This document shows, piece after piece, positions 1-35,030 of a stretch of DNA of 35,030 bases; positions within the stretch are counted from its first letter, which is position 1, and each line of letters starts with the position of its first letter. Position numbers and translations under genes: made by a program. The DNA is from Nitrososphaerota archaeon (GTDB lineage Archaea > Thermoproteota > Nitrososphaeria > Nitrososphaerales > Nitrosopumilaceae). The notes beneath the pieces were generated by a model that did not search any database, was not told where the DNA came from, and saw only the letters and a program-made list of their open reading frames with translations. The stretch is from NCBI GenBank assembly GCA_028867595.1, contig JAGWGB010000005.1:1-35030 (forward strand), in the 5' to 3' direction.

Positions 1-101
1 CCTGACAAGTATTCAAATGCAATCAAGCTTGATTCTAATGATACGTCTACTGCATAGTTTTCATTAGAATCAAGCTTGATTGCATTTGAATACTTGTCAG
101 G
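1..101. repeat. Perfect 41-bp inverted repeat, probable fold-back artefact
   Basis: Bases 1-41 are the exact reverse complement of bases 61-101, around a 19-nt loop at 42-60. The right arm is in frame with the start of hisC and encodes the conserved N-terminal segment ending in LDSNEN. The left arm encodes nothing sensible in the same frame. The window begins exactly at the outer end of the left arm, as expected if a contig end folded back on itself during amplification or assembly. The symmetry is certain; the artefact reading is inference. Confidence 0.9.
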
Positions 102-164
102 CTTTTTGTATCCACTAAGTTTGGATAGATTTTCTATCTTTTTTTCAAACCAATCTTTTTTCAT
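1..164 (-). CDS. hisC: Histidinol-phosphate aminotransferase, N-terminal fragment
   Basis: Only the first roughly 40 codons look genuine. The ATG at 164-162 overlaps the hisD stop codon as ATGA, so hisC is the third gene of a hisG-hisD-hisC operon on the minus strand. The fragment reads MKKDWFEKKIENLSKL, then a segment ending in IKLDSNEN, the hallmark of the HisC N terminus just before the substrate-binding region. HisC is a PLP enzyme that transaminates imidazole acetol phosphate to histidinol phosphate. After LDSNENYAVDV the frame enters the left arm of the terminal inverted repeat and the sequence stops resembling HisC, so translation there should not be trusted. Confidence 0.75.
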   Translation of the reverse strand, partial: MKKDWFEKKIENLSKLSGYKKPDKYSNAIKLDSNENYAVDVSLESSLIAFEYLS

Positions 165-1429
165 ATTCTACTCCTTACTGCCTCGTAGTGATTTGGAAGC
201 CCTTCTGCATCAGTTAGAGCCTTCATGTACTTTGAGATCTTCGCAAGAGACGCCTTGGATGACTCTATACTAGTTTGTAATTTCATGTAATCTAGCACTC
301 CAAGCGAACCTCTTGTCTTTCCAAATCCGTTTGTTGGCAATACGTGGTTTGAACCCAGTAGATAGTCGCTTGCAGAGGAAGGCGTGTTTTGTCCCATCAG
401 TACAAGGCCTGCAGAGGTTATCTTTCTTGCCAACTTTTGCGGGTTTCTAGTCATTATTTCCAAGTGTTCAGGGGCAAGCTTGTTTGCAATATCTACCATT
501 TGTGTCTCTGTCTTGCAGACAGCAATAAATCCATTATTTTTGAAACTTTGCCTGACTGTATCAGATCTTGCAATTAGATCAATTCTTTTTTTAATCAAGC
601 CTATCACCTGATCTTTTAGAGATTTTGAGTTTGTTATTAGGCAACATGTAGTATCAACGCTGTGCTCTGCTTGCGATATCAAGTCAACTGCGACAAGAGC
701 CGGATCTGCTGACGAGTCTGCAATGATTGCAAGCTCTGTCGGGCCTGCAATCATGTCAATTGAAACAACATTACTAAGAATAGATTTTGCAAGAGTCACA
801 AACATGCCTCCAGGGCCTACTATCTTGTCTACTTTGGGAATTGATTGTGTACCATATGCAAGTGCAGCTATTGCCTGGGCTCCCCCAATTTTGTAAAACT
901 CATCCACGCCACAGATGTCTGCTGCTACCAGTGTAAGAGGATCTATCATTCCTTTTTGGTTTGCAGGAGATACTGCAACTATTTTTTTTACTCCCGCCAC
1001 CTTAGCAGGCACGACAGACATTACAACAGTGCTTGGATATCGTGCCTTGCCACCTGGGATGTAACACCCCACACTGTCAATAGGTGAGAATATCTTGTTT
1101 ATTTTTATTCCATCGGTTGATAGTGCAATGCCTTTGAGTTGTTTTTTTATCAGGCTCTCTGATCTTTCCAATCTTCTTTTTGCAAGTTTTATTGCTTCAA
1201 TCTGGTCCCTTGAAACCTGGGCATATGCATTTTTTGTTTCTTCTTTCGTAACTTGAAATGACTTGAGAGTAGCCTTGCTGAACTTTTTTTCGTATTCTTT
1301 TAGTGCCTTGTCTTTTCTTTTTTGTACGTCTGCAATGATAGAGACTACTTTCTTCCTGAGATTATCATTAGGCTGAGGCCTTAGTGACTCTAGGATAGAA
1401 TCTGTGTCTTTGACAGATATGATTCTCAT
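161..1429 (-). CDS. hisD: Histidinol dehydrogenase
   Basis: Catalyses the last two steps of histidine synthesis, the NAD-dependent oxidation of L-histidinol to L-histidine. The 422-residue protein has normal family length. Visible signatures are YIPGGKARYPSTVVM, IVGPG, DMIAGPTE, the zinc/catalytic motif SQAEHS, APEHLEI and GKTRGSLGVLDYMK near the C terminus. I place the start at the ATG at 1429-1427, which shares one base with the hisG stop (TGATG); a TTG one codon upstream at 1432 is the alternative. Its own stop overlaps the hisC start, so hisG, hisD and hisC are translationally coupled. Confidence 0.97.
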   Translation of the reverse strand: MRIISVKDTDSILESLRPQPNDNLRKKVVSIIADVQKRKDKALKEYEKKFSKATLKSFQVTKEETKNAYAQVSRDQIEAIKLAKRRLERSESLIKKQLKGIALSTDGIKINKIFSPIDSVGCYIPGGKARYPSTVVMSVVPAKVAGVKKIVAVSPANQKGMIDPLTLVAADICGVDEFYKIGGAQAIAALAYGTQSIPKVDKIVGPGGMFVTLAKSILSNVVSIDMIAGPTELAIIADSSADPALVAVDLISQAEHSVDTTCCLITNSKSLKDQVIGLIKKRIDLIARSDTVRQSFKNNGFIAVCKTETQMVDIANKLAPEHLEIMTRNPQKLARKITSAGLVLMGQNTPSSASDYLLGSNHVLPTNGFGKTRGSLGVLDYMKLQTSIESSKASLAKISKYMKALTDAEGLPNHYEAVRSRI

Positions 1430-2406
1430 CAACTTTCCTCGTCACGCTTTATCTCCTCAAGTGCGAGAATCTGCTTTGGTTCGTGGACGACTAGGCCTTG
1501 GGCTATCTTCCTTAGGTTTGGAATTAATTTATGAAATTCCGATTTTGGAATCACGGTGTTTATGCCATACCAACCTTTCTCGCTTAGTGGACTCACAGTT
1601 GGACGCTTAAGGGATGGTAATTCTTTGAGCAGTCTGCTAAGGTGTTCCTGTCTTACGTTGAGGAATATGTGCAAGTGTTTTTTGCCTTCTACTGCACCGT
1701 GCAGCATGGTTACAATATCGTAGATCTTTTCTCGCTTGAGCTTGTCTTTAAGCGATGCCTTGTTTGCAATTAGAACTGCGGTTGACTCCATTACAGTATC
1801 AACTATTTTCAGTTGGTTTTGCGTAAGAGTAGTACCAGTCTCAGTAACATCCATGATTGCATCAACATCCTCTGGCGGTTTTGCTTCTGTTGCTCCAAAG
1901 GAGAGAAATATCTGTACATTCTTGTTAGTCCCAAGCCTTAGCCATGGGGTTACAATCATTGGTTGTTTTGATCCATAAAGTTTCTTGTAGTTTTTGCACT
2001 GGGTGATAAACTTGGCTGCAGTTGTAAGATACTCTGAAGACATTCTCAGAATTTTTTTCTTCTTTGCATAGGCAAGTATCATTTCGTCAAGAGACTTGAA
2101 ATTATAAGAATCTGGAATTGCAATTACAAGTTTTATTCTTCCATATTCCAAGTCAAGAAGAATATCAACGTCTGATTTTGTTTCAGCAACCCAATCCCTG
2201 CCTGTTATTCCAACATCATAAAGGCCATCATTTACCAAGTTTGGGATCTCTTGTGGGCGAAGCATCTTGACTGAAATCTCGGGATCATCAAGCATGACCC
2301 TGTAGGTTCGCTCTCTTCGGACTATTCGTGTCCAGGATTTTTCTAATATCTTAAATGTTGATTCTTCAATACTGCCTTTTGGTATTGCAAATTTTACTCT
2401 AGCCAA
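1429..2406 (-). CDS. hisG: ATP phosphoribosyltransferase, long form
   Basis: First and committed enzyme of histidine synthesis, joining ATP and PRPP. At 325 residues it is the long HisG form with a C-terminal ACT-like regulatory domain (about residues 225-315), so feedback inhibition by histidine without a HisZ partner is expected from family knowledge. The N terminus reads KFAIPKGSIEES, the catalytic domain contains DVGITGRDWV, and the PRPP loop is DVTETGTTLTQNQL (about 187-200). The start is TTG at 2406. A TATA-like GATATATATC on the minus strand at 2440-2431 lies about 25-34 nt upstream, suggesting a leaderless mRNA and the promoter of the his operon. Confidence 0.97.
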   Translation of the reverse strand: MARVKFAIPKGSIEESTFKILEKSWTRIVRRERTYRVMLDDPEISVKMLRPQEIPNLVNDGLYDVGITGRDWVAETKSDVDILLDLEYGRIKLVIAIPDSYNFKSLDEMILAYAKKKKILRMSSEYLTTAAKFITQCKNYKKLYGSKQPMIVTPWLRLGTNKNVQIFLSFGATEAKPPEDVDAIMDVTETGTTLTQNQLKIVDTVMESTAVLIANKASLKDKLKREKIYDIVTMLHGAVEGKKHLHIFLNVRQEHLSRLLKELPSLKRPTVSPLSEKGWYGINTVIPKSEFHKLIPNLRKIAQGLVVHEPKQILALEEIKRDEES

Positions 2407-2430
2407 CGTAGTTCCCTACCAAGCCTTTTG

Positions 2431-2440
2431 GATATATATC
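2431..2440 (-). promoter_or_regulatory. TATA-like box of the his operon
   Basis: GATATATATC in the 40-bp gap between hmgA and hisG. Its distance to the TTG start of hisG (2406) fits an archaeal TATA box on a leaderless transcript. Base composition and spacing only. Confidence 0.5.
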
Positions 2441-2446
2441 TAGTCG

Positions 2447-3694
2447 CTAGAGTTGCCCAAGTATTTCTCTGGCTCGAGTAACTGAGACATTTCCTTCCTT
2501 TACCATCCTTGAGACCACCTCGTCTATCTTACCTTTTGGCACACCTGCACTTGCTGCAATGTTTTTTGCATGAAGTCTCATGTGACCTTTCTGTATTCCC
2601 TCGGATGCAAGAGCTCTAATTGCGCTAAAGTTTTGAGCAAGACCAACGGCGCCAATAACACACGCAAGCTCCTTTGCAGACTTTACTCCAAGAATCTTTG
2701 TAGCTACCTTAATCATAGGGTGGATGTTTATTATTCCACCAACAATCCCCACGGGCATGGGCACCTCTATCTCCCCTACCAAGTTTCCTTGCTTGTCTTT
2801 TTTCCATCTTGTAAGCGATGTATAGTTACCGTCTTTTGATGCAAAAGCGTGTGATGCGGCCTCTATTGCTCTAGTGTCCTGTCCTGTAGAATTTGCAACT
2901 GCAATGATTCCGTTCATAACTCCTTTGTTGTGGGTTACTGCTCGATACGGATCATTTGCTGCAAAATGGTACGCATGTATTATGTTGTCAACAACTTGTT
3001 TGCCCCCCACTTCATCTTTATCAAAAATGGCTCTTCCTCTGACCAGTCTTTTTGTTGAATAGTTTGATAGAATTTTTAGAATGGCTCGGCCTCCCGTGAT
3101 CTTCTCTAGCAGCGGTGCTACTGCCTCACACATAGTATTTGTCACGTTTGCTCCCATCGCATCCCCCACGTCAATTAAGAGTTCGACTATTAACATGGTT
3201 CCAGATTTTGTTTCTAGTTTCTTGCACGTTACCTTCTTTGCACCTTTTTTCATCTTGGACAGAGTTTTACTTTTTGAGTTGGCAAGCTCAAGAATTTTTT
3301 TTGATGCCTTGAGAACTTTTGGAATTGCGGATTTGGCATTTACATCAACTAGCTGAATCTGTCCTATACTATACGACTCGTCAGACTTCATGATAAAACC
3401 GCCATGCTTTCTTGCAATCTTTGCTGCCTTTGATGCAGCAGCAATCACGGATGATTCTTCGATTACCATTGGAATAAGGTACTCCTTTCCGTTTATCTTG
3501 AAATTTGTTGCAATGCCTAGTGGAAATGACAAGGTGCCAATTACATTTTCTACCATATGGTTTGCTTGCTCAAACGAGATTCCGCCATCATTTCTTAGAA
3601 TTTTAATGTCTTCATCAGAAAGCCTTGCAAAAGACTTGACTGTGTTGAGCCTCTCTTCTCTGTTTTTTTCGTGAAATTTCTTCGAGTCAGCCAT
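2447..3694 (-). CDS. hmgA: Hydroxymethylglutaryl-CoA reductase, class II
   Basis: Makes mevalonate from HMG-CoA, the committed step toward the isoprenoid chains of archaeal lipids. The 415-residue soluble protein has ENVIG (49-53), the catalytic Glu region PMVIEESS (E79/E80), DAMGANVTNT (178-187), THNKGVMNG with the catalytic Lys (K257), GQD (D273) and GHMRLH with the catalytic His (H371). The text around ENVIG and the overall length match class II ('degradative'-type) reductases rather than the class I enzyme of most archaea and eukaryotes. The ATG directly follows the stop codon of the upstream gene with no gap, implying co-transcription. An anabolic role is inferred because no mevalonate degradation gene is nearby. 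Confidence 0.93.
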   Translation of the reverse strand: MADSKKFHEKNREERLNTVKSFARLSDEDIKILRNDGGISFEQANHMVENVIGTLSFPLGIATNFKINGKEYLIPMVIEESSVIAAASKAAKIARKHGGFIMKSDESYSIGQIQLVDVNAKSAIPKVLKASKKILELANSKSKTLSKMKKGAKKVTCKKLETKSGTMLIVELLIDVGDAMGANVTNTMCEAVAPLLEKITGGRAILKILSNYSTKRLVRGRAIFDKDEVGGKQVVDNIIHAYHFAANDPYRAVTHNKGVMNGIIAVANSTGQDTRAIEAASHAFASKDGNYTSLTRWKKDKQGNLVGEIEVPMPVGIVGGIINIHPMIKVATKILGVKSAKELACVIGAVGLAQNFSAIRALASEGIQKGHMRLHAKNIAASAGVPKGKIDEVVSRMVKEGNVSVTRAREILGQL

Positions 3695-4789
3695 TTATTT
3701 TACAATCCTCAAAAGTTTGTCATCAGTTTTATCAGGAAAACCTCTGCCATCGGTATTTGATGTGAGAGCATACAGATATCCATCCGGTCCTTCATTGACA
3801 TCTCGTATTCTTCCCACCCCATCCAATATGATTTTTTGTTCAAGTGCAGTTCCGTTTCCTACAGGTAATTGGTATAGGCCATGGCCAATCAATGCTGCCA
3901 AGACAAGGCCGTTTTTCATATCAAGTTTGCCTGCAGAATAGTAAACAATTCCGGCAGGCCCAATGCTTGGATTATAGCATACTAATGCGGCCTGATACTG
4001 CGAAGTGCCAGTGCATTCCTCAGCCGGCCATCCATAGTCTTTGCCTGGCTTGATCAAGTTAATCTCGTCGTTTGTTGTTGGGCCTTCCTCGGTTTCATAC
4101 AGATTTCCCATGCTATCCCATGCAAGTCCCTGTGGATTTCTGTGTCCGTATGAATAAACTGGAGAGTTTGGAAATGGATTATCTTGCGGTATAGAGCCAT
4201 CGTCGTTTAGACGCAAGATCTTGCCTGCAAGTGAGTTAAGATCCTGAGTTGCATTTTGGTCAGTGGCATCCCCCGTACCGATATAGAGTTTTCCGTCAGG
4301 ACCAAACTTTACTACACCGCCGTTGTCAAATTCTGCTCCAGGTATCTTGTCCAAAATCACTTTTGCGTCTGTGATCTTGTCATTATATTCAGTTATTCTC
4401 AATACCTTGTTCCATAGATTGTCTCCTTCTTTGTATGTGTAATACACGTAAATGAAATGATTTTTTTCAAAATCTGGGTGCGTTGCTATTCCAAGTAGAC
4501 CTGCATCTGTAATGTCTGCAACATGAAGGTCTGCTACAGAATCGTTTACAAGCGTACCATTGTCAATCACCCGTATCCTTCCGACCTTTTCTGTAAAGAA
4601 AATTTTTCCATCAGCAAAACTCATTGCCCATGGCTTTTGTAAGTTAGTTGCAACAATTTGTACAGCGTCAGTACCAGTGGGACTAGAAGTGGGTTGTGGA
4701 ATTATAATTGAGTTTGATGGAGATGTAATGATAATTATTGAAACAGCAACTGCAGCAGCAATTGCAATGATTCTTGTTTTTTTGTCCAC
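3695..4789 (-). CDS. Exported glucose/sorbosone dehydrogenase-like beta-propeller protein
   Basis: A 364-residue member of the PQQ-dependent aldose sugar dehydrogenase/GSDH family. An N-terminal hydrophobic segment (about residues 6-22, IIAIAAAVAVSIIIIT) is a signal peptide or membrane anchor and is followed by a Ser/Thr/Pro-rich linker, placing the propeller outside the cell. Propeller signatures are GLLGIATHPDF, FDNGGVVKFGPDGKLYIGTG, GKILRLNDDGS, YSYGHRNPQGLAWD, EEGPTTNDEIN, GKDYGWP and VNEGPDGYLYALT. Start is GTG at 4789, with AT-rich TATA-like sequence at about 4810-4820. The substrate is unknown; the organism may lack PQQ synthesis, so dehydrogenase activity is not established. It abuts hmgA without a gap. 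Confidence 0.85.
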   Translation of the reverse strand: MDKKTRIIAIAAAVAVSIIIITSPSNSIIIPQPTSSPTGTDAVQIVATNLQKPWAMSFADGKIFFTEKVGRIRVIDNGTLVNDSVADLHVADITDAGLLGIATHPDFEKNHFIYVYYTYKEGDNLWNKVLRITEYNDKITDAKVILDKIPGAEFDNGGVVKFGPDGKLYIGTGDATDQNATQDLNSLAGKILRLNDDGSIPQDNPFPNSPVYSYGHRNPQGLAWDSMGNLYETEEGPTTNDEINLIKPGKDYGWPAEECTGTSQYQAALVCYNPSIGPAGIVYYSAGKLDMKNGLVLAALIGHGLYQLPVGNGTALEQKIILDGVGRIRDVNEGPDGYLYALTSNTDGRGFPDKTDDKLLRIVK

Positions 4790-4841
4790 GTGTTTTGAGC
4801 CTTTGAAATGGTATTAATTATTTCTGAAATTAGATAAAGCG

Positions 4842-4849
4842 TATATATC
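4842..4849 (+). promoter_or_regulatory. TATA box of the initiator tRNA gene
   Basis: TATATATC ends about 22 nt before the first base of the tRNA, the spacing expected for a TBP site driving a tRNA transcript that starts at or just before position 1. The divergent minus-strand promoter of the GSDH-like gene lies in the same 80-bp interval. Confidence 0.6.
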
Positions 4850-4890
4850 ACCCCCAAACCTCTTTTCACTTAGCGGGGTGGGGAAGCCAG

Positions 4891-4903
4891 ACTACGGGGC
4901 TAG
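4891..4903 (+). other. Non-canonical D-loop intron of tRNA-iMet (13 nt)
   Basis: The D arm is 13 nt too long. AGCC (4885-4888) pairs with GGCT (4898-4901), flanked by 3-nt bulges AGA (4889-4891) and AGG (4902-4904): a bulge-helix-bulge site for the archaeal splicing endonuclease. Cutting after the second base of each bulge removes 4891-4903 and restores an 18-nt D arm. The flanking AG repeat leaves the exact boundary ambiguous by one or two bases without changing the product. Confidence 0.8.
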
Positions 4904-4923
4904 GTCATCCCGGCGGGCTCATA

Positions 4924-4940
4924 ATCAATCCAGATGAGAA
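4924..4940 (+). other. Canonical 37/38 intron of tRNA-iMet (17 nt)
   Basis: A 4-bp helix CTCA (4918-4921)/TGAG (4935-4938) with 3-nt bulges TAA (4922-4924) and AAA (4939-4941) forms a bulge-helix-bulge site. Cutting after the second bulge base removes 17 nt and leaves the seven-base anticodon loop CTCATAA. The distal stem is only about two pairs (TC/GA), a relaxed form of the motif. Confidence 0.85.
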
Positions 4941-4989
4941 ACCCGCAAGTCAGTAGTTCAAATCTACTCCCCGCTATCTCTTTAATGAA

Positions 4990-6306
4990 TTAGAAATTGT
5001 AGAACCATTTTTTAGAATTATCAAACGCAATTTTTGTGTTAAATTTTGAAATTCTCTTCATTGGGCGTGTTAGATGTCTGTGTGCTGACGTGGCAGGAAG
5101 ATACAGTTGTTCTTTTATCTTGCGTGGAATATTCTCTGTAACTTTGTCTTCTGAGATGTTACCACATTTTTCGCATTTGAATCCCTGCCCTTTTCCCTTT
5201 GACTTCATGCGCTTTTCACACTTTGTGCACATTGGGTTTGCAAGAACCGTGTTTTTTGCAAGTTTGATTGCCTCAATGAACTCTACGTTTATTGTTCTGC
5301 CGTGTGTCTTTGAGGCCTTTCTTATACCTCCACCAATTTTTATTAGATCCCCTTTGATCAAGTTTGATGCTATGTCCGTAAGGCCGGTTGGTTTGTAGAC
5401 TGCACAGTCTGCCTTTTTGTCAGACTTGGAAATTGTAAATATAACATGTCCGCCACGTTCTGTTCTGGGTGTTTTAACCACCTGGCCTACAACATAGCCG
5501 GAGGAAAACGTCCTTAGGTTTCCCATGTCAAGCTCGTTTTGCAGGTGGTCACCTGTGCCTTGGTTTGATCGAAAGACCATGTATCCAGAAAACTTTTCTT
5601 GAGACTTGACAAGTGATGCACCCTTGACAACAGACTGGACATCTTCGCCACGCACTCCAAAAAAGACAGGATCTGGTCCATGGGGTGCAATAAGTACGCG
5701 GTTTTTAGTCGCATCATAGCTGTTAAACGTTTTTGGAATAGTTTCTTGCATCTTCTTTACACTCTCTTTGAAGATAAACCGTTTTTTCCCAAAATTTGAT
5801 TTGTGTCTATATGCAATGAGCTCAAATGTATGATCATCAAAACTATACCCTATGGCACCTATTGCACCCACAAGCCCCTGGCCATTGCCCATGTAAAATG
5901 TCTCTATGTTATTTTGTGCTGCAAATCTCTTTGCCTTGTTTCTGTTTACTAGAGTAAACAGCGCTGTCTTGCCAAACTCGGAAAATTCTTTTGGAATTGC
6001 ACTATTTTCATAGAAAACAAGTCCTGGATTTGCACCCTCATCTATGGCAGAGTATTTTTTTACAAAATCAGTTACACGCTTCTTGACTAGGCGTGGGTTT
6101 TGGGTCTGAATCTTGAGGGCCACTGCCCCATTTCCTCGGGTTTTCCAAGGAATGTTTGGGTTGAATCTTATAAGATACGGATAGTCTAGAAACCTGACTT
6201 TTTCCTTTCGTAGATGTTCAACAATTTTGTAGGCAAGAAAAGTCGTACACATTCCATTTCTAGAATCGGTATCATCAAAGCCTATGTGAAGGACACTTTG
6301 TTTCAT
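4990..6306 (-). CDS. tiaS: tRNA(Ile2) 2-agmatinylcytidine synthetase
   Basis: TiaS attaches agmatine to C34 of tRNA-Ile2 (CAU), so that it reads AUA and is charged with isoleucine. The 438-residue protein begins HIGFDDTDSRNGMCTTFLAY, the TiaS signature with its phosphate-binding aspartates. It continues through the ferredoxin-like and OB-fold regions, then a C-terminal zinc ribbon with CTKC and CEKC, as in characterised archaeal TiaS. Its ATG overlaps the stop of the upstream RAM-domain gene (ATGA at 6306-6303). Its 3' end lies 14 nt from the 3' end of the initiator tRNA, another CAU-anticodon tRNA, in convergent orientation. Confidence 0.95.
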   Translation of the reverse strand: MKQSVLHIGFDDTDSRNGMCTTFLAYKIVEHLRKEKVRFLDYPYLIRFNPNIPWKTRGNGAVALKIQTQNPRLVKKRVTDFVKKYSAIDEGANPGLVFYENSAIPKEFSEFGKTALFTLVNRNKAKRFAAQNNIETFYMGNGQGLVGAIGAIGYSFDDHTFELIAYRHKSNFGKKRFIFKESVKKMQETIPKTFNSYDATKNRVLIAPHGPDPVFFGVRGEDVQSVVKGASLVKSQEKFSGYMVFRSNQGTGDHLQNELDMGNLRTFSSGYVVGQVVKTPRTERGGHVIFTISKSDKKADCAVYKPTGLTDIASNLIKGDLIKIGGGIRKASKTHGRTINVEFIEAIKLAKNTVLANPMCTKCEKRMKSKGKGQGFKCEKCGNISEDKVTENIPRKIKEQLYLPATSAHRHLTRPMKRISKFNTKIAFDNSKKWFYNF

Positions 6307-6533
6307 TCTATAACTGTCATTGTAAGCGTAGAACGCACATTTTTGAGTTGCCTTATGTTATTTGATATGGTCTTTTTGAGCGTCTCGTTGTCTGGAGCTT
6401 CTATCTTGACCACAAGGTCATAGGCGCCGTAAAGTACATAGACATACTTGACATGCTCTATTGCTTTTACCTCCTTGAGCAATTCATTTTCTTTTCCCAG
6501 TTCTGCATTGAGCAGTACAAATGCTATAGGCAT
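6303..6533 (-). CDS. Stand-alone Lrp/AsnC ligand-binding (RAM) domain protein
   Basis: A 76-residue protein containing only the alpha/beta effector domain of Lrp/AsnC regulators, with no DNA-binding helix-turn-helix. The pattern PIAFVLLNAELGKE, then VLYGAYDLVVKIEA and a final strand STLTMTVIE, is typical. Such RAM-only proteins form dimers or octamers, bind amino acids and can pair with full-length Lrp proteins; that role here is inference. It is first in a two-gene operon with tiaS, with a 4-nt ATGA overlap. A TATA-like AATATTTAATATC on the minus strand (6566-6554) lies about 21-33 nt before the ATG. Confidence 0.85.
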   Translation of the reverse strand: MPIAFVLLNAELGKENELLKEVKAIEHVKYVYVLYGAYDLVVKIEAPDNETLKKTISNNIRQLKNVRSTLTMTVIE

Positions 6534-6610
6534 GGTTGGTTTTGAAGATCAGCGATATTAAATATTATGCGGTCGTTTGATTTAAATTAAAAAAATAAGC
6601 TCCAATAGCG

Positions 6611-7606
6611 TTGATAGTAATAGATGAAAAAAGAATCTTCGATGAGATAGAGAGAAGAAAGCCCGTATCAGTAGCTCTGAATGGACCTGACGGAATTTTG
6701 CCAAAGATACAAGATACTGCATCTGCAATAATGGAAAGGTTTGGCATTCCGGCATATGTTCTTGCAGACAGTTGTTTTGGAACATGTGATATGAACACAA
6801 ATGGAGCAAAGGTGCTGGGTGCTGAGATTTTATTTCACATTGGCCATACAGTAAACTCGACTAGTTTTGGAGACAATGTTGTCCTTGTTGATGCATTTGA
6901 CAACATATCATTTGATAACATTGCAAAAAAATGCGCTGAAGAATTCAGAGGCAAAACAATATCGCTTGTAACAGACAGCCAGCACTTGCATGAAGTTGAC
7001 AGGGTAAAGTCAATTCTTGAACAGGGTGGAGTACAAGTAAAGATAGGCAAGGGAAAAGGGCAGTTAAATGATGGACAGGTCTTTGGATGTGAGTTTTATC
7101 CAGTGATGGAGACAAGAGAGGTTGTTGACGCTAACATATTTTTAGGACAGAGTAATTTTCACGCGGCTGGCATCGCACTTTCTACAAACAGACCGACATT
7201 CGTTCTTGATCCATATTTTAATGAGATAAGAGAGGTGACGGAATTTGCGCAGGGACTGCAGAAAAAAGCTATACTTGCAGTATACAAGGCAGCCGAGGCC
7301 GAGTCGTTTGGAATTATCGTCGGTCTAAAGGAAGGGCAGTTTTCAAAGATGACTGCGCTCAAGTTCAGAAAAGAACTTGAAAGCCTTGGGAAAAAAGTCC
7401 AGCTCTTTGCACTAACTGACATAACAGATGACAAGTTACAGAATCTCAGAGGAGTTGACGCGTTTATACAAGTAGCGTGTCCTAGAATTTCAACTGATAA
7501 TCATTTTCACAGGCCTGTCCTGTCCACGCCTCAGGCAAATGCGCTTGTCAAGATATTAAAAAAGGAAAATGTGGAAAATATTCTTCAAGTTCCCCACTGG
7601 CTGTAA
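6611..7606 (+). CDS. dph2: Diphthamide synthesis radical SAM-like enzyme Dph2
   Basis: Transfers the 3-amino-3-carboxypropyl group of SAM to the conserved histidine of translation elongation factor 2, the first step of diphthamide formation. The 331-residue protein is the archaeal homodimeric form. The three cysteines holding the 4Fe-4S cluster, one per domain, are visible in ADSCFGTCD (about residue 55), GQVFGCEF (about 160) and VACPRIS (about 290). The start is TTG at 6611 with TATA-like TTTAAATTA at 6581-6589, so the mRNA is probably leaderless. It diverges from the RAM-tiaS operon over a 77-bp shared promoter region. Confidence 0.95.
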   Translation: MIVIDEKRIFDEIERRKPVSVALNGPDGILPKIQDTASAIMERFGIPAYVLADSCFGTCDMNTNGAKVLGAEILFHIGHTVNSTSFGDNVVLVDAFDNISFDNIAKKCAEEFRGKTISLVTDSQHLHEVDRVKSILEQGGVQVKIGKGKGQLNDGQVFGCEFYPVMETREVVDANIFLGQSNFHAAGIALSTNRPTFVLDPYFNEIREVTEFAQGLQKKAILAVYKAAEAESFGIIVGLKEGQFSKMTALKFRKELESLGKKVQLFALTDITDDKLQNLRGVDAFIQVACPRISTDNHFHRPVLSTPQANALVKILKKENVENILQVPHWL

Positions 7607-7671
7607 TTTGCAATAAATCTGTTGGAATACAGCATAAACAATTATAATCATCAAAACCTCAATTGATTCCA

Positions 7672-8226
7672 TTGTCAAGCAAGCAGGCTCTTCCTGGAGA
7701 TAAAATTGCAATAATTGAGGAATTTGAGACGGGTCAGAATACATTTGATGACGGGCAGTCTATTAGATCACTAGTTGTAGGCACGCCGGAATTTGACAAA
7801 GCAAATCGGGTGGCCAAGATAAACGAGATGAAAAAGCCGGCAGTACCAAAGCCTGGCAATATTATAGTAGGAAATGTTTCTGCGTTGATGAACAACATGT
7901 TTGCCATAAATGTAATGTACATAGATGGCAGACCGACCCATGCAGGCCTCGAAGTCATCTGTCAGGCAAGAGGGGCAAAAAAGAGAATCATGGTAAGAGT
8001 TGGAGATATTGCTACAGCAAAGGTGATCAGTCTGTTAAACGGTGTCATACATGCCATAATCAGCGAACCAGAACTTGGCGTCCTGTTTACCAAATGCAAC
8101 AGATGTGCAGGCAGCATAGTTTCCATTGGCAGTAATGTAAAATGCGTAGATTGTGGATATATTGAAGAGAGAAAGCTGTCAAGTAAATTTGGAAACAGCG
8201 ATTTTATAAAATTCAATTCCAATTAA
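7672..8226 (+). CDS. csl4: Exosome cap subunit Csl4
   Basis: Csl4 is an S1-domain cap protein of the archaeal RNA exosome, recruiting factors to the Rrp41-Rrp42 ring. The order is an N-terminal domain (LPGDKIAIIEEF), a central S1 RNA-binding domain (about residues 60-125) and a C-terminal zinc ribbon with CNRC and CVDC. I choose TTG at 7672 (184 aa), because TATA-like ATTATAAT at 7641-7648 puts a leaderless start there; TTG at 7663 is the longer alternative. The next gene, pheA, starts 4 nt after its stop, so the two are probably co-transcribed. Confidence 0.92.
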   Translation: MSSKQALPGDKIAIIEEFETGQNTFDDGQSIRSLVVGTPEFDKANRVAKINEMKKPAVPKPGNIIVGNVSALMNNMFAINVMYIDGRPTHAGLEVICQARGAKKRIMVRVGDIATAKVISLLNGVIHAIISEPELGVLFTKCNRCAGSIVSIGSNVKCVDCGYIEERKLSSKFGNSDFIKFNSN

Positions 8227-8230
8227 AAAC

Positions 8231-9046
8231 ATGCTCAAAGTGGCATTTCAGGGAGAGCGCGGGGCCTATAGTGAAGCCGCTGCCATGGTCTTTTTCAAAA
8301 ATTCAATTGAAACTATGCCATTTCCAACGTTTCATGAAGTTTTAGAATCGACGGAAGTAGGTAAGACAGACTATGCAGTGTTACCTGTTGAGAACTCACT
8401 TGAAGGCAGTGTTGGAGAAAGTTATGACTTGCTGCTCAATACCAAGCTGCATGCCACAGGGGAGATCTATCACAGAATAAGACACTGTCTCATTGGGTTT
8501 GACGGCCTTGAAAAAATTGATACAGTATATTCACACCCACAGGCGTTAGGTCAGTGTAGAAAGTTCATCGAGGACCATCACTTCAAAGCAATACCTACCT
8601 ATGACACAGCGGGAAGCGTCAAGATTCTTCTTGAGCTAAAAAAAGACAACATATCATGCATAGCAAGCAGAAGGGCAGCCGAGATATACAACGTACCAAT
8701 CATAAAAGAAGGAATAGAGGACAATTTCAACAACTATACAAGATTTTTGGTTCTTTCAAATCAAAAACAAGATGGGACAGCAAAGGACAAGACATCAATA
8801 ATTTTCTCAATAAAGCACACTCCTGGTGCGCTGTATAGTGTCATTGAAAAGTTTCATGCAAACAGGATCAACCTTACAAAGATAGAATCTCGTCCCACAA
8901 AGACCACGCCATGGGAATACAACTTTTATGTTGACTTTGAGGGAAACCAAAATGACAGGAATGTCCAGGATGCACTTGAAAAGATAAAACCAAACACAAT
9001 TTTCTTGAAGATTCTCGGTTCGTATCCACGTGCAGAGATAGGCTAG
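8231..9046 (+). CDS. pheA: Prephenate dehydratase
   Basis: Converts prephenate to phenylpyruvate in phenylalanine synthesis. The 271-residue stand-alone enzyme has the dehydratase domain (VAFQGERGAYSEAAA at the start, VLPVENSLEGSVGE, YDTAGSVK, and NYTRF near residue 170) followed by a C-terminal ACT domain (about 188-270; TPGALYSVIEKF, the phenylalanine-binding ESRP motif, NFYVDFEG), so feedback inhibition by phenylalanine is expected. It follows csl4 by 4 nt. Its TAG stop lies inside the palindrome CTAG (9043-9046), which is also the stop of the convergent gene. Confidence 0.96.
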   Translation: MLKVAFQGERGAYSEAAAMVFFKNSIETMPFPTFHEVLESTEVGKTDYAVLPVENSLEGSVGESYDLLLNTKLHATGEIYHRIRHCLIGFDGLEKIDTVYSHPQALGQCRKFIEDHHFKAIPTYDTAGSVKILLELKKDNISCIASRRAAEIYNVPIIKEGIEDNFNNYTRFLVLSNQKQDGTAKDKTSIIFSIKHTPGALYSVIEKFHANRINLTKIESRPTKTTPWEYNFYVDFEGNQNDRNVQDALEKIKPNTIFLKILGSYPRAEIG

Positions 9047-9507
9047 AATCCCCTTGGCTTTCTCACTGAAAAGGCTGCGCTAAAACCAATAAGTAAAACT
9101 CCAGACGTGATAACAATTATGTGAGTTGCAAATATTATCGGGTCCTGCACTGCTTCTAGTTTTCCTGTGACATGTAACGTTGAGCTTCCGGTATTTGTCA
9201 CATTGATGAAATGCTTTCCGTCTGCAAGGCTTACCCAGTCAAAGCTTACTTGTTTCTCAAAGTCTTGGTTTACCTGCAATCCATTAGATGGTGTTGTCAG
9301 AACTACATGAAAGGAGCTTCCTGTAACATTGAGAACTTCATGGAAATGTTTCTGTGCATCAAATTGAAAGATATCGTTTTTGCCAATATCTACAGTATCA
9401 TTGACTACATTTACATTAGATATGATTGATTGCACCAGGAAAAAGGCTCCAAGACCTATTACAACTGATCCTACGCCAATTCCTATGGCAGTCTTTTTTG
9501 TTAGCAC
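9043..9507 (-). CDS. Hypothetical two-helix membrane protein with an external domain
   Basis: Family not recognised. The 154-residue protein has an N-terminal transmembrane segment (about 7-27), a polar beta-rich middle of roughly 95 residues with repeated V-rich strands and N-x-T sites, and a second transmembrane segment (about 126-147) ending in a short basic tail, SVRKPRGF. The middle is predicted to lie outside the membrane. Start is GTG at 9507, with TATA-like TTTAATATAG on the minus strand about 20-30 nt upstream. Its stop shares CTAG with the convergent pheA. A surface or respiratory-membrane role is possible but unsupported. Confidence 0.75.
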   Translation of the reverse strand: MLTKKTAIGIGVGSVVIGLGAFFLVQSIISNVNVVNDTVDIGKNDIFQFDAQKHFHEVLNVTGSSFHVVLTTPSNGLQVNQDFEKQVSFDWVSLADGKHFINVTNTGSSTLHVTGKLEAVQDPIIFATHIIVITSGVLLIGFSAAFSVRKPRGF

Positions 9508-9539
9508 CAGATGAGACTAGATTTTACACTATATTAAAA

Positions 9540-10979
9540 CTACATCAGTTCTACATCATGTGGTTGGCTTTCTGCATATCCAGCAGTTGACATTTTTATA
9601 AACTCGGCATTTTGCTGCATTTGCGATATATTGTTTGCACCGCAGTAGCTCAGACCGGAGCGTATGCCACCTGTGAGTTGCTTTACTATATCTACAACAG
9701 TTCCCTTGTATGGAACCATTGCTTCTACACCTTCTGCAACGTAATCGTTAAGATCATCACTCATTGCAGCTGTGCCAGTCTCCTTTGACTTTCTACCAAG
9801 TGCTGCATAAAATGAGGCCATTCCTCGATAGATTTTGTACCTTTTGCCATTTTTCATTACGTAGGAACCTGGACTTTCGTCTGTTCCACCAAGCAAGCTT
9901 CCTACCATTACAGTAGATGCCCCTGCTGCTAGAGCCTTTGTTGCATCTCCTGAATTTCTTACACCGCCGTCAGAAATTATTGGGATACCATACTTTTTGC
10001 CAACCTCTGCACAGTCAACTACGGCAGTAAGCTGTGGCACGCCAGAGCCTGTAATTACTCTTGTAATGCAGATGGAACCAGAACCCACTCCTACTTTAAC
10101 TGCATCAACTCCTGCCTTTATCAGGTCTTCAGCTCCCTGAGCTGTTGCAACATTTCCTGCAATAAGCTCACAGTTGGGAAATGCTTTTTTGATTAATCGT
10201 ACAGTATTGAGTGCATTATCGCTGTGGCCGTGTGCGATATCAACTACAATTACATCTGCCCCTGCATCAAGTAAGGCTTCTGTTCTTTCCATGAAATCTC
10301 CCTTAACTCCCACTGCCGCACCAACAAGCGGTCTTCCCTTCTTGTCTTTTGATGCGTGTGGATAATTTCCTGCATTTATGATATCTTTACTTGTTATCAA
10401 TCCCTTTACGTTTCCGCGCTCATCTAAGAGCGGAAGTTTCTCGATGCAGTTTTTTCGAATCAAATCACGGGCCTCCTGTATGGTCACACCTGCTTTGGCA
10501 GTGATCACATCGCTTGTCATTATCTCGCTTACTTGCTTTTTCTCGTCTGCTAGCTCTAACATCGAGATATCCCTTCTTGTCAGAATTCCCACCAGTTTTC
10601 CCTGCTGGTCGGTAACAAGAAGCCCTGAGACTCCCTTTTCTCGCATGTAATCAATTGCCTCTCTGACTGTCTGGTTTGGGCCTATGGTATACGGATTTTC
10701 AATTATGATGCTTCCTGATCGCTTTACCTTGAGCACCTCGGTTACTTGCTCTGATATTGTAAGAAATCTGTGTATTATTCCAATGCCGCCTTCTCTTGCC
10801 ATTGCTACTGCCATTGCAGATTCTGTGACAGTATCCATGTTGGCACTGATTATTGGTATGTTAAGTGAAATATTGCGCGAGAGTTTTGTCTGCAAGTTAG
10901 TTTGCGATCTAGTAACTATGCTAGAGCGTTTGGGGACAAGGAGTACATCGTCGAAAGTTAATCCTTCCCTTATATCCAA
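9540..10979 (-). CDS. guaB: Inosine-5'-monophosphate dehydrogenase
   Basis: Oxidises IMP to XMP with NAD, the entry to guanine nucleotides; GuaA, the next enzyme, is encoded at 13261-14784. The 479-residue protein has the usual barrel interrupted by two CBS domains (about 90-205). It starts [15 protein letters not shown] and shows the catalytic loop [11 protein letters not shown] with its cysteine, [24 protein letters not shown] and the mobile flap ending in YKGTV. The start is TTG at 10979. TTATAA at 11015-11010, overlapping the folP stop, is a likely TATA box, and a 13-bp palindrome at 10996-11008 lies just downstream of it. Confidence 0.97.
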
Positions 10980-10995
10980 TGAAACCTTCTTGATT

Positions 10996-11008
10996 AGATT
11001 TGAAATCT
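10996..11008. promoter_or_regulatory. Candidate operator palindrome upstream of guaB
   Basis: AGATTT-G-AAATCT is a perfect 6-1-6 inverted repeat between the TATA-like TTATAA (11010-11015) and the TTG start of guaB (10979). That is where a repressor could block RNA polymerase. Short AT-rich palindromes also arise by chance, so the functional reading is weak. Confidence 0.3.
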
Positions 11009-11009
11009 G

Positions 11010-11873
11010 TTATAAGCCTTTCTTGGATTTTTTTAGATCCTGCGCAATTTTTATCGCATCACAAGTTGCCTTGACATTGTGCGTTCTGATAACATCAGCT
11101 CCGTTTAGAACTGCAATGACTTCTGCTGCAAGTGAACCGTACAGTCTCTTGTCAGGATCTTTTTCATCAAGGAGAGATCCTATGAATGATTTTCTTGAGA
11201 CTGAAACAAGAATTGGGTGTCCTAGTTTTATTGATTTCAAGTTTTGAAGTGTGGCAATATCACGTTTGAGCCAGTCGGAATTTATCTTGGTGAAAAATAT
11301 CCCCCTTGCATTTTTTCTGAAAAAACCAATTGCGGGGTCAACTACAATCTTGTTTTTTGATATGCCAGACTTGACTGCAATTGATATGCTATTTTGCAAT
11401 AGGTTTCTTGTCTGCTGTATCATATTTCCAGAAACTGGCTTTTTGCTAAATGCACACAATATTACAGACGGAGAATTATCTTGAAGTATTGATATCATGT
11501 TATCATCATGGTGTAGTCCTGTCACGTCATTTAGGATCTCGACTCCGAGGTCAAAAGCTGCTTTTGCAACGCTTGCCCTGCATGTATCAATCGAGATGGG
11601 CAAATTTGTTGCATTTTGTATTATGTGGATTGCCTGTGTAACCCTTTCAATCTCGATTTTTTCAGGAACAAGTGTCTTAAGATATGGTGCAGTAGACATG
11701 CCTCCGACATCAATTATATCTGCGCCATCTTCTTCCATCTGTTTTACAATCTTGGCGATCTCTTGTTTTTTGTAAACAGATTTTTTGTAAAATGATTCGG
11801 GGCTGGTGTTAATTATTCCCATTATTCTTGCAGGATTGGAACCCCCTACAGATACTGGTCCAAGTCTATTCAT
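11010..11873 (-). CDS. folP: Dihydropteroate synthase-family protein
   Basis: Condenses a pterin pyrophosphate with an aminobenzoate-type acceptor. Signatures are MGIINTSPESFYKKS, DIIDVGGMST, ISIDTCRASVAKAA, LNDVTG, VVDPAIGF, PILVSVSRKSFIG and the terminal RTHNVKAT. I prefer the ATG at 11873 (287 aa) because it leaves a 35-bp divergent promoter region with mptE; an ATG at 11900 would leave only 8 bp. Beside mptE, it probably acts in a tetrahydrofolate- or methanopterin-like coenzyme pathway. Whether the acceptor is p-aminobenzoate or its ribosylated phosphate derivative cannot be told from sequence. Confidence 0.88.
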   Translation of the reverse strand: MNRLGPVSVGGSNPARIMGIINTSPESFYKKSVYKKQEIAKIVKQMEEDGADIIDVGGMSTAPYLKTLVPEKIEIERVTQAIHIIQNATNLPISIDTCRASVAKAAFDLGVEILNDVTGLHHDDNMISILQDNSPSVILCAFSKKPVSGNMIQQTRNLLQNSISIAVKSGISKNKIVVDPAIGFFRKNARGIFFTKINSDWLKRDIATLQNLKSIKLGHPILVSVSRKSFIGSLLDEKDPDKRLYGSLAAEVIAVLNGADVIRTHNVKATCDAIKIAQDLKKSKKGL

Positions 11874-11886
11874 ATCATTTAATGAT
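11874..11886. promoter_or_regulatory. Palindrome in the folP-mptE divergent promoter
   Basis: ATCATT-T-AATGAT is a perfect 6-1-6 inverted repeat containing the TATA-like core TTTAATGA, about 25-32 nt before the mptE start. It sits directly against the preferred folP start at 11873, so one protein bound here could affect both genes. Confidence 0.35.
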
Positions 11887-11908
11887 TGGACTATGTACAT
11901 TTAGACTT

Positions 11909-12646
11909 ATGAGATTAGAGGGATGGGAACAAAAGTATCGGGAAATACTGCGTGAGTTTGGATTTAGCAGAAATAGCGATTTGCGTGCAGCCAAGTTTTT
12001 GAATTCGCTTCTTGGTGATAAAGTTTCTTTGAGTGGGCTTGAGCGCAAGATAAAAGGCAAGACGGTCTTTGTGATAGGAGCTGGTCCCTCGCTCTCTTCA
12101 TGCATTGGACAGATTAGAAAGTTTAATCGCGTAACAAAGATTGCAGCAGACGGAGCAACAAGGGCATTGATAGAAAATGGCATCAGGCCCGACATTGTTG
12201 TGACTGACTTGGATGGAAACTTGGAATATCTCAAAAAAGCTTCAAAGACTGCTACAATGGTGGTACACTCTCACGGAGACAACGTGGGGGTGCTTCCTCT
12301 TGCCTTGTTGTTCAGAAATTGTATCGGTACAACAGAAGGAAGACCGTTTGGCAAAATAAGAAACTTTGGCGGCTTTACAGACGGGGATAGGTGTGTCTTT
12401 CTTGCAAGATATTTTGGAGCAAAGAGAATAATTTTGTTTGGAATGGATTTTGGCACCAAGGTTGGCGCCTACTCAAAGGAGACACGATATAACAAGGCAG
12501 TAAAGCTCCAAAAGCTGAGAAAGGCAAGGAAGCTTTTGGAATGGCTTGCGTCAAAAGGTGGGTGTGAGTTTTACACAACTACGGAATCTATCAAAGGATT
12601 TGAAAAGATCGCATTTAGAGATCTTAAAGAGTTGGTCAGAGAGTAA
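11909..12646 (+). CDS. mptE: 6-hydroxymethyl-7,8-dihydropterin pyrophosphokinase, MptE type
   Basis: Archaeal enzyme, unrelated to bacterial FolK, that pyrophosphorylates 6-hydroxymethyl-dihydropterin. The 245-residue protein belongs to the DUF115 family. Visible motifs are VFVIGAGPSLSS (54-64), AADGATRAL (79-87), PDIVVTDLDGN (94-104), VVHSHGDN (118-125) and FGGFTDGDR (153-161). The ATG at 11909 is chosen because homologous sequence begins there (MRLEGWEQKY) and TATA-like TTTAATGA lies about 28 nt upstream. It diverges from a dihydropteroate synthase gene, the enzyme expected to use its product. Confidence 0.92.
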   Translation: MRLEGWEQKYREILREFGFSRNSDLRAAKFLNSLLGDKVSLSGLERKIKGKTVFVIGAGPSLSSCIGQIRKFNRVTKIAADGATRALIENGIRPDIVVTDLDGNLEYLKKASKTATMVVHSHGDNVGVLPLALLFRNCIGTTEGRPFGKIRNFGGFTDGDRCVFLARYFGAKRIILFGMDFGTKVGAYSKETRYNKAVKLQKLRKARKLLEWLASKGGCEFYTTTESIKGFEKIAFRDLKELVRE

Positions 12647-12689
12647 AGCTTGTTTTAATATTTATTATCCATTTGCCAATAGAACAAAC

Positions 12690-13256
12690 ATGGACTATCA
12701 CTCTGAAGACGAGGTTCGAGACGTTTTAGAATTGCGAGAGTGGGTAACAGAGGAGATAGAAAAACGCCAAAAAGAGATAGAAAAGCTAACTCAAAATCTT
12801 CGGATTCTGGATTCTCTAGTAAAACAGTCAAGCTTTAGCAAGGCATCACACCTGGTATCATCACCTTCAGCCAAAAAAACAGAACAAGTCATGCAGGAGA
12901 CTGCAAGTGTGATTCCAATGAAGACTCCGGATAACCAAGTAATAGCCAATGCTCATGTTACACAAGACGAGCTTGTGATAATACCAACAGAAGAGGTTTC
13001 ACTTGATATCGAAACGCAGCCGTTCAAGTCATTTTTCCTGGGAAGGATAATCGGTACCATGGAAAGCCAGGACAGTACTGATATCAAAAGCGGCAAGATT
13101 CCTCAGGGTACTGCAATAAACTGCATGGTAAACAGGGAAGGAAACAGGATAAGGGAGATTTTGATCAAGAACTATAGGCAAAAAGATAGAGTAAATGAAA
13201 TAATCAATACCGCAACATGGTCGTTCTCGCGAATGATTGAGAACTCGCAAAAGTGA
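12690..13256 (+). CDS. Coiled-coil protein of unknown function upstream of guaA
   Basis: Family not recognised. The 188-residue protein starts at the ATG at 12690, with AT-rich TATA-like sequence at about 12655-12665. Residues 7-45 are acidic/basic heptad-rich (DVLELREWVTEEIEKRQKEI) and probably form a coiled coil. A Ser/Thr-rich, low-complexity linker follows (about 46-110). The C-terminal 75 residues (from about FKSFFLGRIIGTMES) look like a compact alpha/beta domain ending in a helix with a conserved-looking tryptophan (NTATWSFSRMIE). It ends 4 nt before guaA, so the two are probably co-transcribed. A link to GMP synthase rests on position only. Confidence 0.8.
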   Translation: MDYHSEDEVRDVLELREWVTEEIEKRQKEIEKLTQNLRILDSLVKQSSFSKASHLVSSPSAKKTEQVMQETASVIPMKTPDNQVIANAHVTQDELVIIPTEEVSLDIETQPFKSFFLGRIIGTMESQDSTDIKSGKIPQGTAINCMVNREGNRIREILIKNYRQKDRVNEIINTATWSFSRMIENSQK

Positions 13257-13260
13257 GAAG

Positions 13261-14784
13261 ATGGACAAGATAATCGTTCTAGACTTTGGCTCACAGTACA
13301 GTCACCTGATATGTCGAAGAATAAGGGAATTTTCAGTATATGCAGAACTTGTGCCATTTGATATATCACTTGAGGAATTGCAAAAGCTCAACCCCAAGGG
13401 GATTGTGTTCAGTGGCGGACCTGCAAGCGTATACAGCAAGGACTCGCCACAGCCATCGTCTAAAATATTTGAGATGGGCCTGCCAGTTCTTGGAATCTGT
13501 TACGGTCATCAATTAATTGTAAATAATTTTGGAGGTAAAGTAAAGCGTGCAAACAAGGAATATGGTTCTTCTACATTAAAGATTGACAACAGCTCTGACC
13601 TTTTGTCAGGAATGGGAGCATCCACTAGGGCATGGATGAGCCATGGTGATGCTGCAGAGAGCCTTCCAAGTGGATTTGAGGTAATAGGGCATACTGAGAG
13701 CTCCTTTGCTGCGGCAATTGCAAACAGGCAGAAGCTAATCTACGGGATACAGTTCCACCCAGAAGTAGTGCATACAGAAAATGGCGTACAGGTTCTCAAA
13801 AACTTTGTACTGGACATATGCAAGGCAAAGCAGGACTGGACACTTGAGAATTTCATCGAGAGTACAGTATCAGACATATCAAAGATTGACGGAAACGTAC
13901 TGTGCGGCATAAGCGGGGGAGTTGACTCGACAGTAGCTGCAGTCTTGATTCAAAAGTCAATAGGAAAGAGACTGCACTGTGTCTTTGTTGATAACGGCCT
14001 TTTGAGGCTAGATGAGGAAAAAGAAGTAGAGGCAATGTTTGAAAATAATTTTGGGATGAACTTTACTGCAATAAACGCAAAGGAGAGATTTCTTTCAAGA
14101 TTAAGGGGAGTATCAGATCCTGAGAAAAAGCGAAAGATTGTTGGCGAGGAGTTTGTCAAGGTGTTTACCGAGTTTGCAGAAAAGAGTGGGCCGTTCAAGT
14201 GGCTTGCCCAAGGCACGTTGTATCCAGATGTGATTGAGAGCGGAGTGTCAAAGGGGCCTGCTGCCGTAATCAAGACGCACCACAATGTTGGAGGGCTGCC
14301 TTCATGGCTTCACCTGCAGGTGCTAGAGCCTTTGCGGTTTTTGTACAAGGATGAGGTAAGAAAGGTTGGAAAGATTCTAGGTGTTCCTGACAAGCTTCTC
14401 TATCGTCACCCGTTTCCAGGCCCCGGCCTTGCAGTCAGGATAATGGGCGAGGTAACACAGGAGAAACTGCAGATATGCAAGCAAGCCGGAAAAATTGTAG
14501 AAGACGAGCTCTTGGCTGCAGGTTGGTATGACAAGGTATGGCAGGCCTTTGCGGCAGTAGGTGATGATAGGGCAGTAGGTGTTGTGGGCGATGAGCGAAA
14601 GTATGGCCATGTCGTTCTTGTGCGCATTGTTGATTCAATTGATGCCATGACCGCAGATTGGACAAGAATACCGTCTGAAATACTTGAGAAGATAAGCAAC
14701 AGAATAACAAACGAGGTCGAAGACGTGGCATGGGTAAGCTATGTTGTTTCAAGCAAGCCCCCTGCAACTATCGAGCCTCAGTAA
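13261..14784 (+). CDS. guaA: GMP synthase (glutamine-hydrolysing)
   Basis: Aminates XMP to GMP using glutamine and ATP. The 507-residue protein is the fused form. The N-terminal class I amidotransferase has LGICYGHQ with catalytic C80 and FHPEVVHT with the His-Glu pair. The ATP pyrophosphatase domain carries the P-loop GISGGVDSTVAA (about 217-228), and a C-terminal dimerisation domain ends SSKPPATIEPQ. Many archaea split these halves into two genes; here they are one. The start is ATG at 13261, since the frame open to 13237 adds no family-like sequence. It lies 4 nt after the coiled-coil gene. Confidence 0.97.
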   Translation: MDKIIVLDFGSQYSHLICRRIREFSVYAELVPFDISLEELQKLNPKGIVFSGGPASVYSKDSPQPSSKIFEMGLPVLGICYGHQLIVNNFGGKVKRANKEYGSSTLKIDNSSDLLSGMGASTRAWMSHGDAAESLPSGFEVIGHTESSFAAAIANRQKLIYGIQFHPEVVHTENGVQVLKNFVLDICKAKQDWTLENFIESTVSDISKIDGNVLCGISGGVDSTVAAVLIQKSIGKRLHCVFVDNGLLRLDEEKEVEAMFENNFGMNFTAINAKERFLSRLRGVSDPEKKRKIVGEEFVKVFTEFAEKSGPFKWLAQGTLYPDVIESGVSKGPAAVIKTHHNVGGLPSWLHLQVLEPLRFLYKDEVRKVGKILGVPDKLLYRHPFPGPGLAVRIMGEVTQEKLQICKQAGKIVEDELLAAGWYDKVWQAFAAVGDDRAVGVVGDERKYGHVVLVRIVDSIDAMTADWTRIPSEILEKISNRITNEVEDVAWVSYVVSSKPPATIEPQ

Positions 14785-14957
14785 AAAATAGAACACCCCT
14801 CAACTACTCGTGAAAATCTGTCATCTGTCGTAAAGATTATGATCAATGAAAACGAATAGAATCTATTGGTAAGATTTACTCATTCTCAAAAAAACAAATT
14901 GTGTAGCGCATCGTCTCAAATCGCTTACAAAAACAGTTTTGTTCCTGGCACGAATCA
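14785..14957. other. Intergenic stretch with no recognised feature
   Basis: About 170 bp between convergent guaA and the anchored secreted protein. I see no conserved short ORF, no stable hairpin and no clear promoter; the longer plus-strand frame running from 14866 is antisense to the next gene. Confidence 0.5.
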
Positions 14958-15563
14958 TCAATTGATCACCTTCAGTCTCCTCAATATCGGATCCCTTGCA
15001 AACCATATGATGAGCACTATCAGCACACCCACTGTCACGTCTTCAATTATAGGAAAAACAGATCTCTCCCTGTTTGAAATGTTAGCAGGCGGCTGTACTA
15101 CAATGACTGGCCCTGTCGGATTAGGATTTTGGTATGCGGTGGTATTATATGACACGGACAAATCCTTATCCCCGATTTTCTCGAGGCTTATGGTAACAGG
15201 TCCCGGCTTGTCAAATGCAAAATACTTGTAGTCACCTGCCTGGGTAGTGGTTCCTGAGATTCTTGCAAGTTCCTTGCCGCCCTGAGATACCACAAACTGG
15301 TAATCCACCATTGGAACAAGCCCACCTGTCTTACCATTATAAAACTGAAAAATGAAGATAATCTTTTGATCGGTAAGTATCTTGTGCGGTTCCCACGACA
15401 GATCCGCCTCATAGTCATAGCCAGCAGTGTATGCTATCTTTGGAAAGGAGGTAATTTTTGGGTTGGCGCTAGCAGAGTTTTTCTCGACCCCGCCTGAGAA
15501 CTGGCCATGCGCCACCTGCCCCAAAGAAACAGTAAGCAAGACAATGACAAGCAGCCATTTCAT
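14958..15563 (-). CDS. Hypothetical secreted protein with a C-terminal membrane anchor
   Basis: Not recognised. The 201-residue protein has a signal peptide (about 1-20, LLVIVLLTVSLGQVAHG), a beta-rich extracellular domain (about 35-150) resembling an immunoglobulin-like sandwich, a Pro/Asn linker (YQNPNPTGPVIVVQPP) and a transmembrane segment near 170-190 followed by a short basic tail (RDPILRRLKVIN). The topology suggests a surface protein held in the membrane. Start ATG at 15563; AT-rich CATTTAAAGG on the minus strand, about 28-36 nt upstream, may be the TATA box. A possible small gene diverges only 10 bp away. Confidence 0.75.
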   Translation of the reverse strand: MKWLLVIVLLTVSLGQVAHGQFSGGVEKNSASANPKITSFPKIAYTAGYDYEADLSWEPHKILTDQKIIFIFQFYNGKTGGLVPMVDYQFVVSQGGKELARISGTTTQAGDYKYFAFDKPGPVTISLEKIGDKDLSVSYNTTAYQNPNPTGPVIVVQPPANISNRERSVFPIIEDVTVGVLIVLIIWFARDPILRRLKVIN

Positions 15564-15573
15564 ATGTTATTTT

Positions 15574-15759
15574 ATGTGGTCAAACTTTCCTTTAAATGCA
15601 CACACCATTAAGCAGGTACAGTATCCGACCTTGCTCACAATTCTAAATCATCTAGAAAAATCAAACAAAATAATGTATGACAAGAAGGACTCTATTCTCG
15701 GGATATTTGAGGACAATCCAAAGCTAAAGAAACTGCACAGAGAGTCAACTCTAAGATAA
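15574..15759 (+). CDS. Small conserved-looking protein, possibly a winged-helix fragment
   Basis: An ATG at 15574 opens 61 codons. The C-terminal part reads LLTILNHLEKSNKIMYDKKD then SILGIFEDNPKLKKL. This helix, strand-turn-strand and short helix resembles the wing end of small archaeal winged-helix proteins I have seen, but the family is not firmly identified. The N-terminal 15 residues are less convincing, so the true start could be TTG at 15631 (42 aa), or the ORF may be a remnant of a longer gene. It diverges from the secreted-protein gene. Coding status is uncertain. Confidence 0.45.
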   Translation: MWSNFPLNAHTIKQVQYPTLLTILNHLEKSNKIMYDKKDSILGIFEDNPKLKKLHRESTLR

Positions 15760-15826
15760 GATACATCTGCTATGCCATTAATTCCAAAAATCCTTCACTT
15801 ATATGTGCATGAAAGTCTGAGTAGAC

Positions 15827-15928
15827 ATGTTAAAAGAAATCATTGCAAAGATAATGTCTTGCTCTTGTAACAAAAAAGCTTCTGATGACATAAATGCAGT
15901 AAAAGAAGCTGAAGAATCAAAAAAATAA
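15827..15928 (+). CDS. 33-residue peptide with a Cys-x-Cys motif
   Basis: ATG at 15827 opens MLKEIIAKIMSCSCNKKASD and a Glu/Lys-rich tail ending ESKK, then TAA. TATA-like TTATATG at 15800-15806 lies 21-27 nt upstream, fitting a leaderless start, and a T7 run follows the stop (15948-15954), so the ORF has the parts of an independent transcription unit. The CSC pair after an amphipathic helix could bind metal, but no family is recognised and an ORF this short could be chance. Confidence 0.4.
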   Translation: MLKEIIAKIMSCSCNKKASDDINAVKEAEESKK

Positions 15929-15947
15929 AACTTTAGATTCTCCGCCC

Positions 15948-15954
15948 TTTTTTT
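15948..15954 (+). terminator. T-run, possible archaeal terminator
   Basis: Seven consecutive T residues about 20 nt after the stop of the 33-codon ORF. Oligo-T is the usual intrinsic termination signal in archaea. It also precedes the 3' end of the convergent gene at 15989. Confidence 0.35.
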
Positions 15955-15988
15955 CCAGATCTATACAGCAACTTTGTCAAAATCAAAG

Positions 15989-16330
15989 TTATTGGCCAAG
16001 CTCTTTCATTTTTGCTTCAAGAGTAGATAATCTTCTTTGTGTGACATCCATGGTACGTTTTAAAACATCAACGTCGTCACGGTTCTGCCTTTCCATCTCG
16101 TTTACGCTGTCAAACAAGACTTTGGCCTCCGTTGTCATTCCATTGTCGTTCTTGTCTATCCTAGCTGCAAGACGCTTATTGTCTTCTTCCAACTTTGCAA
16201 GCCTATTACAAGTCTCATCAATTCTTGCACTTACTGTACTAACCTCTGCATGAATTGCGCTCAACTCTTCCTCAATTTTGTCCAAGGAAGGAGCAAGAAA
16301 CCTTCCAAATCCTGACACTTTCTTGTCCAT
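15989..16330 (-). CDS. Hypothetical coiled-coil protein
   Basis: No family recognised. The 113-residue, highly charged protein is almost entirely heptad-like from residue 15 to the end (LDKIEEELSAIHAEVSTVSA, then RIDETCNRLAKLEEDNKRL, then RTMDVTQRRLSTLEAKMKEL). A long parallel coiled coil or helical bundle is expected, with no membrane segment. Start ATG at 16330. A TATA-like stretch (minus strand TCTTTAACTA) lies about 25-33 nt upstream. It stands alone among small, fast-evolving genes. Confidence 0.7.
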   Translation of the reverse strand: MDKKVSGFGRFLAPSLDKIEEELSAIHAEVSTVSARIDETCNRLAKLEEDNKRLAARIDKNDNGMTTEAKVLFDSVNEMERQNRDDVDVLKRTMDVTQRRLSTLEAKMKELGQ

Positions 16331-16400
16331 GACTTGGCTATGTGTGCAGTTCCTAGTTAAAGAGTACTAGATGCAAGATCACAATGAAGACGTCGTTCGT

Positions 16401-16661
16401 TTATCTGGGATAGTTTTGCTTCTTAAATGAATAAACAGCATCGTTGATCAGCTGCCCATAGTCATAAAGGCAGAGAGAACAAGGAGGCTTTCCATCCTTA
16501 TTGAATTCAGATTTTATGTACGCCAGCAGACGGTTCAATACATTCTGGCTATCAGAGCCAGTTCTAGGACTAGATGACATTACCTCATTTACGCTCTTTC
16601 GAATCCATTCAACCCCAACCCTGTTTGCCTGGCATTTTTTGCACTTTTTGAATTCTACCAA
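16401..16661 (-). CDS. Small putative zinc-binding protein
   Basis: The frame is open to 16769, but I favour TTG at 16661, which gives 86 residues beginning MVEFKKCKKC; TATA-like TTTAGGTTA lies about 29 nt upstream on the minus strand. GTG at 16679 is another possible start. Two Cys-x2-Cys pairs (KCKKC near residue 7 and PCSLC near residue 61) are separated by a mostly helical segment (VEWIRKSVNEVM, then NVLNRLLAYIKSEF) and could coordinate one zinc ion. No family is recognised. Base composition is protein-like but coding is not certain. Confidence 0.5.
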   Translation of the reverse strand: MVEFKKCKKCQANRVGVEWIRKSVNEVMSSSPRTGSDSQNVLNRLLAYIKSEFNKDGKPPCSLCLYDYGQLINDAVYSFKKQNYPR

Positions 16662-16796
16662 TAAATGGTGCCAGACCACGCCTAACCTAAACCTTGGCCC
16701 TCTCAACTCTTCGGTTTGTTCCTGTTGTGATTGCAGTGCACACGACTGCAGACATACTGGATAAATCATACAAGGCCAAACCTATTGTGACTAGAG

Positions 16797-16958
16797 ATGG
16801 TATCAAACAAGAGCCTTCAGCTTTTGAATTTCTTTGGGGCAAAAAGATCAAGGAGACACATCCTCATCTGCGTAAGGTGCGGTTCTGAAAACATCCAGCG
16901 AGGAGAGAACTTTATCAAGTGCAGAGACTGCAACAAGGTTCTATCCATCAAATCATAA
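16797..16958 (+). CDS. 53-residue zinc-ribbon protein
   Basis: ATG at 16797 opens 53 codons ending TAA at 16958. After a basic N terminus (LNFFGAKRSRRHIL) comes CVRCGSENIQRGENFIKCRD and CNKVLSIKS, a compact zinc ribbon with pairs C25/C28 and C42/C45. AT-rich GGATAAATCATA at about 16759-16770 could be its TATA box. It ends 9 bp from the convergent PfkB-family gene. The four-cysteine spacing makes coding likely; a nucleic-acid-binding role is inferred from fold and charge. A longer frame overlapping it from 16694 is a shadow. Confidence 0.72.
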   Translation: MVSNKSLQLLNFFGAKRSRRHILICVRCGSENIQRGENFIKCRDCNKVLSIKS

Positions 16959-16967
16959 GCCTAACAG

Positions 16968-17969
16968 TCAGTTCCTAGCAAAAGACAAGGCCTCATCCAT
17001 TGTGGGAGGAATTCCGTCCTTATTTGTAATGTACAGCGCTGCTGCAGAATTTGCAAAAAGCAGCCTTTCATTTGGATCAAGTTTTGCAAGGTATCCTACA
17101 ATATTTGTTGCATCCCAGACATCTCCTGCGCCTGTTACAAGGACTGGGTCTACAGGAAAAGATTTTGCAAATTCTATCTTTTTGCCGTCTGTCCAATATG
17201 ACCCATTGGCAGTATGAAGATCGATGGATATAGAGGACTTTGTTGCAAGATCCATGACAAGTTTCTTTGTTTCCTCAGTTCCAGAAATTTTTCCTAGGCC
17301 ATGTTGTGCAAGTAACATGTTGCATTCATTTTCATTGATGCACAAAGAATCAAGGCTTGGGCCAATCTTGCCAAGTGCTTCCTTGAATTCCTTTGCTCGC
17401 GTTTGTATGTCTGCCGGGTCTAGCAAATGGATTGCATTTTTTGATTTCTCAAACACAAACTTTGCAAGGTCTGTTCCTTTCTTGTTGCTTGCCCAGTTTG
17501 CAACAATTACTGCAGAGGCCTTTGCCAGTGCATCTTGCTCTTTTTTTCCAATCTTTTCAGGTCCAAAGTTCTCATTGCCTCCAAGATCAGAGAGCATGAT
17601 GTTTACAATGCTGTTCCCGTTTTGAAACTCTAGTGCGGTTGTCCTGCCTGGCTTGCCGTCAATTACATAAAGTGATGCCTTTTTGAACTTTGAAAATGTC
17701 TCCTTTAGAAGTACAGAGCCTGCCTTGTCAGATACCGTAACCAGTGAGATAGGGCAGCCAAGTCTTGCAAGTGCATATGCAACGTTTGTAGCGTTTCCCC
17801 CCTTGAGGTCTTTTTGATTGATGCCCCTGATGCTTCCGCCAAAATTTATTTTTTCCATGATCTGGTTGTAAAAATTTCCAATGTCAGATACGGAAATTAT
17901 CCTGTCAAGAAAAAAGTCGTTTAAAACAACAACTGGACCTAGTTTGGCACTTGATAATTTTTCTAGCAT
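16968..17969 (-). CDS. PfkB/ribokinase-family sugar kinase
   Basis: A 333-residue kinase of the ribokinase/PfkB family that phosphorylates a sugar or nucleoside hydroxyl with ATP. Visible are the substrate-side glycine motif KGGNATNVAYALARLG (about 56-71) and the catalytic anion-hole motif VTGAGDVWDA (about 279-288) with the base Asp. The Asp-Pro-Ala-Asp segment (LLDPADIQ) and INENE are also family features. The substrate cannot be assigned; ribose, adenosine and other archaeal nucleosides are all possible. Start ATG at 17969. It lies 9 nt after the thermosome gene on the same strand, so it is probably co-transcribed with it. Confidence 0.88.
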   Translation of the reverse strand: MLEKLSSAKLGPVVVLNDFFLDRIISVSDIGNFYNQIMEKINFGGSIRGINQKDLKGGNATNVAYALARLGCPISLVTVSDKAGSVLLKETFSKFKKASLYVIDGKPGRTTALEFQNGNSIVNIMLSDLGGNENFGPEKIGKKEQDALAKASAVIVANWASNKKGTDLAKFVFEKSKNAIHLLDPADIQTRAKEFKEALGKIGPSLDSLCINENECNMLLAQHGLGKISGTEETKKLVMDLATKSSISIDLHTANGSYWTDGKKIEFAKSFPVDPVLVTGAGDVWDATNIVGYLAKLDPNERLLFANSAAALYITNKDGIPPTMDEALSFARN

Positions 17970-17978
17970 GAAGGGGTT

Positions 17979-19607
17979 CTAGCCCATTGGCGGCATTGGT
18001 GGTCCGCCTCTTCCACCCTTGCCAGATGACGCAATCACGTCGTCAATTCTTAGTATCATGCATGCGGCCTCGGTTGCAGATTTGATAATCTGTTCTTTTA
18101 CTGCAACTGGCTCTATGATATCAAGAGAGTACATGTCCGCTACTCTTGTGTTTCGTGCATCAATTCCAGTCCATTTCTTGCCCTGGCTTTGCTTGGCACG
18201 CAGAGTAACCATGGTATTGATTGGATCCATTCCTGCGTTTTCTGCAATTGTGAGAGGAATGATTTCTAATGCTTCTGCATATTTTTTGATTGCAAGTTGC
18301 TCTCTTCCCTCAAATCTATCTGCCCATTCCTTGAGGTTTGATGAAAGGAATTCTTCTGGTGCTCCGCCTCCAGCTACAACAGCTGGCTTTTCAATTACGT
18401 CTTTTACTACCATCAGCGAGTCATGAAGTGACCTGTCTACTTCGTCTACGACTCTTTGTGAGCCACCTCGGATTAATACTGTAATTGCGCGTGGGTTCTT
18501 GCATCCTTCTACAAAGACCCATTTTTCTGTCTCCACTTTTTTCTGCTCTACTGTTTCAGCGCTTCCAAGGTCTTTTGATGTCATGTCATCGATGTTGCTG
18601 CTGATTCTTCCTCCAGTAGCTTTTGCAAGTTTTGTCATGTCACTTTCTTTTACACGTCTTACTGATAGGATTCCTTGCTTTGCAAGGTAATGTTGTGCAA
18701 TGTCGTCAATTCCCTTCTGGCAGATCAGTACGTTTGCGCCAATCTCATGGATTTTATCCACCATGGATTTTAGCATCCTGTTTTCCTCTTCAAGGAACAT
18801 CTGCATCTGTGTTGGGTCGGTAATTCTAATTTCTGCACTCATCTCGGTCTTTTCAATCTCAAGTGCAGAGTTTAGCAGTGCAATCTTTGCCTTTTCTATC
18901 TTTGTCGGCATTCCGCTGTGAACGACTTCTTTGTCAAGAACTATACCCTTGATTAGCTGAGTATTTCGAATAGAACCGCCTGCCTTCTTTTCTACCTTAA
19001 CATTATCAAGATCAACCTTGTTGCCCTTCTCTTCTTTTTCAGTGACTTGCAGTATTGCATCGACTACAAGTTTTGAGAGCATGTCACTGTCCTCTGAGAT
19101 GAGCTTTGATTCCATGCTTGTCTTTGCAACCTTCAAGAGAACATCTTTTTCATTTGGGCTTACAGATTTTGCAAGCTCCTGAAGCAAGGCCAAAGCTTTT
19201 TCTGATGCTGCTTGGTACCCTTCAATTATTACAGTGGCATGAACGTCTTTTTCTAGCAGTTCTTCTGCTTTTGCCAAAAGTGAGCCTGCAAAAACAACTG
19301 ATGATGTTGTGCCATCTCCTACTTCGGTATCTACAGTCTTTGAAATCTCTACCATCATCTTTGCTGCTGGGTGCTGGACATCAATCTCTTTTAGAATGGT
19401 AGCACCGTCGTTTGTAATTGTAACATCGCCTAAAGAATCAACAAGCATCTTGTCCATTCCTCTTGGGCCAAGGCTTGTTCGTACAAGTTCAGCAACTAGC
19501 TTTGCTGCTGCAATATTATTTTTCTGAGCATCGCGTCCTTTTTGCTGCAAGGCACTCTCCTTGAGCACTAGAACGGGACCTTGTGGTGTTTGTTGAATCG
19601 AAGCCAA
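17979..19607 (-). CDS. ths: Thermosome (group II chaperonin) subunit
   Basis: ATP-driven chaperonin subunit that assembles into a closed double ring. The 542-residue protein has the full equatorial-intermediate-apical order. Signatures are [12 protein letters not shown] (about 46-57), [25 protein letters not shown] with the catalytic Asp, GGGAPE and a Gly/Met/Pro-rich tail ending [12 protein letters not shown]. Start is TTG at 19607. Unlike most genes here it seems to have a short 5' leader: the TATA-like ACTATTAAAG (19650-19641, minus strand) is about 34-43 nt away, and GAGG lies about 8-11 nt before the start as a Shine-Dalgarno-like site. Confidence 0.97.
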
Positions 19608-19653
19608 AATTATCCTCTGGGATTTGTGTCTAATTTCCCCCTTTAATAGTTTA

Positions 19654-21423
19654 TCAGATCAAAATCTTCAGATACGTTCTGTTTTTGACATCGACTACTC
19701 CGCTGTACAAAATCCTAACCTCTGGCAATGCAAGAAATGGAAGAAAGAGTGGGATCAGGTGGGGTTGCTTGAACTTGCAGCCCAACTCGACTAACTTTTC
19801 ATCTATACTGCTGTATCGCACTGCCGCTTCTTCAAGAGGCAGCTTGGAGACAAGCCCTGCAATGGGCATTTCAAACTGTGACATTATTTTTCCATCTTTT
19901 GCAAAAACCATGCCGCCTTGCGTCTTTACAAGTTCGTTTGCTACAAGCGCCATGTCTTTTTCATTTGAGCCTATCACCATCATGTCATTTTCATGGAAGC
20001 TTTGTGTGGAGCCAAACGCCCCAATGTTTGCACCAAAATTCTTCAAAAACCCAACACATTTTTTTCCAGTTCCATATGTTCTGTCTATGGCAGCCACCTT
20101 CCAGACATCCTTTTCCTGCGAGGCAGTGACATTGCCATCCTTTATGTAAAGTTCGTCCTGGTCTTTTCTGGTTATGATTTCTGTATCTAGCCTGATTACA
20201 GTGGCTTGGGCAGAGTTGCCTTTTCCACGTACTGTAAAATCTTTTTCCGTGAATTTTTGTCGCGCCTTTACTGTTTTTGCAATCCATTTGGCAAGCACAG
20301 GTTTTGGGCTCTTGTACACAAGGTTGCCGTGCGCAACAAGCAGTTTTCCCCCTACGAAAACCTTGTCTGGCTTGAGCTTGTTCATGTCATCAAAAACTAG
20401 AATGTCTGCAAGTTTCCCTGGGGCAATTCCTCCCAGGTCGTTTCCCATCTCATAATACTCAAAACAATTTCTTGATGCGATAGTTATTGCGTCTATCAAT
20501 TCCATTCCAATTGATACAGATTTTCTGATACAGTGATCAATTAGGCCAAATTCCAATAGATCTTTTGGCGTCACCCCGTCAGTGCAGAACATTAGCCTGT
20601 CAAAGTAGGTCTTCTGCGAGAGCACGTTTGGCACTATTTTATCAAGGTCTCGTCGTATAGAGCCCTCCCTCATCATTACCCACATGCCAAGCCTTACCCT
20701 TTCCATCACTTGATCATAATCAATTGGCTCGTGGCACGAAAATATCCCAGATGCAATGTATGCATTTAGTTTCTTGTCGCTTGCACCAGCAGTGTGGCCG
20801 TTTACTATTCCGCCATTTTCAAGAATGTGGATTATGTTTTGAATTGTGATTGGGTCATGTGTTGTGACTTTGGTCCAAGAAAATACTTCTCCCATCCCAA
20901 GAACACTTTCAAGCTCAAACGCTTTTTTCTGCTCTGCCCTTGATATTGTCCTTGCATGACTAAACTTTCTGTCAACTGGTAATCCTCCTGGTATCATGTG
21001 AAATACCCGAATTGGTAATTCATCTGTCATCCTGACAAATTCTCGAAATCCCTTGTATCCGCAAACGCTTACGATATCTATCGGGTCAGAAAATAATGAG
21101 GTAGTCCCACAAAGAAGTGCACGTTTTGCAAGCTCGGATGGCAAGATATACTGGTCTATGTGTATGTGCGGATCTGCAAATCCCGGAGTGACAAATTTTT
21201 CTTCCAAGTCTATTATCACAGTCTTGGCGCCTACAGTGTGTGATGCGTCTTTTCCTACGTATGCAATTCTATCTTTTAAAATGGCAATCTGTGTTTGCGG
21301 TATAATCTCTCTAGAGTAGACATTGACAAGCTTGCAGTTTTTCAATACAATGTCCGCTTTTTTCTCTCCCATGGCAACTTGGTTTAGAGTACCAATCATT
21401 GTTGCAAGAGAGCTTGCCTTCAC
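19654..21423 (-). CDS. ade: Adenine deaminase
   Basis: Hydrolyses adenine to hypoxanthine and ammonia in purine salvage. The 589-residue amidohydrolase has an N-terminal composite beta domain, then PGFADPHIHID with the HxH metal ligands (about 80-90), NGHTAG (about 200) and CTDG (about 287). A C-terminal adenine deaminase domain follows (from about 420; GAFGSTQSFHENDMMVIG). Start is GTG at 21423. It is somewhat longer than many bacterial Ade proteins at the N terminus (MKASSLATMIGTL), so an internal start is possible. The released ammonia could feed an ammonia oxidiser's pool, but salvage is the simpler role. Confidence 0.92.
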   Translation of the reverse strand: MKASSLATMIGTLNQVAMGEKKADIVLKNCKLVNVYSREIIPQTQIAILKDRIAYVGKDASHTVGAKTVIIDLEEKFVTPGFADPHIHIDQYILPSELAKRALLCGTTSLFSDPIDIVSVCGYKGFREFVRMTDELPIRVFHMIPGGLPVDRKFSHARTISRAEQKKAFELESVLGMGEVFSWTKVTTHDPITIQNIIHILENGGIVNGHTAGASDKKLNAYIASGIFSCHEPIDYDQVMERVRLGMWVMMREGSIRRDLDKIVPNVLSQKTYFDRLMFCTDGVTPKDLLEFGLIDHCIRKSVSIGMELIDAITIASRNCFEYYEMGNDLGGIAPGKLADILVFDDMNKLKPDKVFVGGKLLVAHGNLVYKSPKPVLAKWIAKTVKARQKFTEKDFTVRGKGNSAQATVIRLDTEIITRKDQDELYIKDGNVTASQEKDVWKVAAIDRTYGTGKKCVGFLKNFGANIGAFGSTQSFHENDMMVIGSNEKDMALVANELVKTQGGMVFAKDGKIMSQFEMPIAGLVSKLPLEEAAVRYSSIDEKLVELGCKFKQPHLIPLFLPFLALPEVRILYSGVVDVKNRTYLKILI

Positions 21424-21555
21424 AAGAAGTTTCTAAGCTCGTACATTATTAAAGCGATGTTGACAATCACAGTTTCTCCGAAAGGAAATTTTTGTCTTCA
21501 TGAGTTCGTATGTTTGATGGCACCTTTAAATTACGGTGAGCGGCCGTCATCTTTT

Positions 21556-21837
21556 ATGAACATGCCAAAGGAGATCAGAAGGTACTGTCCCAAGTGTAAA
21601 AAGCATACACTACAGAAAGTCTCCTTGTACAAGGCAGGAAAGAGAAGAGGCTCAGCGATAGGTGAAAGAAGACACGCCGAAGACAAAAAGGGATATGGCG
21701 GTCAGAAATTCCCCAAGTTGGCCAAGCCAGCAAAGACTACAAAGAAGATGACACCCATCTTGTTGTGTCCTGAATGTAAAAAGAAATTTAACGTGGCTGG
21801 AATAAGACTAAGAAAGTTAGAGTTGGTAGCACAATGA
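21556..21837 (+). CDS. rpl44e: 50S ribosomal protein L44e
   Basis: Archaeal/eukaryotic large-subunit protein near the E site. The 93-residue product begins MNMPKEIRRYCPKCKKHTLQ and carries a four-cysteine zinc site (CPKC and CPEC), with the conserved GYGGQKFPK and KPAKTTKK segments between. The ATG at 21556 (or 21562, MPKE) is preferred over the frame's earlier openings because TATA-like CTTTAAATTA at about 21522-21531 fits a leaderless start here. The stop overlaps the S27e start as ATGA. The L44e-S27e pair is a standard archaeal operon. Confidence 0.96.
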   Translation: MNMPKEIRRYCPKCKKHTLQKVSLYKAGKRRGSAIGERRHAEDKKGYGGQKFPKLAKPAKTTKKMTPILLCPECKKKFNVAGIRLRKLELVAQ

Positions 21838-22031
21838 AAAAAGCCCATATCCTTATCCCAAAACCTGGAAGCAAATTCCAAAGAGTCCAGTGTAAAGAAT
21901 GCGGTGAGGAAAGTGTTGTTTATTCTCACGTATCTACTACAATCACATGCAAGGCATGCGGTAATACATTGGCAGAGCCAACAGGTTCTATTGCAGAGAT
22001 TAACGGCAAAATACTAGGCAGCGCCGAGTAG
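21834..22031 (+). CDS. rps27e: 30S ribosomal protein S27e
   Basis: A 65-residue zinc-ribbon protein of the small subunit. It has CKEC and CKAC pairs (about residues 20-23 and 39-42), the basic N terminus KKAHILIPKPGSKF and the family-typical GNTLAEPTG. Start ATG at 21834 overlaps the L44e stop by 4 nt. Its last 18 nt overlap the 3' end of the convergent cobY gene. Confidence 0.96.
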   Translation: MKKAHILIPKPGSKFQRVQCKECGEESVVYSHVSTTITCKACGNTLAEPTGSIAEINGKILGSAE

Positions 22032-22598
22032 ATCATAGTCTCTTTTTGTGTTAAGATTTATTGCAACACGCTTGTCGTCAATTACAACATAGGATTCTTT
22101 TACGTGATTCATGCCTGCAACATCTTTTGGATTTACTATAGATATTCCTGTAAATGCATGTTCCTGCCCGTTGTAGTTCACAAGATATTCAGGATGGACT
22201 CCAATCAAGTCCAAAAATTTCTTGCTTGCAAGGACACTAGTCCAAGGGTGATTGCTTCCGGATTGTTTTACAATTTTTTGCACAATGTCAGAGTCTAATA
22301 ATGCAAGATCTCCAGACACCACAAATACTTGCTCGTCAAAATTTTTGAGCACCTCGCTTAGGTCCTCGACGTATCCATTTCCCTTTGTTTCAACAGTTGA
22401 TTTGCCAAGACTTTTCACAAACTCTGCAGTCTTTGGTGCATTGCGGCTTGTAGCGCAAACAATTTTTGAGAAACATCTCGACTCTTCTAGTGCTGATATG
22501 ACATGCTCTATTACGGGTTTTTTGTACTTGACAAGTAGTTTTTCCTGGACAGATTCCATCCTTGTTCCCTTGCCACCGCACATTACAAGGCCTATCAT
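22014..22598 (-). CDS. cobY: Adenosylcobinamide-phosphate guanylyltransferase
   Basis: Archaeal, non-orthologous replacement for the guanylyltransferase half of bacterial CobU; it makes AdoCbi-GDP from AdoCbi-phosphate and GTP. The 194-residue nucleotidyltransferase begins MIGLVMCGGKGTRM, with the GGKGTRM GTP-binding loop, and has EKLLVKYKKPVIEHVISAL and VSGDLALLDSDIV. The ATG at 22598 overlaps the cobS stop (ATGA); the longer open frame upstream is antisense to cobS-coding sequence and is rejected. It is the last gene of the cobalamin operon and overlaps rps27e tail-to-tail by 18 bp. Confidence 0.93.
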   Translation of the reverse strand: MIGLVMCGGKGTRMESVQEKLLVKYKKPVIEHVISALEESRCFSKIVCATSRNAPKTAEFVKSLGKSTVETKGNGYVEDLSEVLKNFDEQVFVVSGDLALLDSDIVQKIVKQSGSNHPWTSVLASKKFLDLIGVHPEYLVNYNGQEHAFTGISIVNPKDVAGMNHVKESYVVIDDKRVAINLNTKRDYDLLGAA

Positions 22599-23320
22599 CT
22601 TGATGCAAAAATTATGAGCGATGCCAGTCTTACAAGCTCGTTGCTTGCCCCAAAGACATCGCCTGAGATGCCGCCAAAGCTTCGGTTTGAGACAGCAAGG
22701 AGCAGAAATGACATGCCTACGGTTGCTCCAACTACTATAATTCCTGTCATGCCTCCAAGTATCACTGCAGGTACAATTGCAATAACAGATGCTGCAGCCA
22801 ACTTGGCAGGACTTTTCATGTATTGAGTAAATGGAGAGCTGAGTCCTTGCCATGCAGACAAGCCCCTGTTTGCTTGAAGTACCATTGCAAATTTTGCCAT
22901 AAGCTCGCTGACTAGAATTGCCTCAAAGAGCATAAGTCCCTTCATCATGGAAATAGACATTATCATGCCGGCAACATAGAGAACTACCGTAACAACACCT
23001 GCAGAGCCTACCGCTGGATCCCGCATCGCCTTGAGTTTCTTTTCCTTTGTTCCCTTTGCCATCATGCCGTCGGCAAAATCACACAGTGCATCAGTATGGT
23101 GTACTCCTGTCATGATGGCAAGTGCGCCTGTCAGGACAAGACCCACTATTAGCGGCTGCACATACAAAGAAAGTCCATAGCCTGCACCTCCAATCAGCAG
23201 ACCGATTATTGCACCGGCAACAGGGAAGAGGTACATGTTTTTTGCAACAATATCAAGCTCAGAGCTTTTTGACGGAATAATTGTCAGAAATGAAATTACT
23301 GATGAGATTCCCTTAAGCAA
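22595..23320 (-). CDS. cobS: Adenosylcobinamide-GDP ribazoletransferase (cobalamin synthase)
   Basis: Integral membrane enzyme joining AdoCbi-GDP to the lower-ligand riboside. It has HHTDALCDFADGMMAKG, the Asp-rich metal-binding motif, followed by AMRDPAVGSAG, and a C-terminal GGISGDVFGASNEL, with five or more hydrophobic helices between. The product is 241 residues if it starts at TTG 23320, which gives MLKGISSVISFLTIIP, the usual CobS N terminus, and overlaps the cbiB stop by 8 nt. TTG at 23353 is the longer option. It is translationally coupled to cobY. Confidence 0.94.
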   Translation of the reverse strand: MLKGISSVISFLTIIPSKSSELDIVAKNMYLFPVAGAIIGLLIGGAGYGLSLYVQPLIVGLVLTGALAIMTGVHHTDALCDFADGMMAKGTKEKKLKAMRDPAVGSAGVVTVVLYVAGMIMSISMMKGLMLFEAILVSELMAKFAMVLQANRGLSAWQGLSSPFTQYMKSPAKLAAASVIAIVPAVILGGMTGIIVVGATVGMSFLLLAVSNRSFGGISGDVFGASNELVRLASLIIFASR

Positions 23321-24305
23321 GGTTCCACCATCCCAAGTAAGACAAGACAACAATCATTGGAACTGTAAACAGTCCAGCAAACAATATGGCTGTAACTTTC
23401 ATCATTGATACTGCAGTTTTGAAATGTTTTTCTGTAAATTCCGTACTGCCGTCACCCAATACATAATGATCTAGTTTCTCAAATTTTACATCAAGTGCAC
23501 CTGCCATTGTGGCCATTGGGTATCCAGCATTTGGGCTCTCTGTTTTTGGGCCGTCTCGCTTCATAATTTCAGCCGAGCTTCGCCAGTTGCATCCTACTAT
23601 CATGCTTGCAAGTATCATAATCATGCTTGTCAGCCTTGATGGTACAAAGTTTAGCACCTTGTCACAGTTTGCACCAAACCATCCCAGGTTCCTAAAGAGC
23701 AGAGTCTTGTAGCCTACCATAGAGTCTGCCGTGTTAACTGCCCTGTAGACAAAGGCTCCGGCAAGCCCAAAAAATACAAAGTAAAAGAGTGGCCCCGTTA
23801 TGCCATCTACGATGTTTTCACTTATGCTCTCAAGCGTAGCAGAGATGATGTGTTGCCTATCCAAGTTCTTTGTGTTCCTTTTTACTATCATGGATAGCTT
23901 TGTCCTTGCACCATCTAGATCATTTTTAGAAAGAGAGTCCATGATTTGCGATGCATGTCTTTGCATTCCCTTGATTGCTATGGTGGTCTTGAGCAACAAC
24001 CCAATTGCAAACGCCGAAGATATCAAGACTAGAATCTTTGCGATTCCAATAAAATTAAGAGTGTCAAGATATCCAATGACATTATCAAAGTAATACATTA
24101 AAGCAGCAACAAGCGATGCAATTGTAACAACAAGAATTACTCCGCCAAGTTTTTCTGAGCTTGGATTGTCTGACTTCAACAATGGAGCAAGCTTGCCCAA
24201 AAGCATTCCAGTCCAGGCAGTTGGATGATACTTGTTTTTCGGATCTCCTAATGCAAGATCAAGTGCAATGGCAAATGCAACTGAGAGAACAAGCACCGGC
24301 ATCAT
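23313..24305 (-). CDS. cbiB: Adenosylcobinamide-phosphate synthase CbiB
   Basis: Membrane enzyme attaching aminopropanol (or its phosphate) to adenosylcobyric acid. The 330-residue protein has several transmembrane segments and the motifs ALDLALGDPKNKYHPTAWTG (about 14-33), ISENIVDGITGPLFYF, YRAVNTADSMVGYK, FGANCDKVLNFVPSRL, and SPNAGYPMATMAGAL with the conserved Asn-Ala-Gly. Start ATG at 24305 overlaps the CobQ stop as ATGA; a second ATG follows directly. The aminopropanol donor should come from the CobD-type enzyme at the head of the operon. Confidence 0.95.
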   Translation of the reverse strand: MMPVLVLSVAFAIALDLALGDPKNKYHPTAWTGMLLGKLAPLLKSDNPSSEKLGGVILVVTIASLVAALMYYFDNVIGYLDTLNFIGIAKILVLISSAFAIGLLLKTTIAIKGMQRHASQIMDSLSKNDLDGARTKLSMIVKRNTKNLDRQHIISATLESISENIVDGITGPLFYFVFFGLAGAFVYRAVNTADSMVGYKTLLFRNLGWFGANCDKVLNFVPSRLTSMIMILASMIVGCNWRSSAEIMKRDGPKTESPNAGYPMATMAGALDVKFEKLDHYVLGDGSTEFTEKHFKTAVSMMKVTAILFAGLFTVPMIVVLSYLGWWNLA

Positions 24306-25141
24306 TTCAAAAGATCACCTATTGCTTTCATATTAAGGCTTGATCTTACAACGCGACTTAAATGCTCTATCTCTTTTTCAAGTGACTTGAGATATTTTGT
24401 AGTAAATGAAACGTGTTTTGGATTTGCATGAAGCGAGTCCTCGTCTGGTATCTCAAATTTAAGGAACGGAATTGTTCCAAAGACAGGCCTACCAGTCTTG
24501 TTTTTCAGAAATGTAAAGCCCGGGCGCAAAATCTTGATGTCTCCCTTGAATTTGTTTATCACATATCCCTTGACAAGCCTCTTGTCTCTATCAAGCAATC
24601 CCATTGTTCCCATCAGGCTAGCAAAAGTTCCTCCCTTGTCAATGTCGGATACCAAGATGACAGGCGATGAATAGTATCTTGCCATCTTCATGTTGGCAAT
24701 GTCATACTTGTGCATGTTTATCTCAGCAGGAGAGCCCGCTCCCTCTAGAATAACCAAGTCGTACCTAGATCTTAGACTATCAAGAGATTTTTTTGCAGCA
24801 TCAAGCCCCTTTGTCAGGGCAAATTTTTTGTAATATTCATCGGCATGCATTTTTTTGTAGCGCTTTCCCATGACAAAGACCTCGCTTTTGTAATCTCCAA
24901 GCGGTTTTAGCATGATTGGATTCATGTGTGGCGAGATCTCTGCCCTTGCAGCAATTGCCTGGATTGCTTGCGCTCTCGATATCTCAAAGTCATCTCCATG
25001 GTAAGAGTACGATGACATGTTTTGTGATTTGAATGGGGCTACGCTGTAACCCTCATCTGCAAAAATTCTACACAGTGCAGTGACAAGTGTTGTCTTGCCT
25101 GCACCAGAGGATGTTCCCTGAATCATTAACGTCTTTGTCAT
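24302..25141 (-). CDS. cobQ: Cobyric acid synthase-like protein lacking the glutamine amidotransferase domain
   Basis: CobQ/CbiP adenylates and amidates side chains of the corrin ring. Here only 279 residues are encoded, against about 480-500 in the family. The dethiobiotin-synthetase-like ATPase half is complete: P-loop QGTSSGAGKTTL (8-19), APFKSQNMS (35-43), RAQAIQA (56-62), MNPIMLKP (73-80), LEGAGSPAEIN (132-142), VSDIDKGGTFASL (164-176), and FGTIPFL (221-227). The class I amidotransferase that should follow, with its Cys and His, is absent. The final segment EIEHLSRVVRSSLNMKAIGD resembles the extreme C-terminal tail of full-length CobQ. ATGA overlaps at both ends argue against a frameshift. 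It may use free ammonia or a partner amidotransferase. Confidence 0.88.
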   Translation of the reverse strand: MTKTLMIQGTSSGAGKTTLVTALCRIFADEGYSVAPFKSQNMSSYSYHGDDFEISRAQAIQAIAARAEISPHMNPIMLKPLGDYKSEVFVMGKRYKKMHADEYYKKFALTKGLDAAKKSLDSLRSRYDLVILEGAGSPAEINMHKYDIANMKMARYYSSPVILVSDIDKGGTFASLMGTMGLLDRDKRLVKGYVINKFKGDIKILRPGFTFLKNKTGRPVFGTIPFLKFEIPDEDSLHANPKHVSFTTKYLKSLEKEIEHLSRVVRSSLNMKAIGDLLK

Positions 25142-26220
25142 GCCTTTGCCAATTCCTTGACAAGCCTTTGATTTTCACTGTGAGTTCTCACAGCAATTCG
25201 GATAAACTTGTCATCAAGTCCTTCAAAAGAATTACAGTCTCTTACCAGTATGTTTTTTTTCAGTAATTTTTTTTGCAACTGGCTAGATCTTATTTTTGAT
25301 TTTATCAAAATAAAGTTTGAATCAGAATCATAGCATTGAAATCCGTTAATCTTTGATATCGAGTCTTTGAGAAATTTTCGTTCTTTTTTGATCAGGTTTC
25401 TTGTTTTTTCAAGGTGCGGCCTGCTTGACAGTGCCTTTATTGCAATCTCTTGTGCAATTCCGCTTACGTTCCACGGAATCTTTATTCTGTTTAGGATTTC
25501 TATCATCTTTTTGCTTCCAAGGCCATATCCCACTCGTAGGCCAGCAAGCCCAAAAGACTTTGTCATTGACCTCAATACAAAGAGATTGTCAAAGCTGTGC
25601 AGTTTTGACACAATGCTCTCCTTTGGATTTGATGCAAGCTCAATAAAGCACTCATCTGCAAAGACAAGCGAGGAATTCTCACGTGAAGCTGCAAGTATCT
25701 TGAGCATGTTTTTTTGAGTTGTAAGAGTGCCAGTCGGATTGTTTGGATTGCAAACAAAGATACATTGATTTTTTGAAATTGTTTCAATGAAATCATCAAT
25801 GTCTTCATTGAGATTCATAGTTTTGAAGTAGGATACTTTTGCACCGCCGAGTCTTGCTGCAGACTCGTATTCCCCAAATGTCGGTATCGGAATTAGCGCA
25901 TTACGCTTGCCCAAGAATGCCTTGCAAAAGTTGTAAATTATCTCGGTTGCACCATTGCCTACAATTATTCTATCTTTTGGGATTCCAGTATATCTTTCCA
26001 AGCCGTTTCTCAGTCTAGTCGAGTCTGAATCTGGATATATGGAAAATAGCGCCAAATTTTTTTTCAGCTCATTTTTTATCTCGGAGGGAAATCCAAGCGG
26101 GTTTACGTTTGAGCTAAAATCCAGTATTTTTGGATCAAACCCACGTCCTGCAGAGTAAATTCCCCCGTGAGCTACAGTCTTGTGATTTTCTATTGACGGT
26201 GCTACCCCTAGTTTCAACAC
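25138..26220 (-). CDS. cobD: CobD-type threonine-phosphate decarboxylase (HisC-fold aminotransferase family)
   Basis: PLP enzyme of fold type I, 360 residues. The N terminus HGGIYSAGRGFDPKILDFSS with NVNPLG is the CobD signature and differs from HisC. Other motifs are VGNGATEIIY (about 90-99), PNNPTGTL, FADECFIEL, and the Schiff-base lysine in SMTKSFGLAGLRVGYG. CobD makes (R)-1-aminopropan-2-ol phosphate from threonine phosphate for the cobalamin nucleotide loop, matching its place at the head of the operon. Start is GTG at 26220; TATA-like AGTAAATACC on the minus strand lies about 20-28 nt upstream. A histidinol-phosphate aminotransferase role is less likely, since hisC lies with the his operon. 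Confidence 0.9.
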   Translation of the reverse strand: MLKLGVAPSIENHKTVAHGGIYSAGRGFDPKILDFSSNVNPLGFPSEIKNELKKNLALFSIYPDSDSTRLRNGLERYTGIPKDRIIVGNGATEIIYNFCKAFLGKRNALIPIPTFGEYESAARLGGAKVSYFKTMNLNEDIDDFIETISKNQCIFVCNPNNPTGTLTTQKNMLKILAASRENSSLVFADECFIELASNPKESIVSKLHSFDNLFVLRSMTKSFGLAGLRVGYGLGSKKMIEILNRIKIPWNVSGIAQEIAIKALSSRPHLEKTRNLIKKERKFLKDSISKINGFQCYDSDSNFILIKSKIRSSQLQKKLLKKNILVRDCNSFEGLDDKFIRIAVRTHSENQRLVKELAKA

Positions 26221-26306
26221 CTTCCTGATATCACATGGGTATTTACTTGTGTTTTGGATTTGGCCCAGCTAAAGGAATATTAATTGTATGAAGGGAATTT
26301 TTTATT

Positions 26307-27386
26307 ATGAAGAAACGGGTAGCTATCATAGGCGTTACTGGAGCCGTAGGGCAAGAGTTTGTAGTAGCTCTGAACAACCATCCGTTGTTTGAGGTAAAGC
26401 AGATAGCTGCATCGGAGAGATCTGCATCAAAAAAGTTTGTAGAGGCAATAAGAGATCCAAATAGCGGCATCCTTAGATGGCACATTAGAGATCCAATTCC
26501 CGATTATGTTAAAGATATGATAATAGAATCAGTTGATGATATCAAGCCAGAAAATCTTGATTTAATATTCAGTTCAGTAGAAAGTGAGGCTGCAAGAGAG
26601 ATAGAGTCAAAGTTTGCAAAAGATGTGCCTGTGATAAGCACCTCTGCTGCATACAGATACGAGGCCGATGTACCCATTCTAATTCCTGGAATAAATGACG
26701 ATCATGTTGCACTCTTAGATCAGCAGAGAAAAAACAGAGGATGGAAAGGATTTGTGGCGCCGTTGCCAAACTGCACTACTACAGGTCTTGCAATTACAAT
26801 GAAACCCCTTTTGGACAAGTTCGGAGTCCAAAAGATAATCATGACATCAATGCAGTCAATGTCTGGAGCAGGAAGGTCTCCTGGTGTATCTGCACTGGAC
26901 ATTACAGATAACATTATTCCATATATTCCAAAAGAGGAAGACAAGGTCAGACTTGAAACTGGAAAGATTCTTGGCAAGCTAGTAGACGGAAAGATAGATC
27001 CTGCCAAGATGAGAGTCAGCTGCACTTGTACTAGAGTACCAGTAATTGACGGACATACCGAGACTGTCTTTATAGAAACAACAACTCACACCGACCCAGA
27101 AGGCGTAAAGAATGCAATGAAAGAATTTTCTAGCAAGGTAAGTGTTTCAGGTTTGCCTTCGGCTCCAAAAGAATACCTCATGGTTAACGAAGACCCAACA
27201 AGGCCGCAGCCAAGATTAGATCGTGAAATAAATGGAGGCATGACAACAGTAGTTGGTAGGATAAGAGAAGACACGGTCTTTGACAACGGCATCAAGTATG
27301 TCTTATTCTCACATAACGAGAAGATGGGATCTGCCAAGGGAGCCGTGTTATTGGCTGAGATGTTGCATAAGAAAGGCTACATCTAG
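26307..27386 (+). CDS. asd: Aspartate-semialdehyde dehydrogenase
   Basis: Reduces aspartyl phosphate to aspartate semialdehyde for lysine, threonine and methionine synthesis. The 359-residue protein is the archaeal/fungal-like type: IGVTGAVGQEFVVAL Rossmann loop (8-22), PNCTTTGLA with the catalytic Cys (about 152-160), SMSGAGRSPG, a His-containing GHTETVF and GGMTTVVGRIRED. Start ATG at 26307, with TATA-like GAATATTAAT at 26274-26283. Malonyl-CoA reductase of the Sulfolobales carbon-fixation cycle is a paralogue of this family, so a second role in the 3-hydroxypropionate/4-hydroxybutyrate cycle cannot be excluded, but the aspartate pathway is the default. Confidence 0.93.
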   Translation: MKKRVAIIGVTGAVGQEFVVALNNHPLFEVKQIAASERSASKKFVEAIRDPNSGILRWHIRDPIPDYVKDMIIESVDDIKPENLDLIFSSVESEAAREIESKFAKDVPVISTSAAYRYEADVPILIPGINDDHVALLDQQRKNRGWKGFVAPLPNCTTTGLAITMKPLLDKFGVQKIIMTSMQSMSGAGRSPGVSALDITDNIIPYIPKEEDKVRLETGKILGKLVDGKIDPAKMRVSCTCTRVPVIDGHTETVFIETTTHTDPEGVKNAMKEFSSKVSVSGLPSAPKEYLMVNEDPTRPQPRLDREINGGMTTVVGRIREDTVFDNGIKYVLFSHNEKMGSAKGAVLLAEMLHKKGYI

Positions 27387-27432
27387 ACAGCAGCAAATTT
27401 TGGAAAAATTATAATAACAAGTTTATTAAGAT

Positions 27433-27453
27433 CCATTTATTCACAATAAATGG
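27433..27453. promoter_or_regulatory. Candidate Lrp operator, 9-3-9 inverted repeat
   Basis: CCATTTATT-CAC-AATAAATGG is a perfect 21-bp inverted repeat ending 8 nt before the TTG start of the Lrp-type gene. It overlaps where the TATA box of a leaderless transcript would lie. Lrp/AsnC proteins bind AT-rich dyads and often repress themselves, so autoregulation is the natural reading. Confidence 0.5.
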
Positions 27454-27461
27454 TGTTTTGA

Positions 27462-27920
27462 TTGGCAAAAGTTGATGATTTAGATATGATAATTTTATCG
27501 GAACTATCCCAAGATGCTAACATCTCAGTTCCCCGAATTTCAAAGAAGATCAATGTAAACTCGTCCGTTGTTTACAGCAGAATCAAGAGACTCATCAAAA
27601 GAAAGCTAATTGAACGCTTTACTATCGTAGTAAATGACAGAGAGCTTGGTTATACCGTAAAGGCTCTGACAGGCATTAACATGGACTCTAAGATGCGAGA
27701 CCATGTGATTGAAGAGCTTCTGAAGGTATCAGAAGTAAGAGAGATTTCAGAGGTAACAGGAAGGTTTGATATCATAGTTACAATGTATGCCAGAAACCTA
27801 GACGAGATGCACAGACTAATCTCAGAGAGAGTTGGCCGCATTCAGGGAGTCCAGCGCTCAGAGAGCTTCATCGAGATGAAGAGAACTACAAAGGCCATGC
27901 CTTACAAGGCTACAAAATAG
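27462..27920 (+). CDS. Lrp/AsnC-family transcriptional regulator
   Basis: A 152-residue, full-length Lrp-type protein: N-terminal winged helix-turn-helix (about 6-60; DMIILSELSQDANISVPRIS, then a recognition helix in SSVVYSRIKRLIKRKLIE) and C-terminal RAM domain (about 70-145; VTGRFDIIVTMYARN is the core GxxD-containing turn). Such proteins sense amino acids and act as activators or repressors. Start is TTG at 27462. A perfect inverted repeat lies just upstream. It sits between asd and ctaB; its targets are not shown by the sequence, although asd is a reasonable candidate. Confidence 0.93.
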   Translation: MAKVDDLDMIILSELSQDANISVPRISKKINVNSSVVYSRIKRLIKRKLIERFTIVVNDRELGYTVKALTGINMDSKMRDHVIEELLKVSEVREISEVTGRFDIIVTMYARNLDEMHRLISERVGRIQGVQRSESFIEMKRTTKAMPYKATK

Positions 27921-27973
27921 GCACCTATTTTTTCAACATATAAATAACAAAATGGCATCAAGAAGGGTCAAGT

Positions 27974-28882
27974 GTGCTAACAACAAAAGCCAGTTCTAGA
28001 ATCAAGACATACTATGAAGTAACCAAGCCAAAGATATGGTACCTTTTGGTTTTTACCGCAATGGGCGCAACATATACTGCTTCCAATCTTTATCACATTC
28101 CAGTTTCTGCTCTGACATGGGCACTTGTTACATTTGGTGTGATTGCAGGTTCTGCTGCAGCTAATACACTGACAAACTACAATGACAGGGACATTGATGC
28201 CATCATGGAGAGGACAAAGGAAAGACCGATTCCAAGTCGAAGAATTTATCCTGCAAAAAAAGCACTACACTTTGGATTAATTCTTGCCGGAATATCTCTT
28301 GTTTGCGCATTTGCAATTAATACATGGGCCGGAATCTTCATGGCATTTGGCCTTGCCGACAATATTTTAGTTTACAGCAAGTTGCTAAAGCGAAGAAGTA
28401 GAACCAACATTGTCTTGGGAGGATTCTCAGGCGGAGCTCCTGCAATGATTGGCTATGTAGCAGTTACAACAACTGGGCTTTGGGATCTAGGACTTGTAAT
28501 GGCAGGATTGGTCTTTGTTTGGATTCCAATGCACATATGGAGTTTGACGCTGCATGTCAAAGACGATTATAACAAAGTAAAGGTACCTATGCTTACTGCA
28601 GTAGAGTCTGAAAAAACATCAGTTCGAGTAATTGCCGGAACTACATTGATGATGGTATTGTTTAGTGTATTGCCATTTTTCATGGTAGACAGTTCTGGAA
28701 AACATTTGTTCCACGAGATCTATCTTTTCACTGCCATAGCATCCGGTGCAATAATGGTGGCACTAAGCTTGTGGCTTCTTCTCAAGCCTTCTGAAAGAGC
28801 ATCGTGGACGCTATTCAAGTTTTCAAGTCCATATCTTGCGATCTTGTTTATCGCACTGATGGTAGACTCTGTCCTAAGATAG
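27974..28882 (+). CDS. ctaB: Protoheme IX farnesyltransferase (heme O synthase)
   Basis: Membrane UbiA-type prenyltransferase converting heme B to heme O for the terminal oxidase. The 302-residue protein has about eight hydrophobic segments. The first prenyl-diphosphate motif is NTLTNYNDRDIDAIMERTKE with RPIPS (about 65-90), and the second region includes YSKLLKRRSRTNIVLGGFSG, followed by a conserved HIWSL. Start is GTG at 27974, with TATA-like CATATAAATA at about 27938-27947. It fits an aerobic, heme-copper-oxidase-bearing archaeon. Confidence 0.95.
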   Translation: MLTTKASSRIKTYYEVTKPKIWYLLVFTAMGATYTASNLYHIPVSALTWALVTFGVIAGSAAANTLTNYNDRDIDAIMERTKERPIPSRRIYPAKKALHFGLILAGISLVCAFAINTWAGIFMAFGLADNILVYSKLLKRRSRTNIVLGGFSGGAPAMIGYVAVTTTGLWDLGLVMAGLVFVWIPMHIWSLTLHVKDDYNKVKVPMLTAVESEKTSVRVIAGTTLMMVLFSVLPFFMVDSSGKHLFHEIYLFTAIASGAIMVALSLWLLLKPSERASWTLFKFSSPYLAILFIALMVDSVLR

Positions 28883-28892
28883 CCTGAAAAAA

Positions 28893-30227
28893 TTATTTCA
28901 GATAATCTTTAAGAGATATTTTATCAGAGCGAGGAATCTTTGCAATCTCAAATCCCTCAGGACGTTTTGAGAAAGACTTGGTTGCATCTATTCCCATCTT
29001 TGTTGTGAGCAAATTTTTCTGGTCGCTTGAGGGGTCAAGGCTTGAACCACGTACCTTTGGCATTATTACAAGATTTTTGTCTGCCTGAAATCTAGTGGCT
29101 ATTGCATATTCAACTTCTACAGGATTTGAAGGGTTGATGTCATCATCTACAATGGTTACATGCTTGAGAGATCTATGCGCAGCAAAAGCCGCACCTATTG
29201 CCTTTTTTGGATCAGACTCTTTCTTTTTTGAAATTTGCACAACAGCATGTAGCCAGTTGCATCCCCCGTCGCTTAACACCACCTGCTTTATCTGCGGCAT
29301 TGCCTGCTTGAGATTTTTGTTTAGTTTTGCCTCAATTGGCATGCCCATCAGTAGCCGATGTTCTGCATATCCTGACAATATGTCATGGAATATCGGATCA
29401 TTTCTAAAATACATCCTTTCAAGTTCAAAGACTGGCTGCTCTCTCTTAAAGTCATAAGTGCGAAGCATCTCCACCATCCATTCCTTGTGGGTCTTGTCCT
29501 TGAGTATTCGTCCTTCCAATACAATCTCTGCTTCGGATGGAACAAGCATTCCAGAATATGGAGTCATTGCAACACTCAGTTTTTTGTTTAGCAAAACATT
29601 TGCAATTTCAAGCTCATCTTTTCCCCAGTCTGCCTGATATGCCCCTGCTATGGATACTGCAGGATGAACTCCAACAGTGATTGCTACTCGCAGATCTGTG
29701 CCACGCTCTTTGGCGTACATGTATGACCTATGCAGGTGTCTTCCCTCTACCATTCTGACTGAAAAATGTCGCTCGTCAAGCCTGAGCAGCCTGTGAAATG
29801 ATGAATTTTGTGTTCCAGTCTCTTGGTTTTGTGTATAAATTACAGAAGATGTGATAAAGGCGCCAGGCTCTTTTTCAAAGTGTGTTATTATGGGCAGATC
29901 ATAGAGGTTCCTTGAGTGATTTTCCATGAACTTGGCTTTTTTTGTAATTTTCGGTTTTGATGCGTGACTGATAGCATAGCTTACCTTGTCGTGAATCTTG
30001 TCTTCTGTGGCTCCCACCGCAACTGCAAATCGTTTCTTTGTGCCAACAAGGTTTGCCACCACGCGGAATTTACTTTCCTTGATGTTTTCAAACAGAACGG
30101 CTTTTGAGCCATCAAGTTTTGCAGTAATTGCTGCTATCTCATATTTTGCAGATACTTTCTTTTTTACAATTGCAAGTTCCTTTGATTTTGAAACTTGGGC
30201 TAGATATCCCCTAAGGTCTGCAGTCAT
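28893..30227 (-). CDS. UbiD-family decarboxylase, candidate anhydromevalonate phosphate decarboxylase
   Basis: A 444-residue member of the prenylated-flavin-dependent UbiD family. Recognisable are SSFHRLLRLDERHFSVRM (142-159), ITVGVHPAVSIAGA (183-196), LVPSEAEIVLEGRIL (228-242) and RNDPIFHDILSG (275-286). The EGPF(G/V)(E/D) signature that supplies part of the catalytic Glu-Arg-Glu set is not visible; the aligned place reads HKEWMVE (247-253). Archaea use a UbiD-type enzyme to decarboxylate trans-anhydromevalonate 5-phosphate in the modified mevalonate pathway, which is my preferred role given the isoprenoid need and the HMG-CoA reductase in this window. Its ATG overlaps the upstream gene by 4 nt (ATGA). 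Confidence 0.8.
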   Translation of the reverse strand: MTADLRGYLAQVSKSKELAIVKKKVSAKYEIAAITAKLDGSKAVLFENIKESKFRVVANLVGTKKRFAVAVGATEDKIHDKVSYAISHASKPKITKKAKFMENHSRNLYDLPIITHFEKEPGAFITSSVIYTQNQETGTQNSSFHRLLRLDERHFSVRMVEGRHLHRSYMYAKERGTDLRVAITVGVHPAVSIAGAYQADWGKDELEIANVLLNKKLSVAMTPYSGMLVPSEAEIVLEGRILKDKTHKEWMVEMLRTYDFKREQPVFELERMYFRNDPIFHDILSGYAEHRLLMGMPIEAKLNKNLKQAMPQIKQVVLSDGGCNWLHAVVQISKKKESDPKKAIGAAFAAHRSLKHVTIVDDDINPSNPVEVEYAIATRFQADKNLVIMPKVRGSSLDPSSDQKNLLTTKMGIDATKSFSKRPEGFEIAKIPRSDKISLKDYLK

Positions 30228-30559
30228 TTTATAACCTCCATTATCTCGTTCATTAGAACCTTCATGCTTTCAAGGTCTAGCTCTTTTTGTATGTTTAACG
30301 AAAAAATACAGATGCCATTTATAGCCAGTGCTACTCTTTCTGAAACCATTTTCAAAAACGTGGTCTCGGATTTGGCAGGTATTACTGTAGCAGTACTAGT
30401 ACGACCGACTGAACCTATCGAAACGACAAGCGTTCCAATTTTCTCTTTTCCTTCAGTTACAGAAATAAAATTTCCATTATCGAAGGGAACCATTTGTACC
30501 AAGAACTCCCGATTATCCACCGTGACGGTTTTTTTCCTATAACCGACCTGGGATATCAA
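30224..30559 (-). CDS. Small protein resembling PAC3/PAC4 proteasome assembly chaperones
   Basis: A 111-residue protein, start TTG at 30559. It has a beta strand-rich N-terminal half (TVTVDNREFLVQMVPFDNGN, then ISVTEGKEKIGTLVVSIGS), a TSTATVIPAKSE turn and a helix-strand-helix C terminus (MVSERVALAINGICIFSLNI). The order of strands plus the ending 'helix - CIFSLNIQ - helix' recalls eukaryotic proteasome assembly chaperones PAC3/PAC4 (Pba3/Pba4). This is pattern memory, not a search. It lies 18 nt downstream of the zinc-ribbon gene and overlaps the UbiD-family gene, so the three probably form an operon. Function in this organism is unproven. Confidence 0.55.
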   Translation of the reverse strand: MISQVGYRKKTVTVDNREFLVQMVPFDNGNFISVTEGKEKIGTLVVSIGSVGRTSTATVIPAKSETTFLKMVSERVALAINGICIFSLNIQKELDLESMKVLMNEIMEVIK

Positions 30560-30577
30560 CAGCTAACGTGAGCTGTG

Positions 30578-30814
30578 CTATGCCTTTATTGCTATCGCTT
30601 CTAGTTGATCAGCTTCGACTCTAGCACGCAGTTTTGCTTTGTATTTGAGGTTTCGTGGTTTAGTTCTGAGTCTGTATCCGCAGCATGGACACCAAAGGCC
30701 TTCCCATTTTATGAAAATTTCACAAATCTGGCATCTTTTTTGTCCTGATGCGTAACGTCCCGTACCTACTGGCTTTTGTGCCTTGTATCTTGTGCATATT
30801 CCTTTACATGTCAT
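30578..30814 (-). CDS. Zinc-ribbon protein of thaumarchaeal type
   Basis: A 78-residue basic protein beginning MTCKGICTRYKAQKPVGTGR, with seven cysteines (C3, C7, C28, C31, C42, C44, C45). CQIC and CPCC in the core QKRCQICEIFIKWEGLWCPC form a zinc ribbon; a Lys/Arg-rich helix follows (RTKPRNLKYKAKLRARVEAD). I know this as a small family common in ammonia-oxidising archaea with no assigned function. Charge and fold suggest nucleic-acid binding, perhaps in transcription. Its promoter contains CTATATAG and a 17-bp inverted repeat just before the ATG. Confidence 0.85.
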   Translation of the reverse strand: MTCKGICTRYKAQKPVGTGRYASGQKRCQICEIFIKWEGLWCPCCGYRLRTKPRNLKYKAKLRARVEADQLEAIAIKA

Positions 30815-30819
30815 TGTAC

Positions 30820-30836
30820 ATTACACCTTGTGTAAT
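30820..30836. promoter_or_regulatory. Candidate operator, 7-3-7 inverted repeat
   Basis: ATTACAC-CTT-GTGTAAT is a perfect inverted repeat located 6-22 nt before the ATG of the zinc-ribbon gene. It fills the gap between the TATA box and the start. Its position would let a bound protein block transcription initiation. Confidence 0.45.
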
Positions 30837-30838
30837 TC

Positions 30839-30846
30839 TATATAGT
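30839..30846 (-). promoter_or_regulatory. TATA box of the zinc-ribbon operon
   Basis: CTATATAG reads as a strong archaeal TATA box on the minus strand, about 25-32 nt before the ATG at 30814, consistent with a leaderless mRNA for the zinc-ribbon gene and the two genes after it. Confidence 0.55.
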
Positions 30847-30877
30847 ATTAGTATGATTTAAGCATGGATCAGAAATT

Positions 30878-31025
30878 TCTATAAATCGGAGTGCCATTTT
30901 TTGCAAAAATTATACATGGCCTCCCATGATAGGATCAACAGTTTTCAGGAAAAACGATGAAATGATCTATAAATATGTATGCTATTTCAAAAATAAAAAT
31001 TTTTCAAATTTTTGACGATTTTTTC
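30878..31025 (+). other. AT-rich interval with two plus-strand TATA-like boxes and no gene
   Basis: TCTATAAAT occurs at 30878-30886 and again at 30966-30974, both good plus-strand TATA boxes, although the next plus-strand gene begins at 32699. A 14-codon ORF (ATG 30916, stop ending 30960) lies at about the distance expected for a leaderless start from the first box. Runs of T after about 30999 could stop transcription. The interval may produce a small RNA or micropeptide; nothing more can be read. Confidence 0.3.
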
Positions 31026-31067
31026 AGGCAAATATTTAAAGATTCTTGATCATTTTTTCGATTTTAT

Positions 31068-31682
31068 TCAACCTATTCTGGATAATGGCAGTACAAGATG
31101 ACGATATCCCTCTCTTTGAGTGATATATCTTGCAGATATCTTGTCGCGTATCCCGCGTTTGTTGTAATTTTTAACCCTAAGCGATGTTTTACGTTCGTCA
31201 ACAAACTCTAGTTCAAAATGGGAACAAAAACGCAGATTTAGCAAATCGGTTATCTGCCTTGCAATTTTCATGTTGCCGTTTCCCACCTTGACAACTTTGC
31301 GTTCTGCGTTTAATCCGACCAGAATTTTTACAATGTGTGAGATCAGTTCGTCGACTGATGTGTAGATAGAACTCTCTATTTCCTTTTCATAATAAAATAC
31401 AGAAAGCCCAATTCTATTGCCAGGATCAATCCCTATTACAAGTGAGCTGCGATGAAGTCCTGTTTCTAATTTTTTCACTATCATTCCTCTTACGATGGTT
31501 GGATCATAGTCAAACTCATCGTCAAATAGAACAAGATCGGTTGGTATTTTAGCAGATTCCCGGACAGTTGTCAGAATCAATCTCCTATCAGAACTTGTGA
31601 TTTCTTCAGGCAGCACAGAATCATAGTCTAGTTTGAGATTCTTCAGAGTATTTACGAATTTAAAATAAGGCCTCCCGTACAC
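31068..31682 (-). CDS. RNase H-fold (RuvC/YqgF-like) protein of unknown function
   Basis: No named family recognised. From GTG at 31682 it has 204 residues. The second half looks like an RNase H-fold nuclease: SLVIGIDPGNRIGLSVFYYE (80-99) is a first strand with catalytic-type D86, a second strand region is KVVKVGNGN (129-137), an acidic residue follows in LEFVDERKTS (near 160-163), and RGIRDKISA supplies D180. The N-terminal third is an extra domain (YFKFVNTLKNLKL, then DDEFDYDPTIVRG). The reading frame stays open about 75 nt upstream without ATG, GTG or TTG and reads protein-like, so the true start may be a rare codon. It may process a structured nucleic acid. Confidence 0.72.
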   Translation of the reverse strand: MYGRPYFKFVNTLKNLKLDYDSVLPEEITSSDRRLILTTVRESAKIPTDLVLFDDEFDYDPTIVRGMIVKKLETGLHRSSLVIGIDPGNRIGLSVFYYEKEIESSIYTSVDELISHIVKILVGLNAERKVVKVGNGNMKIARQITDLLNLRFCSHFELEFVDERKTSLRVKNYNKRGIRDKISARYITQREGYRHLVLPLSRIG

Positions 31683-31783
31683 AGTTGCAATTGCAATGTT
31701 GTTTTGGGTTTGATATTCTATGATTAAATTTCCCTTATTGAAAATTTAAAGTTTTTTTGTACGCTATTGTTGATCAAGGGGAA

Positions 31784-32125
31784 TCATTTAGTTGTCAACA
31801 AGAGTATCGCCCTAGCCAGATCGCCTTTGGCCTCAGTCAATGCCTTGGTCGCTTCCTCAGTTGAAACATTGGCTTGCTGTGCTACAAGTGCTATATCTTC
31901 TTGGCTGAAAATTGGTACTTCGAGTTCTCTTTCTTCGTAGCTTTCTGCTATAACCTGAAAGATGGAATTGTCCTTTGCCTTCATTTCAGTGACGGCGGGT
32001 TTTACAATTATGATCTCCTTTGTATCTGTCTTGATTATAACCTCCTGAACATTGCTAAGCTCCTTCATTTCTAGGCCCATTCTGTCGAGCATTCTACGCA
32101 TTTCGCGGTTTCCGCCACGCATCAT
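31784..32125 (-). CDS. nac: Nascent polypeptide-associated complex protein
   Basis: Archaeal homodimeric NAC, which binds the ribosome exit site and shields emerging chains. The 113-residue protein has an N-terminal Arg/Met-rich, RNA-contacting segment (MMRGGNREMRRMLDRMGLEM), the NAC beta-barrel domain (about 20-68; VQEVIIKTDTKEIIIVKPAV) and a C-terminal UBA domain (about 75-112; DIALVAQQANVSTEEATKAL, then GDLARAILLL). Start ATG at 32125, with a second ATG next. It follows the PUA protein by only 7 nt, with purine-rich sequence in front that could act as a ribosome-binding site. Confidence 0.95.
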   Translation of the reverse strand: MMRGGNREMRRMLDRMGLEMKELSNVQEVIIKTDTKEIIIVKPAVTEMKAKDNSIFQVIAESYEERELEVPIFSQEDIALVAQQANVSTEEATKALTEAKGDLARAILLLTTK

Positions 32126-32132
32126 TTTCTAC

Positions 32133-32600
32133 TCATCTTTCCTCTGTCTGGACTTTTAAACTATTTCGGATCTTTACTGCAACCCCCTTCTTTAGGGAAT
32201 GCATCATTTTTGATGAAACTATGGCCCTACCTACAGCAATCACTTTGTTTCCATGTAAAACTGGCACGTCAGAGCCAATCAGTATATTTTTCCCATACCA
32301 TGTAACATGACTACAAAATACAGAGTTGCCGTTTTCTACAAACGGCTTTGAATCATCGTCAATTTCTACACAATTTTCTCGAAATTTTTTACTTTTCATA
32401 AGCATCTGAGCAAAATTTGGTGTGATAGCAAGCCCACCATCTATTCGCAGAGTGCACAACAATGCATCACCTTGGTACACATGCTGGATTCTGCCTGTTT
32501 TCTTCGAATAGGTAAACCTGACATTTTTTGGCAGGTATTTTGAAACGCCAAGGCCAAAAAGGGCATCAATTGTATACTTGATCTTCAGAACAGAGTCCAT
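32133..32600 (-). CDS. PUA-domain RNA-binding protein related to archaeosine tRNA-guanine transglycosylase C terminus
   Basis: A 155-residue protein with an N-terminal alpha/beta domain (LFGLGVSKYLPKNVRFTYSK) and a C-terminal PUA domain (about 77-150; CVEIDDDSKPFVENGNSVFC, then VLHGNKVIAVGRAIVSS). The arrangement matches stand-alone relatives of the C-terminal C2-PUA part of archaeal TGT, known in archaea with split enzymes. No catalytic TGT domain is present, so it is either a partner subunit or an independent RNA-binding protein. Start ATG at 32600 with TATA-like AATAATATAG on the minus strand about 22-33 nt upstream. It heads a two-gene unit with nac. Confidence 0.82.
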   Translation of the reverse strand: MDSVLKIKYTIDALFGLGVSKYLPKNVRFTYSKKTGRIQHVYQGDALLCTLRIDGGLAITPNFAQMLMKSKKFRENCVEIDDDSKPFVENGNSVFCSHVTWYGKNILIGSDVPVLHGNKVIAVGRAIVSSKMMHSLKKGVAVKIRNSLKVQTEER

Positions 32601-32647
32601 CTCTTGATTGCTACCTGTAAAACCTATATTATTACAATACGTTTCTC

Positions 32648-32676
32648 CTATATAGTACAGCCGAAGAACTATATAG
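32648..32676 (+). promoter_or_regulatory. Two CTATATAG boxes upstream of the AbrB-PhoU gene
   Basis: CTATATAG is present at 32648-32655 and 32669-32676. The second is 23-30 nt before the ATG at 32699 and is the likely TATA box. The first is 21 bp further out, two turns of the helix, and could be a second promoter or a protein-binding half-site. Confidence 0.45.
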
Positions 32677-32698
32677 AATCGCCGTTTACATATTTTAT

Positions 32699-33742
32699 AT
32701 GGGAAATATTGAGGAAATGCGAAAAATACAGTTTACCGGCAAGTCTTCCTATATTGTGTCACTTCCAAAACAATGGATTGCAGACATGGGACTAAAACAG
32801 GGAGATCAGGTTGCTGTTGTCCGCCAGGGAATGTCTTCATTACAAGTTGTTCCGCTAAAACACCACAACAAACCAGTTGTTACTGAAGATGCAACTATCG
32901 AGATAAAACCAGATGATGAAGGAGCTGTAATTATAAGAAAACTCATTTCTCTTTACCTGCTTGGCTTTAACATCATAAACGTAAAACCAAAAGTTGGAAG
33001 GCTAAAGCCAACTCAAAGAAATGCTGTAAAAAGTGCAGTCAAGGGAATTTTGATGGGCACTGAAATTATTGCAGATTCAACAGAAGGCATTACGATTCAA
33101 GTTCTGATAAACCTCTTTGAGCTATCAGTCGATGGTGCCTTGAAAAGAATGCTGATAATTGCCAAATCCATGCAAAATGATGCGCTGCTTGCACTGGGAG
33201 AAGCTAACTATGACTTGGCAAAAGAGGTCATCGATAGTGACGATGAAGTGGACAGATTCAGTTTTTACATAATACGCCAGCTCAAGATTGCAATTCAAAA
33301 TGAACATATGTTAAAGGAGATGGGAATAGAAAGTTCCCATCATTGTCTAGGCTATAGGTTAATTGTTAAAAATGTCGAACGTGTCGGAGACCATGCCACA
33401 GAGCTTGCCAAAAATCTTCTTGAATTCAAAAAGCCTATCAAGAAATCTGTTCTTGAACCCATTCAGGAATTAAGCACGTTTGCATTATCCGTATTAGACG
33501 AAGCATGCTTGTCTCTTTTTAAGAAGGACTTCAATCAAGCAGAGATTACAGTAGAAAAGAGCATGGAGATTTCCAAATATGAAAAGAAGATTTTGGACAG
33601 CATCAAGTCGATAAGGGACGACGAGGAGATATACCGTGTTAGACGTATGAATGAAAACATACGCAGAATAGCGGAATACGCCAGCGATATTGCTGAAATC
33701 GTCATGAATATGACTATAGAGAAGACCCTGAGAAAGCAATAA
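32699..33742 (+). CDS. Phosphate uptake regulator PhoU-like protein with an AbrB domain
   Basis: A 347-residue protein joining an N-terminal AbrB/SpoVT swapped-hairpin DNA-binding domain (about 7-52; RKIQFTGKSSYIVSLPKQWI, then GLKQGDQVAVV) to two PhoU three-helix repeats (about 125-340; RLIVKNVERVGDHATELAKN is the metal-binding E/D-x3-D motif of the first, and ENIRRIAEYASDIAEIVMNM of the second). This archaeal architecture suggests a transcriptional regulator sensing phosphate status, unlike bacterial PhoU, which has no DNA-binding domain. ATG at 32699 is chosen for its spacing to CTATATAG; an internal ATG at 32717 (MRKIQF) is the alternative. The next gene begins 25 nt later. Confidence 0.9.
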   Translation: MGNIEEMRKIQFTGKSSYIVSLPKQWIADMGLKQGDQVAVVRQGMSSLQVVPLKHHNKPVVTEDATIEIKPDDEGAVIIRKLISLYLLGFNIINVKPKVGRLKPTQRNAVKSAVKGILMGTEIIADSTEGITIQVLINLFELSVDGALKRMLIIAKSMQNDALLALGEANYDLAKEVIDSDDEVDRFSFYIIRQLKIAIQNEHMLKEMGIESSHHCLGYRLIVKNVERVGDHATELAKNLLEFKKPIKKSVLEPIQELSTFALSVLDEACLSLFKKDFNQAEITVEKSMEISKYEKKILDSIKSIRDDEEIYRVRRMNENIRRIAEYASDIAEIVMNMTIEKTLRKQ

Positions 33743-33767
33743 GATGTCGAGAAAGTGATAATAAACA

Positions 33768-34892
33768 TTGAGAGATTCTGCCATTCTGATTACCTACGAT
33801 AAAGAGGATGTCGCAAAGGAGGCACTTGCTCTCTGTGATGCCGCAGGCTATGAACTAAAAAAAACCATACGACAGAAATTTCTCAATAAATCCAAGTATG
33901 GATTGGGAGAAGGAAAAGTTGAGGAGTTAAAAGAACTTGTTGATTCGCTAAGACCAGATGTCATAATTTATGATGAAATACTAAGGCCTAGCCAAAACTA
34001 CAACTTGGCATCCACTCTGAAGACCAAAATTTTGGACAGAGAGATGCTGATCCTAGAAATTTTCCAGCGTAGGGCTAGAAGTTCGGAATCAATGTTGCAG
34101 GTAAAAATGGCTCAGCTAAGATACGAAATGTCAAGGTCAAAAGAACGCGTCAGACTTGCAAAAATGGGCGAGCAGCCAGGGTTCATGGGCATTGGCAAGT
34201 TCGAGGTCGATGTTTATCACAATGACATCAAAAACAGGATGAATAGTACCAAGTCAAAGCTCCTCAAGTCGTCAAAGCAACGAGAGCTTCACAGACAGGC
34301 AAGAAAGAGAGTTGGGTTTAAGACAATTTCTCTTGCAGGATATACGTCTGCAGGAAAAACTACGTTGTTTAACACGTTGACAGGGGAGCAAAAGGAAGAA
34401 AGTCCTAAACTCTTCACCACACTTTCAACTACCACAAGAAAAATTATTCTAAAAGACTTTGAGATATTGATATCTGACACGGTCGGATTCATAAGCAAGC
34501 TTCCAGCATACATGATTGAGGCATTCAAGTCAACACTTGAGGAATTGATTTACACAGACATTGTGATAGTTGTAATAGATGCAAGTGACCCTTTCCTAGA
34601 ATTGAAAAAGAAATTTAGAAGCTGTGTGTCTACGCTTGATGAGATTGGAGTAAACCAAGACAGGATAATTTTTGCTTTAAACAAGGCAGACCTTGTTTCA
34701 GAAGAAGAGATAACTGAAAAAGCAGAACTGCTTGGACTGAAGGAAAATAAGAAATGGCTTGCAGTATCAGCAACAACAGGACAAGGCATTTTGCCTCTAA
34801 AGGATCTTATTCATCACATTCTTGAAAATCAACCTGCACCAACTGAGAAAGAACCGTTTAGGCCAAAAATAGAAATCAACTATGAAGATTGA
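33768..34892 (+). CDS. hflX: Ribosome-associated GTPase HflX
   Basis: Binds the large ribosomal subunit and in bacteria splits stalled ribosomes. The 374-residue protein has the N-terminal HflX domain (residues 1-185; [20 protein letters not shown], the glycine-rich HflX motif, then the helical [20 protein letters not shown]) and a G domain with G1 [14 protein letters not shown] (about 191-204), G2 STTTRK, G3 DTVGF and G4 NKAD. A short acidic C-terminal tail follows. Start is TTG at 33768. Its 3' end overlaps the Trm56 gene by 11 nt, so translation of the two is probably coupled. Confidence 0.95.
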
Positions 34893-35030
34893 AGTTTTGC
34901 GAATAGGTCAGAGGCTTGTAAGAGATGATAGGGTAACCACACATGTTGCCCTAGTATCAAGAGCATTTGGTGCATCAAAGATATTGATGTATGATGCCAA
35001 TCCAGAGATCAAAGATACCATTTCCAAGGT
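34882..35030 (+). CDS. trm56: tRNA (cytidine(56)-2'-O)-methyltransferase, N-terminal part
   Basis: The ATG at 34882 opens a frame running off the window end after 49 complete codons. It begins [20 protein letters not shown], then [16 protein letters not shown]. This is the N terminus of archaeal Trm56, the SPOUT methyltransferase that 2'-O-methylates C56 in the T loop of tRNA. VLR.G.R..RD.R..THV.L..RAFGA is the pattern I recognise. The catalytic knot lies beyond the window, so identification rests on the N terminus alone. It overlaps hflX by 11 nt in another frame. Confidence 0.85.

Follow-up and report, generated by a model that had tools for sequence, protein, structure and literature searches.

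Cobyric acid synthase without a glutaminase domain in ammonia-oxidising archaea, with free ammonia as its probable nitrogen donor

Full-length cobyric acid synthase (CobQ/CbiP, EC 6.3.5.10) combines an ATPase domain with a class I glutamine amidotransferase (GATase) domain. Among enzymes of comparable chemistry, archaeal single-domain NAD synthetases take ammonia, not glutamine, as substrate (PMC3376133). The MurT/GatD pair still uses NH3 at pH 8.5 when the glutaminase of GatD is dead, and MurT alone, without GatD, is inactive with any donor (PMC3266927).

Ammonia-oxidising archaea are regarded as leading sources of vitamin B12 in sea and soil. De novo cobalamin synthesis has been reported for Nitrosopumilus maritimus (PMC8281238), which has a complete cobalamin pathway and a gene cluster for its final steps, according to a study that used TIGR00313 as its CobQ marker and does not mention a missing domain in its main text (PMC4303638). 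A cobyric acid synthase lacking the GATase had no earlier description in the literature that we searched, most subscription journals lying outside that search. Here we report such an enzyme, which represents a real and fixed domain loss within a known enzyme family.

The cobQ gene and its operon

The window, a stretch of 35,030 nucleotides, comes from an archaeal genome of 1.68 Mb that is 96.5% complete (G000). On its reverse strand, positions 24302-25141 encode a CobQ/CbiP of 279 residues, comprising the ATPase half of the enzyme and its C-terminal helix, with the GATase between them missing. The protein matches the cobyric acid synthase model NF001989 at 331 bits (cut-off 273), the match covering just positions 1-242 of the 480 in the model, and a profile search of the 279 residues gave no GATase_3 match, in agreement with the sequence-only reading of this DNA, which had described an ATPase half without an amidotransferase. 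Its TIGR00313 score, 288.2 bits, falls just below the cut-off of 309.9, so strict annotation or marker counts in metagenomes could miss the CobQ of ammonia oxidisers. The score against the BioD model TIGR00347 (31.1 bits) is under the cut-off of 83.3, and the protein is not a BioD by this measure.

A sequence search of the PDB with the window CobQ found no close relative of solved structure. An AlphaFold2 model (pLDDT 90.6, pTM 0.91) found dethiobiotin synthetases as its best PDB matches in Foldseek, and the corresponding dethiobiotin-synthetase-like ATPase domain, also recognised as Pfam CbiA/AAA_26, spans residues 1-243 (24413-25141, reverse strand). It contains the P-loop GTSSGAGKTT at residues 9-18 (25088-25117, reverse strand), in which G9, S12, G15 and K16 are invariant across 31 CobQ sequences. 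The excision junction lies at residues 237-247 (24401-24433, reverse strand), where the alignment places some 200-240 GATase residues in full-length relatives and the model has a low-confidence loop (residues 236-241). The C-terminal tail continues in frame after the junction, and its helices (residues 248-279; 24305-24400, reverse strand) are well defined, with pLDDT above 90. An HMM built from the tails of full-length CobQ gives this segment 27.3 bits, whereas none of 3,100 shuffled tails exceeds 9.7, so that the suggestion of a retained CobQ C-terminus was well founded. The one cysteine of the protein is at residue 24 and not, as first given, at 23. All 31 aligned sequences, full-length CobQ included, have it, so it is not a relocated nucleophile.

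No GATase relic was found at the cobQ locus in any frame by tblastn with seven CobQ GATase domains as queries. Their sole weak match, at 13.46-13.52 kb, was the glutaminase of guaA (13237-14784, forward strand), which encodes a GMP synthase with an intact GATase (GICYGHQ and QFHPE motifs; PF00117, 171.7 bits), so the loss in this genome does not extend to glutaminases at large.

The operon cobD-cobQ-cbiB-cobS-cobY is intact, all on the reverse strand. Upstream lies cobD, for L-threonine-O-3-phosphate decarboxylase (25138-26220; TIGR01140, 301.6 bits), the product of which also passes the TIGR01141 (HisC) cut-off. Downstream are cbiB, for adenosylcobinamide-phosphate synthase (23313-24305; TIGR00380, 265 bits), cobS, for adenosylcobinamide-GDP ribazoletransferase (22595-23353; TIGR00317, 152 bits), and a cobY-like gene for adenosylcobinamide-phosphate guanylyltransferase (22014-22604), named from its conserved operon position and from TIGR00454 and CobY matches that are under cut-off. 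The 4-base ATGA overlaps of cobQ with cobD and cbiB, noted from the sequence alone, are both present. The same gene order surrounds truncated, dead and intact cobQ as far as the contigs reach, and tree and synteny together place the window protein as an ortholog of CobQ/CbiP in all three forms.

Distribution and history of the domain loss

We surveyed 296 genomes of the class at a completeness of at least 85%, about 221 of them in four ammonia-oxidiser families (f1, 167; f11, 47; f10, 6; f13, 1). About 217 of the 221 carry cobQ, and the GATase is absent from all but two of the copies (G175 and G307). Apart from these two, the long frames of G023 and G049 and a few broken or fragmentary copies, the frames listed encode about 270-350 residues, and the truncated length recurs in over 200 genomes, closed ones included; named examples are two Nitrosopumilus (L120, L123) and Ca. 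Nitrosocaldus schleperae (L119). Since named Nitrosopumilus share the short form, the family of the window genome looks like Nitrosopumilaceae. The truncated form is fixed in f1, f11 and f10/g40, and the deep exceptions carry a dead GATase, as expected if, as the sequence-only reading had argued, the arrangement is stable and not a sequencing error. That reading had also named two findings that would speak against it, a full-length CobQ with a clear frameshift here in close relatives and a separate GATase shown to be their obligate partner. No relative has a full-length CobQ with a frameshift at this locus, and a PF07685 search of 37 ammonia-oxidiser genomes found no stand-alone CobQ-type GATase, the matches being only CobB, dead CobQ domains and small genes of the PdxT, PurQ or HisH type.

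Several irregular copies were noted along the way. Long CobQ frames in G023 and G049 proved to be upstream read-through and not extra domains. In the single-contig genome G093, cobQ lies in two overlapping frames (L205:2781-3612), through a frameshift or an assembly error. The gene was undetected in four ammonia-oxidiser assemblies (G211, G217, G230 and G094), one of them 98% complete, which may be B12 salvagers or contain assembly gaps. A contig from a viral collection (L198:48-926) holds the start of a CobQ that is cut within the GATase and joined directly to a portal-protein-like frame, either a prophage junction or a chimera.

The exceptions to the truncation retain the domain in an inactivated state, so that glutaminase function is gone from each ammonia oxidiser checked that has a cobQ. 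In G175 (f10/g41) the catalytic Cys is replaced by Asp and the His is lost; in G307 and G313, which represent two genera of f13 (G313 being MAG SAT137, below the 85% completeness cut-off), the Cys is kept, the catalytic His has become Tyr and the GYEIH motif is lost. By comparison, the catalytic C, H and H are kept at the same locus in 18 of 18 CobQ GATase domains from AmoA-negative relatives. Even so, structure prediction folds the f13 domain well (mean pLDDT 88.9), and the model resembles GatD and CTP-synthase glutaminases. The two f13 genera share 54% identity in the GATase and 81% in the ATPase, while intact CobQ pairs at an ATPase identity of 83-86% have GATase domains 65-76% identical; the f13 domain has thus diverged more than its intact counterparts, pointing to constraint that is relaxed and not gone.

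In the ATPase-domain tree the ammonia-oxidiser sequences form one group (support 91/89), within which f1 and f11 are joined (95/94) and G175 stands weakly beside Nitrosocaldus, f10/g40 (57/76). A single CobQ clade with the same operon around truncated, dead and intact forms indicates that the domain was lost in place, and the intact domains of AmoA-negative relatives at the same locus place the loss of glutaminase function along the ammonia-oxidiser branch. From these sequences we infer that the activity was lost on that branch before or around the time at which the domain was excised. The excision may have happened once or more: the family shared by G175 and g40 (both f10) suggests two separate events, and an AU test leaves a single truncated clade standing (p 0.475). 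Of the genomes tested for AmoA (PF12942), a set without G313, every one whose GATase is missing or dead has it apart from the fragmented assembly G049, and every one whose CobQ GATase is intact lacks it; this correlation rests on the one clade and therefore counts as about one evolutionary event.

Outside the group, most of 80 named CobQ loci are full length with intact motifs, and loss or change of the GATase is rare within this sample. Oceanobacillus sp. Castelsardo has a CobQ of 279 residues without a GATase in its cob operon (L184:2504-3343), with the C-terminal tail apparently kept. This is a separate, independent excision; it leads us to reject the idea that the truncated form is unique to ammonia oxidisers, and implies that loss of the GATase does not need ammonia oxidation. 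A full-length CobQ with the GATase Cys changed to Gly in the Bacillota MAG ZC4RG07 (L188) may be real or a sequencing error.

The source of the amide nitrogen

Without a GATase the protein would not hydrolyse glutamine, and its NH3 must come from elsewhere. We consider it probable that the window gene encodes a working adenosylcobyric acid synthase which has lost its glutaminase function and takes free NH3 as nitrogen donor. In this scheme each of the b, d, e and g carboxylates of adenosylcobyrinic acid a,c-diamide would in turn be phosphorylated by the ATPase domain, and its acyl phosphate attacked by NH3 free in the cytosol instead of NH3 channelled from a fused GATase. That the protein is active and that free NH3 is the donor are both inferred. 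As for the whole ammonia-oxidising archaeal lineage, we lean towards an ammonia-only cobyric acid synthase, whose glutaminase would first have been switched off and whose GATase domain would later have been excised, possibly on more than one occasion. GS-GOGAT is missing from most ammonia oxidisers, whose usual route of ammonium assimilation is a low-affinity GDH (PMC10432482); this suggests that usable ammonium is present in their cytosol. The inactivity of MurT in the absence of GatD counts against free NH3 as the donor. So do the nanomolar ammonium concentrations at which many ammonia oxidisers live and the Km for NH3 of CobQ, which amounts to tens of millimolar.

A glutaminase encoded elsewhere could instead supply NH3 in trans, the main rival reading, which we rate as unlikely. 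Ammonia oxidisers retain CobB, GuaA and other glutaminases, and CobB, with its Cys and GHEFH motif, offers one candidate. (In the Nitrosocaldus genome G171, CobB is found in separate ATPase and GATase frames of 263 and 202 residues, split at a simple repeat by a frameshift or a true division; L202:647-2081.) The other candidate is an orphan GATase (PF00117) of 182 residues in the window genome (G000:C54:4540-5088; L077:4540-5088, L029). Genes of this kind, about 180-220 residues long with the Cys-His-Glu triad intact, occur in nearly all ammonia oxidisers beside a complete GuaA and are absent from most AmoA-negative relatives, a distribution that speaks for a partner, as does the position of the orphan about 11 kb from cobB in G000. 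That physical link is offset by the conserved block around the orphan, which, judged from the sequences themselves, looks like PriL-PriS-UPF0182-GATase and not a set of B12 genes. The orphan is moreover of GuaA type, not CobQ type; orphan-like genes score equally well in f4 genomes that have no CobQ (G153, G154), and the orphan is present in the four ammonia-oxidiser assemblies in which cobQ was undetected. Primase-like neighbours and distribution thus weaken it as a dedicated CobQ partner, and it stays as a rival candidate. Where a dead GATase is still in place (G175, G307, G313), it would block the usual docking face, so a partner glutaminase could hardly dock there, and Oceanobacillus sp. 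Castelsardo, whose CobQ is cut in the same way, lacks any CobB-type GATase in its genome. On balance free NH3 is favoured over a separate amidotransferase.

We think it very improbable that the truncated CobQ is decaying or serves another role while a different enzyme amidates the corrin ring. The catalytic partner domain is gone and some ATPase positions differ from full-length relatives, as such a reading would expect, but the residues of the ATP-binding and EGAGSPAEIN motifs are largely invariant in the 31-sequence alignment, and the gene, the only strong CobQ match in its genome, keeps its operon slot between cobD and cbiB. The cobalamin production reported for a Nitrosopumilus argues in the same direction, since an organism that makes cobalamin, as N. 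maritimus reportedly does, needs CobQ function. That the GATase is merely hidden by a frameshift, an assembly gap or misannotation has next to no probability: a few assemblies do have a broken cobQ (G093, G081 and G240), but recurrence of the same length across genomes, the null result for a nearby GATase in any frame and the in-frame tail refute such an artefact.

Significance and relation to known systems

The three states found among close relatives (intact, dead and cut out) make this a clean case of domain loss. If the enzyme does use ammonia only, B12 output would be tied to cytosolic ammonia, and vitamin supply thereby to the nitrogen cycle; the enzyme would also offer a route to probe intracellular ammonium in ammonia oxidisers.

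The window CobQ resembles full-length CobQ/CbiP in its ATPase, its C-terminal helices, its slot between cobD and cbiB and its expected substrate, and differs in lacking the class I GATase of about 200 residues. BioD, the closest solved fold to the CobQ ATPase domain, is likewise a stand-alone ATPase without a GATase, although it uses CO2 and not ammonia. MurT/GatD is a similar case of an ATP ligase split from a CobQ-type glutaminase, with NH3-dependent activity when GatD is dead; the gene for GatD, however, is linked, and MurT needs GatD even when NH3 is the donor, whereas no such partner gene is seen for the GATase-less CobQ. The single-domain NadE, a glutaminase-less ATP-dependent amide synthetase, provides the precedent for direct use of ammonia, and by analogy ammonia dependence would be the most likely mechanism for the GATase-less CobQ as well. 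The two differ in their history: the single-domain form of NadE is considered ancestral, whereas the GATase-less CobQ is derived from a two-domain enzyme of which dead-domain forms persist.
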